This document shows positions 1 to 64,000 of a DNA stretch of 64,000 nt, piece by piece. The position numbers and the translations under genes were made by a program. Location of the stretch: contig NZ_APNH01000002.1 of the NCBI RefSeq assembly GCF_040361275.1, positions 558,001 through 622,000 on the forward strand, given 5' to 3'. Below the pieces are notes generated by a model. The model was not told where the DNA came from. It searched no databases and saw only the letters and a program-made list of their open reading frames with translations. The number at the start of each line of letters is the position of its first letter. The first letter of the stretch is position 1. Source of the stretch: Salinisphaera sp. T31B1 (GTDB taxonomy: Bacteria; Pseudomonadota; Gammaproteobacteria; Nevskiales; Salinisphaeraceae).

Positions 1-1
1 G

Positions 2-880
2 CGGTGTTATTCGTTGTCGGGTCCAGCCGTGCCCCGACCGGGCCGCTACCGGATCAGCGTCAAGCGGCTGGTCGGCGATGGCCCGTCGGCGAACGGCCTG
101 GTCTCTCACCATGTCAACGATGCGCTGGCGGTCGGGGATATCGTGTCCGCACGCATGCCTGCCGGCATGTTCCGACTGCCCGTGCGTCATACCGCGCCGA
201 TCGTGCTGATCGCTGGCGGCATCGGCATCACGCCTTTCCTGTCGCTGCTGGAAACCCTGGCGGTCGGTACGCCGCAGGACATGCCCGACATCCATCTGCT
301 CTATGCCAATCGCTGTGCGTCCAGCCACGCGTTCGCCGGACGGATCGCCGAACTGACCGAGCGGCTGCCACGCCTGAAGGTCATCGATATCTACAGCGCC
401 CCGGGCCGCTACGATCGTCTGGGCCACGATTACGATCGCGCCGGGCGTATCGACGACACCGTAATCGATACACGCTGGCTCGAAGCCCGCGCCCGGTTCT
501 ATCTGTGCGGCCCGGCGGCGATGATGACCGACCTGCGGGCACGTCTGGTCGGCCGCGGTGTCTTTGCCTTCGAGATATTCTCCGAGGCATTCTCGCCGCC
601 GGCACCGACCGATGCACGCGCGCTTGCGCCGCGCCGGATTCGGCTGGCCCGCTCGAACGTCACCCTCGACTGGTCGCCGGACCAGGGCACGATTCTGGCA
701 AGCGCCGAACAGGCCGGGCTCAGCCTGCCCAGCGGCTGCCGTGTCGGCCAGTGTGAAAGCTGCGCGCTGCGCATCATCGCCGGCCGCGTGCACACGCCGG
801 CCGGTATCGCGCCGGTCGAACCCGATACCTGCCTGACCTGTCAGGCCGTGCCACTGACCGATATCGAGCTCGACGCGTGA
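2..880 (+). CDS. FAD/NAD(P)H oxidoreductase with C-terminal 2Fe-2S ferredoxin domain (5' truncated)
   Basis: The reading frame is open to the left edge, so the N-terminus lies outside the window; the visible part is 292 residues. It begins in the FAD-binding motif RCYSLS (residues 1-6), which is typical of ferredoxin-NADP reductase-like enzymes. A nucleotide-binding GGIGITPF follows at 72-79 and a YLCGP motif later. The C-terminus is a plant-type 2Fe-2S domain with cysteines spaced C-x4-C-x2-C and a final cysteine pair near TCLTC. This is the arrangement of phthalate dioxygenase reductase, VanB and CntB-type partners of Rieske oxygenases, which pass electrons from NAD(P)H through FMN/FAD to the iron-sulfur cluster. 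A MOSC-FAD-ferredoxin fusion is also possible, because the N-terminus is missing. It is followed after 64 bases by an ornithine cyclodeaminase-family gene on the same strand and is probably cotranscribed with it. Confidence 0.85.
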   Translation, partial: RCYSLSGPAVPRPGRYRISVKRLVGDGPSANGLVSHHVNDALAVGDIVSARMPAGMFRLPVRHTAPIVLIAGGIGITPFLSLLETLAVGTPQDMPDIHLLYANRCASSHAFAGRIAELTERLPRLKVIDIYSAPGRYDRLGHDYDRAGRIDDTVIDTRWLEARARFYLCGPAAMMTDLRARLVGRGVFAFEIFSEAFSPPAPTDARALAPRRIRLARSNVTLDWSPDQGTILASAEQAGLSLPSGCRVGQCESCALRIIAGRVHTPAGIAPVEPDTCLTCQAVPLTDIELDA

Positions 881-944
881 GGTGCTATCCCGACGCGCCC
901 CGCTGTCCGTCGTCAAACCGTCATTCCCAGAGGTTGTTGTCTTA

Positions 945-1880
945 ATGCTGACCATCGACGCCGCCACCGCCCGCCGCGCGCTGTCCTTCGAGCGCCTCGT
1001 ACCCACGCTGCGCGAGGCGTTCATCGCCGGCTGCGACGTCCCGCCGCGACATCATCACCACGGCGTCGGCAACGCGGCCGACAGCACCCTGCTGCTGATG
1101 CCGGCCTGGTCCGGCCCGTACATGGGTATCAAGCTGGTCAGCGTGTTTCCGGGCAACGGCAAGCTGGGCCTGCCGGGTCTGCATGCGAGCTACCTGCTGT
1201 GCGACGCCGATACGGGCCAGCATCTGGCGCTGATCGACGGCGATCAGATTACCGCGCGGCGTACCGCCGCGGCCTCGGCGCTGGGGGCTTCGTATCTGGC
1301 GCGCAAAAATGCGGACAGCCTGCTGATTCTCGGCGCCGGCCGGATCGGTTCGCTGATGGCCGCGGCGTACCGCAGCGTGCGCCCGATCGAGCGCGTCACC
1401 GTATGGAACCAGAGCATGGGCAACGCCCAGCGCCTGGTGGATTCACTGCGCGACCAGGGCTTCGATGCTGCAGTGGCCGACGATCTGGAAGCAGCCGTGC
1501 GCACCGCCGACTGCATCACCAGTGCCACGCTGTCCACCGAGCCGCTGATTCGCGGCGCCTGGCTGCAGCCCGGCGTCCACGTGGACCTCATCGGCAGTTT
1601 CTCGCCCGCCATGCGCGAGGCCGACAACACGGTCTTCGAGCGCGGCCGCGTGTTCGTGGATGCACCCACCGCGGTGCACGAAAGCGGCGACCTGATCGAC
1701 CCGATCGCCCAGGGCAGCCTGCAGGAAAACGATATTCAGGCCGATCTGACCGCGCTCTGCCGGGGCATGCATCCCGGCCGGGGCGGCGATGACGAGATCA
1801 CGGTCTTCAAGGCGGTGGGCACCGCGCTCGAGGACCTGGCCAGTGCCGTGCTGGTCTACGACCACCATCACAACGACTGA
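945..1880 (+). CDS. Ornithine cyclodeaminase / mu-crystallin family protein
   Basis: The product is 311 residues. It has the Rossmann motif GAGRIG at 130-135, the family stretch ALIDGDQITARRTAA around 96-109, and a lysine (K63) in MGIKLVSVFPGN, all characteristic of the ornithine cyclodeaminase/mu-crystallin fold. Members catalyse NAD(P)-dependent deamination or reduction of cyclic imino acids such as pyrroline-2-carboxylate, and the substrate cannot be read from sequence. The ATG at 945 is chosen over the upstream in-frame TTG at 882 because a purine-rich CAGAGG lies about 11 bases before it and family homology starts there. It sits between a Rieske-type reductase and a fatty-acid transporter, which suggests a small catabolic cluster. 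Confidence 0.85.
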   Translation: MLTIDAATARRALSFERLVPTLREAFIAGCDVPPRHHHHGVGNAADSTLLLMPAWSGPYMGIKLVSVFPGNGKLGLPGLHASYLLCDADTGQHLALIDGDQITARRTAAASALGASYLARKNADSLLILGAGRIGSLMAAAYRSVRPIERVTVWNQSMGNAQRLVDSLRDQGFDAAVADDLEAAVRTADCITSATLSTEPLIRGAWLQPGVHVDLIGSFSPAMREADNTVFERGRVFVDAPTAVHESGDLIDPIAQGSLQENDIQADLTALCRGMHPGRGGDDEITVFKAVGTALEDLASAVLVYDHHHND

Positions 1881-1912
1881 ACCGACTTTCAAACTCCCAG
1901 GGGGCCCGCACC

Positions 1913-3229
1913 ATGCTCAAGTCCATTACCAACGGTTGCGTACGCGCATTCGATCGCTACCTGCCCGATCCGCTGATCCTGGTGCTGCTGATCACCCTGA
2001 TCGTGTTCGCCGCCGGCATGATCTTCGAAGGCCACGGGCCGGTGGCCATGCTCGGATTCTGGCAGGACGGATTCTGGAATCTGCTCAGCTTCGCCATGCA
2101 GATGACGCTGATGCTCGTGACCGGGTTCACCGTCGCCAAGACCCCGTTGTTCATGCATCTGGTCGATCGTATCGCCAGCGTGACGCGTACCCCTGGACGC
2201 GCGGTCATGACGGTCAGCTTCATCACGCTCGTGGTCACATGGTTCAACTGGGGCATCGGGCTGGTGATCGGCGCGATTCTGGCGCGCGAACTGGCGCGCC
2301 GGGTCGACGATGTCGATTACCGCCTGCTGGTGGCCAGCGCCTACGCGGGCTTCATCATCTGGCATGCGGGCCTGTCCGCGGCCGCCCCGCTGGTCATCGC
2401 CACGCCCGGCCATTTCCTCGAAGACCAGATCGGGCTGATCCCGACCAGTCAGACGATCTTCAGCCCGCTGAACCTGGTGTTGTGTGCCGTCATCCTGATC
2501 GTGCTGCCGCTGACCTGTCGGCTGATGATGCGCAGCATCGACCGGCCGGTGACCGTGCGCAGCGACCAGCTCGATGACAAGCCGGCCGATCTCGGGCGCG
2601 CCGACGAACAGCGGCCGGCCGAACGCCTGGAGCGCTCGAAGTGGCTGGCCTGGATCAGTGCTGCGCTGGGCTTTGCGGCCGTCATCGCCTATGCCCTGAC
2701 CGGCGGTGGCTTGAACCTGAATATCGTCATCTTCGTGCTGATCTTCCTGGGCCTTGCCCTGCACGGCAGTCCGAGACGGTTTCTCGACACCCTCGACGAA
2801 GCGGTACGCGGGGTGACCGGCGTGCTCATCCAGTTCCCGTTCTATGCCGGGATAATGGGCATGATGAGTGCGTCGGGACTGGCGACAGATCTGGCCGGTG
2901 CCATCGTGAGCGTCTCTAATGCCCAGACCCTGCCCTTGCTGAGTTTCCTGTCCGCGGGCGTGGTCAACATCTTCATCCCCTCCGGCGGCGGCCAGTGGGC
3001 GGTACAGGGGCCGATCCTGGTCGAGGCCGCACAGTCGCTGGGCGCCCACATCCCGGACGTGGTCACCGGCTTTGCCTGGGGCGACGCCTGGACCAACATG
3101 ATCCAGCCGTTCTGGGCCCTGCCGGCGCTGGCGATCGCCGGGCTCAAGGCGCGCGACATCATGGGCTTCTGCGTGATCATCATGGCGGTGACCGGCGTGG
3201 TCATCGGCACTCTGCTGGTCGTGCTCTAG
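1913..3229 (+). CDS. Short-chain fatty acid transporter, AtoE/ScfA family
   Basis: The 438-residue polytopic membrane protein matches the AtoE/TIGR00366 short-chain fatty acid uptake family. It has roughly ten hydrophobic segments, the characteristic FNWGIGLVIGAILARELARR around residues 110-130 and, near the C-terminus, the glycine-rich IPSGGGQWAVQGP followed by WGDAWTNMIQPFWALP. A GGGGG run 8-12 bases upstream of the ATG serves as ribosome binding site. The gene follows the cyclodeaminase with a 32-base gap. It ends four bases from the convergent chaC-like gene. Confidence 0.88.
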   Translation: MLKSITNGCVRAFDRYLPDPLILVLLITLIVFAAGMIFEGHGPVAMLGFWQDGFWNLLSFAMQMTLMLVTGFTVAKTPLFMHLVDRIASVTRTPGRAVMTVSFITLVVTWFNWGIGLVIGAILARELARRVDDVDYRLLVASAYAGFIIWHAGLSAAAPLVIATPGHFLEDQIGLIPTSQTIFSPLNLVLCAVILIVLPLTCRLMMRSIDRPVTVRSDQLDDKPADLGRADEQRPAERLERSKWLAWISAALGFAAVIAYALTGGGLNLNIVIFVLIFLGLALHGSPRRFLDTLDEAVRGVTGVLIQFPFYAGIMGMMSASGLATDLAGAIVSVSNAQTLPLLSFLSAGVVNIFIPSGGGQWAVQGPILVEAAQSLGAHIPDVVTGFAWGDAWTNMIQPFWALPALAIAGLKARDIMGFCVIIMAVTGVVIGTLLVVL

Positions 3230-3233
3230 TCGG

Positions 3234-3806
3234 CTAGTCGGCGCCTGCCAGGGCTTGCAGACGGGCCTCGATGGCATAGACATGCGCATCGTCGGCGCCC
3301 AGCTCGCGCAGGGATTCGGCCAGCTTCAGGACATAGTCGACGTTCGCGCCGCTCGGGCCATGCGATACCAGCACCTGGCGGGCGATGGCATCGATCGAGG
3401 CCGGCCCGAGCCAGGCGGCGTTGTCGGCGGTCGCGATATAGACCAGGCCGTCCTCGACGCCGCCGTCGGCCAGCTGCATGGGCGTGGAGAATCGCAGATA
3501 GCCGTTCTTCTCGCGGTGATCGAGATGATCGAACACCGCCGGGGTGATGCGATAGGCCATGCCCATGCAACCGGCCCCCGGGGCTTCGACCAGGGTGGCC
3601 ACCCGACCGGGGGCCTCGGGCGTACCGCGATGGTCGTGCGAGCCTTGCCAGAAGCGCCGCTGCCAACCCGTGATCGTGGCCGGCGTACGACGGATATAGT
3701 CGAACCCGGCCTTGTAGATCAGCGAGCCGTAGCCGAACAGCCATAGCTCGTCGCGATCGGCGAAGGCGCCCGAGCGGCGGTTGGCCTCGGTGGTATCGAA
3801 CGACAT
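3234..3806 (-). CDS. chaC: ChaC-like gamma-glutamylcyclotransferase
   Basis: The 190-residue protein starts with the ChaC substrate-binding signature LWLFGYGSLIY (about 22-32). It continues with GWQRRFWQGSHDHRGTPEAPGR and the catalytic-glutamate region DHREKNGY. ChaC enzymes cleave the gamma-glutamyl group of glutathione to 5-oxoproline and Cys-Gly in the cytosol. The start lies 12 bases downstream of the rdgC stop codon on the same strand, so the two probably form an operon. No strong ribosome binding site was seen. Confidence 0.88.
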   Translation of the reverse strand: MSFDTTEANRRSGAFADRDELWLFGYGSLIYKAGFDYIRRTPATITGWQRRFWQGSHDHRGTPEAPGRVATLVEAPGAGCMGMAYRITPAVFDHLDHREKNGYLRFSTPMQLADGGVEDGLVYIATADNAAWLGPASIDAIARQVLVSHGPSGANVDYVLKLAESLRELGADDAHVYAIEARLQALAGAD

Positions 3807-3818
3807 CGTCGCGCAGGC

Positions 3819-4742
3819 CTAGGCCGCCTTGGGTTCGGTCTCCCCGGCCACGCCGAAATGGGTATACAGCCGATCGAGCACGCCGCGCAGCGCTTCGCCC
3901 TGCAACGCCACCCGCGCGGTGAGTTCGGCCACGGCGTCTTCGGCATCGAGCGAATCCAGATCGTCCTGGATCAGGTCCAGCGCTCGGATACGCTTGAGAT
4001 CCAGGTTCTCGTCCAGGTCGAACTCGATGGCGTCGTCGACCGCGACGTTGAGCTTGACCACCTGCATGCCGGCTGCCAGATGAGCCCGCACCTCCTCGCG
4101 CTGCAGGTCCATGGCGGTCACCCGCACGCTGGATTTGACCTCGTCGTCGGACTCCAGCACGCAGCGATCGCCGCATTCGAAGCCGTTGGGCAGCGTACTG
4201 CTGTCTTCCAGCCAGCGCGAAATCTCCTCCGACGGGCGCACGCGCGCGTCCGGCCGGGTGACCGGCAGCGTACCGAGCGCTTCACGCAGGCGCGCCACGA
4301 CGTCCTCGGCGCGTTTTTCCGAACCGACGTCTACCCAGACACGGTTGGCACGCAGGTCGATGATCACCGGCGTCCGCTTGGAACGGGTGAACGCCCGCGG
4401 CAGCAGTTCGAAGTGGGCCTGATCACGGATATCGGCCTTCTCGCGACGGCTGACCTTCCGGCCCTCGCCGGTTTCGATCCGTTCGATGCGCTCTTCGACC
4501 TCTTCGTTGAGCACCGCGCCGGGCAGCACCCGGGTGATCTCCTGGTGCACGCACACGGCCAGACCGTCGACGACATGCGTCATCGCGTGCTCGCCCTTGA
4601 TCGGCGGCACGAAGCCGGCAACGCTCACTGCCTGGTCGCCGCACTCGGGGCACAGCGCATCGGCCAGCTTGTCTTCCAGATCGGCCGCGCTCCAGGCAAA
4701 CGCTTCGGTGCCGAGAAATACACAGAGATTACGTATCCACAT
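3819..4742 (-). CDS. rdgC: Recombination-associated protein RdgC
   Basis: The 307-residue product matches RdgC over its whole length (Escherichia coli RdgC is about 303). It shows MWIRNLCVF at the start, GFVPP near 50, HVVDGLAVCVHQE, the segment ELLPRAFTRSKRT and LPVTRP. RdgC forms a DNA-encircling ring that binds double-stranded DNA without sequence preference and restrains RecA. The ATG at 4742 is preferred to the upstream TTG because family proteins begin M-W/L-F/I-x-N. The gene is divergent from the ABC transporter operon and lies upstream of chaC. Confidence 0.93.
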   Translation of the reverse strand: MWIRNLCVFLGTEAFAWSAADLEDKLADALCPECGDQAVSVAGFVPPIKGEHAMTHVVDGLAVCVHQEITRVLPGAVLNEEVEERIERIETGEGRKVSRREKADIRDQAHFELLPRAFTRSKRTPVIIDLRANRVWVDVGSEKRAEDVVARLREALGTLPVTRPDARVRPSEEISRWLEDSSTLPNGFECGDRCVLESDDEVKSSVRVTAMDLQREEVRAHLAAGMQVVKLNVAVDDAIEFDLDENLDLKRIRALDLIQDDLDSLDAEDAVAELTARVALQGEALRGVLDRLYTHFGVAGETEPKAA

Positions 4743-5074
4743 AACTATCAAAGACCCATGTCGGTCGGCCCGGCGCGGTCATCGCGTCGGTATTTCGCGC
4801 AAGCGAACCAGGCGGCTCGCCGTGGCAACGGAGCGCGACCTTACCCAACCCGGTGGGCCGCCTCAAGCCGGTATCGCGCGCATCAGGGCCGGCGGCGCGA
4901 CTGTCGCCCGCGAACGCGCTGTGGCAAGATTCGCGCCGCATCGCGTGGCCGGGGGACGACGCGTATCCCGCGCGTTGTCAGTCTCGTTCGTTATAAGCAT
5001 TGACGAAAAGCGTCTTTGTAACGGCTGCCCGGCGCACGTATCTACTGTCGTCCCGTTGTAGCCGCTTGCACGCC
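4743..5074. other. Divergent intergenic region between rdgC and the ABC importer
   Basis: These 332 bases must hold promoters for both rdgC (minus) and the lipoprotein gene (plus). A TATAAG at about 4992 and a TTGACG at about 5001 are visible, but no well-spaced -35/-10 pair is convincing. No operator-like dyad or RNA gene was recognised. Confidence 0.4.
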
Positions 5075-6169
5075 ATGTATCGAATTTCCGCGTCTGTCCG
5101 CCTTGTCGCCGTCGGCCTGTTCGTCGCCCTGTCGAGCGTTCTGGCGGGCTGTTCTTCCGAGGACACCGGGGTTGCTACCGGCGCCGACGCCAAGGCCACC
5201 GATCAGACAGTGAGCGCGGAAATCGGCTATATGCCGATCCTGCCCGATGCACAGCTGTTCGTCGGCCTAGAGGACGGCTCGCTGGCGCGCGCCGGCGTCA
5301 CACCCAAACTGGTGTCGTTCCAGAACGGCCCGGCAATGGTCCAGGCGCTGCTCGGCGGCCAGCTCGATATCGCCTATTTCGGCATCGGCCCGACCATGGT
5401 TGCGCGTGGCAAGGGCGCCGATATCAAGGTGGTGGCTTCGAACATCATCGAGCAGATCAGCTTCGTGGCGCTGGGCCCGCTGGCGGGTTATTTCGACGAC
5501 GGCGATCCGGCGACGGCGTTCTCCCGCTTCGAGCAGGACAACGGCCGCCGCGCGCGTATCTCGACCTTCCCGGTCGGTTCGGTGCCTCAGACCGTGCTCG
5601 ACTACTGGCTGACCCGACAGCTGGGCGCCGATCGCGACGCGATCGATGTCATCTATCAGGGCGCATCGCAGGTCCAGCAGGCGCTGCTGACCGGTGCGGT
5701 CGACGGGGCGGCGATCCTCGAGCCGGTGGTTTCCATCGTGCGCGAGCGCGCAAGCGACGCACGGGTGGTGGCCAGCGGCGAGGACATGTTCCCCGGCCAG
5801 CCCGGAGCCGTGGTGGCGGTCCGGTCGGCCTTCATCGAGGCCCATCCGGAGGTCGTCCAACGCTTGGTCGCCGCTCATGCCGCGGCGACCGACAAGCTGC
5901 GATCGGGCGACGAGTCGGCCATCGATGCCGTACACAAGCACGTCGGTGGCGGCCGGCTCGAACGCCGTATCGTCGCCGATGCGGTCCGTGAATCGGCCGA
6001 TCATTTCGTGGCCGATCCGAACCGGATCATCGACGGCACGCAGCGTATGCGCGACTTCCAGCGCGAGACCGGCACGCTCAAGACCGATACCGATATCCAG
6101 GCCATGTTCGATACCCGTTTCTACGATGCGCTCGATCGCGACCCGACCGGCGGCCACGCGGCCCGATGA
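5075..6169 (+). CDS. ABC transporter substrate-binding lipoprotein, NitT/TauT family
   Basis: The 364-residue protein has a lipoprotein signal peptide: basic start, hydrophobic stretch, and lipobox LAGC with the lipidated cysteine at residue 26. The mature part has the SsuA/NMT1-like periplasmic binding fold, with EIGYMPILPDAQLFVGLEDG, the segment FQNGPAMVQALLGGQLDIAYFGIGP, and GAVDGAAILEP. Such proteins capture sulfonates, nitrate or pyrimidine precursors and hand them to the permease. The ATG at 5075 is preferred to the upstream in-frame start at 5000 because it places a normal signal peptide at the N-terminus. The permease gene follows 47 bases downstream. Confidence 0.88.
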   Translation: MYRISASVRLVAVGLFVALSSVLAGCSSEDTGVATGADAKATDQTVSAEIGYMPILPDAQLFVGLEDGSLARAGVTPKLVSFQNGPAMVQALLGGQLDIAYFGIGPTMVARGKGADIKVVASNIIEQISFVALGPLAGYFDDGDPATAFSRFEQDNGRRARISTFPVGSVPQTVLDYWLTRQLGADRDAIDVIYQGASQVQQALLTGAVDGAAILEPVVSIVRERASDARVVASGEDMFPGQPGAVVAVRSAFIEAHPEVVQRLVAAHAAATDKLRSGDESAIDAVHKHVGGGRLERRIVADAVRESADHFVADPNRIIDGTQRMRDFQRETGTLKTDTDIQAMFDTRFYDALDRDPTGGHAAR

Positions 6170-6216
6170 GGCGCGCGTCGCAGGTCTCGATCCGCACCGC
6201 CACGGCCGGCTGAAGC

Positions 6217-7014
6217 GTGGCTCGTCAGACAAGCGTGGCCGTGCCCGACCGGCATACGAGCACCGCCGGACTACGCCGGATACTGCTGGGGCTGGCCGGC
6301 GTGGCCGCGTTCATCGTCGTCTGGAAGCTGGCCTATCTCTACAACTGGGCACCGCGCGGCACCATCCCGGACCCGTTCGCGGTGCCCGGCGCCCTGCTCA
6401 GCGAATGGCGCGGCGGCCGTCTGCTGCCGGCCATCGGGTCGAGCCTCGTTCACTATGTCTGGGGATTGGGCGTCGGCACCGTACTCGGCTTTACCGTCGG
6501 CCTGCTCGCTGCCAGCGCGCGCTGGTTCGACGATGTGCACTACATGCTGGCGCGTATCCTGCGACCGATCCCGCCGCTGGCCTGGGTCATCTTCGCCATC
6601 GCCTGGTTTCAGGTCAGCCATGCCGGAGCGGCGTTCGTGATTTCCATCGGCGTGTTCTGGGTCAACTACTTCGCCACCGCCTCGGGTGTGCGTGACGTGG
6701 ATCCGCGCTATTACGAGCTGGCGCGCGCCTTCGGCCACGGCGGCTTCGTGCGCCGCGTGACCAGCATCACCCTGCCCGGTGCGGCACCGAGCATTCTCTC
6801 GGGCATGCGCACCGGCGTCGGCCAGGCCTGGATGACCTTAATCGCGGCCGAACTGCTCGGCGTACCGGGCATGGGCCAGGAGATGAATTCCGCCGCCGGG
6901 GTCGGCGCCTACGATGCGGTCGTGGTCTACATGCTCGCGATCTCGGTGATCTATACGCTCTCGGACGCGCTGTTCGGCCTGGTCGAGAACGCGGTACTGC
7001 GGTGGCGGCCATGA
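6217..7014 (+). CDS. ABC transporter permease, NitT/TauT (SsuC-like) family
   Basis: This 265-residue inner-membrane protein has about six transmembrane segments. The cytoplasmic coupling (EAA) loop is YYELARAFGHGGFVRRVTSI, followed by TLPGAAPSILSGMRTGVGQAWM, the pattern of SsuC/TauC permeases. The start codon is GTG and no strong ribosome binding site is seen, so a GTG at 6235 is an alternative. The stop codon overlaps the ATPase start as ATGA at 7011-7014, showing translational coupling. Confidence 0.88.
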   Translation: MARQTSVAVPDRHTSTAGLRRILLGLAGVAAFIVVWKLAYLYNWAPRGTIPDPFAVPGALLSEWRGGRLLPAIGSSLVHYVWGLGVGTVLGFTVGLLAASARWFDDVHYMLARILRPIPPLAWVIFAIAWFQVSHAGAAFVISIGVFWVNYFATASGVRDVDPRYYELARAFGHGGFVRRVTSITLPGAAPSILSGMRTGVGQAWMTLIAAELLGVPGMGQEMNSAAGVGAYDAVVVYMLAISVIYTLSDALFGLVENAVLRWRP

Positions 7015-7745
7015 GCGACACCCTGCTGCAATTCGAACGGGTCGGCTTCGGCTATGCCGGCGGCGATCGGCCGATCTTCACGGATCTCGACTTCCGGATC
7101 GCGCCGGGCGAGTTCGTGGCGCTGGTAGGCGGCTCCGGTGTGGGTAAATCCACCGTGCTGCGCTGTGTTTCCGGGTTGACCGCGCCCACCGCAGGGGCGA
7201 TTCGCGCCCTGAGCCCGACGTCACGCGGCACCCGAGCGACGGCCTTCGTGTTTCAGGACACCCGCCTGCTGCCGTGGCGCCGGCTGCGATCGAACGTCGG
7301 CTACGGGCTGACCGGACTGGGCCTGTCACGCGCCGAACGCGAACGACGGATTGACGAGGTACTGGCCCTGATCGGCATGGAAGATCTCGGTGACCGCTGG
7401 CCGCACGAGATTTCCGGCGGCCAGGCTCAGCGGATCGGCCTGGCCCGGGCGCTTGCGGTCCGTCCACAGCTGCTGCTCATGGACGAACCCTTCTCGGCGG
7501 TGGACGCCCTGACACGCAGCCGGCTCCAGGATGAGCTGCTGGCGGTCTGGAAACGCCTGGGCATGGCCGTGCTGTTCGTGACCCACGATATCGCCGAAGC
7601 GGCCTATCTGGCCGAACGCGTCTGCGTGCTGCGCGGCAGTCCGGCCCGTCTGGTCCTCGACGAGACCGTTCCGGTGGGCTATCCGCGCCAGCGCGACGAC
7701 CATCGGCTGCAGACATTCGCCCAGCGTGTCGCCGATGCGCTCTAG
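7011..7745 (+). CDS. ABC transporter ATP-binding protein, NitT/TauT (SsuB-like) family
   Basis: The 244-residue ATPase has Walker A GGSGVGKST (40-48), Q-loop glutamine at 82 in FVFQDTRLLPW, signature SGGQ (135-138), Walker B LLLMDE (154-159) and switch histidine H192. It energises import of the ligand bound by the lipoprotein encoded at 5075. The ATG overlaps the permease stop codon (ATGA). A GTG nine bases upstream is also in frame but less likely. Confidence 0.92.
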   Translation: MSDTLLQFERVGFGYAGGDRPIFTDLDFRIAPGEFVALVGGSGVGKSTVLRCVSGLTAPTAGAIRALSPTSRGTRATAFVFQDTRLLPWRRLRSNVGYGLTGLGLSRAERERRIDEVLALIGMEDLGDRWPHEISGGQAQRIGLARALAVRPQLLLMDEPFSAVDALTRSRLQDELLAVWKRLGMAVLFVTHDIAEAAYLAERVCVLRGSPARLVLDETVPVGYPRQRDDHRLQTFAQRVADAL

Positions 7746-7764
7746 CCCGCCCCGGAGGCATCCC

Positions 7765-8070
7765 ATGACCGAACAGCCGCTCCGACTGATCATCCATGCC
7801 GCCGATGAGGCGTCGCTGGCACGTGCGCGCAGCAATGCGGCCAATTTCCTGGCCGCTATCGAAAACGCCGAGTTGGAATTGGTGATCAACGCCGGCGCCG
7901 TCGCCGCGGCCCTGGCCTGCCCGCATGCCACCGATCGGCATCTGCGCGTGTGTGCGAACACGCTGCGCAACAACGGGCTCGATGCGCCGGCGGCGTGGCC
8001 GCAGGTGCCGGCGGCGGTGGTCCATATCGCCGAGCGCCAGCGCGACGGCTGGGCCTATATCCGCGCCTGA
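7765..8070 (+). CDS. DsrE/DsrF-like small protein
   Basis: The 101-residue soluble protein has the DsrE-like (COG1416-type) pattern: an initial beta strand RLIIHA, an ELELVINAGAV strand and the CANTLR motif with a single-cysteine site (C63 in VCANTLR). Proteins of this fold bind or relay sulfur through a conserved cysteine, although many COG1416 members are uncharacterised. GGAGG eight bases before the ATG is a good ribosome binding site. The start lies 19 bases past the ATPase stop, so it is probably the fourth gene of the importer operon. Its presence hints that the imported ligand contains sulfur; that is inference. Confidence 0.72.
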   Translation: MTEQPLRLIIHAADEASLARARSNAANFLAAIENAELELVINAGAVAAALACPHATDRHLRVCANTLRNNGLDAPAAWPQVPAAVVHIAERQRDGWAYIRA

Positions 8071-8078
8071 GCGCGCGC

Positions 8079-8855
8079 TCAGCTGTCGGCGCGAACGGCC
8101 TCGATCAAGGCGTCGGAGCACTCGGGCAGCGCCTCGACCGTCGGCCGCGCGTACAGAAACCCCTGCTGCACCGGCACGTCGTTCTGATATAGCCAACGCG
8201 CCTGGGCCAGCGTTTCCACGCCTTCGGCAATCACCCCGATACCCAGGCCGTCGGCCAGCGAAATGATGCTGCGCACGATCGCCTGGCGACGCGGGCAGCC
8301 ATCCAGCCCGTCGATGAAGCGGCGATCGATCTTGAGCCAGTCCGGGGTGAGTTCGATCAGCAGATCGTTGTTGGCATAGCCGGTGCCGAAATCGTCGAGC
8401 GCGGTCTGAAAGCCCATCGAGCGGTAGGACACGACGATGTTCTGCAGATGTCGGCGGTCGCGCACGTACTCGGTTTCGGTGATCTCGAAGCTGATGCGCT
8501 CGGTCGGCCAGCCCAGCCGGCGCGCGACCTCGAGCGTGGCCTGGATACACGCCTGCGGGTCGTAGACCGCGTTCGGCAGGAAGTTGATCGACAGCATCGA
8601 CGTCATGCCCAGGCGATGGGCGATCTCGATGGCCCGTACGCGACAGGCCTGGTCGAAGCGATACAACGACGCCGGGGTCACCTGGCCAATCACCGAGGCC
8701 GCGGATTCGCCGGCCGGACCGCGCACGAGCGCCTCGTAGGCGTGTACCTGTCCGGCGGCCACGTCGATGATGGGCTGAAACGCCATCGTGAAATCGAAAT
8801 CGAGCGCACCTTCACAGCGCGCGCACGCGCGGGATTCACCGCCACAGCCACCCAT
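8079..8855 (-). CDS. EAL-domain cyclic-di-GMP phosphodiesterase
   Basis: The 258-residue protein is essentially a stand-alone EAL domain. It keeps the key motifs: YEALVRG, SINFLPNAVY, FEITETE, DDFGTGY, LKIDRRF, IAEGVE and QGFLYARP, so it should hydrolyse c-di-GMP to pGpG. The short N-terminus carries cysteines at 4, 11 and 14 (C-x6-C-x2-C) before DFDFTMAFQPI, a possible metal or redox site. The ATG at 8855 is chosen because GGGAG lies six bases upstream; an ATG at 8861 would sit directly against that site. It is convergent with the DsrE-like gene. Confidence 0.88.
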   Translation of the reverse strand: MGGCGGESRACARCEGALDFDFTMAFQPIIDVAAGQVHAYEALVRGPAGESAASVIGQVTPASLYRFDQACRVRAIEIAHRLGMTSMLSINFLPNAVYDPQACIQATLEVARRLGWPTERISFEITETEYVRDRRHLQNIVVSYRSMGFQTALDDFGTGYANNDLLIELTPDWLKIDRRFIDGLDGCPRRQAIVRSIISLADGLGIGVIAEGVETLAQARWLYQNDVPVQQGFLYARPTVEALPECSDALIEAVRADS

Positions 8856-8989
8856 CGTCATCTCCCGGTCACGCCAGCGCCTGTCCGTGTGCAATGGGCA
8901 GGTCGATTCGCACAGCTATTGTACGCACCGCCGTTGGCAGGAGAATCCGGCCAATTGCGGATCGACGGCGGCGAAGTCGGGCGCAGGCT

Positions 8990-9020
8990 CAGCCGGTCAG
9001 CCGGTCAGCCGGTCAGCCGG
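8990..9020. repeat. 8-bp tandem repeat across the 3' end of the GST-like gene
   Basis: The unit CAGCCGGT is repeated 3.9 times without mismatch. The stop codon of the adjacent minus-strand GST-like gene (9005-9007) lies inside the array. A unit of eight bases would shift any frame running through it, but TGA recurs in the array, so the protein end should change little with copy number. Confidence 0.9.
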
Positions 9021-9940
9021 ATCCGGAAGCCGGTGCGCGGAAAATGCACACGCAGCGGGCCGACGGTCGGCGCCTCACGCTCGACGACCACCGTATGCGC
9101 ATCGATCTGAACCAGCCGGCCCACGACCGGGTCGACGCCGTAATCGGTCGCGGCCACCTCGACCGCGTGGCCCAGGTGCGGGCCGAACGCGGCGTCCCGC
9201 GTGTCGGCAACCGGCTGCCAGCAGTCGGAGTGGCGAGCCCGCGCCAACGCGTCCGCGCCGGTCATCGGCTCCGAGCGGCCGTGGCCGAACTCGCCCATGC
9301 GCTCGAACCAATGCACCAGCTGCGGATAGGCGTCGAGCGTGGCCGCCACACCGGCATTGCCCCGGACATACCACACCGGGTGATAGACCGCGAAATCGGC
9401 CAGCGTCGGTGTCTGGCCGAGCAGAAACGGCTGTTCGTGCAGCTGCGCGTCGAGATCGGCCATCGCCGGCTCCCACAGGCCGCGCGAAAACTGGTCGTCG
9501 GGCCGGCCGACATGGCCGCCGCGGAACAACGCAGCCCGGTCGGCCTGAAACCGCTCCAGGTAATCGGCGCCGAGTTTGTCGACCAGCGCGGCCCGACCCG
9601 CCGGCCGGAACAACACCGGAATGGCGGCCAGGAACAGCTGCTGGTCGGCCCACCGTTCGAGCGCGGTGATGCTCGCCCGCAGGGTGGAGACGAACAACGG
9701 CGGTTCCGGCGCGAGCCGGTCCAGCGTCCGCGCGATCAGACGGGTGTCGCAGTACACGTCGCGCCCGATCTGCATCACGGGCGTGCGTCGGTAGCCGCCG
9801 GTCAGGGGCATCAGTTCCGGCTTGGGCAGGATCCGCGGGATCTCCACTGACGCCCAGGCCAGCTGCTTGTAGCCGAGAATACGCCGGATCTTCTCCGAAA
9901 ACGGCGAAGCCGCGAAGTGATGCAGCACGATCTCGGGCAT
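9005..9940 (-). CDS. GST-like protein with C-terminal extension domain (paralogue of the gene at 58.4 kb)
   Basis: The 311-residue protein begins with a thioredoxin-like GST N-domain: VLHHFAASPFSEKIRRILGY, then PLTGGYRRTPVMQIG and the DVYCDT glutathione-loop region. A helical GST C-domain (FLLGQTPTLADFAVYHPVWY) follows. The last 80 or so residues are an extra domain, with DYGVDPVVG and a closing LRVHFPRTGFRI, seen also in the paralogue at 58360-59283. Substrate is unknown. The ATG at 9940 has AGGAGG 10 bases upstream; an open frame continues further but has no homology. The MOSC gene lies just upstream on the same strand. Confidence 0.8.
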   Translation of the reverse strand: MPEIVLHHFAASPFSEKIRRILGYKQLAWASVEIPRILPKPELMPLTGGYRRTPVMQIGRDVYCDTRLIARTLDRLAPEPPLFVSTLRASITALERWADQQLFLAAIPVLFRPAGRAALVDKLGADYLERFQADRAALFRGGHVGRPDDQFSRGLWEPAMADLDAQLHEQPFLLGQTPTLADFAVYHPVWYVRGNAGVAATLDAYPQLVHWFERMGEFGHGRSEPMTGADALARARHSDCWQPVADTRDAAFGPHLGHAVEVAATDYGVDPVVGRLVQIDAHTVVVEREAPTVGPLRVHFPRTGFRIRLTG

Positions 9941-9977
9941 GGCGCTTGGCCTCCTGTCGTCGATGACGGGCGATCGG

Positions 9978-10487
9978 TCAGCCGGCGGCGACGGTAGCAC
10001 CGACGCGCAGTTCGCCGCCGCGCACGATACGGGCGCGCACACCCCCGATCCGGTACAGGGCACGACGCATGTCCGCGCCCAGCAGTCGCGAAAGATACCC
10101 GCACGGCGGGCAGCCTGTCAGCACTTCGATCTGTACGCCGGCCGCCACCAGACGTTGGCCGACGAGCTCGGACAGCGCCAGACCGTCGACCAGCAGGTTG
10201 CGGCGCAGCGCCGCGGCCGCGACGCCCGCATGCCCGGCCGCCGCCAGACGACGATTGCACTCGGTGAGTGCGGCGGTATCGATCAGCGACAGTTCGCGTG
10301 CCCCGGCACGCACTTCGAAACGCCCGGAGAAGGTGCCGACCCCGGCCCAGTATCGATCGCCGTGGAGCCCGCGGCCGGCCACCGCGGTGGCACGGTCGCA
10401 CGGCCGCATGGGGCGGCCGCGTTCGCTGGCGATGAATATCCCGCTCAACCGGGCGATGGGCCATCTCCGAAAATTGGGTCGGCCCAT
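9978..10487 (-). CDS. MOSC domain-containing protein
   Basis: The 169-residue protein carries the MOSC (molybdenum cofactor sulfurase C-terminal) fold: GLHGDRYWAGVG near the start, RNLLVDG, and the cysteine-bearing VLTGCPPCGYLSRLLG around 120-135. MOSC proteins act in sulfur transfer or molybdopterin-linked reduction. The ATG at 10487 is a choice from fold length; the frame stays open upstream. It probably shares a transcript with the GST-like gene 37 bases downstream. Confidence 0.75.
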   Translation of the reverse strand: MGRPNFRRWPIARLSGIFIASERGRPMRPCDRATAVAGRGLHGDRYWAGVGTFSGRFEVRAGARELSLIDTAALTECNRRLAAAGHAGVAAAALRRNLLVDGLALSELVGQRLVAAGVQIEVLTGCPPCGYLSRLLGADMRRALYRIGGVRARIVRGGELRVGATVAAG

Positions 10488-10599
10488 TCTATCGCGCCGC
10501 GCCTGCGCCGCTTGAGCCGGCCGCTCAACCCTGCTGTGATGGCGCCATGAAATCGAGCCCGATCCGTACCGGACCCCTGCACGACCGCCGGCTCGTGCC

Positions 10600-12939
10600 A
10601 TGACGCTGCGCAATATCGACGCCTTGTTCAAGGGCGAGCGCGTGCTCGTGCTGGGCAAGCCGCGGGGCGATGCCCAACAGCAGCTGGTGGCCAATATCGA
10701 GGCCAGCCTGCCGGCCGAACAGCGTTGTCACGTCACCCGGACACGCAGCCTGCGGCTACCCGATTTCGATGCCGAGATGGCCATCGTCATGGATCCGCGC
10801 TGGGCGACCCCGCGAACCGTCGATGCGCTCGGCCGGAGCGGCTGTCGCGCGGTGCTGTGGTCGGCCGAGCCACGGATCGGCGGCGAGGTCCTGCGCGCGG
10901 CACGGCCCTACAACCTGCGCCTGCTCGGTGGCCGAAGCGCCGGGGTCGTGCAGACGCGCACCGAGCGAAATTTCAGCACGCTCGCGCTGGCGCCCCGCCC
11001 GGGCAAGGTCGCGCTCATCACCCAGTCCCAATCATTAGCGGCCGCCGCGCTCGACTGGGCCCTGGGGCGCAATATCGGCTTTTCCTGGATGGCCTGTACC
11101 GGCTCCGAGGCCGATATCGATATCGCCGACCTGCTCGACTATGCCGCGCTCGACCCGCGCACCCGAGCGGTGGTGCTCCAGGTTGGACGCATACGCTCGC
11201 CGCGCAAGTTCGTCTCGGCCGCGCGCGCCGCCGCACGGGTCAAGCCGGTGCTCGTACTCCAGACCCGGCGTGCGGTTGACGACGGCCCGCAAGGCCCGGA
11301 CCCGGCCCGCTCCGCGGCGTTTGCCCGTGCCGGTCTGGTCGAATGCGAAAATCTCGGCGGGCTGTTCGATGGCCTGGCGGCGCTGGAACTGCTGCCGACC
11401 GTCACCCATCACCGGGTCGTGGTCATGGGCAACGGGGCCGGCGCCTGTGCGCTGGGTACCGATGCGCTGCTGCGCCAGGGCCTGCAACCGGCACGTCTGG
11501 GTGCCGATGCTCGCAAGGCGCTCGCCGACGATGCGCCTGCCGCCCGGGATCACGGCGTATCGGTCGACCTGGGTCCGGCCGACACCGGCGAAATACTGGC
11601 CGCGCTCAAGGTGGCGACCGCCGATACGCGCAATATGGATGCCGTGCTGTTCGTACACAGCCCGGTGGCCGGCCAACCGCATGAGCCAATGGTCGAGGCG
11701 ATCGTCGGCGCCGAGATCAGCCCCCGCCTGATGACCGTCTGGCTCGGCCTGCATACCGCCCAGCGCGCCCGCCAGGCCAGCGCGGCCGCGCGTCTGGCGA
11801 CCTTTGCCTCCGCCGACGAGGCGGTGCGCGCGGTGCGCTATCGCGCCCAGTACCGGCTGACCCGCGAACTGCTCACCGCCACGCCGCCGCCCGATCCGAC
11901 GGTCACTGCCGACGTGGATGCCCTGCGCGAGCGACTGGTCACCCTGGCCGCCGACGGCGTCGAATGGCTGTCGGCCGACGAAGCCGCCTATCTGCTCACC
12001 GCCTACGGCATCGTGGGCGAAAACCCGGCGGAATCGGCCGTTCGGATTCGGGTGCGAGCCTTCCGCCATGCCGAATTGGGCATGGTTCTGAGCGTGCAGG
12101 ACGAAACACTGGGTATCGACCCGGCCTACGGCTTCGCGCCGCTCGACGGCCTGCTCGCCCGGCGCATGCTCCTGGGTGCCAGCGCGGCACGCCTGCGCGG
12201 CACGCGCGCGGCCTTCGAAGCACTCGCCCAGGCGCTCGTGCGGCTGGGCAAGCTCGTGGTGGACCTGCCCCAGGTCGCCGGTCTGGACATGCGGGTGGCG
12301 GTGGGCCCGCGCGGACGGCTGCAGGCGCCCTCGGACAGCCTGATCGAGATCACCGATGCCCCGCTGGCCGAGCGCCAGCGTCTGGCCATGTCGCCCTACC
12401 CGGCACGCATGCGCCATATCGTCGCGCTCAAGGACAACCAGCGTTATATCGTGCGAGCGATTCGTCCCTCCGACGAACCCGCCGTGCTCGATCTGCTGGA
12501 AAGCCTGAGCCCGGAAGAGATCCGCCTGCGGTTCTTCAACTACATCCGGCATTTCTCACACGACATGGCCGCCCGCATCACGCAGGTCGACTACGACCGC
12601 GAGGTCTCGCTGGTCGTCAGTGCCTACGACCGGCCCGACGAGCTGGCCGGCATGGGTACGATCATCGCGGATCCCGACGGCAACGAGGCGGAGTTCGCGA
12701 TACTCGTCCACCGCAACCACACCGGCGTGGGGCTGGGCCGCCATCTGCTGGATTGTCTGTTGCGCCAGGCCGGCGCGCGCGAGATCCGTACTGTCTACGG
12801 CGACGTGCTGGCCCAGAACAAGCCCATGCTGTCGCTGGCGCGCAGCCTGGGCTTCCGGATCAAGATCTCGCTGGACGATGCCTCCAGCGTGCGCGCCGAG
12901 ATCGATCTCGCCGATTACGGCAAGGCCGAGGCCGATTGA
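10600..12939 (+). CDS. Pat/PatZ-like protein: acyl-CoA synthetase (NDP-forming)-like domain plus GNAT acetyltransferase
   Basis: The 779-residue protein has the PatZ/YfiQ order: a CoA-binding-like Rossmann domain (about 1-130), a succinyl-CoA ligase-like domain (130-420), a shortened ATP-grasp region (about 430-600), and a C-terminal GNAT domain. The GNAT part includes MTQ-like ITQVDYDREVSLVV and the acetyl-CoA loop GVGLGRHLL (about 706-714). In enterobacteria PatZ acetylates lysines, for example on acetyl-CoA synthetase. Enterobacterial PatZ is about 886 residues. The missing length lies just after LLTAYGIVGENPAESA, where the ATP-grasp nucleotide-binding subdomain should be. The gene is divergent from the MOSC gene. 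Confidence 0.82.
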   Translation: MTLRNIDALFKGERVLVLGKPRGDAQQQLVANIEASLPAEQRCHVTRTRSLRLPDFDAEMAIVMDPRWATPRTVDALGRSGCRAVLWSAEPRIGGEVLRAARPYNLRLLGGRSAGVVQTRTERNFSTLALAPRPGKVALITQSQSLAAAALDWALGRNIGFSWMACTGSEADIDIADLLDYAALDPRTRAVVLQVGRIRSPRKFVSAARAAARVKPVLVLQTRRAVDDGPQGPDPARSAAFARAGLVECENLGGLFDGLAALELLPTVTHHRVVVMGNGAGACALGTDALLRQGLQPARLGADARKALADDAPAARDHGVSVDLGPADTGEILAALKVATADTRNMDAVLFVHSPVAGQPHEPMVEAIVGAEISPRLMTVWLGLHTAQRARQASAAARLATFASADEAVRAVRYRAQYRLTRELLTATPPPDPTVTADVDALRERLVTLAADGVEWLSADEAAYLLTAYGIVGENPAESAVRIRVRAFRHAELGMVLSVQDETLGIDPAYGFAPLDGLLARRMLLGASAARLRGTRAAFEALAQALVRLGKLVVDLPQVAGLDMRVAVGPRGRLQAPSDSLIEITDAPLAERQRLAMSPYPARMRHIVALKDNQRYIVRAIRPSDEPAVLDLLESLSPEEIRLRFFNYIRHFSHDMAARITQVDYDREVSLVVSAYDRPDELAGMGTIIADPDGNEAEFAILVHRNHTGVGLGRHLLDCLLRQAGAREIRTVYGDVLAQNKPMLSLARSLGFRIKISLDDASSVRAEIDLADYGKAEAD

Positions 12940-13034
12940 GCCATCCGAGCGGCCCGTTGCACCGCCCCAAGGTTGGAACGGCGCGTCTGTCGCGGTCGAG
13001 AAAAACGCAACGCTGCGGTAGGCTACGCGCTGCC

Positions 13035-13111
13035 GTCCCTGTAGCTCAGCAGGATAGAGCAGCCGCCTCCTAAGCGGCAGGTCGCAGGTTCGACTCCTGC
13101 CAGGGACACCA
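13035..13111 (+). tRNA. tRNA-Arg (anticodon CCU)
   Basis: The 77-base sequence folds as a complete cloverleaf. The 5' acceptor strand GTCCCTG pairs with CAGGGAC at 13101-13107. The anticodon stem GCCGC/GCGGC closes the loop CTCCTAA with anticodon CCT, the T-arm reads GCAGGTTCGACTCCTGC, and A plus CCA is encoded at the end. It reads AGG codons. Its trailer is unusual (see the hairpin and duplication entries). Confidence 0.95.
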
Positions 13112-13149
13112 TTCCCGAGCGCCGGCCGCAGGTCGGTGCTCGGGAATGG
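13109..13149 (+). other. Hairpin formed by tRNA CCA and trailer
   Basis: CCATTCCCGAGC (13109-13120) pairs perfectly with GCTCGGGAATGG (13138-13149). The stem therefore includes the CCA of the mature tRNA. There is no T-run after it, so intrinsic termination is doubtful. The same hairpin recurs 173 bases later (13282-13322). Confidence 0.75.
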
Positions 13150-13161
13150 TCTGGTTGCATC

Positions 13162-13175
13162 GTCGAACCTGCGAC
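13162..13175 (+). other. Reverse complement of the tRNA-Arg T-arm in its trailer
   Basis: GTCGAACCTGCGAC is the exact reverse complement of bases 13081-13094 in the T-arm of the upstream tRNA. In a precursor transcript the two could pair and enclose the CCA hairpin, competing with the cloverleaf. A second exact copy lies at about 13335-13348. Confidence 0.8.
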
Positions 13176-13540
13176 AAACGAACAAGCTTGGTTCGACGGC
13201 CCGCATCGCGGGCCGAACGGTCGCACACGCGACCGGCCCGAAGGGCGAGCCGCCACGCGGCGAGTACTCCTGCCAGGGACACCATTCCCGAGCGCCGGCC
13301 GCAGGTCGGTGCTCGGGAATGGTCTGGGTGAATCGTCGAACCTGCGACAAGCAAACAAGTCCGGTTCGACGGCCCGTATCGCGGGCCGAACGGGCGCACA
13401 CGCGACCGGCCCGAAGGGCGAGCCGCCAGGCGGCGCTCATGCCGACTGGACGAACCAGGGCGCCGCGCCTCGCACGGCCCTGAAGACAGCCCGGCATGGG
13501 CTCGGTTATTCTCGCGGCCTGTGCCCAGCGGCCACTGCCC

Positions 13541-14347
13541 ATGGACGACTCGCCCGCCCATCTCGACAGCCAGCTCCGGATCGGCCCGCGCCGCGGCGGT
13601 ATCGGCAGCCAGCGGGTCGCCCTGCTCGAACAGATCGCGGCCACCGGCTCGCTCGCCGCAGCGGCCCGGGCGGTCGGGCTGAGCTACAAGGGCGCGTGGG
13701 ACGCGATCAACGCCATCAACAATCTGGCCGACACCCCACTGGTCGCACGCAGTGCCGGCGGCTCCGGCGGTGGCGGGAGTCAGCTGACCGCCCGCGGCCG
13801 GCAACTCGTGCGTACCTATCGCGCCGCCGAGGAGGAACAGGCTCGGTTTCTGGAACGGCTCAACCGCCGGGTACGCCATCTGGAAGACGACATGCATCTG
13901 ATGGAGCGTCTCGCCATGCTGACCAGTGCCCGCAACCAGTTGCTCGGCCAGGTGATCGAGCTGCGCCACGCCGCCGTCAATACCGAGGTGGAGATCGCAC
14001 TGACCGGCGGAGACCACCTGACCGCCGTGATCACCCGGGCCAGCGCCGACAATCTCGGTCTGGAGAACGGCGTGGCGATCACCGCGCTGATCAAGGCCTC
14101 GTGGGTGGTCGTGGCGGCCGGCGATCTGAGCCGGGCAAAGCTGTCGACACGCAATCGGCTGGTCGGCACGGTGGAATCGCTTACGGTCGACGATGTCGCC
14201 AGCGAGGTGGTCATCCGCCTGCCCGGCGGTGCCACGCTGGCCGCCGTGATCACGCGCGAGTCGGCCGACGCCATGGGCCTGGCCGAAGGCGACACGGCCA
14301 CCGCCCTGTTCAAGGCATCCAGCGTGATTCTCGCCCAGCGCGACTAA
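13541..14347 (+). CDS. ModE-like molybdate-responsive regulator with two TOBE/Mop domains
   Basis: The 268-residue protein has an N-terminal LysR-like winged helix (about 20-90: IAATGSLAAAARAVGLSYKGAWDAINAIN), a central linker helix, and two molybdate-binding Mop repeats. The repeats are marked by NQLLGQVIELRHAAVNTEVEI and a second RLVGTVESLTVDDVASEVVI. ModE represses molybdate uptake genes when it binds molybdate. No modABC genes lie in the window, so its targets are elsewhere. The ATG at 13541 fits the family start; the frame extends upstream to 13496 without homology. Confidence 0.88.
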   Translation: MDDSPAHLDSQLRIGPRRGGIGSQRVALLEQIAATGSLAAAARAVGLSYKGAWDAINAINNLADTPLVARSAGGSGGGGSQLTARGRQLVRTYRAAEEEQARFLERLNRRVRHLEDDMHLMERLAMLTSARNQLLGQVIELRHAAVNTEVEIALTGGDHLTAVITRASADNLGLENGVAITALIKASWVVVAAGDLSRAKLSTRNRLVGTVESLTVDDVASEVVIRLPGGATLAAVITRESADAMGLAEGDTATALFKASSVILAQRD

Positions 14348-14364
14348 CGCGCCACACGCCGAAC

Positions 14365-14808
14365 CTAGCCGGGATCGCGCCGATGCGCGGTATAACGCAA
14401 CGTGCCGGCCAGCGGGTCGTAGCCATCGCCGACGGCGTCGCGTGGATGCTCTCGGCCGTTGTAGACCGCCACCTCGGCGAAATCGAACGGGCTCATTCCG
14501 GCCAGACAGGCGACGTTCACGCCGTATTCCTCGGGGTTCGAACGCCGCTGGTGATGCGTATAAATCCCGCATCGCGAACAGAAATAATGCTTGGCCGTGC
14601 CGGTACCGAAGGTATAGCAGGACAGCAGCGCCTGGCCGTCGACGATCTCCAGATCCCCAAGCCGCGCGGACACCGCCACCGCGCCGCGCATCGAACAGTA
14701 AGAACAGTTGCAACGCCGCGCGGTGCGCAGGCCGTCGCTCAGGCGCAGGCGTAGATGCACGCCGCCGCAGTGGCATTGGCCGTCGAGGGGTTGCGAGTGC
14801 TCGGTCAT
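14365..14808 (-). CDS. GFA/CENP-V family zinc protein (glutathione-dependent formaldehyde-activating enzyme-like)
   Basis: The 147-residue protein has the zinc-binding cysteine sets of the GFA fold: CHCGGV near residue 12, CNCSYCSMRG near 35, and FCSRCGIYTHHQRRSNPEEYGVN around 75-95. Some family members promote the reaction of formaldehyde with glutathione; most are uncharacterised. The ATG at 14808 places the first cysteines at the usual distance. It is convergent with the ModE-like gene. Confidence 0.85.
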   Translation of the reverse strand: MTEHSQPLDGQCHCGGVHLRLRLSDGLRTARRCNCSYCSMRGAVAVSARLGDLEIVDGQALLSCYTFGTGTAKHYFCSRCGIYTHHQRRSNPEEYGVNVACLAGMSPFDFAEVAVYNGREHPRDAVGDGYDPLAGTLRYTAHRRDPG

Positions 14809-14944
14809 GGCGGTATTGCTGGGTAGCCGTCGATCACGGTGATCATGCACCCATGCGCCTGCTTTGTGCGAGTGGGTCGGCGTGTGACCCTCGGCGCCGT
14901 TAGACTGGCCGCACACGCTTTAAGCGGAAGCACACACGCGCGGC

Positions 14945-17900
14945 ATGTTCTATCTCTACCACCACAACGATCTGTCGCGTCTGGCCGAACTGTTCGGCGC
15001 GCTGCGCCACAACCGCCCGGTACCCCCGCTGGCGCGCGATACCGTGCTGGCGCCGAACGCGGGGATCGGACGCTGGCTGCGTATCCAGCTGGCACACAGC
15101 GATGGCATCGCCGCCAATATCGACGGCCGCCTGCCGGGCGAGTTCATCTGGGCGCTGCTGCACGCCGTGGTGGACAATGCCGACGAGGGCGACCATTTCG
15201 AAGCCGACTGTCTGGTCTGGCATCTCTATGCGTCGCTGCCCGCCATGGCCGTCGAAATCGCAGCCGTGGCGGATTATCTGGGCACGCCGGTCGACGAGAT
15301 CCGCCGCTATCAGCTCGCCCGCCAGCTCGCGGATGTGTTCGACCAGTACCTGATCTATCGCGCCGACATGCTCACGCGCTGGGAACACGGCGAAACACCC
15401 GCGACCCACCCGGGCCGCTGGCAGGCCGAGGTCTGGCGCTGGCTGACCCGCGAGGACCGTCTCGGCCCGCGCCACCGCGCGCGCGTGCTCACCGATTTCA
15501 TCCGCCGGCTGGCGAGCGACACCGCCCTGCAACAACGCCTGGTGCGCCAATGCCCGAACCCGCTCTACTGCTTCGGGCTGGTCGCGCTCGCCCCCGATCA
15601 TCTGCGCCTGCTCTATGCACTGGCCGAACATATCGACGTGTATTTCCTGTTGCCGAACCCGAGCGAGGCCTACTGGGGCGATATCACCGCCGGCCGGCTA
15701 GCGCTCGAGTTGCCGGCCACGGACGACGACGGCGAACCGCTGCCGGGCGAGGCGGCGGTCGAAGCCGGCCACCCCTTGCTTTCGGCGCTCGGGCGCATGG
15801 CCCGCGATACCGTGCGCGTGCTCTATTCGGACGAATTTGTGGGCATGGTCGAACCCGAGCTGGGCGAGCTGATGGCCTACGACGTGCCGGGCGACGACAG
15901 CCTGCTGCATCGTATCCAGACCGATATCGTGCGTCTGGACTGTGCTCAGGCCGAACAGGGCATGGCCGAAAACGACAGCTCTTTCGAGGTCCATGCCTGC
16001 CACAGCCCGCTACGCGAGATACAGGTATTGCAGGATCAGCTGCTCGATCGCCTGGCCGCCGACGACAAACACGTGGCCGCCGGCGACATCGAGCCGTCCG
16101 ATCGCATCGCCCCGCGCGATATCATCGTGATGCTGCCGGATGTGGCCGCCTACGCACCGGCCATCGAGGCCGTGTTCGGCGGCGCCCCGGCCGACCGCTA
16201 CCTGCCGTTCGGGCTTGCCGACCGCGCCCGCTCGGCCGCGCACCCGATCGTGACCTGTGTCTCGGCGCTGCTCGATCTGCCCCTTTGGCGCTGGCAGGCC
16301 AGCACCCTGCTCGACCTGCTGGCGGTGCCCGCGGTCATGCGCCGCTTCGGCGTGTCGGCCAGCGAACTGGATGCGATCACCGACTGGGTGGGCGAGGCCG
16401 GCATTCGCTGGGGCCGCGACGCCGCACACCGCCATGCACTCGGCGCCGGCGCGTTCGCACAGAACAGCTGGCGGTTCGGTCTGGACCGGCTCCTGCTCGG
16501 CGTGGCCCAGTCCGACGACCAGACGCTGACCGCCGGCGTGGCCCCCTGGGCCGATCTGGAAGGCGGCATCACCGCGGCCCTCGGCAAGCTCTGGCGTTTC
16601 GAACAGACCCTGGCAGCGAGTGCCAACGATCTGGCCGAACCCGCCACCCCGGGCGAATGGCAGACCCGGCTCAATGCCCTGCTGGATGCGCTGATCGAAC
16701 CCGCGCCGGACGCGGCCGACGAACAACGCGCCGTCGACAGCCTGTGCAGCGTCTTCGCGCGCTTCGAAACCGCCGAGCGCTGTACCCGCGAGCGCCCACT
16801 CACCGACGACCGGCGTATTTCCTGGCCGGCGGTCCGCGACATGCTGCGCGCCACGCTCGAATCCGCCGCTGAGCGCCAGCCGTTCCTGGCCGGCGGAATC
16901 ACCTTCTGCGGCATGGTGCCGCTGCGGGCCGTGCCGTTTCGCATGGTCTGCGTGCTGGGCATGAACGACGACGCCTTTCCGCGCCAGGACACGGGCCGCG
17001 CCTTCAACGTCATGTTCGACGCGCCGCGCCTGGGCGATCGTAATATCCGCGACGACGACCGGCTGCTGTTTCTGCAGGCGCTCACCGCCGCGCGCGATGC
17101 TTTCTATATCAGCTATCTCGGCCAGGACATGCAGTCCGGCGAAACGCTGCCGCCCTCGCCGATCGTGGGCGAAACGCTGGAATTCGTGCACCGCTATTAT
17201 TTTCGCGACCACACCGCGGCCGCGTTTCGCAAGCGCCTGGTGCACGAACAGCCCATGCAGCCGTTCTCGCCGCGGTATTTCACTGCTGACGCGGCCGACG
17301 CACGGATATTCACCTTCGCCGGCGAGTGGCGCGCGGCCACCGATGCGGCGATCAAGCCGCGCACGCGCCCCGCGCCGCTGCTCGATTCCGCCACCGCGCC
17401 GCTCGTCGAGCCGATCGAAGCGATCGACCTGGACAGCCTGAAACGCTTCTTCGACCACCCGCCACGGGCGTTCTTTCGCGAACGCATCAAGCTCGATCTG
17501 GATATCGACGACCAGCGCCTCGACGACGCCGAGCCGATCGCGCTCGACCCGCTGGCCGCGGCAAGCCTGCGCCAGAACCTGTTCGAGTCTGCCGATGCCC
17601 AGGATCTGGCCACGGTGGATAGCGTGCCCAGCGCCCTGGAACGCGCCCGCGGCACGCTGCCCCCGCCGCCGCTGGCCGACCCCAACTATGCCGACCAGGC
17701 CGAGGCCGTGAACGCCCTGCTGCCCATCTGGCAGGCCTGGAAGGACCAGGGCACGCCCGAAAGCGTGGATATCGATCTGGCCATCGACGGCATCCGGGTG
17801 ACCGGCCGGGTCGCCCAGCGCTGGCCCCACGCCCTGCGGCGGCTGCGTACCGGCAAGCTCAAGACCCGTTTTCGCCTGCGCTACTGGATCGATTATCTGG

Positions 17901-18319
17901 CCGTGGTCGCCAGCGGCCACGACGTGGCCCTGGAAATGGCCGGCTTCGCCCCCCGCAAGAAAACACTGGAGCCGGCCTGCTATGCCGGCCGTGTCGATGC
18001 CGAAACGGCGCGCCGGATCCTCGCCGAGCTGATCGGGCTATATATAGAAGGCCAGCAGCAGCCGCTGGCCTATCATCCCGATCTCGACGACGAATACGAC
18101 CCGGGCCAGAACAAGGCCTTCGACAACGTGAGCTTTCGCTTCAAGCCGGACGCATATTTTCCGCACCACCTCACGCGCGATCCGTATTTCGCCCGCCTGC
18201 TCGGCGACGACGATGCGCCGCTGGGCGAAAGCGCCGAACAAAGCCCCTTCATCCGCGCCATCGAGGCGATCAGCGGGCCCTTGAACGTGACCCTCGCGGC
18301 CGTCGAGGCCAGCGATTGA
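14945..18319 (+). CDS. recC: Exodeoxyribonuclease V subunit gamma, RecC
   Basis: The 1124-residue protein matches RecC in length (about 1122 in Escherichia coli) and along its sequence. It starts FYLYHHNDLSRLAEL, continues with the APNAGIGRWLRIQLA segment near 40, and has the central GRMARDTVRVLY and GMVPLRAVPFRMVCVLGMND stretches. RecC scaffolds RecB and RecD and reads Chi in single-stranded DNA. The order recC, an unrelated gene, recB, a repeat gap, recD differs from the compact enterobacterial locus. Confidence 0.93.
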   Translation: MFYLYHHNDLSRLAELFGALRHNRPVPPLARDTVLAPNAGIGRWLRIQLAHSDGIAANIDGRLPGEFIWALLHAVVDNADEGDHFEADCLVWHLYASLPAMAVEIAAVADYLGTPVDEIRRYQLARQLADVFDQYLIYRADMLTRWEHGETPATHPGRWQAEVWRWLTREDRLGPRHRARVLTDFIRRLASDTALQQRLVRQCPNPLYCFGLVALAPDHLRLLYALAEHIDVYFLLPNPSEAYWGDITAGRLALELPATDDDGEPLPGEAAVEAGHPLLSALGRMARDTVRVLYSDEFVGMVEPELGELMAYDVPGDDSLLHRIQTDIVRLDCAQAEQGMAENDSSFEVHACHSPLREIQVLQDQLLDRLAADDKHVAAGDIEPSDRIAPRDIIVMLPDVAAYAPAIEAVFGGAPADRYLPFGLADRARSAAHPIVTCVSALLDLPLWRWQASTLLDLLAVPAVMRRFGVSASELDAITDWVGEAGIRWGRDAAHRHALGAGAFAQNSWRFGLDRLLLGVAQSDDQTLTAGVAPWADLEGGITAALGKLWRFEQTLAASANDLAEPATPGEWQTRLNALLDALIEPAPDAADEQRAVDSLCSVFARFETAERCTRERPLTDDRRISWPAVRDMLRATLESAAERQPFLAGGITFCGMVPLRAVPFRMVCVLGMNDDAFPRQDTGRAFNVMFDAPRLGDRNIRDDDRLLFLQALTAARDAFYISYLGQDMQSGETLPPSPIVGETLEFVHRYYFRDHTAAAFRKRLVHEQPMQPFSPRYFTADAADARIFTFAGEWRAATDAAIKPRTRPAPLLDSATAPLVEPIEAIDLDSLKRFFDHPPRAFFRERIKLDLDIDDQRLDDAEPIALDPLAAASLRQNLFESADAQDLATVDSVPSALERARGTLPPPPLADPNYADQAEAVNALLPIWQAWKDQGTPESVDIDLAIDGIRVTGRVAQRWPHALRRLRTGKLKTRFRLRYWIDYLAVVASGHDVALEMAGFAPRKKTLEPACYAGRVDAETARRILAELIGLYIEGQQQPLAYHPDLDDEYDPGQNKAFDNVSFRFKPDAYFPHHLTRDPYFARLLGDDDAPLGESAEQSPFIRAIEAISGPLNVTLAAVEASD

Positions 18320-18396
18320 GACAATTCCGGATGTCGCGTGCGCAGCCAACCGCGTAAGTTGCCGCGCCAAAACACTGTCGAGGGATCATCAATCGC

Positions 18397-19479
18397 ATGA
18401 AAATTCTGCGTATCGCGGCGTTCGCGCTCGTGGCCACGGCCGGCATCGGCCTGTCGATCGCGAGCGTGCTGCCGCTCGTGCCGAGTTATATCTGGTGGAT
18501 TCGCATCACCGATTTTCCGCGCCTGCAAAGCGCGTTGCTGCTGGTGGTCCTCATCGCGCTCGCCGCCTGCTTCGTGCGCCGCTATCGCTACGCCAGCCTG
18601 TCGCTGATGGCCGTGATGCTGGCGACGCTGATCTATCACGCCGTGATTCTGCTGCCCTACGCGCCGCTGCACGGCAGGCTCGAAGACACCGACTGCGCTC
18701 CCGACCAACGCCTGTCGGTGATGGTCGCCAACGTGCGCCTGAGCAACGACCCGGACGGACGGCTCATCCAGCAGGTGCGCCGCTACGCGCCCGATGTGCT
18801 CGTGGTCCTCGAAGCCAACGACCAGTGGCTCGATGCGCTTTCGCCACTCGAGCAGGCCATGCCGCATACGATCACCCATACCACCGGCTCGTACTTCGGC
18901 ATCGCCCTGTATTCGCGCCTGCCGCTGCATTCCAGCGCGGTGCGCCATCTGGCCGGCCAGAACACGCCGCAGATCGTCACCGAGGTGGAGCTGCGCACCG
19001 GCGAGCAGATCGATTTTCTGGGTATCCACCCGCGTCCGCCGCATCCGTCGCAGTCCGCGCTGGGCCGCGATGGCGTGCTGCTCAAGGCCGGCCTGCTGCT
19101 GCGCGACAGCGACCGGCCCGGCGTGATCGCCGGCGATCTGAACGCCACGCCGTGGGAAAGAGCGGTGACCGAGATGCGCAAGATCGCGCGGCTGGTCGAC
19201 CCGCGCCGCGGCTATGGCTATCTGCCGACCTACGACGCGCAATCGGCCTGGATGCGCTGGCCGCTCGACCACGTATTCTACGAAGCCGGCTTCGACGTCA
19301 CCGAGCTGATTCGCGGCGACAACTTCGGCTCGGATCATTTCCCTTATGTCGCGCGGCTATGTCGCGTGGACCGCAGCAACAGCGAAACCGTCGAGGCCAC
19401 CGATGCCGACACGCTGCGCGACGCACGCCAGACCATCGAACGGGCCCGTGCCCAGAGCGAACAGAAGAGCGGCGGTTGA
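18397..19479 (+). CDS. Membrane-anchored endonuclease/exonuclease/phosphatase (EEP) family protein
   Basis: The 360-residue protein begins with three hydrophobic segments (about 5-30, 45-65, 70-90). An EEP domain follows, with VMVANVRLSN, the metal-ligand VVLEANDQW, GIALYSRLPL, GIHPRPPHP, AGDLNATPWE and the closing GSDHFPYVARL with the catalytic Asp-His pair. The active site should face the periplasm. Homologues of this architecture are phosphodiesterases or nucleases of unknown substrate. It lies between recC and recB on the same strand, 77 bases after recC. Confidence 0.85.
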   Translation: MKILRIAAFALVATAGIGLSIASVLPLVPSYIWWIRITDFPRLQSALLLVVLIALAACFVRRYRYASLSLMAVMLATLIYHAVILLPYAPLHGRLEDTDCAPDQRLSVMVANVRLSNDPDGRLIQQVRRYAPDVLVVLEANDQWLDALSPLEQAMPHTITHTTGSYFGIALYSRLPLHSSAVRHLAGQNTPQIVTEVELRTGEQIDFLGIHPRPPHPSQSALGRDGVLLKAGLLLRDSDRPGVIAGDLNATPWERAVTEMRKIARLVDPRRGYGYLPTYDAQSAWMRWPLDHVFYEAGFDVTELIRGDNFGSDHFPYVARLCRVDRSNSETVEATDADTLRDARQTIERARAQSEQKSGG

Positions 19480-19636
19480 TGCGCGTACACGCTCGCCGGC
19501 ACGCCGGGTCGCCAAATGACCCGGCCGGGCGCTAGCCTGATGACAACGCTTGATTGCCTGCGACAGCCGATGCCGCCTCATCCTCACCCATTCGAATCCT
19601 GCCGCGCCATCGATTCCCCGGCATGCGCCGTTCGCG

Positions 19637-22600
19637 ATGACCGCTAGCCAGCCCTTCGAGGCCGCCACGCTGCCGCTGCACGGCCTGCGCCTGATCGAGG
19701 CCAGCGCCGGCACCGGCAAGACCTTCAGCCTCGCCGGGCTGTATCTGCGCCTGATCGTGGAAGAGCGCGCCAGCGTGCGCGAAATTCTGGTGATGACCTT
19801 CACTCGCGCGGCCACCCAGGAACTGCGCGAACGGATTCGCGCGCGCCTGGCCGATGCCGCACGTATCGCCCATAGGCCCGAACTGGCCGTGCCCGGCAAC
19901 GCCGAACACGATTTCACCCGCAGTATTCTCGAGGCCAGCGACGAACCCGCGGCCGCGCTCGCGCGCCGGGCGGCCGATGCCGCCGCCCGCGTGGACGAAG
20001 CCACGATCGTGACCATCCACGGCTTCGCCCAGCGCGCAGCCACCGAGAACGCCTTCGAATCCGCGCTCGCCTTCGACCGCGGCGAGCCCATCGACGACCC
20101 GTCGATCTATCGCGAAGCCGCCGCCGACTACTGGCGCGAACATGTCTTCGGCGCGGCCGACGAAGCCGGCGATATCCTCGCGCTCTGGCCGTCGCCGGAT
20201 GCGCTCTATGCCACGCTGGCGCCGCTGTTGAACCGCCCGCATATCCAGCTCGCGGGGATCGACCGCGAACGCCTGACCGCGCTGCAGGCCGAACTCGCCC
20301 AGCACTGGCCGGAAACGGCCGAACCGTTGGCGGCGACACTCGCCGAGGCGATCGAAGCCGATGCGCTGCTCAAGAGTGCGGCGCTCTACAAGGCGCTTGC
20401 GGGCATTGACGATATCCACACCGAAGTCGAAGCGATCGACCGTCGCATTCGCAACGCGACGCTCTCCGGTTCGATACCGGCCCTGCCGGACTGGGTGGTG
20501 GCACTCGCCGACCCCGCGCCGCATTTCAAGAAGGCGGCCAAGTACCAGGCATTCGCCGAGCCGTTGTCCGATCTGGCCGCCCTGCCGCTGCTCGCCGAGC
20601 TGCAGCCGCTCGCCCGGCTGGCCGCGATCGACGACGCCGTACGCGCTGTGCGCGCTCGCGCCGCCCAGCGCAAGATCGAGCGCCGCCAATACAGCTTCGA
20701 CGATCTCATCGCCGCCCTGCACGCCGCGCTCATCACGCCCGGAACCGGCGACACGCTCGCCGACGCCCTGCACGCGCGCTGGCCCTATGCGCTGGTCGAC
20801 GAGTTCCAGGATACGGACCCGCTGCAATACGCCAGCCTGTCGCGTATCTATCTGGAACGCCCGCGCGAGCGCGGCGCGCTGCTGCTCATCGGCGACCCGA
20901 AACAGGCGATCTACGGTTTTCGCGGCGGCGATATCTATGCCTATCTCGCCGCCGCGCGGGCCGCGGACGACGCGCGCTATACGCTCACCACCAATTTCCG
21001 TTCGACCCAGGGCGTGCTCGATGCCATCGAAGCGCTCTATGCGCTACCGGGCGACACGCCGTTTCTGGTCGACGCGATCGATTTTCCCCACGTCGAGGCC
21101 GGCCGTCGCGAAAACGACAAACGCCTCGTCGATGCCGACGGCCGGGAGATGGCCGCGCTGTCGGTCTGGAATCTCACCGGCGGCAAGGGCACGAAAGGCG
21201 AAGACCGGCCGCGGCTCATCGACCATACCGTGGCGGCCATCGCCCGCCTACTCGACGGCGGCACCCGCTGGCAGAGCGGCGACGGCCAGACGTCGGCACT
21301 CGCGCCCAGCGATATCGCAGTCCTCGTCAACAGCCACCACGAAGCCACCGCCATTCAGGCCGCGCTCGCGGCCACCGGCATCATGGCCGTCTGCCAGCAT
21401 CGCGATTCGGTATTCGCCACCGAAGAAGCCCACGATCTGCGCCTGATCCTGCGCGCCATGGCCGCGCCGGACGATGCCATGGCCGTACGCGCGGCCCAGC
21501 CCACCGCGCTGCTCGGCAAGCGCCTGGCCGATCTCATCGCCCTGGCCGACGACGACCACGCCATGCAGCAGGCCATCGAACGGTTCCACGTCCTGCACGA
21601 AGCCTGGGCCACGCGCGGCGTGCTCACCGCACTGGAACGGCTGTTCGTCACCGCCGCGCCCGCCCTGCTCGCGCTCACCGACGGCGAACGCCGCATGAGC
21701 AACTATCTGCAGCTGGGCGAACTGCTGGCCGGCGCGGAAGCCGAATGCTTCGGCATGGCCAGCCTCAACCGCTGGCTGGACGAACGCATCGCCGCGGCCG
21801 TGGAAGGCAGCGCGAGCGCGATCGAGGACGACAGCCAGCTGCGCCTGGAATCGGATGCCGATCTGGTACGCATTACCACCGTGCACGCCGCCAAGGGCCT
21901 GCAGTACCCGATCGTGTTCATGCCGTTCGCGCTGTGGCTGGGCACCGCCGGCGCGCCCGACAAGCCGCCGCTGATCTTTCACGACGAGCGCGGCCGCGCG
22001 ATGATCGATCTCGTCGGCGACGACGACACGCACCGCATACAGGCCGTGCTGGAAGCCCGCTCCGAAGCGCTGCGCCTGCTCTATGTCGCCCTCACCCGTG
22101 CCGAACAGGCGATCGTGCTCGGCTGGCGCGATGCGCCGACGACGGCTTCGAGCGCGCTCGCGAACCTGCTCGCCCGCGACGGCGGCACGGCCGACGCCGC
22201 GCTGGAACAACTCGAAAAGCGCCACCCGCACCAGATCGCAGTCGAGCCGCTGGACGTGGAACAGCCCGCGCCGCGCGTCGAACGCCGCGCGCCGAATGCC
22301 ACCGATACGCTCGCCGAGGCACGCCACGACCTGCCCACGCCGCGCCTGCGCTGGTCGACCTACAGCTTCTCGCGGCTGGCGCATGCGCCGGCCGAGCATC
22401 GCCCCGCGGAACTGCCCGAACCCGGCGCCGAGGACGAACTGACCGGCAGCGCCGGCGAAACGCTCACCGCCGACGCCGAAGGCACGCTGCCCGCGCTCGA
22501 TGCCCGCCTGTCCGGCGTACGCTTCGGCTCGGCGGTGCACGACGTGCTCGAAGCCTGGGTCGGCAACGACGAACGCATCGCCTGGCCCGCGCCGGGCGCG

Positions 22601-23272
22601 CCGTTGCCGGAGGAAGCGCGCACCTATCTGGTCCGAACGCTGCGCCAGTACGGCCTGATCGGCGACGACGAACGCGATGCGCGTATTGACGACACCGCCG
22701 CGCTCATCGCCCGCACCCTGCACGCGCCGCTGCCGGATCTCGGCCCGCTGGCCGCGCTCGAGCCCGCGCGTTGTCTCGCGGAAATGGAATTCATGCTGCG
22801 CCTGCGCGGCAATCGCCTCGGCGATCTGGTGGATACGCTGCGGGCCGCCGGCTATCTGCCCGCGGCCCTCGGCGGCGCGCCGAACCAGACGCTCTATGGG
22901 TTGATGCAGGGCTTCATCGATCTGGTGGTCGAACACGACGGCGCCTACTACGTGCTGGACTACAAGACCAACCGCCTCGGCGACACGCCCGGCGCCTATC
23001 GCCACGAAGCGCTCGAACGCGCGATCGGGCGTGCCCACTACGACCTGCAATACCTCATCTACACCGTCGCCCTGCACCGCCATCTGCGCCAGGCGCTGGG
23101 CGGGGCTTACGACCCCGCCCGGCATCTGGGTGGTGTGCAGTATCTGTTCGTACGGGCCATGGATGGCCAGACGAGCGCGGGCGTATTCACCGACACGCCG
23201 GATACCGCGCTGGTCGAAGCGCTGGACGCGCTATTCGATGCCGAAAACGCGGACCGGGACGCCACCGCATGA
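19637..23272 (+). CDS. recB: Exodeoxyribonuclease V subunit beta, RecB
   Basis: The 1211-residue protein has Walker A ASAGTGKTF (22-30), the UvrD-type motif II VDEFQDTD (387-394), GDPKQAIYGFRGGD just after it, and a C-terminal nuclease domain with DYKTNRLG (D1108-Y-K1110). RecB is a 3'-5' helicase and the only nuclease of RecBCD. The ATG at 19637 is chosen because homology starts at once; an earlier in-frame start at 19550 would add an unrelated leader. Confidence 0.94.
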   Translation: MTASQPFEAATLPLHGLRLIEASAGTGKTFSLAGLYLRLIVEERASVREILVMTFTRAATQELRERIRARLADAARIAHRPELAVPGNAEHDFTRSILEASDEPAAALARRAADAAARVDEATIVTIHGFAQRAATENAFESALAFDRGEPIDDPSIYREAAADYWREHVFGAADEAGDILALWPSPDALYATLAPLLNRPHIQLAGIDRERLTALQAELAQHWPETAEPLAATLAEAIEADALLKSAALYKALAGIDDIHTEVEAIDRRIRNATLSGSIPALPDWVVALADPAPHFKKAAKYQAFAEPLSDLAALPLLAELQPLARLAAIDDAVRAVRARAAQRKIERRQYSFDDLIAALHAALITPGTGDTLADALHARWPYALVDEFQDTDPLQYASLSRIYLERPRERGALLLIGDPKQAIYGFRGGDIYAYLAAARAADDARYTLTTNFRSTQGVLDAIEALYALPGDTPFLVDAIDFPHVEAGRRENDKRLVDADGREMAALSVWNLTGGKGTKGEDRPRLIDHTVAAIARLLDGGTRWQSGDGQTSALAPSDIAVLVNSHHEATAIQAALAATGIMAVCQHRDSVFATEEAHDLRLILRAMAAPDDAMAVRAAQPTALLGKRLADLIALADDDHAMQQAIERFHVLHEAWATRGVLTALERLFVTAAPALLALTDGERRMSNYLQLGELLAGAEAECFGMASLNRWLDERIAAAVEGSASAIEDDSQLRLESDADLVRITTVHAAKGLQYPIVFMPFALWLGTAGAPDKPPLIFHDERGRAMIDLVGDDDTHRIQAVLEARSEALRLLYVALTRAEQAIVLGWRDAPTTASSALANLLARDGGTADAALEQLEKRHPHQIAVEPLDVEQPAPRVERRAPNATDTLAEARHDLPTPRLRWSTYSFSRLAHAPAEHRPAELPEPGAEDELTGSAGETLTADAEGTLPALDARLSGVRFGSAVHDVLEAWVGNDERIAWPAPGAPLPEEARTYLVRTLRQYGLIGDDERDARIDDTAALIARTLHAPLPDLGPLAALEPARCLAEMEFMLRLRGNRLGDLVDTLRAAGYLPAALGGAPNQTLYGLMQGFIDLVVEHDGAYYVLDYKTNRLGDTPGAYRHEALERAIGRAHYDLQYLIYTVALHRHLRQALGGAYDPARHLGGVQYLFVRAMDGQTSAGVFTDTPDTALVEALDALFDAENADRDATA

Positions 23273-23420
23273 ACGCGACTCCACACGTAGGTCGGCTTAG
23301 GCCAAAGGCCGTAAGCCGACATCGCCAAGTGGAGCGGCCTTTACCGGCCTGGTTCGACGCGCGAGTCGTTCGGCACTCACGAGGTCGTCGAACGTTCTGT
23401 TTCGCGCTGCAGCGCGACTC

Positions 23421-23448
23421 ACTTTCGTTTGCTTGTCCAAACGAAAGT
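23421..23448 (+). repeat. Interspersed hairpin repeat, copy A
   Basis: Perfect 11-bp inverted repeat ACTTTCGTTTG / CAAACGAAAGT around the loop CTTGTC, followed by AAGCAAAGGAAAAGACACCC. It is the mirror-oriented partner of the copy at 24113. Confidence 0.85.
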
Positions 23449-24112
23449 AAGCAAAGGAAAAGACACCCGGCACAGCGCCGGCTTCGCCGTGCCGTACGAG
23501 GCGAGGAGCAGAGCCTTCCCAGCGTCGCTGGGATGCGACCGCCGGCGTTCGGCAGGAGCCCGGGGCGACGACTCGTACGGTTCGCCCCGCCGAGGGTCGC
23601 ATCCCACAGCTTCGCTGCGGGAACGCCCTGCTCCGCCTCTCGGGGCGATACTCCGATGCGTAGCGCCGACGGGATGCACGCCCTTGATAATCTTGATGAG
23701 GTCGGATCGCTTTGGCGATCCTCAAACATGCTGCGCGCACCGGCGCAATGCGCCGCACACCCGTCGCCACTACACCTCTCCGTCGCTGCACTAACGGGAG
23801 GGAATACAGGCAGGTTAGTCCGTAGTCCAGAGTCGTTACAGCCAGGAACTGAATCGTCGCCCGTGGCTGCGTTCTGTCGGATTACGCCTTTGGCTAATCC
23901 GACCTACAAAAAGCGTGACCTTGAGCGAGCGCCAGCGAGCTTGCCTGTATTCGCTCCCTTGGGCGCAGCGCCGAGCAGCGGAGGACGAACGCGGATACAG
24001 CCAGCCGGATGTTTGAGCGTAGCGAGTTTCCGGCTGGCCCGCGTTCGGCCGCAGCCGCGCAGGGCATCGGCGCGTAGCGCCGACGCAAGACAGGGTGTCC
24101 TTTGCTTTGGTT

Positions 24113-24140
24113 ACTTTCATTTGGACAAGCAAATGAAAGT
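24113..24140 (-). repeat. Interspersed hairpin repeat, copy B (inverted)
   Basis: Perfect 11-bp inverted repeat ACTTTCATTTG / CAAATGAAAGT around GACAAG. Read on the minus strand it is followed by AACCAAAGCAAAGGACACCC, matching copy A with few substitutions. Confidence 0.85.
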
Positions 24141-24248
24141 GACTCGCACAACAGTGCGAAACCCAAGGTACAAATGCACCCGAACATTTCGTTCAAACCG
24201 CTCGAGCACAAAGACCCGCCGAAGCCCCGAACCCTCCCGAGGCCGCCC

Positions 24249-26165
24249 ATGAACGAATCCCGAACCGGCGATCTGTTCGACACCGAACCGGCCCCGCCCA
24301 AACCCAAGCAGCCACAGGAACCGAAGGCCGAGCCGCAACAAGAAATGACGGCACTCGCCGAGGACGCCAACCTCTCCGATCTGGACCTCGCTCTGGCCGA
24401 CTGGGCCCGCCGCCACGGCGCGGATCGTCTCGTGGCCCGCGCCTTTGCGCTGGCGAGCTGGGCCGTCGCACAAGGCCATACCTGCCTCGCGCTGGATCAG
24501 ATCCCCAAGGCATTGATGAGCGCCGCGAACCAGGCCGCGCTGCCCGACGCGCTCGCCGCCAGCGATCTCGTCACCGTGCTCGACGACGCCGACGCCGCTC
24601 ATGCAGAAACACCGACCCGCCCGCTCATTCTCGAAGCCGGCCGGCTCTATCTGCAGCGCTATCACGCCTACGAAACCAAGCTCGCCGAACGCCTGAGCGC
24701 ACTCATGGCCGCCGAACCGAACGCGGTAAACGTCGACACACTCAAACCCGGCAACGGCCTGTTCGCCGCAGACGCTGCCAACCCGAACGCCACCAACTGG
24801 CAGGCCGTCGCCGCATTCGCCGCCCTACGCCATCACTTCACCGTCATCTCCGGCGGCCCCGGCACGGGCAAGACCTACACCATCGTGCGCCTTCTGCGCG
24901 TGCTCATCGAAGCCGCGCTCGGCGAGAACGACACACCGCCGCTCATCGCCCTGGCCGCGCCCACCGGCAAGGCCGCCGCGCGCATGCTCGAATCCGTCCG
25001 CAACGGCCTGGACGACATGGGCGCGGATACCCGCTTCGACCACGCCACCGTCGGCGAACACATCCCGCAGACCGCCCGAACCCTGCACCGGCTGCTCGGC
25101 CTGACGGGTGCCACCACCCGTGCCCGCTTCAACGCCGACAACCCACTGCCCTACGACGTGGTGATCGTCGACGAAGCCTCCATGGTCGACCTGCCGATGA
25201 TGGCCAAGCTCGCGGACGCGATAAGAAACGATGCCCGGCTGATCCTGCTCGGCGACCGCTACCAGCTCGCCTCCGTCGAATCCGGCTCCGTGCTGGCCGA
25301 GATCTGTGCCAACGCAGGCGTGAACCGCTTCACCGCCGAACAGCAAGCCGCCGCCGGCGATCTGCTCGCCCAACCCATGCAAACCGCCGACCACGCCCTG
25401 GCCGATCACGTGGTCACGCTACAAACCAGCCGCCGTTTCAACGCCGATAGCACCATCGGCCGCCTCGCCGCCGCCGTGAATGCGGGCGATGTCGACGCCG
25501 CGCAAGCACTGCTCGACGCAGGTTACGACAATCTCGTCTACCACGACCGCGCGGACGCCGCCGCCATCAGCCGGCTCATGGATCGACTGGCCGACGACTA
25601 CGCCAGCCTCTGCGAAGCCACCGACCCATCGCTCGCCCTCGCCCAGCTCGCCAAGCAATGCGTGCTCACCGCCGTACGCCACGGCCCGGTCGGCAGCGAA
25701 ACCATCAACGCCGGCATCACCGAACGCCTGGCCCGCCGCTTCGACTTCAACCCGGCCAACGCCTGGTACCACGGCCGCCCGGTCATGGTTAGACGAAATG
25801 ACTACAAAACCGGGCTCTACAACGGCGATGTGGGTGTTGCGCTATACAACGAATTTGGGCAAATTCGAGTCTGGTTCATGGGGGACCACGGCCTGCGGGC
25901 TTTCTTACCGAGCGCACTACCCGCGCACGATTCCGTGTATGCGATAACCATTCACAAGAGTCAGGGGTCGGAGTTTGATTCCGTTACCTTGGTTTTGCCA
26001 AATTATGCTGTGCCGGTTCTGACGCGGGAGTTGTTTTATACGGGGTTAACTCGGGGGCGGCAGCGGTTGGTTGTGTTTGCTGAGCAGGACGCTTTGCAGC
26101 GGGCTGTTGGGTGGCGCATTAATCGAGTGTCGGAGCTCGCGGTTCGGTTAGCTAAAGGAGGCTAG
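24249..26165 (+). CDS. recD: Exodeoxyribonuclease V subunit alpha, RecD (mosaic 3' end)
   Basis: The 638-residue protein has Walker A GGPGTGKT (202-209), DEAS (308-311), GDRYQLASVESGSVL soon after, and the C-terminal AITIHKSQGSEFDSV and YTGLTRGRQRL. RecD is the fast 5'-3' helicase of RecBCD. The ATG at 24249 follows a GAGG element; earlier in-frame codons fall in repeat-derived sequence. From about base 25790 (residue 514) the codon use changes abruptly to lower G+C with many GTT, TTG and CGG codons, although the frame and RecD motifs continue. The stop leads directly into the Druantia-bearing island. Confidence 0.92.
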   Translation: MNESRTGDLFDTEPAPPKPKQPQEPKAEPQQEMTALAEDANLSDLDLALADWARRHGADRLVARAFALASWAVAQGHTCLALDQIPKALMSAANQAALPDALAASDLVTVLDDADAAHAETPTRPLILEAGRLYLQRYHAYETKLAERLSALMAAEPNAVNVDTLKPGNGLFAADAANPNATNWQAVAAFAALRHHFTVISGGPGTGKTYTIVRLLRVLIEAALGENDTPPLIALAAPTGKAAARMLESVRNGLDDMGADTRFDHATVGEHIPQTARTLHRLLGLTGATTRARFNADNPLPYDVVIVDEASMVDLPMMAKLADAIRNDARLILLGDRYQLASVESGSVLAEICANAGVNRFTAEQQAAAGDLLAQPMQTADHALADHVVTLQTSRRFNADSTIGRLAAAVNAGDVDAAQALLDAGYDNLVYHDRADAAAISRLMDRLADDYASLCEATDPSLALAQLAKQCVLTAVRHGPVGSETINAGITERLARRFDFNPANAWYHGRPVMVRRNDYKTGLYNGDVGVALYNEFGQIRVWFMGDHGLRAFLPSALPAHDSVYAITIHKSQGSEFDSVTLVLPNYAVPVLTRELFYTGLTRGRQRLVVFAEQDALQRAVGWRINRVSELAVRLAKGG

Positions 26166-26168
26166 AAC

Positions 26169-26303
26169 ATGCCTAGAAAAGCTTTCGAGGGCATAAAAGC
26201 TGGCCTGCTCGAAGCCATCCAGCATCAGCGCGGCCAACGGTCAGGCGTCGTGGTTATCAACTCAAAGGCGCCCAACCGCCTTGACACGAAACGCAAGACC
26301 TGA
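26169..26303 (+). pseudogene. Fragment resembling the N-terminus of an HTH-type antitoxin
   Basis: A 44-codon frame begins PRKAFEGIKAGLLEAIQHQ, which resembles the start of XRE/HigA-like antitoxins (usually about 90-110 residues with a DNA-binding domain). The helix-turn-helix part is absent; the frame closes at a TGA beside the inverted 20-mer at 26291. It starts three bases after the recD stop. It is read as a remnant, but a short functional peptide cannot be excluded. Confidence 0.4.
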
Positions 26304-26310
26304 TCCCAAA
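26291..26310 (-). repeat. Left copy of the inverted 20-mer bounding the Druantia island
   Basis: Read on the minus strand, this 20-mer (TTTGGGATCAGGTCTTGCGT) matches 37006-37025 (plus) at 17 of 20 positions. The two copies face each other across druH and druE. Such GTCAGGTCTTGC tags can be tails of small mobile or REP-type elements; the assignment is inference. Confidence 0.6.
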
Positions 26311-26823
26311 GTGCAGAGTACAGTGCGAAATGCGTCGTTACTTAATAGCGCCGTTCGTCGTTTCTTTGCCGTCCGGACGCGGCAACTTGACCCACCCAGT
26401 TTCGATTCATTGTCTGCGATTTCCGAAAACGCCATTAGCCCGGTCGAACCGGCATCTCCGACGCTTTACACAAACACTCCGGGATGGTGAACGACGTGTG
26501 GCCGGCGGGTTCGCCGGCCGAAGAAGTGACATTGCAAAAATTGATTAGGGGCTCGTGGCATGCGGCGGCGAAGCTCTTAAATTTTCGTATGGAGATATCG
26601 TGACGGGCAACTTTAGAACCGGCGTCTATTACGCCCGCCACGTCGTGCAATTCTCGTCACTGATCTTGCCGAATTTCAGTATCGCACCCACCGACGCTTT
26701 AACCGCCCCCCATTGGCGCTTCGGTCAGCGCGAGCCGCGGCCATCAAAGCCTTGCGCCGAGCCGCGCGTGCAGATAGCTAAGCCTGCAAACTAATAAAGA
26801 ACGTACTGGGAGAGTCCCGGACC
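26304..26823. other. Gap upstream of druH
   Basis: No credible gene. The stretch holds a perfect 8-bp hairpin GGCCGGCG/CGCCGGCC (26500-26519), which may end transcription from recD. An AT-richer segment lies before druH, and GGGAG at about 26810 is a candidate ribosome binding site. Promoter elements for druH must lie here, but no clear pair was identified. Confidence 0.45.
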
Positions 26824-29800
26824 ATGGTCGATACTCTAAGTCTTCAATATTCGCTTTGGCTCGATAAATTTCTGCAGCGACGCTTCATGGGGCAACCGGA
26901 CCAGCGGCCGCTATACGCTTATCAATGCAACCGTGATGAGTATTTCGAGCTTTTGAATTTGCTGAAAAGGCAGGGTGCGAAGGCAAGCTACGACGAAAAC
27001 CGCGCCGCTTGTGCCGCATTCGTGTTGTTCTGCGCGGAATGGTACCGACGTGACTATCAGCAGAATTTTGGTTGGAGCTGGGATCAAATCTGGCAGCGGC
27101 TGGGCTACGAATTATTGCCGAATGCACGCGCCACAGTTGTCAGCAAAGGCTTGGAGGGCTACTGGAAGCGGCCCTTGCACCATTACGACAGTGGCACACG
27201 GAATTTTCTAGGCTCCCTGTTCAGCGAAGGCGGCCTACCGTTTCAAGTTCTTCGCCAAGGAGATAACCGCTTCCAGACGTTGTTCGAGCGCACGCTCGCG
27301 CAATATGACCAAGCCCGGTTGCTGGGCTATGACACCTTTAAACACGTCGAACAGCAGCTCGAGCGTATCAATCTGCCGGCGGTCTTCTCGGAAGCCGTTT
27401 CCGTGCAGTTAATAGCCGAGATGACGGACCAGCTAGTGGCCCTGGTCAGGGAGTACAGGCTAACGGATACCAACGATCCGGTAGTCCATCTGGACACCAA
27501 TAACCCTAGGTGGCGCGAACAGTTTCCACTGCCGTTGGATAACACGACCGGCAACAGGCTACTGAACCACCTGCTTAACCGAGCGACCAGCGAGACCAAA
27601 AAACGCAAACGAGACGATTCAGCACTTTGGCAGCATCTTTGGCGGCCCAGCCAGCCGGAACACCTTTGGTTTAAGGTCAATCTGCCGAAACAAATTAGTT
27701 TCCGACTCGAAACACAGCCGTCGACTACCCGTTTCGAGCTGGCTATTGTCGAAGGCGAGCAGTCGATCAAGGCGATAGGCCCCGGATATGCGGCGCTCGA
27801 TGACTTGGTAGCCAGAATCCAGCTCCGCAATCCCAAAGTGATCGGCCCGCGCCAGTCCAGTCATCTGCCCCTTGGTCTAGTAGCCATGGCGGGCGGGATA
27901 GTCATTGCCAGCAGTCAGCTTACGGGCAGTGATGTTGCACTGGGGGAAGTGCCTCTAGGCTTTGAAAGAGAAGGCGACGATTGGCAGCTCTGTGGCCAAG
28001 CTTCGCTAGACACCGCAAGCGAAGAGCTCCTGCTGGCCCTACCTGCGGGCAGCGTTATCGAGGATCTCGAAGTGGTCGAGGGCCAGCCGGAAATTATCCC
28101 AATGCCGGAGATGCTGGGGCTCGTGGCTGTAATGATCTGCGGCAAGGCCGAGCTGAAGCTCAACGCAGATGAGTCCTACCGGATTCGCACGGGCCACGGC
28201 TCAAGTGGCGATCCGGGACTGGCGCTGGCCGGGGAATCCGTCGGTTGGGCTACCCAGCCAGCGCTGTCCTTCATAGGCCTACCGAAACCAAGCTGGAAGA
28301 ACTCCGATCCGCGTGCGCAATACGATACCCGGCTGCTCATAGGCGGTCACGAACCTGGAAGTGTCGGTGCAGAGGATATGCTGGGCGTTCGCCATGTCAC
28401 CATTCGCAACCGACAGGGCGATTCGCTACTGCGACGCAAGGCGGGAATCCTGCCAACCGGTTTTCGTCTACAACTGCGCCCCGGGGATACCGCCGGACAA
28501 GGCAGTGTTTTGGTGTTTTCATCCCGGCGCGTTCTGCTCGATATCCAAACCGATACGGTCACCACCCGGCAGATAAGGCATGACGACCATACCGAGTTGC
28601 GGCTAACAGCAAACAGTCTCCCACCGGTGGAACTGCGGCTGACTGTAACCCCTAGCCTTCTAGCAGACCCCATAGAAATTACCTTGCCTTTTCCGGGGAC
28701 CGGCTGCCTCGGTTTCGATAAAAAAGGCGATAAGCTGCAATCGGTTCTATCGTTTGACGACCTACTGGGTAGCCGCCTTCTTTTGTTCGCAAAACCGCAG
28801 GCCGCCACCTGGTTTGTCCTTGAGTTGACCCTAAGCGGCTCGCTAGCAAGACACGTTTATTGCCGCTGGTCCTACCAGGTCATCAACAAGCCGGTCGAAA
28901 TCAGCCTATACAACTTGCGCGAGCAAATTATTGATCTCATGTCGCTCAGCGGTGATATCGACCAGACGGTGGAATTACGGATATCCTCGCCCGGCGTCGG
29001 AGACAAAATCTATCGCATACGTCAGCACTCGGCAGAGCTGGTACTAGACCGTAATCGCGGGCTGCTAGCCACTTCCGGGCTCAATAAAATTAACGACGCA
29101 TTCCCCGAGCCGGCTCTGATGCTATTGCATGACCCCCATCAGCGTGCACGGTTGCTGGTTTCACGGACCAGCCAAGGTACCGATGTCGGTACTTACGAAT
29201 TGCCGGCCACTTTAGACAGGGACGGCCCGTGGCTGGTCGTGCCATCGACGTCGGATTCTTTGTCCTTCCGGCCAATTTTTCTGCCAGGCAACTGGCAGGC
29301 ACCCGCCACGACCCGACCCTCCAGCAGTTTACAAAGCGCAGTACTAAATTTTGATCCGACGGCCTCGGCATCTTCGAGTCCTTTCATTCCTGTACTGAAC
29401 GCCATGGCCGAAAACCCGTTGCACAGTGGCTGGCAGTTCCTGCGAGCACTGTACGATCAGTATGGCTACCTGCCACTCGCCACTTTCGAGGTTTGGAAGG
29501 CGCTGGTACACCACCCGCGGGCTTTGGCTATGTCGTTGTTCAAGTTCGAGATGGACCCCAAGTTTCTTGGCAGGATCGAAACAGAGTTCCCGATCCTCTG
29601 GGAGCTTTTTCCGATCGCTCACATACAACAAGCGCTTCGGGCCTTTAGCGTTTTTCTCGCCGAAAATGGCGTTAGACCCGAGGCTATCGACGAAATTTCA
29701 AACCGCTATCTGGAGCAACTCGGTGCAACACTTCCCAGCTATGGCGGAAATGTGCAGGCCTACCTGGGTGGCCACTTATCCAGTTCGCACATGAATGTTC

Positions 29801-30144
29801 CGTACGAGGCATTCAAAGCCGTCTTGCATAGCTGGCATCAGGAGTTGATCAGGGTCCACAGTGAGGATCAGTGGCCAGAATTTTATTGCAGCGAGCTCAA
29901 ACAGTGGCAGCGGAGCCAACAGGAAGCCGTTATTGATTTCGATACCACCATGAGCTTTCGCAACGCGGTGGTCTATATGCCCATGTTCGCTGCGGCAGTG
30001 GCCAGCGGTGATGCCGAACTTGGCGATATCTTTAGTGAAGACAGAAAATCCGTTTTCTTCCTCCGCCAGGTTCGGGATTTCGACTCGAACTGGTTTACAT
30101 CGGTTTACCAATACTGCCTGCTAAAGCGGCTCGCACGTTATTAA
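26824..30144 (+). CDS. druH: DruH-like protein, Druantia type III defence module
   Basis: The 1106-residue protein has no recognised catalytic motif, no signal peptide and no membrane segment. The first 300 residues are rich in charged and aromatic helices (SLQYSLWLDKFLQRR, then YQQNFGWSWDQIW). The middle 300-850 reads as beta-rich, and the last 250 are helical again. It is called DruH from its size, its position 15 bases before a giant DUF1998 helicase, and its resemblance to the STY4851/ECs_5259-type proteins that partner DruE in two-gene Druantia systems. G+C is well below that of the chromosome. The molecular role is not deducible from sequence. Confidence 0.7.
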   Translation: MVDTLSLQYSLWLDKFLQRRFMGQPDQRPLYAYQCNRDEYFELLNLLKRQGAKASYDENRAACAAFVLFCAEWYRRDYQQNFGWSWDQIWQRLGYELLPNARATVVSKGLEGYWKRPLHHYDSGTRNFLGSLFSEGGLPFQVLRQGDNRFQTLFERTLAQYDQARLLGYDTFKHVEQQLERINLPAVFSEAVSVQLIAEMTDQLVALVREYRLTDTNDPVVHLDTNNPRWREQFPLPLDNTTGNRLLNHLLNRATSETKKRKRDDSALWQHLWRPSQPEHLWFKVNLPKQISFRLETQPSTTRFELAIVEGEQSIKAIGPGYAALDDLVARIQLRNPKVIGPRQSSHLPLGLVAMAGGIVIASSQLTGSDVALGEVPLGFEREGDDWQLCGQASLDTASEELLLALPAGSVIEDLEVVEGQPEIIPMPEMLGLVAVMICGKAELKLNADESYRIRTGHGSSGDPGLALAGESVGWATQPALSFIGLPKPSWKNSDPRAQYDTRLLIGGHEPGSVGAEDMLGVRHVTIRNRQGDSLLRRKAGILPTGFRLQLRPGDTAGQGSVLVFSSRRVLLDIQTDTVTTRQIRHDDHTELRLTANSLPPVELRLTVTPSLLADPIEITLPFPGTGCLGFDKKGDKLQSVLSFDDLLGSRLLLFAKPQAATWFVLELTLSGSLARHVYCRWSYQVINKPVEISLYNLREQIIDLMSLSGDIDQTVELRISSPGVGDKIYRIRQHSAELVLDRNRGLLATSGLNKINDAFPEPALMLLHDPHQRARLLVSRTSQGTDVGTYELPATLDRDGPWLVVPSTSDSLSFRPIFLPGNWQAPATTRPSSSLQSAVLNFDPTASASSSPFIPVLNAMAENPLHSGWQFLRALYDQYGYLPLATFEVWKALVHHPRALAMSLFKFEMDPKFLGRIETEFPILWELFPIAHIQQALRAFSVFLAENGVRPEAIDEISNRYLEQLGATLPSYGGNVQAYLGGHLSSSHMNVPYEAFKAVLHSWHQELIRVHSEDQWPEFYCSELKQWQRSQQEAVIDFDTTMSFRNAVVYMPMFAAAVASGDAELGDIFSEDRKSVFFLRQVRDFDSNWFTSVYQYCLLKRLARY

Positions 30145-30159
30145 ACAAAAAAACAGACG

Positions 30160-33100
30160 ATGAATAACTATTTTGCCAATCTTTCTAGCCAAGCGCTTTC
30201 GCGAGCTACGGAGTCGACCCTAAGCATTCTGGGTATAACCGATCCCGCTTTGCGCGCGCACTTGGGCGATATTATGAGCCGGGATCCCGGCAACGCTGGA
30301 TCTTTTCTAGCTCCGCCCGTTTTCGAGCAGATGTTTGGCTGGGAGACCTCTCCACAAACCATGAACGACTTGGCGACCGACGGCAGCATGCTAAGCCGCG
30401 AAGTCGTTAATTCTCTGGACAACGCCGCCAATGGCAGATATCGATTCGGCGCGGATTGGCAGCCGTTCACCCACCAACTGGCCAGTTGGCGGTCGCTTCT
30501 GGAAAAAAAGCACTCGGTCATAGTGACCAGCGGCACCGGTTCGGGCAAGACAGAATGCTTTATGGTGCCGGTACTTGAAGATCTTCATCGCGAGTACGTC
30601 GCTCGCGGCAGACAGCCGCTAGAAGGTGTACGTGCACTGTTCTTGTATCCACTTAATGCGTTGATAAATTCCCAGCGGGAGCGTCTGGATGCCTGGACAC
30701 GGGGCTTCGGCAACGGTATCCGCTATTGCCTTTACAACGGCAATACCGAGGAAACCGCACGCAATCGGGCAGAACAGGCGCAGCGGCCCAACGAGGTGTT
30801 GTCGCGCCAGCTGATGCGGGAGAAACCCGCGCCGATTCTGGTAACCAACGGCACCATGCTGGAATACATGATGGTGCGTCAGGTAGACGCCCCCATCGTA
30901 CGAAAATCGCGAGCAGAAAAATCGCTGCGGTGGATTGTGCTCGACGAAGCCCATACCTATGTCGGTTCACAGGCGGCCGAACTGGCGTTACAGCTACGCC
31001 GGGTGATGACCAACTTTGGTGCCGAGCCGGAAAACATTCGCTTTGTGGCGACTTCCGCCACTATTGCCGGCGACCCCGACGCCACCGGACGTCTGAAACG
31101 ATTCCTATCGGACTTGTCTGGCGTAGCAGTTGCCAATATCGACGTCTGGGACGGACAAAGAGTTACGCCAGAACTCCCGCCCTGCCGAAGCCGCACCATG
31201 TCGCTGGACGAACTGGAATCGATACCAGCGGATTCTCCCAAAGACCGCGAAGCGAGCAAGCTCCGCTACGACGCTTTGGTCCATAGTCCGGAAGCGCGCC
31301 GCCTGAGGGGGCTCGTGGTAGATGCCGAAAAGCCGTTGACGCTGACCGAGATTATTACAGGCATGCACGGCGATAGCGATTGCAAGCCCTCGGCTCAGGA
31401 AACCTTGCGCTGGCTAGATGTCTGCTCCGGAACCCGTCCGGCATCTGACAAACCGGCGTTTTTGAAGCTCAGGGGGCACTTTTTTCAGCGTACTACCCAT
31501 GGTTTGTGGGCATGTTTCGACGCCAACTGTTCAGCCAAGAGAGGTACTTCTCTGGAGAATGGCTGGCCTTTTGGCTATGTATACCCTACCCAGCGGCAGA
31601 CTTGTACTTGTGGCAGCCCGGTATTTGAGCTGGCTTTTTGCCATGACTGCAATGAACCTCATTTACTCGCTCGGGATGCCTATGGCCGCCTGATGCAGTG
31701 GGAAGGCGTAAGCATCGACGAATTTTCGTTACAAGAGGAAACGCCGGCGGACGATGATCAAACTATCGCCGGTACCAAGCAAGACCATATCCAACCTCAA
31801 TTGGCGCTGTGCCCCGCGGCCAACGCTGGCGAGAACTACCTTGCCCAGTGCTTTGATAAGCGCACTGGCTCCTTCGATTTGGGATCCGATGACCATGTCC
31901 AGCTGGGACTAAGGGACTCCGACCCACAGTGCAGCCGACCTGGATGCGAATACAGGGGTTCGCACGGCCGCCAAACGTTCAGAAGGGCACTGTTGGGCGC
32001 CCCCTTCTATGTCAGTAGCGCGGTGCCAACCCTTCTTGAGCATTGTAAGGATTTCGAATCCTCGGATTACGGAAAGCAATCGCTCCCTGGGCGCGGACGC
32101 CGACTGATCACCTTTACTGATAGTCGGCAAGGAACGGCCCGCATGTCGGTACGCATGCAGCAGGAAGCCGAACGTAGCCGCTTGCGCGGTCTTGTCGTGG
32201 AAATACTGAGCTGGCACCAGCGCCGGCACGCGCAGGAGGTTGAATGCTCTCCCGATCTAGATGCCGAAACGCTCCACGGGTTTATAGCCGATGCCCGAAA
32301 AAAGGCAGACCAATTCCGTAATCTTGGCTTACATACCCAAGCGAAGCGAGAGGAGCAGAGCATAGATGAATTCCGACAGAAGCTGAATACGGCAACCGGC
32401 AATAAGCCTCGCATCCCGCTCATATCGCTATCGTGGGGGGAAGTAGTTAACGAATTATCGAGCAAAGAGGACATCAGAAGCTCGATCTTGGATTACAACC
32501 GTTACTTGGATCCGGAAACTTTCGGACGAGACGCTGGGCCTCTTAAGCTTTCGGAATTATTGTTGTTTCGAGAGTTCGCGCGCCGGCCGAAGCGACAGAA
32601 TAGCCTCGAGACGTTGGGCCTCGTCAAGCTAGGCTATGCCGGCCTCGAACACATAGACCGCTCTCCCGAGCGTTGGGAACAAAATGGGTTAACGCTCGAC
32701 GACTGGCGCAGCTTTCTTATCGTGGCGCTAGATTTCTATGTTCGAGAGAACACCTATGTACAAGCCGACCGGGACTGGACCCGGTGGGTAGGCGCGCACT
32801 TTTCTCCCAAGACGCTGAGAACCCCCCTCTCCGAAGAGAAAGATGAGATTCGAATCAAACGCTGGCCGCAGATTCGAGGCGGCTATTACTCGCAACGGCT
32901 GATAAAACTCCTGCTGTTGGGCGCCAATCTGAGTCCGAGCGACACATCCCATGTCGATCTGGTGAACAGTTGGCTGCAGGCGGCGTGGAAGCAGTTGACT
33001 CAGACCAGCTTCATTCTTAAACCCGACGGCAACCAATACTCTCTTCCTCTCCAGAACATACGATTCTCCCTGACCGCCTGGGCTGACGTCTGCCCGGTAA

Positions 33101-36100
33101 CTAACAAACTGCTGACGACTAGTTTCAAAGGTCTGACCCCTTACCTTCCTGCGCACATTGATTTCTCGCGGTCGGTTGACGAACTACGTGAGCGCTACCG
33201 CACCCTTCCGGTCGAGATGCCCGAGATCTGGCGGTTTGACAACTCTCAAGAGGACTACGACACCGGGCTCAGAAAGATCCGAGCCGAGGTAGGCCATGAT
33301 CCGCTGATAGCCAGTTTGCGTGTCGAAAACCTTTGGACAGACATCAGCGACCGAGCGGTCGAAGGCGGTTTTTACTACCGCACTGCTGAACATTCCGCGC
33401 AACAGTCCGCCGGCCGTCTAGAGCAATATGAAAGTAAGTTCCAAAAGGGACAGGTCAATGTATTGAACTGTTCGACAACGATGGAAATGGGCGTCGATAT
33501 CGGCGGTATTTCCGCGGTGGCCATGAATAATGTACCGCCCCACCCAGCGAACTACCTGCAACGCGCCGGGCGCGCCGGGCGCGGCAGCGAATCCAGGGCC
33601 ATAGCCTATACGCTCTGCAAGAACAACCCGCACGATCAGCAGGTTTTTATGAGGCCGGAATGGCCATTTGAAACAGCGATACCGGCACCAGCCGTCGCAT
33701 TGAATTCGGAGAAACTGGTGCAGCGTCATGTCAATTCGCTGCTGCTGTCGGATTATCTTTGCAACATCGTCGCCCCCACGCGCACCGAAAAAACCAAGCT
33801 GAACACGGCGTGGTTCTTCCATAACGAGGCTGGCCCGTCCCATTGTGATCAATTTATGGAACGTCTAGCACTGGCCGAGCTCAAGTGCCTCGACGACGCG
33901 CTCTACCGACTGGTCAAGCGAACAGCTTTGGACGGCATCAAACCCCATCGATTACGGCAGTATTCTCTAGAAGCTATTAAAAAACTCCAGGAACGCTGGC
34001 AAGAAAGCTACCGTAATCTCAGCGCCCAAGAAGCCAGTGCCGAACCCAAGACGCCCTTCCGGAAGCGTCTGGAGATCGAAAAATCCCGACACTGTCAAGA
34101 ATATTTATTGCGCGACCTCGCTGCCCGAACATTTCTACCGGGCTATGGGTTTCCTACAGATGTAGTCAATTTCGACAATTTCACAATCGAAGACTATCTC
34201 AGGGAAATAAGGGGCGAAAATAAGGAGCGAGAAGACAATATCGCTCGCTACAAAGGCCTGCCCTCCCGCAACCTGGCGATTGCAATTCGCGAATACGCTC
34301 CAGGCGCCGAAATTGTTCTTGATGGGCGGGTTTTCACGTCGGCAGGGGTTTCTCTGCATTGGCATAATTTGTCAAGCGAGAGTAAGGAAGCCCAGAAGAT
34401 GGATACCGCTTGGCGTTGCGACGTGTGCGGCCAAGTCGGCTACGAAGAAGGGCTTGGCCAGATGTCGGAGCTGACCTGCAGCAATAACCGATGTCAGAGT
34501 CTCATCAAACCGAATAATATTCGCAAGGTTTTACAACCGACCGGGTTTGTAACTGACGCCTATGCACCGATTTCCAATAACGTGCAGCGCCAGAAGTTCA
34601 TCCCCGTCGAAACGCCTTGGGTTTTCGTCCGTGCCACCCCCGTCCCCTTACCCAACCCGGCTCTCGGCGACATGTCTTTTGCTCATGATGGGCGGGTCTT
34701 CCATTACAGCGCCGGGGAGAATGGCCAAGGTTATGCCCTGTGTCTGGGTTGCGGACGTGCTGATTCTATGTCCCCCCAGGGTGAATACCCGCCGGGGTTG
34801 AGGCCAAGCCAGAATCACTTTCCACCCCGGCCCGGCAAGGAGGATAAGGACAGCAATAACCACCGTGTCGCCTGCCCCGAAAGCGGTAATGTAAAAGCCG
34901 GCATTTATTTAGGGACGATCTCGACAACCGATGTATTCGAACTGATTATCCGTAACCCCGAGACAGGCGAGTATCTTCTGGATTCCGATAAGGAATGCCA
35001 GCAGATCGCCCTGACCCTAGCCGTGGCCATGCGGGCAGCATTAGCTGGGACTCTAGGCATATCTAGAGATGAGCTGGGTTACGCTACCCGTCCAAGTAAA
35101 TTACCGGAAGGCCAAGCGGCTCTTGTCCTCCAACTATTCGATGTCGTGAGCGGCGGTGCGGGCTTTTCCAGTAGCGCGCCGGAACACGTGGAAGCGCTCT
35201 TACTTGGCATGGCAAAGCAGCTGGAATGTGAATTCTGCGAGACCAGCTGTAGCGAGTGTCTGCTTGACAGCCAGACACGCCATGATTTCAGCATGCTGAA
35301 CCGCAAACTTGCGCTGCAATGGCTGGGCCAAAATTTTACGCGCCACGTAGTGTTGACCCGCGATGATCAACTCGGGTTGGAAGATGCGAGATACTGTCCA
35401 GGCAGCATGGAAATCGTGCTGCGACGGCTGATCAATCGCGGAGCGCATAAAGTCAGTATGCGGGCCACGGGCGACGCTTCCGAGTGGGATTTGTTGGCCC
35501 CACAATTTAACAAGGCCATCCAGCAGTACTTGTTCAACGACGAACTCGAAATCGACTTGCTTCTGCCCGACCACATCGGAGACCAGGTGCTATTGCAAGA
35601 CCTCGACCGCCTAAGGTCTTTAGGGGCCAGAATTGGCTTGGCCAATAAGCGCCTGCCTCAACCCCTTGCCGCCCAGGTTTTCCTCGATGGAAAGATCATC
35701 ACGCTAGCCACCGGGGACACCCGGGCCACCGTGCCGGGAGAAAATTGGCACCAAGCAGGTGAGATTGTCGTATCGTCCGAATCCTGTCCGGCATTCGAAT
35801 TGCAGCCATTCGATTTTCCAGATACCAATCTGGCTCCGGTGGCAATCATTCAGATCCGCGATGAGGCCAATGCGCCTTGGCGGAGATTCGGTAGCCGTTT
35901 TTGGAACGCAGTCATAGCACAATGCCCTGCTGCGTCCGAGTTGCTGAAAGATGCAGCGGTGAGCCGTATTTGGTATTCAGACCGTTACATCCAGAACCCA
36001 GCTGCGGTTGCAATCCTCAGTTCTATTCTAAGTTATTTTCGCGGGCGGTTGACGTCCGATGCACATATTGGTGTCCACACGCTATTCAAATCGGGGAAGT

Positions 36101-36465
36101 GGGCCGGACGAAAGACTTTCGAAGACTGGGCAGAGCAACAGGACTTCGAGCTTTTCCTCCGTAGCTGGGTCAGCACTATTTTGGATAAACCCGTGGACGT
36201 GACCGTAGCAACCTCCAACAGGGATATTCCGCACCACCGCAAACTGGGCATTGAGTTTTCGAGCGGCAAAACATTGGAGTTAAGGCTGGATCAGGGCGTT
36301 GGCTACTGGCAGCTATGGTTTCGCGACCGCCGCGATGCGCTGTTTGATTTTGACCAAATCGTTGAACGGCAGCTGGTAGCGATGGGTGAGAAGCTCAAGT
36401 ACGCCGAGGTCCGCAACTCAACAGATAAATGGCCAACCGATATATTCGCTGAGGTCCTTACTTGA
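30160..36465 (+). CDS. druE: DruE-like giant helicase with DUF1998 region, Druantia type III
   Basis: The 2101-residue protein is a superfamily 2 helicase. Walker A is SGTGSGKT (124-131), motif Ia YPLNAL (163-168), DEAH 262-265, ATSAT 297-301, and motif VI QRAGRAGR (1134-1141). Cysteine clusters lie near 450-500 and 1420 (CDVC). The DUF1998-type cluster is C1690-x2-C-x3-C-x2-C1700, followed by LLDSQTRHDFSMLNR. The last 350 residues include WYSDRYI (1938-1944) and HHRKLGIEF (2025-2033), followed by LDQGVGYW, resembling a phospholipase D/MIT-C-like fold. Size, motif order and the DruH neighbour identify DruE. It should translocate on DNA, and the module is expected to block phage. It may share druH's transcript. 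Confidence 0.82.
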   Translation: MNNYFANLSSQALSRATESTLSILGITDPALRAHLGDIMSRDPGNAGSFLAPPVFEQMFGWETSPQTMNDLATDGSMLSREVVNSLDNAANGRYRFGADWQPFTHQLASWRSLLEKKHSVIVTSGTGSGKTECFMVPVLEDLHREYVARGRQPLEGVRALFLYPLNALINSQRERLDAWTRGFGNGIRYCLYNGNTEETARNRAEQAQRPNEVLSRQLMREKPAPILVTNGTMLEYMMVRQVDAPIVRKSRAEKSLRWIVLDEAHTYVGSQAAELALQLRRVMTNFGAEPENIRFVATSATIAGDPDATGRLKRFLSDLSGVAVANIDVWDGQRVTPELPPCRSRTMSLDELESIPADSPKDREASKLRYDALVHSPEARRLRGLVVDAEKPLTLTEIITGMHGDSDCKPSAQETLRWLDVCSGTRPASDKPAFLKLRGHFFQRTTHGLWACFDANCSAKRGTSLENGWPFGYVYPTQRQTCTCGSPVFELAFCHDCNEPHLLARDAYGRLMQWEGVSIDEFSLQEETPADDDQTIAGTKQDHIQPQLALCPAANAGENYLAQCFDKRTGSFDLGSDDHVQLGLRDSDPQCSRPGCEYRGSHGRQTFRRALLGAPFYVSSAVPTLLEHCKDFESSDYGKQSLPGRGRRLITFTDSRQGTARMSVRMQQEAERSRLRGLVVEILSWHQRRHAQEVECSPDLDAETLHGFIADARKKADQFRNLGLHTQAKREEQSIDEFRQKLNTATGNKPRIPLISLSWGEVVNELSSKEDIRSSILDYNRYLDPETFGRDAGPLKLSELLLFREFARRPKRQNSLETLGLVKLGYAGLEHIDRSPERWEQNGLTLDDWRSFLIVALDFYVRENTYVQADRDWTRWVGAHFSPKTLRTPLSEEKDEIRIKRWPQIRGGYYSQRLIKLLLLGANLSPSDTSHVDLVNSWLQAAWKQLTQTSFILKPDGNQYSLPLQNIRFSLTAWADVCPVTNKLLTTSFKGLTPYLPAHIDFSRSVDELRERYRTLPVEMPEIWRFDNSQEDYDTGLRKIRAEVGHDPLIASLRVENLWTDISDRAVEGGFYYRTAEHSAQQSAGRLEQYESKFQKGQVNVLNCSTTMEMGVDIGGISAVAMNNVPPHPANYLQRAGRAGRGSESRAIAYTLCKNNPHDQQVFMRPEWPFETAIPAPAVALNSEKLVQRHVNSLLLSDYLCNIVAPTRTEKTKLNTAWFFHNEAGPSHCDQFMERLALAELKCLDDALYRLVKRTALDGIKPHRLRQYSLEAIKKLQERWQESYRNLSAQEASAEPKTPFRKRLEIEKSRHCQEYLLRDLAARTFLPGYGFPTDVVNFDNFTIEDYLREIRGENKEREDNIARYKGLPSRNLAIAIREYAPGAEIVLDGRVFTSAGVSLHWHNLSSESKEAQKMDTAWRCDVCGQVGYEEGLGQMSELTCSNNRCQSLIKPNNIRKVLQPTGFVTDAYAPISNNVQRQKFIPVETPWVFVRATPVPLPNPALGDMSFAHDGRVFHYSAGENGQGYALCLGCGRADSMSPQGEYPPGLRPSQNHFPPRPGKEDKDSNNHRVACPESGNVKAGIYLGTISTTDVFELIIRNPETGEYLLDSDKECQQIALTLAVAMRAALAGTLGISRDELGYATRPSKLPEGQAALVLQLFDVVSGGAGFSSSAPEHVEALLLGMAKQLECEFCETSCSECLLDSQTRHDFSMLNRKLALQWLGQNFTRHVVLTRDDQLGLEDARYCPGSMEIVLRRLINRGAHKVSMRATGDASEWDLLAPQFNKAIQQYLFNDELEIDLLLPDHIGDQVLLQDLDRLRSLGARIGLANKRLPQPLAAQVFLDGKIITLATGDTRATVPGENWHQAGEIVVSSESCPAFELQPFDFPDTNLAPVAIIQIRDEANAPWRRFGSRFWNAVIAQCPAASELLKDAAVSRIWYSDRYIQNPAAVAILSSILSYFRGRLTSDAHIGVHTLFKSGKWAGRKTFEDWAEQQDFELFLRSWVSTILDKPVDVTVATSNRDIPHHRKLGIEFSSGKTLELRLDQGVGYWQLWFRDRRDALFDFDQIVERQLVAMGEKLKYAEVRNSTDKWPTDIFAEVLT

Positions 36466-37275
36466 AAACCGTATGTTGAGTAACCGGGTCAGATATCTTT
36501 TGCGATGTACCTGGGTGCTCTGCACGGTTTTCGGGCTCCAGCTCATTCGGCGGCTGAATCATGTCCCGCGTCATACCACGGTCATCGGAGATTACATCGC
36601 CCTGAATCAGGCCCCGTGCTGCGCCCGCCGCGTCGATTTTAGCGTGACGAGAACCCGGGAGATATCAAAGTACGCGGCTTCCTGGCCAGGGAGTAGCATC
36701 TGCAAAACTCGGGGGGCGTTCGAGAGCCCCCTCTTCGGGGCCACTGCTCTTTCCCACGTGGCCTTATCCACGATACGGGCGCCTTGCGGTAGCCTCCACT
36801 CGTAATTGCCGCTGCTGGTATGGCACCAGAGCTTGAGCAGAAATTCGGAAACCCGTTCGCATTCGGCGCCGTGAGTGATGAGATCGCCGACCCGATTTGT
36901 CGGATACAAAATCTAAATTCATCGTAAGGTTTACGTTGCGTCAATAGCCCTAATTCGCGACGCTGGCTCCTAAGCTATCCGAGAATCAGCTTATTACGGA
37001 AAAAGTTCGGGGTCAGGTCTTGCATTGTGCACCTACGCATTTTGGGGATAGACCACAATTTCCCATCTGCCGCGACTATCGACCCGCTTTGCTTTACGGC
37101 CGTCCCGGTTGATCTCGCGTCACCCGTTGCTTCAAAGTCCTGGGGGCGGCCATACGCGAAGGCGTGTTCGTATTGTGCGAGCGCGCTGCGATTATCTGCT
37201 AGCGTTATGAACGAGTAAGGTGCCCGGCCCACCGGCTGTCGCTCCAGCGGACTACAACAACGAAGGGAGAATTAC
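36466..37275. other. Gap downstream of druE, right border of the island
   Basis: About 800 bases of intermediate composition with no convincing gene. A minus-strand frame of 100 codons (36607-36909) starts at TTG without a ribosome binding site. The right inverted 20-mer is at 37006-37025, after which composition rises again toward the MAPEG gene. AAGGGAG before 37276 is that gene's ribosome binding site. Confidence 0.45.
37006..37025 (+). repeat. Right copy of the inverted 20-mer bounding the Druantia island
   Basis: TTCGGGGTCAGGTCTTGCAT faces the left copy at 26291-26310 (17 of 20 identical). The core GTCAGGTCTTGCATTG also recurs in direct orientation at 37757-37772 with one mismatch, just after the MAPEG gene. 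Confidence 0.6.
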
Positions 37276-37686
37276 ATGACCGCGATTACCGCTTTGATGG
37301 CTTTTGTACTCTGGACGATCGTGCTGGCGCTGAGTTATGCGACGTATCGCGTACCCGTGATTCTGGCCGGCCGCCAGCGCGCCGACCACTGGGAACGCAA
37401 CAGCAGCGAGGCCGTCGATGATCCGCCGCTACTGCAGCGTTCCAAGGCCGCGCACATGAACTGCGTAGAGAATCTGCCGTTGTTCGCAGCGGTGGTGCTG
37501 GCCGGCGTGGCCAGCGGCCAGAGCGCGGTCGTGGACGCTCTGGCGGCGTACGTGTTCTATGCGCGCTTGGTACAAAGCATCGCGCATCTGATCGGGACAT
37601 CGTTCGTGCTGGTTTCGGTGCGAGCGACGTTCTTTCTGATCCAGATCGCGTTGATCGCTTATATGGCGTTGAACCTGATGGGTTGA
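37276..37686 (+). CDS. MAPEG family membrane protein
   Basis: The 136-residue protein has four hydrophobic segments and the MAPEG signature region RSKAAHMNCVENLPLFAAVVLAGV (about 56-79), with the conserved Glu-Asn-Leu and a later YARLVQSIAHLIG. MAPEG proteins are integral-membrane glutathione transferases or peroxidases, but bacterial members are mostly uncharacterised. AAGGGAG lies eight bases before the ATG. It is the first gene of normal composition to the right of the island. Confidence 0.82.
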   Translation: MTAITALMAFVLWTIVLALSYATYRVPVILAGRQRADHWERNSSEAVDDPPLLQRSKAAHMNCVENLPLFAAVVLAGVASGQSAVVDALAAYVFYARLVQSIAHLIGTSFVLVSVRATFFLIQIALIAYMALNLMG

Positions 37687-37695
37687 CGCTCACCA

Positions 37696-37738
37696 CCGCC
37701 CGCTCGGCGACCTCCTGGCACAGCCGCCGAGCGGGCGG
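37696..37738 (+). terminator. Strong hairpin after the MAPEG gene
   Basis: CCGCCCGCTCGGCG (37696-37709) pairs perfectly with CGCCGAGCGGGCGG (37725-37738) across a 15-base loop, ten bases after the stop codon. There is no T-run, so it may be a processing or Rho-assisted terminator. Confidence 0.5.
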
Positions 37739-37756
37739 CCGTTCGAGAAAATTTGC

Positions 37757-37772
37757 GTCAAGTCTTGCATTG
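37757..37772 (+). repeat. Third copy of the GTCAGGTCTTGC tag
   Basis: GTCAAGTCTTGCATTG matches 37012-37027 at 15 of 16 bases in direct orientation. The two copies bracket the MAPEG gene. Confidence 0.55.
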
Positions 37773-37943
37773 CCACATTCCGGGCGGATCCGGTGACAGT
37801 ACGGATCCTGGAGTGATCCGGCCGCATTAGACCTAACTCAAAACGTTGCCCGCCGTTCTCTGCTTATCGGAAACTGGCCCGGTCGCTGGCCAAATTGACG
37901 TTGAAGGCGTCGGTCAAGGCATTGCTTCCCGCCTAGGCACGAT

Positions 37944-38765
37944 CTATCGGTCCGACCACTCCGGGACGCGCTTGCCGATGAAAGCATCGATCCCCTCTTC
38001 CGCGTCGCGCGCGAGCATGTTCTCGACCATGACGCCCGAGGCGTATTCGTACGCTTGTGCCAACGGCATCTCACGCTGGCGGTAGAACGCCTTCTTGCCG
38101 GTGGCCACCGTCATGCTCGATTTCGCGGCCACCTGGTGCGCCACACCGGTCACATGGGCCGTCAGCTCCTCCGCCGGCACGACTCGGTTGATCAGCCCGA
38201 TGTCGGCGGCGCTTTCCGCCGGTATGAGCTCGCCGGTCAGAAGCATCTCCATCGCGTGCTTGTTCGACACGTTTCTCGACAGCGCGACCATCGGCGTGGA
38301 GCAGAACAAGCCGATATGAACCCCGGGCGTGGCAAAGCGGGCTTCTGGACTCGCGTAGGCCAGATCGCAACTGGCCACCAGTTGGCAACCGGCCGCGGTC
38401 GCCACACCTGCGACCTCGGCGATGACCGGCTTGGGATTGTCGACGATGGCCTGCATCACGCCCGAGCAAGCCGCCATCAACTCGGTGAAATAGGCACGGC
38501 CCCGATCCGGTGCGTCGCGCACGGCCGTCATCTGCTTGAGATCGTGCCCCGCACAGAAGGCCGGTCCGTGGGCCGCCAGCACGATCACCCGCACCGTGTT
38601 ATCCGCTGCGGCCCGGTCGAGCGACTCCCGTAGACGGGCGAGCATGGCCTCGGAGAGCGCATTGCGGCGTGCCATATCGTTCAGCGTCAGCCGGAGGATT
38701 CCTCGCTCGTCCGACGCTTCCAGGAGGATGTCGTCGTGCTGCTCGGCGTGTTGTTCTGGCGGCAT
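37944..38765 (-). CDS. ECHDC3-like enoyl-CoA hydratase/isomerase family protein lacking both catalytic glutamates
   Basis: The 273-residue crotonase-fold protein has the CoA/oxyanion segment GPAFCAGHDLKQM (67-79) and EVAGVATAAGCQLVASCDLAYASPEARFATPGVHIGLFC around 117-155. Active hydratases have a glutamate in the GGCEL position and another in PE(V/I/L); here these are Gln (Q128) and Gly (G148). The pattern follows the ECHDC3 subgroup closely. Classical enoyl-CoA hydration is therefore unlikely, and the real reaction is unknown. It stands alone between MAPEG and cyo. Confidence 0.82.
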   Translation of the reverse strand: MPPEQHAEQHDDILLEASDERGILRLTLNDMARRNALSEAMLARLRESLDRAAADNTVRVIVLAAHGPAFCAGHDLKQMTAVRDAPDRGRAYFTELMAACSGVMQAIVDNPKPVIAEVAGVATAAGCQLVASCDLAYASPEARFATPGVHIGLFCSTPMVALSRNVSNKHAMEMLLTGELIPAESAADIGLINRVVPAEELTAHVTGVAHQVAAKSSMTVATGKKAFYRQREMPLAQAYEYASGVMVENMLARDAEEGIDAFIGKRVPEWSDR

Positions 38766-39158
38766 TGCTGAACCTCTGATCCCGGTCGTTGCCTGTCAAA
38801 ATCGCAATCGTGCCAGCGCGACGCGCTTGCAAGCGTGCCTTGCCGACCGGTCGCTCTGGAATTCGGCGCTGTTGGCGCCACCGAGCCTACCAATTTCCGC
38901 GCGCCGCGCCATTGAAGCGATCGGCGTATCGGCATCGCTCGCGGGCGAATCCGGCAACAGTGTACTCGGCGCGTATAGGCGTCGCGCTCTCTTTCCCGCT
39001 GTCTGCGGGAACGCAGCACCCGCCGCGCTTGAGCTGGTATTGCTCGACTTCGAGCCGGGTTATCGGCCAATCGGGGTGGCGGCGGCCGGTCGGCGCACCT
39101 CGGGCTATCCGTTTGATCAACCGTCCATGCAGTCGCGCACTCGCCCGGCTGCCGGCAC
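38766..39158. other. Intergenic region between the crotonase and cyoD
   Basis: 393 bases upstream of the minus-strand crotonase and downstream of cyoD. No gene, repeat or strong hairpin was recognised. It should hold the crotonase promoter and the end of the cyo transcript. Confidence 0.4.
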
Positions 39159-39497
39159 CTACGACATACGGGAGTGCAGGTTCCAGAGGATCCAGATCGT
39201 ACCGCCCGCCATCAACAGTAGTATCAGGAAGGTGAACAGAATGAGCTGCAGCTCGTCGCGGTGCGAGCGGCGCAGGTCGATATGCAGGAAGTAGCGAAAG
39301 TGCACGACGACTTGCAAGGCAGCCAACACCGTGATCGCGCCCAGCAGCATCCCCGGCGCGAATACGTGCCAGTGCACGAAGGCAAAGGCGAGCGCCGTCA
39401 ACAGGACGGCCAATGCGCCGCCGATACAGTACTCGCGCATTTCCTTGCGCGGGTCTTCGGCTTCGCTATCCGGCAATTGGCTTGGGGGCATTCCCAT
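39159..39497 (-). CDS. cyoD: Cytochrome bo3 ubiquinol oxidase subunit IV
   Basis: The 112-residue protein has three transmembrane helices and the subunit IV pattern FVHWHVFAPGMLLGAITVLAALQVVVHFRYFLHID. CyoD assists assembly of the copper site of CyoB. The ATG at 39497 overlaps the cyoC stop codon as TGATG, indicating coupled translation; a second ATG lies two codons in. Confidence 0.92.
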   Translation of the reverse strand: MGMPPSQLPDSEAEDPRKEMREYCIGGALAVLLTALAFAFVHWHVFAPGMLLGAITVLAALQVVVHFRYFLHIDLRRSHRDELQLILFTFLILLLMAGGTIWILWNLHSRMS

Positions 39498-40129
39498 CAG
39501 GCCGCTCCAAACAGGTAGACGAACGTGAAGATGCCGATCCACACGACATCGAGCATGTGCCAGAAGATGGCCAGGCGCATCAGGCGCATCTTGACCTCGC
39601 GGGTGAGGCCCAGCACCCCCAGCTGAACGATCATGACCAGCATCCAGACGAGGCCGCTGGTCACGTGAAGACCGTGGGTACCCACCAGCAGGAAAAACGA
39701 CGACAGAAAGCCGCTCCGCTGAGGCCCATGGCCTTCCGAGATGTATTTGACGAAGTCGCTGCCTTCCAGATAGACGAAGCCGGCACCCAGGGCAAAGGTC
39801 ACGAGCAGCCAGCCCACCAGACGCAGGCGATCCTGTCGGTATTTGAGCGCCAGCGCGGCCATGCCGAAGGTGAAACTGCTCACCAGCAACAACGACGTCT
39901 CGATAAACGGGTTCTTGAGTTCGAACAGGCTGTGCGGGGTGGGCCCGCCGGCGACCCCGTGCTGGCTCTGGGCGGCATAGGTGGCGAACAGCAGTGCGAA
40001 CAGCACCAGGTCGCTCATCAGAAAAATCCAGAAACCGAACAGCACGGATTCGGCGGCCGCGTGCGTGCCCGGGTCCGTGTGGCCCAGATTCAGCCCCGGA
40101 TGGCGCGATTGCTGGCGTGTCGTGCTCAT
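39497..40129 (-). CDS. cyoC: Cytochrome bo3 ubiquinol oxidase subunit III
   Basis: The 210-residue protein has five transmembrane helices and the heme-copper oxidase subunit III features: FGFWIFLMSDLVLFALLFATYA, NPFIETSLLLVSSFTFG, and GTHGLHVTSGLVWMLVM. Its ATG overlaps the cyoB stop (ATGA at 40129-40126), which fixes the start. Confidence 0.93.
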   Translation of the reverse strand: MSTTRQQSRHPGLNLGHTDPGTHAAAESVLFGFWIFLMSDLVLFALLFATYAAQSQHGVAGGPTPHSLFELKNPFIETSLLLVSSFTFGMAALALKYRQDRLRLVGWLLVTFALGAGFVYLEGSDFVKYISEGHGPQRSGFLSSFFLLVGTHGLHVTSGLVWMLVMIVQLGVLGLTREVKMRLMRLAIFWHMLDVVWIGIFTFVYLFGAA

Positions 40130-42210
40130 ACCGCCTCCGCCGCCAGGCCGCGGTTGGCCGGCGTGGTTTCCTGTTCGCGCGTGACCGCTTTGATCTCGCG
40201 CAACGACTGCAGCCAGTTTTCGTGTTCCTCGCGCACCTGGCGGGCGGGAATGGTGTGCTCGGTGTCTTGATAGAAGCTGCGCGCGATGACCGCGGCCCAG
40301 ATGCCCACGAGCGAGACGATCGTCAGCCACCAGATATGCCAGGTCAGCGCAAAGCCGAGCAGGACCGCAAAGACCGCGATCACCGGGGCCACGGCGCTGT
40401 TCTTCGGAATCTGGATGTCCTCGTACTCGTCCGCAGCGGTATACGCCGTGCCGTGGTGCTTCATCCAGCTGAAGGCGTCGCGGTCATGCACGCGCGGAAC
40501 GACCGCGTAGTTGTACTCCGGCGGCGGCGCGCTCATGGACCATTCCAAGCTGAGCCCGTCCCAGGGGTCGCCGGCCGGTACGGCCAGCTCGGCACGATCG
40601 CGGATACTCACCCAGAGCTGGATCATCTGGCTGATCAGGCCGGCGGTGATCAGCAACGCGCCGACGAACGCCACGATCAGCCACGGGAGATAGGCGGGTT
40701 CGTACCATTCGACGGTACGCCGCATGCCGCCCATCAGGCCGATCGCGTACAACGGCATGAACGCCAGATAGAACCCGAACGACCAGAACCAGAACGAGAT
40801 GCGGCCCCAGCGCTCCGATAGCCGGAACCCGAACATCTTGGGGAACCAGACATAGTAGGCCGCGAACATGCCGAACAACGTGCCCGGGATGAGCATGTTG
40901 TGAAAATGCGCCACCAGAAACAGCGAGTTGTGAACGGCGAAATCCACCGGCGGGTTGGCGAGGATGACGCCGGTCAGGCCGCCGATGACGAATGTGAGCA
41001 TGAACATGATCGAGAACAGCATCGGCGTTGTCAGGCGCACGCGCCCGCGCACCATGGTCAGCAGCCAGTCGTAGACCTTCACCCCGGTCGGCACGCCGAT
41101 GAGCATGGTGGCGATACCGAACACCGCGTTCATGTCGGCCGTCTGGCCCATGGTGAAGAAATGATGCAGCCAGACCGTGAACGACAGTACGGCGATCGCC
41201 ATGGTCGCGAAAACCAGCGAGTGATAGCCGTACAGGCGTTTGCCGGAGAACGTGGAGAATACTTCCGAAAACACGCCGAAGGCGGGCAGGATGACGATAT
41301 AGACCTCGGGGTGCCCGAACAGCCAGAACAGGTTGGCGTAGTTCATCATGTTGCCGCCGGCCGCATTCGTGAAGAAGTGGAAACCGGCGTAGCGGTCGAG
41401 CGCGAGCATGGCGGTGGCCACGGTCAGCGGCACCATGGCGAAGATCATCAGGATGCTGGTGCACAGCGCGGTCCAGGTGAACAGCGGCACCCGGAACCAG
41501 GTCATGCCGGGCGCACGCATCTTGTAGATGGTCACGGCGAAATTGAGCCCGGTCAGGGTATTGCCGATCGAGCTCAGCGTCAGCGCCCAGATCCAGTAAT
41601 CCACGCCGGGGCCGGGGTTGAACGCCTGCTCGGTGAACGGCGGATAACCGCTCCAGCCGCCGGTCGAGAACTTGCCGATGACCAGCGAGATCATGATCAA
41701 GGCACCGCCGGAAGCGGTGAGCGCCAGACTGATCGCGTTGAGCAGCGGAAACTTCACGTCTCGCGCGCCGATCTGTAGCGGCATGACCACATTGATCAAG
41801 CCGATGAGAAACGGCATCGCCATGAAGAAGATCATGATGGTGCCGTGGGTGGAGAACAGTTCGCCGAAGTGCTCGGGCGAGAGCGGCCCGGCCTGATTGA
41901 CGGCCAGCATCTGCTGGGTACGCATCAGCGCGGCCTCGATGACCGCACGGATCAGCATCACCAGCGCAACCACGATATACATGATGCCGATCTTCTTGGC
42001 GTCGAGCGTGGTCAGCCATTCGCTCCAGAAGCTGCGCCACTTGCCGAACCAGGTGATCAGCACGAGCGCGGCCACGGCACCGCCGATGGCGATAGCCGCG
42101 GCGACCGCGCCGATCACCGTGCTGGAATTGGGGTCCTTGATGAGCTCGACGAACGGCAATGAATCGACACCGAGCTTGCCCAACCAGAAATGAAGCGGAT
42201 GCGTGATCAT
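40126..42210 (-). CDS. cyoB: Cytochrome bo3 ubiquinol oxidase subunit I
   Basis: The 694-residue, roughly 15-helix subunit carries the catalytic centre. It has the WLFGHPEVYI motif (CuB histidine and cross-linked tyrosine), VWLHHFFTMG with two further CuB histidines, and VAHFHNMLI with the heme ligands. The enzyme oxidises ubiquinol, reduces oxygen to water and pumps protons. The start codon overlaps the cyoA stop (ATGA). Confidence 0.96.
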   Translation of the reverse strand: MITHPLHFWLGKLGVDSLPFVELIKDPNSSTVIGAVAAAIAIGGAVAALVLITWFGKWRSFWSEWLTTLDAKKIGIMYIVVALVMLIRAVIEAALMRTQQMLAVNQAGPLSPEHFGELFSTHGTIMIFFMAMPFLIGLINVVMPLQIGARDVKFPLLNAISLALTASGGALIMISLVIGKFSTGGWSGYPPFTEQAFNPGPGVDYWIWALTLSSIGNTLTGLNFAVTIYKMRAPGMTWFRVPLFTWTALCTSILMIFAMVPLTVATAMLALDRYAGFHFFTNAAGGNMMNYANLFWLFGHPEVYIVILPAFGVFSEVFSTFSGKRLYGYHSLVFATMAIAVLSFTVWLHHFFTMGQTADMNAVFGIATMLIGVPTGVKVYDWLLTMVRGRVRLTTPMLFSIMFMLTFVIGGLTGVILANPPVDFAVHNSLFLVAHFHNMLIPGTLFGMFAAYYVWFPKMFGFRLSERWGRISFWFWSFGFYLAFMPLYAIGLMGGMRRTVEWYEPAYLPWLIVAFVGALLITAGLISQMIQLWVSIRDRAELAVPAGDPWDGLSLEWSMSAPPPEYNYAVVPRVHDRDAFSWMKHHGTAYTAADEYEDIQIPKNSAVAPVIAVFAVLLGFALTWHIWWLTIVSLVGIWAAVIARSFYQDTEHTIPARQVREEHENWLQSLREIKAVTREQETTPANRGLAAEAV

Positions 42211-43169
42211 GACTGCTGCTCTCGATAGTCGCGCCGTTGCTGCTTCAAACGCTCTTTCTCGCGCTGTTTTTCATGATCGGACTTGGGCGCGGCCACTGCG
42301 GTCGACGCCGCCGGTATACGCTTGGCATCGGACACGATGCGCTCGAACAGCTTCGATGGGGCCCTGCCGAACGTCTTGGGCTCGGGCAGAATGGAGCGTT
42401 CGCTCAGCTTGCGATATTCGGCCATATCCAGCGCTGGCCGCGAGCGCTGATCGGCGACCCATTCGTGGAACCGCGCCGCACTTACCGCCTGGACGCTGAA
42501 CTTCTGTTCGGCGAATCCCTCGCCGTTGTATTGCGTATTCAGGCCGCCGTAACGGCCCGGTTTCGCGGCCAGCAGGTGCAACTGGGTCACCATGCCCGGC
42601 ATGGTGTAGATCTGGCTGCCCAGGCGCGGAATCATGAACGACTGCATCACCGTGGCGCTGGTCAGGCTGAAGTGGATCGGGCGATCCACCGGCAGCACCA
42701 ATTCGTTGACCGCCGCCATGTGCTGATCCGGGTAGATGAACAGCCATTTCCAGTCGAGACTGACCACCTGAACATCCAGCGCGGGCCGGTCGTGTGCGAT
42801 CGGCTTGTACGGATCGAGCTTGTGCGAGACCTGCCAGAGATTCCAGCCCAGAACAGCCACGACGACGACGGGCAAACCCCAGATCAGCCCTTCCAGGATC
42901 CAGGAAAAATCCCAGTTCGGCCGATAGACCGCCCCCTTTTTGCCGATGCGGTATTTCCACAGCACGATCGGCGCGGCCACGAACAGCGGCACGATGACGA
43001 TCAGCGTCCATCCGATAATGGAAAAGAAGTGGTCGCGCTCGGCCTGTGCTACCGGACCCGCCGAGGCGAGAAAGCCATGGTCGGTCAGCCCGCAGCCTGG
43101 TAGAAGCAGAACCGCCGCGAAAACGACGCAGTATCCAGCGACCTGTTTCACCATGGGCCTGCTGACCAA
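42207..43169 (-). CDS. cyoA: Cytochrome bo3 ubiquinol oxidase subunit II
   Basis: The 320-residue lipoprotein has lipobox LPGC with the modified cysteine at 26, two transmembrane helices, and a periplasmic cupredoxin domain without CuA ligands, as in quinol oxidases (VVSLDWKWLFIYPDQ, then SFMIPRLGSQIYTMPGM). The C-terminal 60 residues are unusually charged (DHEKQREKERLKQQRRD). A second in-frame start lies at 43154. It is the first gene of the cyoABCD operon; cyoE does not follow. Confidence 0.94.
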   Translation of the reverse strand: MVSRPMVKQVAGYCVVFAAVLLLPGCGLTDHGFLASAGPVAQAERDHFFSIIGWTLIVIVPLFVAAPIVLWKYRIGKKGAVYRPNWDFSWILEGLIWGLPVVVVAVLGWNLWQVSHKLDPYKPIAHDRPALDVQVVSLDWKWLFIYPDQHMAAVNELVLPVDRPIHFSLTSATVMQSFMIPRLGSQIYTMPGMVTQLHLLAAKPGRYGGLNTQYNGEGFAEQKFSVQAVSAARFHEWVADQRSRPALDMAEYRKLSERSILPEPKTFGRAPSKLFERIVSDAKRIPAASTAVAAPKSDHEKQREKERLKQQRRDYREQQS

Positions 43170-43823
43170 ACGGGTTTGTCGTCTGTTGTCATTTGTATCG
43201 CGCCTCGTCTGTCACCCGCTCAAGGGTCCTATGCCCTCGCCCGGCCGCCGGCATGCGGCCGCCGCGCAGGACAACGCATAGCGAGATTCGGCAGCCTGCT
43301 TCCGGCAACGCTAATCACGTGACCGTGGCCGGTATGCCCTCAGCCGATACAGGGCCGCGGGCAAGCCAGCCTCGCACCGCGTGGATGGACGCTACAGCCC
43401 ATGGTTGACCGCGCCGGACGCGAACGTGACGAACGAATCTCGCCTTCGACCCATTAGACCGTGGGCGATCATCAGCGCCGGCACGGACTCGACACCAGCC
43501 CCACGGGCCTGTTCGAGCAGCTGCTTCGGTTGTCGATCTCGCTTGGTTTAAAAAAACGGCGCGATCATAACAGCGTGCAGTATGCAGCTAAATCAGGGTA
43601 ATTGCGTATACCGATGAATCCGGGCCGGCGCTTGCCGCCGCGGTCTGGGAATCTGCGGGCCGCGGCCTTACGATGGAAATCGGGAATGTCGCGATGCCGC
43701 AGCATGCCGTCGAGCCAGAAATTCGACTTTCCGAAGACCGAACAGTGCAGCTCAGCAAGAAGCGACCTGGTTCTGCTCGACGCCAAAGCGTACCGGCGTG
43801 TCCCATCTTTCACCTGCCGTTGG
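43170..43823. other. Intergenic region upstream of cyoA
   Basis: 654 bases that must contain the cyo promoter near 43170-43300. An AT-rich patch (TTTAAAAAAAC at about 43546) is the only compositional feature. A minus-strand frame of 92 codons (43565-43843) has no recognisable similarity and is not called. Confidence 0.4.
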
Positions 43824-44426
43824 TCAGGTAGCCATTGAGGCAATCAGTGCCGCCCGCCCTTCCTCCAATTGCTCTTCGCTGAGGAACACGGTTGCCTGCA
43901 AGGGAAAGAACTGCAAGGAAGACAAACCCACGCATCCGAGTGCGGCGGTCAGATAGGGGATCAGAAAGTCGGGCTGCTTTGCACGATCACCCGTGAACAC
44001 ACCGCCCGCGGCGATACCGATATAGACGGGTTTGTCGTCTAACAGGCCCATCTTTTCGCCGCTCGGCGTTGTCCCGATCGTGCGACCCATCCTCAGGATT
44101 TGATCGATCCAGGCCTTGAGTACCGAGGGCACGGTAAAATTGTTGATGGGCGTGCCAATCACGAGGATGTCGGCCGCTTCGACCTCCTGTATCAGTGTTT
44201 CCGACAGTCGTGTCGCCCTGTCCATTTGATCGTGAGCCAGAGTCTTCGGCGAAGACAGCGCCGACGCGTAGTCCATGTCGGGATGTGGTATGGGTTCTCG
44301 GCCGAGGTCGCGACGCGTGACCCTCGCATCGGGAGCCATGTCGAGCAGCTGCGCAACGATGGCTGCCGACAGTTTCCGGCTATGAGAGTCGGGTCTTGGA
44401 CTGCAATCGATATGGAGAATTTTCAT
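43824..44426 (-). CDS. azoR: FMN-dependent NADH:quinone oxidoreductase / azoreductase
   Basis: The 200-residue flavodoxin-like protein starts MKILHIDCSPRPDSHSRKLS, with the FMN phosphate loop at about 9-18. It carries GTPINNFTVPSVLKAWIDQI (about 90-109) and AAGGVFTG, the AzoR signatures. It reduces quinones and azo compounds by two electrons. The ATG at 44426 fits the family start. It lies 26 bases after the Dps-like gene, probably in one operon with the two genes upstream. Confidence 0.9.
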   Translation of the reverse strand: MKILHIDCSPRPDSHSRKLSAAIVAQLLDMAPDARVTRRDLGREPIPHPDMDYASALSSPKTLAHDQMDRATRLSETLIQEVEAADILVIGTPINNFTVPSVLKAWIDQILRMGRTIGTTPSGEKMGLLDDKPVYIGIAAGGVFTGDRAKQPDFLIPYLTAALGCVGLSSLQFFPLQATVFLSEEQLEEGRAALIASMAT

Positions 44427-44452
44427 ACAACGTCCTTCAGGGAGTGGCCACG

Positions 44453-45103
44453 TTACGGATGGGTCGCAAGCGTGTTGCGCGAGCAAAGCAATTCCAGACA
44501 TTGCTCCAGCGACGCCGCCGCCTGTTCGAGCAACTCATGGCTCATGGCATCACCGCGTCGGATGAGCTCGGCACTGTCCTCGCGCATGGTCTGACTCACC
44601 AGCCATAAAGCCCCATTGACTGCATCGACAAGGCTTTCTGCCTCCTCGACCATGACCGGGTATCCGCTCAATCCCGAGCGCTCGACAACCTGTGCCAGCG
44701 TGCCCTCGACGTGGCCGTTCAATTGCACAACGCGTTCGCCCATCAGGTTCACGTGCTGCTCGATCCGTCGTATGGCCTGAGTGCAGACCGCGCGGTGCTC
44801 AAGGTAAGCGCTGTCGGTTAGATGCCACCGGACCTGGCGACACTGGCTCTGCAGATCCACGCAGTCCGCGATGCATTGATTGAGTACGCGACAACTGTTG
44901 CCGTCCACGGCCGTCGGCGCATCGCGATCATCCGCCGCATGGTTTAGAACCTGGGCATATCCGTTGTAAAACAGTCTGTTCATGTCGAGGCTCAAGCGTT
45001 GACCCATGTTCGTGGATGCGGTGACGCTCGCGGCATCCATGATTTGGGGCTGGCTGATGCGAACCGACAGGCCCTGCGGGTTGCTGAGAGATTCCTGACT
45101 CAT
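44453..45103 (-). CDS. Dps/ferritin-like protein with degenerate ferroxidase site
   Basis: The 216-residue, largely helical protein resembles Dps in its middle: QCRQVRWHLTDSAYLEHRAV, then RRIEQHVNLMGERVVQLNG, where typical Dps has a His-Trp ligand pair and a Phe-Asp-Glu set. Here the pair reads RWH and the Asp and Glu ligands are not obvious. It is about 50 residues longer than Dps, with an N-terminal extension containing MGQRLSLDMNRLFYNGYAQVL. The start overlaps the stop of the DJ-1-like gene. Iron oxidation is doubtful; DNA binding or scaffolding is possible. Confidence 0.6.
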   Translation of the reverse strand: MSQESLSNPQGLSVRISQPQIMDAASVTASTNMGQRLSLDMNRLFYNGYAQVLNHAADDRDAPTAVDGNSCRVLNQCIADCVDLQSQCRQVRWHLTDSAYLEHRAVCTQAIRRIEQHVNLMGERVVQLNGHVEGTLAQVVERSGLSGYPVMVEEAESLVDAVNGALWLVSQTMREDSAELIRRGDAMSHELLEQAAASLEQCLELLCSRNTLATHP

Positions 45104-45717
45104 TGCGGGCTCCTGTGGGTAAGACAGACTGGGTCGGCACGGGATAGACCCGTGGATATCGCATTGCCCGTCAAAGGGGCGCGGGCCAATGTTCGGATCA
45201 TGACGCGGTTGAAATCCGCCAAGTCGCTCGGCCAGCGCGTCGAGACGAGGCCTGCATCCACGACGACCGATTCGTCCATCCAGTAGGCACCGGCGTTTTC
45301 AAGATCGCGTCGCAATGAAGGCCACGAGGTGAGACGCCGTCCGCGAACCACGTCGGCATCGATCAAAGGCCAGGCACCATGACGGATGGTGGCCACTGGC
45401 TTGTCGTTATCGAAAAACGCACGTATGAAAGCCAGCGCTGCCTGCTCGGTCCGCAGCGCGTCGGCGTTCATGAGGCCACCGGGCAGGACAAGTGCGTGGT
45501 AATCATTCGAATCGGCCGTGGCCAGCGGCACGTCGACCGCGACGGCCTCGCCCCAGTCGTTCACATCCCAACTCCGCACCGGCCGGCGAGACGACGACAC
45601 CACCGTCACTTTCGCGCCGGTGGATTCCAGGTGGCGCCGCGGCAGCAGATATTCGACGTGCTCGAAGCCGCCGGCAATCAGAACGGCGATGTTCAGACCG
45701 TAGAGTTCGGATGTCAT
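45100..45717 (-). CDS. DJ-1/PfpI-like protein with the nucleophile cysteine replaced
   Basis: The 205-residue protein has the PfpI/YhbO layout: IAVLIAGGFEHVEYLLPRRHL, YHALVLPGGLMNADALR, and then TIRHGAWPLIDADVVRGRRLTSW. In active family members the elbow reads C-H-G; here it is R112-H-G (codon CGT, one base from TGT). The acid-site residue (Glu in GFE) is kept. The protein is thus likely not a cysteine-dependent deglycase or protease. It is translationally coupled to the Dps-like gene. Confidence 0.8.
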   Translation of the reverse strand: MTSELYGLNIAVLIAGGFEHVEYLLPRRHLESTGAKVTVVSSSRRPVRSWDVNDWGEAVAVDVPLATADSNDYHALVLPGGLMNADALRTEQAALAFIRAFFDNDKPVATIRHGAWPLIDADVVRGRRLTSWPSLRRDLENAGAYWMDESVVVDAGLVSTRWPSDLADFNRVMIRTLARAPLTGNAISTGLSRADPVCLTHRSPQ

Positions 45718-45754
45718 TGGCTATCACCGTGTCGTTCAGGCCATCGCATACGGA

Positions 45755-46966
45755 TCAAGCGACAATGACGCGGGCGGGATCCGCTGAGGCCAGAATCTCG
45801 GCACGGTCACCGTTCGGCGGATAGATCCATTGGGTATTGATCATCGTCTTGAGTGCCCCGGCCTCCGGCCCCTTCAGTTTCACCTGGCGATCCCAGCCTT
45901 CCGTATAGACAGCGCCCCACGGCCCCAGCGCCAGGCAGGTCACGTACTCCGACTGGCTGTACGCGATCGGGTCAAGACCCAACAAATCTGCCGCGACGTT
46001 GTGGCCCGCCGAGCGGCCGAGATTATTCGCGTGCTGGCAGGACATCATCGTGTGGTTGCCTTTGTCGTCGGTGGCGGCGTAGGCACAATCACCTGTTGCG
46101 AACACCGCATCGATACCCTTGACCTTCAGATTGCGATCCACATGAAGGCGCCCGAAGCGGTCGTGCTCGCCTGGAATCTGGGCCGTGAGTTCGCTGGCCC
46201 GCGCGCCGGCGGTCCAGATGACGGTGTCGGCTTCGATCCGCTCCCCGTTTTCCAGCGTCACCCCTGCCGCGTCGACGACTGCAACACCGGAGCCGAGCCG
46301 CCACGTCACACCCAATTCGGTCAGTGCCTGCGTGATGACGGGCCGCGGGCCGGGACCCAGGTCCGGGCCCACCTCGCCGGCGCGTTCGACCATGATCACG
46401 TTCACGGCCACGTTCGGCCCCAGGATTTCACGTAGACGTGCGGGCATCTCTGCCGCGGTCTCGATGCCGGTGAAGCCGGCCCCGGCAACCACCACCGTGT
46501 TGCGGCCGGCGCTGTCGGCGCGTTCTGCTAACCCGTGGAGATGCGCTTCAAGTCTTGCGGCATCGGCAATCTGGTCGACGTTGAATGCATGGTCCTTCAG
46601 GCCGGGGATCGGCGGGCAGTTCAGACGGCTGCCGGCGGCGAGTACCAGCCGGTCATATTTGATGTCGCAACCTGACGTGTCCGCGCCGGTGCCGATCAAG
46701 CGGACCTGCTGATTCGCCACATCGATGTGCTTCACCAGGCCCTGGATGAATTTCACGCCTGCGGTCTTGAAGATCTCCAGCAGCGGCGCCTTCATGCCTT
46801 CCGGGTTTTGCTCGTACAGACGGGGCCGGACATGCAGCGCCGGCTCCGGTGCGATCAGCGAGACCTCGACATCGCTGCGCCCGGCCTGTTCCAGCAGCCG
46901 GGCCGCGCCCAGCGCGCTCCACATACCGGCGAAGCCGGCGCCAATGACAAGAATCTGTTTCGACAT
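45755..46966 (-). CDS. Type II NADH dehydrogenase-like FAD oxidoreductase
   Basis: The 403-residue pyridine nucleotide-disulfide oxidoreductase has an FAD Rossmann start (LVIGAGFAGMWSALGAARLL), YDRLVLAAGSRLN, an NAD-binding VVVAGAGFTGIETAAE (about 162-177) and VFATGDCAYA. These match NDH-2 and related quinone reductases. It lies 37 bases upstream of the DJ-1-like gene on the same strand, so it may head the run to azoR. Confidence 0.85.
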   Translation of the reverse strand: MSKQILVIGAGFAGMWSALGAARLLEQAGRSDVEVSLIAPEPALHVRPRLYEQNPEGMKAPLLEIFKTAGVKFIQGLVKHIDVANQQVRLIGTGADTSGCDIKYDRLVLAAGSRLNCPPIPGLKDHAFNVDQIADAARLEAHLHGLAERADSAGRNTVVVAGAGFTGIETAAEMPARLREILGPNVAVNVIMVERAGEVGPDLGPGPRPVITQALTELGVTWRLGSGVAVVDAAGVTLENGERIEADTVIWTAGARASELTAQIPGEHDRFGRLHVDRNLKVKGIDAVFATGDCAYAATDDKGNHTMMSCQHANNLGRSAGHNVAADLLGLDPIAYSQSEYVTCLALGPWGAVYTEGWDRQVKLKGPEAGALKTMINTQWIYPPNGDRAEILASADPARVIVA

Positions 46967-47116
46967 GGGTCGTTCTCCTGGAACGGGTATTTGTTTCAGA
47001 TGCTGAGCAGAGCTGCTGCTTCGATAGTCACGACTTGAAACGCGCTCGGCTTGACCGGCCTCGGATCATTTCGATGAGTGCGTACACGGCGCTTGGCACG
47101 CGCTGCGTTTCGTTTG

Positions 47117-47548
47117 CTATTGCCGCATGCCGATCGCCAAGCGGTTGAACGCACTCATCAGTGCAATGGCGAAGCACAAGTCGGATATTTCGACGTCGCT
47201 GAACTGCGCTCTGAGCGGCTCGAAATCGTCATCAGGCGCATGCGTGTGATCCACGTGCGTCAGCGACTCCGTCCAGGCCAGTGCGGCACGCTCACGCGCG
47301 TCGAAATGCTCGCCGACGCGCCATCCCGCCAGGCTGTCGAGCTTGGCGTCTGGCATGCCGCCCGTGCGCAGTGCTTTCGTATGCATCGTCAGGCAATACG
47401 GGCAGCCGTTGATCTGCGACATTCGAAGCCAGACGAGCTCAATCAATTCCCTGCCAAGACTGCTTTTTTCCAGTGCTTTCTTGGTAGCGCCCAGGCCTTT
47501 GTATGCGTCGGGCGAGAGGGACCAGTAAGGCAAACGAAGAGCACTCAT
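47117..47548 (-). CDS. Carboxymuconolactone decarboxylase / AhpD-like protein
   Basis: The 143-residue helical protein has the AhpD redox motif NGCPYCLTMHTK (C-x2-C-x3-H) around 47-58, following LIELVWLRMSQ. Such proteins act as peroxidase-linked disulfide reductants. The ATG at 47548 fits the family; the frame continues upstream without homology. The GNAT gene starts upstream on the same strand, with the MocR regulator divergent. Confidence 0.87.
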   Translation of the reverse strand: MSALRLPYWSLSPDAYKGLGATKKALEKSSLGRELIELVWLRMSQINGCPYCLTMHTKALRTGGMPDAKLDSLAGWRVGEHFDARERAALAWTESLTHVDHTHAPDDDFEPLRAQFSDVEISDLCFAIALMSAFNRLAIGMRQ

Positions 47549-47597
47549 TCTTAAATCTCCAGAAAGAAAACAAGCAAAACGACTTGATTCATCGAAC

Positions 47598-48029
47598 CTA
47601 CAGCGGTTGGCAGAAATGGATTCCTCTAGCCAACAAGCCTTGGCGAAAATAGAAACGTTGTCCCAGCGCGTTGGCCAGGGCGGTATCCAGAACAAAGTGC
47701 GCGCAGCCCTGTTGCTTCGCCTGTTCGCGCAAGGTATCGATCAGCTCGCCGCCCAGACCGTGGCGACGGGCCTCGGGGGCCGCGACCAGATCATCGACAT
47801 AGAGAAAGCGCCCATAGATCAGGTTTTCCTGAATTCGATAGCCCGCCAAACCTTTGACTTCGTCGTCCTGCCACGCGGCGAGCAGGCGATACCCCTGCGT
47901 GGCTTGACGACGTGCCTGCGCGGTGAATGCGGCCGCATCGCTCAGATGGGGACGCAGTTCACGCATGACGTTGAAACAGGCCTGGTACTCCGGGTCGCTA
48001 TCGACCGACCGCAGTTGAAAGACGCTCAT
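47598..48029 (-). CDS. GNAT family N-acetyltransferase
   Basis: The 143-residue protein has the GNAT core: YVDDLVAAPEARRHGLGGELIDTL, with the acetyl-CoA pyrophosphate loop R-R-H-G-L-G-G, and a C-terminal FYFRQGL motif. The substrate is unknown. It is divergent from the MocR-type regulator with 92 bases between them, a common regulator-target arrangement. Confidence 0.86.
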   Translation of the reverse strand: MSVFQLRSVDSDPEYQACFNVMRELRPHLSDAAAFTAQARRQATQGYRLLAAWQDDEVKGLAGYRIQENLIYGRFLYVDDLVAAPEARRHGLGGELIDTLREQAKQQGCAHFVLDTALANALGQRFYFRQGLLARGIHFCQPL

Positions 48030-48121
48030 GTGGATTTCCGTGTGGTACAGGCTGCAAAATTAGCCGGACGATGACCTGCTCGATAGGTCCAAGAATTGAA
48101 CAAACGAGTAGGACATCGCCC

Positions 48122-49546
48122 ATGGACCTGAAACACCTGAGACCCAACCGGGCGCAAGACGCACCGATCTACCTGCAGCTGTATCGACGCTATCGGGAGG
48201 CGATCGCGGCCGGTCGGCTTCACCCGGGGGACCGAGTACCCTCCGTACGTAGCCTCGCCAGTGATCTCAGCCTGTCGCGTGGAACCGTCGAAACGGCCTA
48301 TCAGATGCTGGTGAGCGAAGGCTATTTCGTGACGCGCGGTGCGGCGGGCACTGTCGTGTCGCCCCGGCTGGGACGCCTGGGTGAGCCAAGTCAGGCGCCG
48401 ACGCCTGAACCCCCTGCCCAATCGTCGCCCCGCCCCCAGGCCGTAGCGGGTAAGGCATTGCCGTTTCAACTCGGTATGCCGGCGTTGGACGCGTTTCCGC
48501 GAAAGACCTGGGCACGGCTGGCCGGGCGCAGCGTACGCACCCTGGACACGGCGGCGATGGACTATCCCGATCCGGCAGGATACGAACCGCTTCGGCGTGC
48601 CATCGCCACTTATCTGGGTATCTCACGCGGAATTGCGTGTTCGCATGAGCAGGTCTTCATCACGCCCGGTTATCACGGGGCGCTGGACCTGGTGTGTCGT
48701 ACGCTGCTGAAGGTTGGCGACCTGGGCTGGTACGAGGACCCGGGATACATCCTCGCGCGCCAGTATCTCGAGCGTGCCGGCATGCGCCTGGCCGCGGTCC
48801 CGGTCGATGAAGAAGGTTTGAGCGTCGCGGCCGGCAAACAACGCGCCGCCGCGGCCCGCTTCGCCGTGGTGACGCCTACCCATCAAAGCCCGACGGGCGC
48901 GGCCTTGTCATTGCCCCGGCGCCTGGAACTGCTGGAGTGGGCCAATGACCGTCATGCCTGGGTTATCGAGGACGACTACGACAGCGAGTTCCGATACCAC
49001 GGCCGGCCCCTGCCCGCCTTGAAAAGCCTCGATCGTGGTGGGCGAGTGCTCTACACCGGCACATTCAGCAAGGTGTTGTTTCCGGGTTTACGGCTGGCAT
49101 ATCTGGTGGTCGACGAATCTCTGGTCGACAAATTCGAGGAGACGGTGCATCTTCTTCGCGGGCCGGGTTCGATCCTGCCGCAAGCCATGGTTGCCCACTT
49201 CATGGAACAGGGCCATTTCTCCCGCCATCTACGCAAGATGCGCTCGCTTTATGCGGTCAGACGCGGTTATCTCGTCGATGCACTCACGCGAACCTTAGGA
49301 GAAAGTCTGGATGTCCAGCGACAGGCAGGCGGCATTCATATACTGGCTCACCTGACCACTCGGCAGAACGATAAAGCGCTGGCCGAGTCCGCAAAGGCCG
49401 AGGGGCTTGCCCTCGACGCATTAAGCAATTGGCAGATCAACAAGGCATCGCAACGCGGCTTGTTGATGGGGTTTGCCAACTTTGCGACGGCGGACGATGC
49501 AATGGCGTCGGTCCACCGCTTGCGAACAGTCCTGGCTAATCCTTAG
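48122..49546 (+). CDS. MocR/PdxR-type transcriptional regulator (GntR helix-turn-helix plus aminotransferase domain)
   Basis: The 474-residue protein has an N-terminal GntR winged helix (GDRVPSVRSLASDLSLSRGTVETAYQ, about 40-65). A class I aminotransferase-like domain follows, with VIEDDYDSEFRY and the PLP-lysine context YTGTFSKVLFPGLRLAYL. MocR regulators bind PLP. The ATG at 48122 is the family start. It probably controls the divergent GNAT and AhpD-like genes. Confidence 0.9.
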   Translation: MDLKHLRPNRAQDAPIYLQLYRRYREAIAAGRLHPGDRVPSVRSLASDLSLSRGTVETAYQMLVSEGYFVTRGAAGTVVSPRLGRLGEPSQAPTPEPPAQSSPRPQAVAGKALPFQLGMPALDAFPRKTWARLAGRSVRTLDTAAMDYPDPAGYEPLRRAIATYLGISRGIACSHEQVFITPGYHGALDLVCRTLLKVGDLGWYEDPGYILARQYLERAGMRLAAVPVDEEGLSVAAGKQRAAAARFAVVTPTHQSPTGAALSLPRRLELLEWANDRHAWVIEDDYDSEFRYHGRPLPALKSLDRGGRVLYTGTFSKVLFPGLRLAYLVVDESLVDKFEETVHLLRGPGSILPQAMVAHFMEQGHFSRHLRKMRSLYAVRRGYLVDALTRTLGESLDVQRQAGGIHILAHLTTRQNDKALAESAKAEGLALDALSNWQINKASQRGLLMGFANFATADDAMASVHRLRTVLANP

Positions 49547-49785
49547 TTCATTGGCCGAGCGGACAGCCGCTATTGCAACCATCGGGTGGGCTGGAAAGAC
49601 TCGCCAACGGTACATGTCGATTGCCCGCCTATAGAAAACGATCGCGATTCTCAGCATGCGGCGATATCCAATCAGGAAACTGGCCGTAGTGGCGGCGCGT
49701 TCTGAGCGCGCCGGTCAACGTCTTGCGCATCGCTGGATGATGAGCGCTGCCGCCCGACGCTATGCAAAGAAATCGCTTCGAACGG

Positions 49786-51927
49786 TCACCACTCGTACTG
49801 CACGCCGCTATAGACCGCGCGTCCAGTACCCGGGTTGAACAGGGCCGCTTGCTCATCGGCGGTGCCGGCGATCGCCACCGTGCCGATATATCGTTTGTCG
49901 AGCAGGTTTCGCCCTTCGATATAGGCCGACCAGTTGCTGGTGTCTGGTTCGTAGCCGATTCTGAAGTTCAGCAGTGCGTAGTCGTCGGCCGTGACTTGGT
50001 TCCTATTGTCGACGTAGTAACTCTCCGGTACCCATTCCGTGCTCGGAGCGGCGTAGAACCCGTCGGGATGGTCGTAGCGCACTTCCGCGCGGACATAGTG
50101 CGGCGGCACCCCGGGAAGCTCGTTATCGCCATAGCGGCGATCGTCGTCGAAAAAGAAATCGCTGTAGGTATAGGTTGCGTTGAACCCGACACGGTCGCCC
50201 GCGACAAGAACCGATTCGAGCAACCCGAGGCCCAGACCCAATTCAACGCCCTGATGCACGGTACGGTCGGCGTTGACCACCGTGCAGGGACTGAATGGCG
50301 ACGTGGTCAGGCACTGCAGCTCGTTGTCGATCTCGGATCGGTAGAGCGCGATATCCCAATGGAAATTGGGCCGCTCGCCGCGGGTGCCGATCTCGTAGGT
50401 GGTGGCGGTCTGGTCGTCGACGGTCGAACTCGCCGGCGTCGCGAAGGTGTTGGCGTCGTAGCTGGGCACTTCGGCGCTACGCGACACGTTGGCAAATGCC
50501 TGCCACTGCGGGTCGATATCCCAGAGCACGCCAATCCGGGGGCTATAGTTGCGGTAACTGCGGCTGCCTGATTGATCGCCGTCGGATAGGAATCGATCTC
50601 GCCGGTCACGCTTGGCGTACTGAAACTGAAGACCCGCGATCAGGGCGAGGTCCGACCGGAGATAAAACGAATTCTGCAGGTATGCGGATATGTTTTCTGA
50701 CTTGTCCACATTCGACGAGAGCAGTTCGCCTTTGACTGCGTCTGTCTGATTGGCATATTGCCGATTATCGATTTCGCCGTTGTGAATATTCGCGCCCGCG
50801 ATCACTTCATTATCGAACCCGGCGAACCTTAGATTATCGGTGAGCCGAACGAAGCCGCCGTAATCGTCGACATCGTAGTCGAGCCACTGAAAGATCGGGT
50901 GATCGACATGCCGGTGCACACCGAATGCACCGAACTCGAGCGTTGTATCGTCGAAGCGTAGCGTGGTCTTGTTGGCGATGCGTACCGAGTCGATATTGCG
51001 CTGCTGGTCGAGTCGTTCGAATTCCGGGTTCGCCGTACGAGGCGTTTCAAGGGCCGAACGTTTGGAGACCTCGCCCGGCAGGCGCTGCCGGATCCGGTTC
51101 AGATTCAGATAGAAGCGGGTCTCGGCATCCGGCGAGAACCGATAGCCGATATTGGAACTCAACCGTTGCTGGTCGCCATCGCTATGGTCGCGATAGCCAT
51201 CGAAGCGCTGCGCTGATGCGGTGATGAAATAGTCGTACGCACCCTCAGCGCCGCCGGTGCTGGCTTGCGCTTTGCGATAACCGAAACTGCCGACGTCCAA
51301 GCGCCCGGCAAAAGGCGCCGCATCGCGGCCTGTCGGGGTCACGAAATTGACCGCACCGCCCAGCGAGTTGCCGCCATATCGCAGCGCATTGGCGCCCTTG
51401 TAGACCTCCACATAGCGGTACGCGGTCGGATCGATTTCGAAAAGATCGACCAGTCCGTCCGATGTGTTGATCGGGACGCCGTCGATGAACATGTTCACGC
51501 CGCGATTACCGTAGTTGCGCGACAGTCCGGAGCCCCGGATCGAGACGCGCGCGTCGTCGCCGAACCGCGGTTGGACGAACACGCCGGGCACCCAATCCAG
51601 CACATCCTTAACGGTCTGGGCGCGGCTATTCTTGAACTGTGTATCTGGCACCACCTCGACACCGCCGGGCGTGCGACGGATATCCGCGATGGCCTCAGGT
51701 GTGGTGGGTACGGTGATGCTGCCATGCTCGTCGGAAAGCGCCGGCGCATTGATGGTCAATGGCTCCATCGCGAGACTTTCGACACTCGAATCGCGGGTCG
51801 AAGTCTGTGCCCATCCCAGAGATAGCGGCGCGATGCCCGTCAAAGCGAGCGCGAGCTTGCAGGCCCTCGTGCTCAAGGTGCGACGGCGCCCCATTGCTGT
51901 GTGCCGTGCGCGACGTCCAGTGTGCAT
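49786..51927 (-). CDS. TonB-dependent outer-membrane receptor
   Basis: The 713-residue protein has a signal peptide ending near WAQ (residue 41 if the first start is used; an ATG at 51894 gives a shorter leader). A plug domain follows (VKDVLDWVPGVFVQPRFGDD, RVSIRGSGLSR, ALRYGGNSLGGAVNFVTPTG). A beta-barrel ends in an aromatic residue (YEW). The ligand is unknown; the plug resembles siderophore receptors of the FecA/YncD type. Two palindromes lie just upstream, and no TonB, ExbBD or importer genes are adjacent. Confidence 0.9.
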   Translation of the reverse strand: MHTGRRARHTAMGRRRTLSTRACKLALALTGIAPLSLGWAQTSTRDSSVESLAMEPLTINAPALSDEHGSITVPTTPEAIADIRRTPGGVEVVPDTQFKNSRAQTVKDVLDWVPGVFVQPRFGDDARVSIRGSGLSRNYGNRGVNMFIDGVPINTSDGLVDLFEIDPTAYRYVEVYKGANALRYGGNSLGGAVNFVTPTGRDAAPFAGRLDVGSFGYRKAQASTGGAEGAYDYFITASAQRFDGYRDHSDGDQQRLSSNIGYRFSPDAETRFYLNLNRIRQRLPGEVSKRSALETPRTANPEFERLDQQRNIDSVRIANKTTLRFDDTTLEFGAFGVHRHVDHPIFQWLDYDVDDYGGFVRLTDNLRFAGFDNEVIAGANIHNGEIDNRQYANQTDAVKGELLSSNVDKSENISAYLQNSFYLRSDLALIAGLQFQYAKRDRRDRFLSDGDQSGSRSYRNYSPRIGVLWDIDPQWQAFANVSRSAEVPSYDANTFATPASSTVDDQTATTYEIGTRGERPNFHWDIALYRSEIDNELQCLTTSPFSPCTVVNADRTVHQGVELGLGLGLLESVLVAGDRVGFNATYTYSDFFFDDDRRYGDNELPGVPPHYVRAEVRYDHPDGFYAAPSTEWVPESYYVDNRNQVTADDYALLNFRIGYEPDTSNWSAYIEGRNLLDKRYIGTVAIAGTADEQAALFNPGTGRAVYSGVQYEW

Positions 51928-52048
51928 GTTTTCCCCTAAAACCGCCGCATCGGCGTTGCGCTCAACCCTTCGCGGGCAACGTCAGGTGTTTTTGAACCAG
52001 CCCGGCGGATATTAGAGGAAAAACTGTCGAAATAAGGGCTTTCACGGT

Positions 52049-52063
52049 GCGACAAATTGTCGC
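52049..52063. promoter_or_regulatory. Perfect 15-bp palindrome upstream of the TonB receptor
   Basis: GCGACAA-A-TTGTCGC, a 7-1-7 dyad, 122 bases upstream of the receptor start. It has operator geometry; the cognate regulator is unknown and it does not match a Fur box. Confidence 0.5.
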
Positions 52064-52073
52064 CGCGCAAGCT

Positions 52074-52085
52074 TTATAGCTATAA
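52074..52085. promoter_or_regulatory. Perfect 12-bp AT-rich palindrome
   Basis: TTATAGCTATAA, ten bases beyond the 15-bp palindrome. It could be part of the promoter or a second operator half. Confidence 0.4.
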
Positions 52086-52465
52086 CGGCGCTAGCCACGC
52101 GAATGTCGAGCGCCATTCTCAAGCATCAGCATGTACGGCTGGCTGGCCGCTGGATAAATTATAAAGTTCGAACCGATTTCCGACGACTGTAACCGCGCGA
52201 CCTTGAGTGTCCCCGCCCGTGATCCATCGTCTATTTGGATAGTGCCGCCGGTTTTCCTTGGCCGCTTCTGAATCCGAGCGGACATCGGTCCGCTGCGACC
52301 GATTGGGCTAGATCGTTCGCCTGTCCCAACCGTTCAACCGTCAACCGATCGTTCGGCGTCACCAAGTCAGTACCCTGTCCACCATCGACTACTGGACGTG
52401 TCTCACAGCGCATGGACGTGTCCAGCCGGAAGTACGGTCGTGCAGAGATCGCGTAGCCATTGAAG

Positions 52466-52496
52466 TTGACGTTAAAGCCTGCTTAAAGGTTAGGGT
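52466..52496 (+). promoter_or_regulatory. MerR-type promoter/operator 1
   Basis: -35 TTGACG, exactly 19 bp, then -10 TAGGGT. The spacer contains TTAAAGCCTGCTTAAA, an imperfect dyad. The overlong 19-bp spacer is the hallmark of promoters activated by MerR-family proteins. It lies 78 bases before the gene at 52575. Confidence 0.75.
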
Positions 52497-52574
52497 TCTT
52501 CTTCAAGCAGGTCTTCAACGTAATATCGGGCCGCTGCACGGAAACGCGTTCTGATAGTTCGAGGAACAACCACG

Positions 52575-53507
52575 ATGCAAACGATATTAGGCGCAAGCGG
52601 CCAAATCGGGCGTGAACTCGCGCGGCAGCTAAAACAGGACTTCACCAGTGAGATTCGGCTGGTGAGCCGTCATCCTCATCGTGTGAACGAGACGGACGAG
52701 CTTCTGAGCGCCGACCTGCTTGACGCCGAACAGACGATGCGCGCGGTAGAAGGCTCGGACATCGCGTACGTAACCGTCGGGCTGCCCATGGATACTCGAA
52801 GGTGGGTCGAGCAATGGCCGGTCTTGATGCGAAACATCATCGATGCCTGTGAAAAACATGGTGCCAAGCTCGTATTCTTCGACAATACCTATATGTATCC
52901 GCAGACCGCCACGCCACAGACCGAAAAAACGCCGTTTACTCCGAACGGCCGCAAAGGACAGGTGCGGGCCGACATCGTGCGCGATCTGCTTCAGGCCATG
53001 GAGGACAAACGTGTCGAGGCGGTGATTGGTCGGGCGCCGGAGTTCTACGGTCCGGGCAAGACCCAGAGCATCACGAATGCCACGATTGTCGACAACCTGA
53101 AGGCCGGCAAAGCCGCAAAGGTCTTCCTGCGAGACGACACCCGGCGCACGCTCATCTACACGCCGGACGCGAGCCGTGCGCTGGCCCTGCTCGGCAATAC
53201 GCCGGACGCGTACGGTCAGACCTGGCATCTGCCCTGCGACGACGATCGCCTGACCTATCGGCAATTCATCCAGTTGGCGGCCGAGATCTTTAACACGAGC
53301 GCGCGCTATAAGGTGCTCAAGCGATGGCAGCTTCGCCTGGCCGGATTATTCAGTCAGCAGGTCAGGGATGCCGCAGAACTCTTGCCCCGCTATGCCGTGG
53401 ATAATATTTTCGAGTCGAACAAATTCAAAAAGCGCTTTCCCGAGTTTGGCGTCACGTCATATCAAGATGGTTTGAGCGCTATTAAACGTGAGGGGTCTAC
53501 CGCCTGA
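52575..53507 (+). CDS. NAD(P)-binding NmrA/SDR-like oxidoreductase
   Basis: The 310-residue protein begins with the Rossmann motif ILGASGQIGRELARQL and carries FFDNTYMYPQ and GRAPEFYGPG, as in atypical short-chain dehydrogenase/epimerase-like proteins. A YxxxK catalytic pair is not clear, so it may be a reductase of unknown substrate or a redox-sensing NmrA-like protein. It is preceded by the MerR-type promoter at 52466 and is convergent with the next gene. Confidence 0.8.
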   Translation: MQTILGASGQIGRELARQLKQDFTSEIRLVSRHPHRVNETDELLSADLLDAEQTMRAVEGSDIAYVTVGLPMDTRRWVEQWPVLMRNIIDACEKHGAKLVFFDNTYMYPQTATPQTEKTPFTPNGRKGQVRADIVRDLLQAMEDKRVEAVIGRAPEFYGPGKTQSITNATIVDNLKAGKAAKVFLRDDTRRTLIYTPDASRALALLGNTPDAYGQTWHLPCDDDRLTYRQFIQLAAEIFNTSARYKVLKRWQLRLAGLFSQQVRDAAELLPRYAVDNIFESNKFKKRFPEFGVTSYQDGLSAIKREGSTA

Positions 53508-53593
53508 GGCGCTTGCTTGTACTGACCGGGGTAGTGAGTGTCGCTGCGCCCGGGCGGGCGGAATCGTCGACGCGCAGCCAAACGCGAGGGTGC

Positions 53594-54649
53594 TCAAGAT
53601 CCAGACATCTCGATCGTTCCACCTCCTTCGACCCGGGCGATCAAATCATGGCCCATCAGGCGTGACGGCGTGGTGAAGCCGGGCGCAGGGCTGTTATCCA
53701 GCAAGAACCTGGTGACCGCGAGCGCCGCCGGGATAGTCAGGCTGTAACTGTTGGTGGTCTTGACCCGTGCCACCCGGCGTTCGCCGCTCGGGTTTCGAGC
53801 TTCGCCCCAGATATACACCGGTGTCTTTGATCGAGCCAATTCATCCGGGCCCTTCACGAACCGCGATATCGCGCGGCCCAAGAGCGACTGAAGCCAACGC
53901 TGTCGCAGTATGGGTCGGAGCGGGTTGATGATGCGCATGCCGATCAGTTCGGCGCGGCTTGTGGGCACATAGACGGTGATGTCGCCTATGCCTGTCGAAT
54001 GGTATGCAGTGGCGACATCACCCCATGGGAAAGAGGCCGCCAGTTTTTCGCCGCGGCCATAATCGATACGCCGCGTGGCGTACCCGTGGCCAACGGTACG
54101 AATGACGCCATCACGACGAATCCGGCCGCCAACGGCTGCCCCTTCTATCGTCGTTTTCAGTGTCCCGGGCGACATCTTCATGTCGGTATCGAAGCCAAGG
54201 TCGAGCTCCGTGGCATCCGGCAGTGCTTCTTTAAGGGCGGCAGCCACGCAATCGGTCGGCACGACATCGAAACCCACACCCGGACAAAGCACAACGCCCG
54301 CCTCGCGGGCGGCGCGATCTGATGCCGCGACCTGTTCGAAGATATCGATCTCGCCGGTGATATCCAGATAATGGGCACCGGCTGCGATGCAGGCTTGCAC
54401 CATCTGCGCGCTTGTTTTCGAGAACGGGCCGGCAGTGAGCAGGACGAGCTCGATGTTTTCGAGATGCGCGGCTGCGCTGGTTGTCTCGTCGAGGGTGAAG
54501 ACCCGTGTCTCAAGACCGAGCTCCTCGGCCAGTGGCGCTATCTTGTGCCGACTGCGGCCCGCGAGCACCGGGTGCATGCCGCGTGATACGGCCTCGCGCG
54601 CGATCATTTCGCCGGTGTAGCCGTTGGCGCCATAGAGCATCCAAGCCAT
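53594..54649 (-). CDS. Saccharopine dehydrogenase-like / trans-acting enoyl reductase family protein
   Basis: The 351-residue protein starts with MLYGANGYTGEMIAREA, a Rossmann fold of the saccharopine dehydrogenase-like superfamily, followed by LLTAGPFSK, HYLDITGE and CPGVGFDVVPTDC. The substrate is unknown. The ATG at 54649 has AGGAGG 10 bases upstream. It lies downstream of the hydrolase gene, separated by 78 bases with a strong hairpin, so it may be expressed partly by read-through from the MerR-type promoter at 55677. Confidence 0.82.
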   Translation of the reverse strand: MAWMLYGANGYTGEMIAREAVSRGMHPVLAGRSRHKIAPLAEELGLETRVFTLDETTSAAAHLENIELVLLTAGPFSKTSAQMVQACIAAGAHYLDITGEIDIFEQVAASDRAAREAGVVLCPGVGFDVVPTDCVAAALKEALPDATELDLGFDTDMKMSPGTLKTTIEGAAVGGRIRRDGVIRTVGHGYATRRIDYGRGEKLAASFPWGDVATAYHSTGIGDITVYVPTSRAELIGMRIINPLRPILRQRWLQSLLGRAISRFVKGPDELARSKTPVYIWGEARNPSGERRVARVKTTNSYSLTIPAALAVTRFLLDNSPAPGFTTPSRLMGHDLIARVEGGGTIEMSGS

Positions 54650-54685
54650 GTGTTGCGATGCCTCCTCAACCACTCCTATGGGGAA

Positions 54686-54721
54686 CCGCGGCGCCGCGAG
54701 GTTTGACCCGTGGCGCCGCGG
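54686..54721 (-). terminator. 10-bp GC hairpin after the alpha/beta hydrolase gene
   Basis: CCGCGGCGCC (54686-54695) and GGCGCCGCGG (54712-54721) form a perfect stem just past the hydrolase stop codon on the minus strand. No T-run follows, so termination may be partial. Confidence 0.5.
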
Positions 54722-54727
54722 TCATAA

Positions 54728-55558
54728 TCAATCTCGAATGAACGCCAACAAATCGGCGTTGACCGCATCGGCGTGTGTGGTGGGCAGGCCGTGCGGCGCG
54801 CCCGGGTAGGTCTTGAGCGTGGCGTTAGGCGCCAACTCCGCGGATTTCTTGCCGGCGATCTCGAACGGCACGACCTGGTCGTCCTCGCCGTGCATGACCA
54901 GCACAGGCAGGGTCGCGCTTTTCAGATCCTCGGTGAAATCGGTCTGGGAAAAGGCAACGATGCCATCGTAGTGCGCTTTCGCGCCGCCCATCATCCCTTG
55001 GCGCCACCAGTTCCAGATCACGGCTTCGGACGGGTCTGCGCCGTCGCGGTTGTAGCCGTAGAACGGACCGGCGGGGACGTCGTAGTAGAACTGGGCCCGG
55101 TTGGTCGCCACCTGCGCCTGGAAATCGTCGAACACCGATTGATCCAGGCCGTCCGGGTTGGCGTCAGTTTTAACCATCAACGGCGGCACGGCACTGATCA
55201 GCACCGCCTTGGCGACGTTGTCTTCGTCGTGGCGTGCCACATAGTGGATGACCTCGCCACCGCCAGTGGAATGACCGACATGGACCGCGCCCTGCACGCC
55301 GAGATGCTGGACCACCGCGGCGACATCGTCGGCGTAGTGATCCATGTCATGGCCGTCCCATACCTGGCTGGACCGACCGTGGCCGCGACGATCGTGCGCG
55401 ATCACGCGATAGCCCTCGGCCAGGAAGAACATCATCTGTGCATCCCAGTCGTCCGCGCTGAGCGGCCAGCCGTGGTGAAAGAAGATGACCGGCGCATCGC
55501 GCGGGCCCCAGTCCTTATAGAAGATATCCACACCGTCGGTCGTCGTTACGTATCCCAT
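54728..55558 (-). CDS. Alpha/beta hydrolase, non-heme chloroperoxidase (perhydrolase) type
   Basis: The 276-residue protein has the full catalytic triad: nucleophile S97 in GHSTGG, acid in MHGEDDQVVP and base in GAPHGLP. It also has the oxyanion segment FFHHGWPLSADDWD and HDRRGHGRSSQ, typical of the cofactor-free chloroperoxidase/arylesterase group. The ATG at 55558 is the family start. MerR-type promoter 3 (55677-55647) lies about 90 bases upstream. Confidence 0.9.
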   Translation of the reverse strand: MGYVTTTDGVDIFYKDWGPRDAPVIFFHHGWPLSADDWDAQMMFFLAEGYRVIAHDRRGHGRSSQVWDGHDMDHYADDVAAVVQHLGVQGAVHVGHSTGGGEVIHYVARHDEDNVAKAVLISAVPPLMVKTDANPDGLDQSVFDDFQAQVATNRAQFYYDVPAGPFYGYNRDGADPSEAVIWNWWRQGMMGGAKAHYDGIVAFSQTDFTEDLKSATLPVLVMHGEDDQVVPFEIAGKKSAELAPNATLKTYPGAPHGLPTTHADAVNADLLAFIRD

Positions 55559-55646
55559 GTCCGTATCTCCTGTTGGCGGGTGTTGACGAGATCGATCTCG
55601 AATCCCTGTGCGTTGAAGCCCAACGCACTTATCAGTCTGCGACCCA

Positions 55647-55677
55647 AACCTAGGATTGAAGCCCGGTTTAAGGTCAA
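55647..55677 (-). promoter_or_regulatory. MerR-type promoter/operator 3
   Basis: On the minus strand: -35 TTGACC (55677-55672), 19-bp spacer beginning TTAAA and containing GCTTCAA, -10 TAGGTT (55652-55647). It drives the alpha/beta hydrolase. The layout is identical base for base to the other two in the conserved positions. Confidence 0.78.
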
Positions 55678-55731
55678 CGTCATGCATAAACTATGCGCGA
55701 GGCACCCAACAATGCGAACGCCGACCCGCAC

Positions 55732-55762
55732 TTGACCTTAAATCTAGCTTCAACCATAGAGT
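55732..55762 (+). promoter_or_regulatory. MerR-type promoter/operator 2
   Basis: -35 TTGACC, 19-bp spacer TTAAATCTAGCTTCAACCA, -10 TAGAGT. It lies 68 bases before the gene at 55831 and back to back with promoter 3. Confidence 0.8.
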
Positions 55763-55830
55763 CGCTAAATGGGAAAGCCGACCGCATCGCGCGATCGGAT
55801 CGAAGAAGACATCGACACCAAGGCGACGCT

Positions 55831-56733
55831 ATGGACGAAGGCTTTACGGAGATCGAGTTTGGATCACAGACCGTCGCGGTGCCCAAGGGCGGCTACTACG
55901 ATCGGTTTCGCATGAACCCCGATCTGGACGCGGTCGCGCAGGATGCGGCAGTGGATGATGTCAGCTGGTTTCGACGGATTCCCAAACAGCGCGTCGAATC
56001 CCGCGTCGGGTCGATATGGGCACCGAACTTCTACTATCGTGCCCGCAGCATTCAACTCCTGATGACCGCGCCCGTCGCGCGGCTGCGCGCCATGCTCCCC
56101 GAGCCGTTGGAGCCGTTGCGCGCGTTTCCGGGCCGCGGACTCGTGGCGTTGACGTTCTTCGCCTACGACGTGTGTGATAACGACCCGTATCGCGAGGTAT
56201 CCATCGCCGCGGTGGTGCGCCGGCCCGGCGCACGCGGCCCGCATTCGTTCGAGTTGCTTGATTCAATGCGGCGCCGCAGTTTCTTCGCCCACGTGCTCGC
56301 GCTACCGGTCGACACCGAGATTGCTCGGGTGCGCGGCGTGCATGGGTATCAGCTGCCCAAGTGGCGGACGACTATCGATATCGCAACCGATGATGCCGTG
56401 CAGGCCGAAATCCAGACGACCAACGGTTCGCCGGACCTGTCTATGAGCGCGCCAGTGCCTACATTTACGGAAGCCGCGTCGCAGTCGCATATGGGCACGA
56501 GCACGATGCTGCATCAGGTCGACGGTCGATGGCATCAAACCGTCGTTCGCTCGAACACGCTGTCGTACGCCCAGCGTTCCTTCCCGCACGACGTGCACTT
56601 GGAACGCCACGGCGGGCCAATAAGTCAGTTGCTAGACGGTCTGGGGGCCGCCAAGATCCTGCGAATGGATGTGGTTCGCAACGCCCAGACCGTACTGAAT
56701 CTGCCTGCGCCGCTGCGTACGTCCGACCGTTAG
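55831..56733 (+). CDS. Acetoacetate decarboxylase-like protein
   Basis: The 300-residue protein resembles the acetoacetate decarboxylase fold: APNFYYRARSIQLLMTAPVARLRAMLP, and RGVHGYQLPKWRTTIDI, where K177 falls in the place of the Schiff-base lysine. Classical enzymes have two adjacent lysines; here there is one. Homologues include decarboxylases and aldolase-dehydratases. The ATG at 55831 is chosen from homology. It is under MerR-type promoter 2 and precedes a DJ-1-like gene by 68 bases. Confidence 0.75.
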   Translation: MDEGFTEIEFGSQTVAVPKGGYYDRFRMNPDLDAVAQDAAVDDVSWFRRIPKQRVESRVGSIWAPNFYYRARSIQLLMTAPVARLRAMLPEPLEPLRAFPGRGLVALTFFAYDVCDNDPYREVSIAAVVRRPGARGPHSFELLDSMRRRSFFAHVLALPVDTEIARVRGVHGYQLPKWRTTIDIATDDAVQAEIQTTNGSPDLSMSAPVPTFTEAASQSHMGTSTMLHQVDGRWHQTVVRSNTLSYAQRSFPHDVHLERHGGPISQLLDGLGAAKILRMDVVRNAQTVLNLPAPLRTSDR

Positions 56734-56801
56734 TCCGTGATCCGACGGGAAGAAGGCAGCTTGTAATGACTTACAACATAGAACCAGAAAGGACTGACGC
56801 C

Positions 56802-57485
56802 ATGAGCAAGCGCATCCTGCACGTCGTCAGCAACGTGTCGCACTACGAAGATCCGGCGCATCCGACCGGACTGTGGCTGTCGGAGCTGACCCATGCCTGG
56901 GACGTTTTCGCCGCCCAGGGTCACGAGCAGCACCTGGTCAGCCCGAGCGGCGGGCCGATACCGCTTGAGCCGCGCGCGCTCAAGTGGCCGCTGCTCGATG
57001 CGTCGGCCCGTGCCTGGCTGGCCGATGGGGCGCGTCGTACGCTGTTATCGAACACCGCCGCACCGCAGGACATCGACGCAGAGCAATTCGATGCGATCTA
57101 TTTCACCGGCGGTCACGCGGTGATGTGGGATTTCCCCGACAGCGCCGGCCTGCAACGGATCACGCGCGAGATATTCGAGCGCGGTGGCATCGTTTCAGCC
57201 GTCTGTCATGGCTACTGCGGGCTACTCAATACAAAGCTGTCCGATGGCACCTTGCTGGTTGGCGGGCGACGCGTGACCGGGTTTTCCTGGACAGAAGAAA
57301 TACTCGCCGGTGTCGCCAGGAAGATGCCGTATAACGCCGAGCAGGAAATGAAGAATCGCGGTGCGCGCTACGAGAAAGCCTGGTTGCCGTTCGTGAGCAA
57401 GGTGACGGTGGACGATCGGCTGGTGACCGGACAGAACCCGCAATCGGCCAAGGCAACCGCAAAGCGGGTCGCCGCGCTGCTATAG
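56802..57485 (+). CDS. DJ-1/PfpI (Hsp31-like) family protein
   Basis: The 227-residue protein has an intact active site: acid E28 in LSELTHAWDVF, YFTGGHAVMWDFPD, and nucleophile elbow VCHGYCG with C135. Hsp31/glyoxalase III-like members convert methylglyoxal or act as chaperones. AGAAAGGA precedes the ATG at 56802; an in-frame ATG at 56766 is an alternative. It is probably cotranscribed with the decarboxylase-like gene and convergent with the MerR gene. Confidence 0.88.
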   Translation: MSKRILHVVSNVSHYEDPAHPTGLWLSELTHAWDVFAAQGHEQHLVSPSGGPIPLEPRALKWPLLDASARAWLADGARRTLLSNTAAPQDIDAEQFDAIYFTGGHAVMWDFPDSAGLQRITREIFERGGIVSAVCHGYCGLLNTKLSDGTLLVGGRRVTGFSWTEEILAGVARKMPYNAEQEMKNRGARYEKAWLPFVSKVTVDDRLVTGQNPQSAKATAKRVAALL

Positions 57486-57511
57486 AACGTTACAGCTTCG
57501 CGGCCCGCCGA

Positions 57512-57991
57512 TTAACGGGTTCGACGACGCGGGCGGTGCACGCTCGAAGGCGCGGCTGTGGCATCGAATGTCGCGGTATCGGCCATCTCGCTCAGGCCGA
57601 TTCGCGACAGCACCCGTTTTGCATTCGCTTCACAGTCGATCGACTCCGGCTTGGTTTCGATATCGCGGATCACCGCTTGCAGCTGTGCCTTGCTCTCACC
57701 CAGCTGCGTTTCGAGTGACTCGATATCCGCCACTTTGCGACGAAGCGCCTCGACCAGAGAATCATGATCCCAATGCGCGAGATCGGGCGGCATGAGTTTT
57801 TGCAGTTCGTCCAGGCTGAAGCCGGCGGCTTGCCCCTGCGTGATCAGGTTAAGCACGAGTTCGGCTTCTGGCGGATAACTCCGGTATCCATTGGCCTGGC
57901 GTTCTACCGTCCTTAACAGTCCGATCCGTTCGTAGTAGCGGATACGCGATGCGGCCAGCCCCGTCCGCTTTGCTAGATCACCTATCTTCAT
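57512..57991 (-). CDS. MerR-family transcriptional regulator
   Basis: The 159-residue protein has the MerR winged helix (MKIGDLAKRTGLAASRIRYYERIGLL, 1-26), the NGYRSYPPEAELVLNLI wing region, a dimerisation coiled coil (80-110) and a single cysteine, C120, in ESIDCEANAKRVL. There is no metal-binding C-terminal loop, so an organic or redox signal is more likely than a metal. It is the best candidate to act at the three promoters with 19-bp spacers at 52.5, 55.65 and 55.75 kb. Confidence 0.9.
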   Translation of the reverse strand: MKIGDLAKRTGLAASRIRYYERIGLLRTVERQANGYRSYPPEAELVLNLITQGQAAGFSLDELQKLMPPDLAHWDHDSLVEALRRKVADIESLETQLGESKAQLQAVIRDIETKPESIDCEANAKRVLSRIGLSEMADTATFDATAAPSSVHRPRRRTR

Positions 57992-58359
57992 ATTCGAGTT
58001 CGCACCTGACTCTCATTAACCTTGAATCTGCCGCTGATGTGATTCGGTTGAAAGCATGGATCGGTTCATGGAGTCGCTTCGGATTCTCGACTGTAACTTC
58101 TATCGGGTTCGGTCACGCAATCATCAAGGTTCGCTAACGGCGGCTAGCCAGCTACGGCCAAGCGACATGTAAAAGCGCGCTCGCACGGCCTGCTAATCAA
58201 ACGCGCTGGCGCAATTCGCCGCTGCCCGAATCGCGCAGACCGGGGCGTGGTGTGAAGCTATACCCCTCCTCCAGGATCGTTACTCTGGCTTCTGTCGAAT
58301 GAAACGATCGGACGATTCGCGACGACCGATAAGAGATGAACTCAGTCGGCCGCGATCCA
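57992..58359. other. Intergenic region upstream of the MerR gene
   Basis: 368 bases upstream of merR and downstream of the minus-strand GST-like gene. The TTGACS/TTAAA operator is not present here, so autoregulation through that element is not supported. No gene was recognised. Confidence 0.4.
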
Positions 58360-59283
58360 TTACGCTGCGGTCAGAGCGTACCCGGCACGCGGGAAATGCA
58401 CGTGCAGCAATCCGAATTCCCGGGTGTCCCGTGCGACGACGATACGGTCATCGGTGAACGCAGCCAGGGTTCCCGAGACCGGCACCTTGCCGTAGTCCGA
58501 CGGGGTCACTTCCACCTTGGCGCCGATCGCGGCGGGCGCATCGGACACGCTTTCGGGCACGGGGCGCGGTTCGGCCTCTTTGGCTATCGCAAACGCCTTG
58601 TCCTTTGTGATCTCTGCACGCTCGCCGTGACCGATCTCACTGACACGCTGGTACCACGCTTCGACCTTTTGACCGGCCTCGAGCGGACGGCGATTGCAGC
58701 TGACATAGAGCCAGAGCGGATGAAAACAGGCGAAATCCGCGACGGAGACGGCGTCGCCGCCAACCCATTCATGGGTTTCGAGTCGGGTTTCCAGGTCGTC
58801 CAGCAAGGCGTTCAGTACGGCCTTGGCCTTGTCGCCCTGCGGGGCGCGGACCGTCGAGCCCTTGAGCAGGCTGATGCGGTCCTTGACGAAGCGTACCGTG
58901 CCGATCGGCCCGAACATGCGCAGCATCGTGCCGAACAGCCGTCGCGTGGGCACCGCCCCGATCGCGGCGAAGAACGCCTTGCCCTGGGCTTGCGCCATGA
59001 GTGCCGCGGCATCGGGGTCGACCTGCGCGGGATCGAGCGCCGGATAGTTCAAGCGCGTGGCCAGTTCCTGTGCGATAAGCGCCGTATCGCAGAACATGTC
59101 TGCACCGATTTGGGCGACGGGGATGCGGCGATAGCCGCCGGTGAGCGGGTCGAGGCTCGGCCGCGGTGGCTGCACCGGACACAGCACGGAGGACCACTTC
59201 GCGTCGGTCAGGCCGAACATCAGCCGGATCTTCTCGGCGTAGGGCGAGCCGTCATAATGGTGAAGGATCAGCGAGTCGTTCAT
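58360..59283 (-). CDS. GST-like protein with C-terminal extension domain (paralogue of the gene at 9 kb)
   Basis: The 307-residue protein has LILHHYDGSPYAEKIRLMFG, PLTGGYRRIPVAQIG and ADMFCDT, the same thioredoxin-like GST start as the protein at 9005-9940. A GST C-domain and the extra C-terminal part, with DYGKVPVSG and LLHVHFPRAGY, follow. Both paralogues share the order and spacing of these motifs. It is probably a glutathione-linked detoxification enzyme, substrate unknown. Confidence 0.82.
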   Translation of the reverse strand: MNDSLILHHYDGSPYAEKIRLMFGLTDAKWSSVLCPVQPPRPSLDPLTGGYRRIPVAQIGADMFCDTALIAQELATRLNYPALDPAQVDPDAAALMAQAQGKAFFAAIGAVPTRRLFGTMLRMFGPIGTVRFVKDRISLLKGSTVRAPQGDKAKAVLNALLDDLETRLETHEWVGGDAVSVADFACFHPLWLYVSCNRRPLEAGQKVEAWYQRVSEIGHGERAEITKDKAFAIAKEAEPRPVPESVSDAPAAIGAKVEVTPSDYGKVPVSGTLAAFTDDRIVVARDTREFGLLHVHFPRAGYALTAA

Positions 59284-59753
59284 TTTTATTGTTCATCCTT
59301 GGCATCGAATGACGCCGCGTGCCGGTTGCCGTAGGTCGACAGGCGCTTCGATTCCGTTAACAAAGCGAGATGGATCGTCCGCGCCAGTATAGGGAAGTTC
59401 GGATGCTGGAATGGAGCCGGCCGGATCCGGGGCAGCTCGTGGCTGTTGTATCGATGTGGCCGGCTCGGCATTCGAGCGCTGCGCCGCACGCTAGCGCAAT
59501 GCCGCCCGTCCAACGGATGACTTGCGTTGCAAGCCCGGGGCACGCCGCCCCGTTCAGCCCTCGCCTCGTATGAGCTTTGTTGTATCAACTACGGTCTGCC
59601 TGCCGGACAGATTCGCTGTCCGCCTTCTCTGCATCTAACCGCCGATCTTCAATCCGCCATCGACGATTGCACCGGCGCACACGCCCCCGCACCGGGGACA
59701 AGAGGCCCGACGCTGCGCTGGAGAAACACACCCAGCGCTTTGGTAGGACGTAT
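59284..59753. other. Gap upstream of the GST-like gene
   Basis: 470 bases with no credible gene, repeat or hairpin. It should contain the promoter of the GST-like gene. Confidence 0.4.
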
Positions 59754-60506
59754 TCATTCGCGAGCCGCGATTGTCTGTTGCAGCAGGTCTGCCAGCGCCT
59801 GGTATCGGTGGTCGAAGTGATGCCCGCCGGGCAAGGCGACGACGTCCAGGCCGGCGGCTTGGAGTTGTTCGCAGACAGCATCCGGGTCGTCGACGCCGTA
59901 CAGGCAAGTAGTGCGGTCAGCCGGTAGGCGCTGTGCCTCGGGCAATACCGCACGGCCCTGTGGGCCACGGCCGATCATGGACAGCAGGTGATATTCGAAC
60001 GTGATGTGACTGGCCAGCCCGAGCAACAGGACAGCTGAAACCCGCGCCCGGGTATCGGCCGGTAAGCGGTTGTAGAGAAACGGCAGCACGTCCGCACCGC
60101 GGGAGTAGCCGACCAGCGCGACATGCGACAGCTGCCAGCGTTGTCGATAGGTCTGCACGATGCGATCGAGATCGGCGGCGGCTTCGGCAGGCTCGCGTGC
60201 CCGCCAGTAATAGCGCAGCGAATCCCAGCCGACAACGGCATACCCCGCCTGCGCCAGCGATTGCCCCACGGCTTTGTCGAGCCCGGCCCAGCCGCCGTCG
60301 CCGGAGAGCATGACAACCAGGGTGTCGGTCGCGTTGTCGCTGGCGTTGATATCCAATCCTGGTGGGTAGACGATCAGGGGCAGATCAGCCACCGCGGGGG
60401 CAACGGGTTCGCCGCCCGAGCGGAAAACACAGCCCGGCATCCCTAACAGAATCGCTGCGAAGCCAAGCAGCCATGCCGCGCGCTCAACAAGAAATCGCCG
60501 ATTCAT
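59754..60506 (-). CDS. VirJ/AcvB-like alpha/beta hydrolase lipoprotein
   Basis: The 250-residue protein has a lipobox MPGC with cysteine 26 and the VirJ-type domain: VVMLSGDGGWAGLDKAVG, WDSLRYYWRAREP, nucleophile GYSRGADVLPFLYN and a C-terminal GGHHFD. AcvB and VirJ in Agrobacterium and Rhizobium are periplasmic; AcvB hydrolyses lysyl-phosphatidylglycerol and normally sits with an MprF/LpiA synthase. No such synthase lies in the window. The lipid anchor places it at the cell envelope. Confidence 0.82.
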   Translation of the reverse strand: MNRRFLVERAAWLLGFAAILLGMPGCVFRSGGEPVAPAVADLPLIVYPPGLDINASDNATDTLVVMLSGDGGWAGLDKAVGQSLAQAGYAVVGWDSLRYYWRAREPAEAAADLDRIVQTYRQRWQLSHVALVGYSRGADVLPFLYNRLPADTRARVSAVLLLGLASHITFEYHLLSMIGRGPQGRAVLPEAQRLPADRTTCLYGVDDPDAVCEQLQAAGLDVVALPGGHHFDHRYQALADLLQQTIAARE

Positions 60507-60875
60507 TCACTTCCCATCGCAGCAGACACGCACGCCCTGAGCCAAAGGTCGATGACCGACCGGGATACACGGGCCGGATTATACGTACATGCATCGAGGC
60601 CAGACGGCGAGTTTCGCGCATGAAACCGCCGGGCCCTGGACCGGCAACGGCAGCGATGGGGCATCGTTCCAGCCGCAGCAAACGGGCGCTTTCGATATGA
60701 AACCCCGGACGACGTCTTGTCTTTCGCACGGGATCCTACGATCGGCGTGCGCCTAGCCCGCGCGCAGCTACAAGACGCATGGAATTTTCTCGCCGACTCG
60801 CGAGATCACCGCCCCGGCAGAAACACGGAAACGCCCGGCGAACCGGGCGTTTCATACACCATCGGTCCCGACCGA
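60507..60875. other. Intergenic region with a terminator
   Basis: 369 bases with no gene. The terminator hairpin of the PNPOx-like gene is at 60828-60853; the rest shows no recognisable signal. Confidence 0.45.
60828..60853 (-). terminator. Rho-independent-like terminator of the PNPOx-like gene
   Basis: GAAACGCCCGG and CCGGGCGTTTC pair perfectly around the tetraloop CGAA, 22 bases past the stop codon. On the minus strand the stem is followed by a T-rich CGTGTTT. Confidence 0.8.
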
Positions 60876-61361
60876 TCAGCCGCCGAATTTCTCGTTCTCG
60901 CCGATGTTCGGCGTCTTGTCGCTGTCTAGATTGGCCTTGGCCATTTCATACAGCTGAAAGACCTTGCTCTCCTTGGCGGCCCAGTGCTCGCCCATCTTGA
61001 TATCGATTTCGAGCATGACGACGTCCGGGTCTTCCTTCTCTGGAAGCCAGGCCGCGACGCCCGGGTTCCAATACCGGTCGATTATGTTCTGGTCATCGGT
61101 AATACGTGCCTTGCCCGACATGGAGACATAAACGCCTTCGTCCTGATCGGAAAACGTCAGGCAGACATCGCTGTCGCCTTTCGCTTCCAGCACTTTTTCC
61201 GTGCTGCGTCGCGTGTAGAACCAGATCGTGCCGTCGTATTCGTCCTGCACCAGATGCATGGGCCGGGCCCGCGGCACATCTTCGTCCAACGTGACGAGCA
61301 TCCCGACTTTGATGTCGTTGATGAGTTTCCAGATCTTCTGCTTGTGTTCAGGGCTAGACAT
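60876..61361 (-). CDS. Pyridoxamine 5'-phosphate oxidase-like general stress protein
   Basis: The 161-residue split-barrel flavin-binding-type protein has KVGMLVTLDEDVPRARPMHLV, IWFYTRRSTEKV and VYVSMSGKARITDDQ, the pattern of the general stress protein 26 group. It may bind FMN or F420-like flavins; its reaction is unknown. The ATG at 61361 fits the family start. It stands alone, with its own terminator. Confidence 0.86.
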   Translation of the reverse strand: MSSPEHKQKIWKLINDIKVGMLVTLDEDVPRARPMHLVQDEYDGTIWFYTRRSTEKVLEAKGDSDVCLTFSDQDEGVYVSMSGKARITDDQNIIDRYWNPGVAAWLPEKEDPDVVMLEIDIKMGEHWAAKESKVFQLYEMAKANLDSDKTPNIGENEKFGG

Positions 61362-61888
61362 GAACTTGCCATCCTTCGAGTACGTGAAGTGAATCAAACT
61401 CCGCGGTGCGGCCGGCGGATACGGCGTTCGGGCGCGAAACGCACGGCGCGTCGGCGGTCAGCCGAGATGGCACGTCGTAGGCGAATGCCCGGGGCCACGC
61501 CGCCAGTCGGTGACGAAGGTCTGATACCAGCATACGCGGGGACGAGCCGAATGGTGGCACCGGCCGTCATTCAGTCGCTGTCATCGGAACGCGCGCCATG
61601 GCGAGATATAGCGTCGCGTATTCAGCATCTTGCCCTCGCCGTACGACAACGAGGGGCGCGCGGGCAGAACCGGCATTCGCATCCACGCAGCGTTTGACGA
61701 TCACCGGCGACTGAATACGGCGTCTGCGCCCACAGCCGATGCACCTGCACCGTCACATCGGGCCGGCGGGCCTCGATCGGTTCTTCCCAGCCGGAATCCC
61801 CGGCTCGCATAGTATGGTGTGGTGAACTCATTCGCGCCGGCGGCCGATCGATCAAAGGCCCGACGCCCATCGACAAGGATGCCGCGGC
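61362..61888. other. Divergent intergenic region between the PNPOx-like gene and kup
   Basis: 527 bases with no credible gene. It should contain promoters for both flanking genes; no clear -35/-10 pair or riboswitch was identified. Confidence 0.4.
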
Positions 61889-63919
61889 ATGGCCAGTGAC
61901 AGGTCTGATTCAGACGACGAGCAGAATCAGCATACCCAATCGAGCGACGATCAAAAGCCGGTCGACAAGAGTGAACAGGAACAGATCGCCCAGCCCCATA
62001 CGCCCGAGGAACACGCCGAAAGCAGCGAAAAGGAAGAGCGCCGCGTAGGCCCGGGCCGGCTGGCCGCCCTCGCCCTGGGGGCGCTCGGGGTCTCCTACGG
62101 GGATATCGGCACCAGCCCGCTGTATGCGCTGCGCGAATGCTTCCGGGGATCGAGCCACCTCATGCCGACCAGTGCCAACGTGCTCGGCATCCTCTCACTG
62201 ATCTTCTGGGCGCTGGTCCTGGTGGTCTCGACCAAATACATGCTGGTCGTCACCCGCGCCAACAACAATGGCGAAGGCGGCATGCTGGCGCTGGTGGCGC
62301 TGCTCAACCCCTGGCGGCGGGATGCCGGGCGTCACTCACGGCTGCTGCTCAAGCTCGGCGTGTTCGGCAGCGCCCTGCTCTACGGCAGCTTCATGCTCAC
62401 GCCCGCTATATCGGTATCCAGCGCGGTCGAAGGCCTGAACGTGGCCACCTCGATCTTCCGGCCCTATGTGATCCCGATCACGATCGTGATCCTGATCGGG
62501 CTGTTCGCGATCCAGAGCCGCGGCACCGAGGCCGTGGGGCGCTTCTTCGGCCCGGTGATGATCGTCTGGTTCGTCACGCTCGGCGGCCTGGGACTGTATG
62601 GCATCGTGCAGGAGCCCAGCGTGCTCGGCGCGATCAACCCCTGGCACGGGGTGGACTTCTTCGTGCGTAACCGCGGTACCGGTTTCGTGGTGCTTGGTGC
62701 GGTGTTCCTGGTGGTGACCGGCGGCGAGGCGATGTATGCCGATATGGGGCATTTCGGGCGCCGGCCGATCCAGCTCGCCTGGTTCGTGCTGGTGTTGCCC
62801 GCGCTGCTGCTCAATTACTACGGCCAGGGCGCGATGCTGCTGCATTCGCCCGGTGAATCGGCCAGCCAGCCGTTCTATCATCTGGCGCCGGACTGGGCGC
62901 TCTATCCGCTCGTGGTGCTGGCGACCTGTGCGACCGTGATCGCCTCGCAGGCGGTGATCTCCGGGGCCTTCTCGCTCACCCGTCAGGCCGTCCAGCTCGG
63001 CCAGCTGCCGCCCATGCGGCTGTTCCAGACCTCGTCCGAGGAGTACGGCCAGATCTACGTGCCCACACTGAACTGGCTGTTGATGCTGGCCACCATCGGT
63101 CTGGTGCTCGGCTTTCGCAGTTCGGACAACCTCGCCTGGGCCTACGGGGTGGGCATCTCGTTCGCGATGACGATCACTACCTGCCTCGCCTTCTTCATCA
63201 TGCGCGAGCGCTGGAGATGGCCGCTCTGGGCCGCCCTGCCGCTGACGCTGGGTTTTCTTGCCATCGATCTGCCGTTTTTCGGCGCCAATCTGCTCAAGAT
63301 TCCCCACGGCGGCTGGTTCCCCGTGGTTACCGCGATAGTAGTGTTCACGCTCATGGCGACGTGGCGCCGCGGCCGCGAACTGCTGGCCAAGCGCCTGACC
63401 GAGGACGACCCGGTGCCATTGGAGGAATTCATCCATAACCTGGCGACCGAAGACACGGTCCGTGTGTCCGGCACTGCCATTTTCCTGGCCAGCAGCGATG
63501 CCGGCACCCCACCAATGCTGCTGCATCATCTGGAGCACAACCAGGTGCTGCACAAGCGCGTACTGTTGCTGACCGTACGCACCGAGGACGTGCCCCGAAT
63601 CCCGGCCGCCGACCGGCTGGAGATCAAGGAGCTCGGTGAAGGGGTGTATCGCGTATTCGCCCGCTACGGCTTCATGCAGAACCCGAACGTGCCGGTCGCG
63701 GTACGGCTGTGCGAGCGCTTCGGCATCGAGATCGATACCGACAGGGTCACCTATTATGTCGGTCGCGCCACCATCATCCCCACCGACGACGTGCCCGGCA
63801 TGATGCTCTGGCGAGAGAAGCTGTTCGCCTACATGTCGCGCAACGCGATCCAGCCGGTCTCGTATTACAAGATCCCGCCGGAGCGCGTTATCGAGCTCGG
63901 GCTGCGGGTCGAGATCTAG
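61889..63919 (+). CDS. kup: Low-affinity potassium transporter Kup
   Basis: The 676-residue protein has the Kup signature SYGDIGTSPLYA (69-80), GEGGMLALVALL, about 12 transmembrane helices to residue 500, and a cytoplasmic C-terminal domain ending LGLRVEI. It takes up K+ with protons. The first 55 residues are an extra hydrophilic, acidic and glutamine-rich tail absent from the roughly 622-residue Escherichia coli protein. A weak AAGGA lies 10-14 bases before the ATG. Confidence 0.94.
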   Translation: MASDRSDSDDEQNQHTQSSDDQKPVDKSEQEQIAQPHTPEEHAESSEKEERRVGPGRLAALALGALGVSYGDIGTSPLYALRECFRGSSHLMPTSANVLGILSLIFWALVLVVSTKYMLVVTRANNNGEGGMLALVALLNPWRRDAGRHSRLLLKLGVFGSALLYGSFMLTPAISVSSAVEGLNVATSIFRPYVIPITIVILIGLFAIQSRGTEAVGRFFGPVMIVWFVTLGGLGLYGIVQEPSVLGAINPWHGVDFFVRNRGTGFVVLGAVFLVVTGGEAMYADMGHFGRRPIQLAWFVLVLPALLLNYYGQGAMLLHSPGESASQPFYHLAPDWALYPLVVLATCATVIASQAVISGAFSLTRQAVQLGQLPPMRLFQTSSEEYGQIYVPTLNWLLMLATIGLVLGFRSSDNLAWAYGVGISFAMTITTCLAFFIMRERWRWPLWAALPLTLGFLAIDLPFFGANLLKIPHGGWFPVVTAIVVFTLMATWRRGRELLAKRLTEDDPVPLEEFIHNLATEDTVRVSGTAIFLASSDAGTPPMLLHHLEHNQVLHKRVLLLTVRTEDVPRIPAADRLEIKELGEGVYRVFARYGFMQNPNVPVAVRLCERFGIEIDTDRVTYYVGRATIIPTDDVPGMMLWREKLFAYMSRNAIQPVSYYKIPPERVIELGLRVEI

Positions 63920-64000
63920 CGCCGCGGCTCGGTCGTCACGCAGCGGCCGTGGCCCTGCCCGACGGAACAGTCGATCGCCTTTACGGTCAGGTCTGACGTT
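63920..64000. other. Sequence after kup at the window edge
   Basis: 81 bases with no recognisable feature. Confidence 0.3.

Follow-up and report, generated by a model that had tools for sequence, protein, structure and literature searches.

Behind a tRNA-Arg(CCT) gene of Salinisphaera lies a two-unit trailer array that, as judged by comparison of sequences, is a divergent relative of the RtT RNA and carries an antisense segment that is kept complementary to the T-arm of its own tRNA by compensatory change. We propose, with moderate confidence and on the basis of structure predictions, that the array is an RtT-like trailer element that is co-transcribed with the tRNA and encodes two competing precursor folds, such that a read-through transcript would refold.

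The two-unit trailer array of tRNA-Arg(CCT)

The array lies in a 64-kb window of a Salinisphaera genome, that is, the whole stretch of DNA that was analysed, and all of its coordinates are window positions (Table 1). A direct repeat (13093-13262 and 13266-13435, spacing 173, 94% identity) begins with the 19 bases of the tRNA 3' end, which bears out the immediate 173-bp repetition, last 19 tRNA bases included, that a preliminary description of the DNA had reported. Behind unit 2, the window contains no further copy of the tRNA 3' end. The exact 14-base complement of the T-arm given in the same description holds as well, with 100% complementarity over 14 nt and a second exact copy in unit 2. The stem that it had placed at 13109-13149 does capture the CCA but is slightly wider than described; it forms a hairpin, H1, with arms of 20 nt and a loop of 3 nt. 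The U tract of an intrinsic terminator is absent from the window H1, both after and within its 3' arm, unlike in the tRNA-Arg(CCG) array of the source genome, where a U tract is present at H1. Next to the array are genes for a CoA-ligase/acetyltransferase-like protein and for a ModE-like regulator, and RecC lies farther off.

Table 1. Features of the tRNA-Arg(CCT) gene and its trailer array, in window positions
Feature	Positions	Strand	Basis
tRNA-Arg(CCT), CCA encoded (13109-13111)	13035-13111	+	ARAGORN; Rfam tRNA, 70.6 bits
T-arm segment GTCGCAGGTTCGAC matched by the antisense (3 nt of the variable loop, 5' T-stem strand, most of the T-loop)	13081-13094	+	inverted repeats; covariation
Whole array, two ~173-bp units, 94% identical	13093-13435	+	direct repeat
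H1 of unit 1, near-perfect 20-bp hairpin, tRNA CCA paired with UGG	13108-13150	+	inverted repeat, fold; equivalent hairpin of other sequence in sister arrays
Anti-T of unit 1, GTCGAACCTGCGAC, exact 14-nt reverse complement of the T-arm	13162-13175	+	inverted repeat; conserved in relatives
T-arm mimic GGTTCGACG of unit 1	13190-13198	+	sequence; nearly invariant in alignment A1
Core hairpin P3	13197-13215	+	fold; compensatory changes in family
Core hairpin P4	13218-13235	+	fold; compensatory changes in family
GGCCCGAAGGGCGAG of unit 1, part closest to the Rfam RtT consensus	13235-13249	+	cmscan alignment to RF00391
Core hairpin P5	13249-13261	+	fold
Copy of the last 19 tRNA bases, end of unit 1 / start of unit 2	13266-13284	+	direct repeat, 0 mismatches
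H1 of unit 2, hairpin sequence as in unit 1	13281-13323	+	inverted repeat
Anti-T of unit 2, exact	13335-13348	+	inverted repeat
T-arm mimic of unit 2	13363-13371	+	sequence
RtT-like GGCCCGAAGGGCGAG of unit 2	13408-13422	+	sequence

At low threshold, cmscan aligns the Rfam RtT model (RF00391) to the core and on into the second tRNA end; the score, 23.2 bits, is below the gathering score of 45 bits. Hallmarks of RtT present in the window are the location directly behind a tRNA gene, units in tandem that take in the tRNA 3' end and, in the cmscan alignment, the conserved core segment together with the junction into the tRNA 3' end. In the source genome, tRNA-Tyr is trailed by an RtT above the cut-off (64.4 bits) and tRNA-Gln by one near it (43.2 bits). 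A search by DNA similarity for the unit behind other tRNA genes, which the preliminary description had suggested, found sister arrays of three units behind tRNA-Arg(CCG) and of two units behind tRNA-Arg(TCT). Because its score stays below threshold while RtT and sister arrays occur in the same genome, we describe the window array as an RtT-like divergent array that by the curated threshold stands outside RF00391. Unit-length matches in its own genome were confined to positions behind tRNA genes (DNA search), which argues against a dispersed repeat of the REP/BIME type. Across the class, RtT matches at E <= 0.001 were found in 51 of 274 sampled genomes, 19 of which were over the cut-off.

Two other tRNA genes of the source genome show irregular duplications. 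The tRNA-Tyr RtT (minus strand, C1, ~17,050-17,150) is followed by a decayed second unit, in which the core is incomplete and the tRNA-end copy is broken. At tRNA-Pro(TGG) (minus strand, C2, near 747,850; L018:1829-1877), a 49-bp stretch of leader and 5' half is duplicated upstream (188-bp spacing, 98% identical), a mirror image, at the 5' end, of the 3'-end arrays.

Antisense conservation and predicted precursor folds

Conservation of the antisense was assessed in a set of 27 Arg arrays, taken from Salinisphaera and from other genera of its order on RtT or DNA similarity and with no regard to the antisense. Arrays behind Arg tRNAs (CCT, CCG, TCT, TCG, ACG) carry an exact 13-16-nt complement of their own T-arm about 47-61 nt after the CCA, and later complete units almost always have an exact anti-T as well. 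Among Ser arrays, the complement of the own T-arm reaches 15-19 nt in some and is shorter in others; in Tyr and Gln arrays, the exact complement is merely 5-8 nt long. All 378 cells of the T-arm/anti-T helix are paired in the alignment of the 27 Arg arrays, and both sides have changed at four positions, namely 5 (C-G to G-C), 6 (A-U to U-A or G-C), 7 (G-C to A-U) and 14 (A-U to C-G or G-C). The covariation score of the helix is 0.177 compared with 0.043 in shuffles (reached by 0 of 500), pairing falls to 21-44% when the partner is slid by 1-3 columns, and RNAalifold picked the helix unprompted. When T-arms were swapped among 57 arrays of many tRNAs, the mean complement dropped from 11.7 to 8.5 nt, and none of 1000 permutations reached the observed value. 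Array-less tRNA genes of the source genome have a T-arm complementarity of 4-7 nt, once 10. Lack of conservation of the 14-mer in relatives had been named beforehand as a result that would speak against the preliminary description; the complement turned out to be conserved and to covary.

Between species, the H1 region behind the same tRNA shares 57% identity, compared with 38% between different tRNAs of one species. By this measure arrays mostly track tRNA orthology, implying that the exact antisense was retained while H1 and the core diverged. Core hairpins P3 and P4 show many compensatory changes across the family, and the linker after anti-T has little predicted structure in alignment A1. 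The array is absent from the CCT locus of four congeners (G001, G002, G005 and G007), three of which (G001, G005 and G007) keep the tRNA-modE neighborhood.

In folding predictions, which leave aside tertiary structure, modification, protein binding and the co-transcriptional order in which the tRNA is made first, no shuffle folded as well as the 146-nt precursor (z -8.5), and the full array gave a z of -12.7. All three bases of the CCA are paired within H1 in 17 of the 27 arrays, mostly via unrelated stem sequences, and in other arrays H1 resembles an intrinsic terminator. With a 45-nt trailer, the cloverleaf is predicted to be the minimum, or to miss it by at most 3 kcal/mol, in 14 of 15 arrays, Gln being the exception. 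With a 70-nt trailer, which includes the antisense, the alternative fold is ahead by 3-21 kcal/mol in 12 of 13 non-Tyr, non-Gln arrays; it is favored in Arg, Met, Val and Glu arrays and in Kluyvera Lys, by 10.3 kcal/mol in the window, and is not favored in E. coli K-12 Lys. Folding the precursor with a short and with a longer trailer, akin to a check put forward in the preliminary description, gave the cloverleaf for the short form and the alternative once the antisense was included, in most arrays tested. In 9 of 11 arrays, the window included, the free minimum of the tRNA plus unit 1 combines T-arm:anti-T pairing with pairing between the 5' acceptor strand and the copy of the 3' end. Pairing of the acceptor to the copy is a trivial result of the duplication, so the informative part is its coupling to the antisense. 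For K-12 tRNA-Lys, the prediction has the antisense paired to the T-mimic beside it and the native T-stem intact, which means that the switch is not universal.

We suggest the following model in conditional form. A transcript that stops, or is cleaved, at the first hairpin would favor the cloverleaf and mature into a normal tRNA. If transcription proceeds past the first hairpin before 3' maturation, the antisense is predicted to capture the 5' half of the T-arm; the acceptor stem could then be closed by the copied 3' end, and the result would be an expanded precursor that lacks the native T-arm. Read-through precursors would presumably be kept from becoming active tRNA, and the expanded fold may prepare the way for a distinct trailer RNA to be released, which has been reported for rtT RNA. 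The two-fold switch, already raised in the preliminary description, gains support from an antisense that is conserved, covaries with its own tRNA and shifts the predicted minimum. Counting against a switch in cis are the short complements of the Tyr and Gln arrays and the presence of exact anti-T in later units, which have no adjacent 5' half of a T-arm; as far as the sequences go, the latter fits a role in trans or homogenization of the array as well as it fits a cis switch. The absence of the array at the syntenic locus in some congeners and the dispensability of E. coli units count against the switch, too.

Related arrays in E. coli and other bacteria

RtT-type units were found in 3,345 of 5,426 complete E. 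coli genomes, at 1-5 per genome, and none were found in the rest. At the lysV locus (L257, L260, L261), between valUXY-lysV and xapR, there are no units in NT1N28 and CFT073, one in K-12 and two in E47, and the strains differ by whole in-register 156-bp units at the same tRNA-Lys gene. This whole-unit variation, at lysV and across genomes, implies that units are easily lost or duplicated and are individually dispensable. Natural strains with zero, one or two units at one tRNA gene also offer a ready comparison. Mobile carriage of the E. coli relative was considered and rejected, since plasmid matches were mostly chromosome-sized records and a 50-kb plasmid with a match, which holds gltX pieces, the tRNA operon and xapR, is a chromosomal fragment.

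Layouts of the same kind are present behind tRNA-Lys in Kluyvera, Enterobacter and Kosakonia isolates (Enterobacteriaceae). Enterobacterial elements with similarity to rtT have been listed among attenuator-like candidates (PMC2965389). More distant loci came from a pattern scan for a T-arm with its antisense; among the matches listed, many tail-to-tail tRNA pairs mimicked the pattern and were flagged and set aside. In a wider survey, the tRNA model alone decided which tRNA loci were taken, irrespective of any antisense. The genomes surveyed were metagenome-assembled genomes (MAGs), each picked since one locus matched the pattern scan, so that arrays at other tRNA genes are independent of the pick and prevalence is not readable from the survey. 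Arrays were found behind Val, Met, Trp, Arg and Leu tRNAs in a Clostridium MAG, behind Asp, Thr and Gly tRNAs in a Tidjanibacter MAG (Bacteroidota) and behind Arg, Lys (two) and Thr tRNAs in a Saccharibacteria MAG. In most of these, the 3'-end copy lies ~140-182 nt downstream and a long antisense, if present, near 42-56 nt. Exceptions are Gly, where the arrangement differs, and the Lys and Thr arrays of Saccharibacteria, which are without a long exact antisense. In an Atopobiaceae genome, no array was found among 30 tRNAs surveyed, and its known Glu array lay outside the loci returned. At Rfam cut-offs, RtT was detected among 16 distant loci at the Kluyvera locus only.

Several units in this collection have features of their own. 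The Kosakonia tRNA-Lys unit (L171, near 1145-1450) measures 229 bp and has two GGCCCGAAGGG motifs, its length being due to internal duplication of part of the core. The Wenzhouxiangella tRNA-Arg(CCT) unit (L196, minus strand, near 900-1100) measures 256 bp and has short internal tandem repeats in the core. Clostridial units (L182, L183) have a common hairpin, AAACAGTCC-NNNN-GGACTGTTT, a possible counterpart of the RtT core.

Tentatively, these arrays could form an unrecognized bacteria-wide class, defined by a copy of the own 3' end, a coevolving T-arm antisense and a switch to an expanded pre-tRNA fold, with the E. coli RtT as one branch, although we hold this to be possible rather than probable. 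The open literature, as opposed to most subscription papers, gave no account of a T-arm antisense nor of RtT-like elements outside the gammaproteobacteria. The data suggest that RtT, known mainly from one E. coli operon, is a branch of a larger T-arm-complementary group. The T-arm/anti-T pair, a concrete and mutable contact, makes it possible to test whether RtT, with its reported link to the stringent response, acts in tRNA maturation or stress signaling.

Alternative explanations and comparison with known systems

Another reading, which we consider unlikely, is that the trailer mainly serves to produce a small RNA that acts in trans. The single-stranded anti-T seed of this RNA would bind T-arms that are unfolded, whether in tRNA precursors or in other RNAs, and the RNA would be a sponge or would tune how the cell responds to uncharged tRNA. 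The kinship of the trailer to rtT RNA, which is reported as freed from tRNA transcripts and tied to the stringent response (PMC4986893), speaks for such a role, as does the detection on Northern blots of RtT RNAs expressed from beside tRNA genes in Actinobacillus pleuropneumoniae (PMC4986893). The exact anti-T of later units and the weakly structured linker behind it agree with this as well, and multi-unit arrays would increase dosage. T-loops are, however, buried in folded tRNA, and tracking of the own tRNA gene by the antisense would be needless for a general T-loop binder. Given that RtT RNA, a relative of the element, is known as a trailer RNA that undergoes processing, a small RNA from the array, as the preliminary description proposed, is in itself plausible. 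Rather unlikely, in our view, is a non-functional tandem duplication in which slippage or recombination between the repeated tRNA 3' ends adds and removes units, while template switching at the T-arm/anti-T inverted repeat mends mismatches and yields covariation without selection. Such quasipalindrome correction is an established mutational process, and the exact in-register steps from zero to two units at lysV between identical flanks, the variable copy number among E. coli genomes and the arrays missing at syntenic loci in congeners all agree with turnover of this kind. The explanation covers the covariation and the changes in copy number; it accounts less easily for the retention of H1 and the core hairpins with changing sequence, as H1 keeps its CCA-pairing form and P3 and P4 show compensatory changes, though the same correction could act on the short inverted repeats of these core hairpins. 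Recurrence of the anti-T position and the unit size in unrelated phyla and vertical retention within the genus likewise argue against it.

The preliminary description had also considered a worn attachment site of an integrated element, and insertion into a tRNA gene does leave behind a repeated tRNA 3' end like the 19-bp one seen here. This origin found no support and seems very improbable: Pfam revealed no integrase among the eight flanking genes, the unit encodes nothing recognizable, and the entire 173-bp unit is duplicated rather than a core site alone. The array has a conserved RNA-like structure, and the architecture recurs with compensatory changes behind many different tRNAs. For the E. 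coli relative, phage records gave no match, and plasmid matches were mostly chromosome-sized records or held the tRNA operon between chromosomal flanks.

Our favored reading, a trailer element with two competing folds, is best placed beside the RtT of E. coli tyrT (RF00391), which likewise lies behind a tRNA in tandem units of ~170-180 bp that include the last 19 tRNA bases. The tyrT trailer repeat unit is 178 bp long. The window array differs in that it follows tRNA-Arg and has a CCA-capturing hairpin and a 14-nt perfect antisense, and the Rfam consensus structure is without any pairing to the tRNA. The Rfam consensus GGGGAAGGAUGAGAACCUUCG is nonetheless near an antisense of the T-arm and acceptor of tRNA-Tyr (18 of 21). 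The E. coli-type tRNA-Lys RtT ('RtT sRNA') shares with the window the antisense at ~50 nt, the T-mimic, the core and the tRNA 3'-end copy, but its first hairpin, which precedes the antisense, is an intrinsic terminator, and in K-12 no switch is predicted, the antisense pairing instead with the adjacent T-mimic. In attenuators and riboswitches with mutually exclusive hairpins, a downstream strand likewise competes for an upstream helix; in the window array, this helix is a tRNA T-arm, and no downstream gene is evidently controlled. Sponges of the 3'ETS-leuZ type, which are 3' external transcribed spacers of tRNAs, bind other small RNAs. As in these sponges, the tRNA trailer of the window possibly becomes a stable RNA, whereas its complementarity is to its own tRNA.
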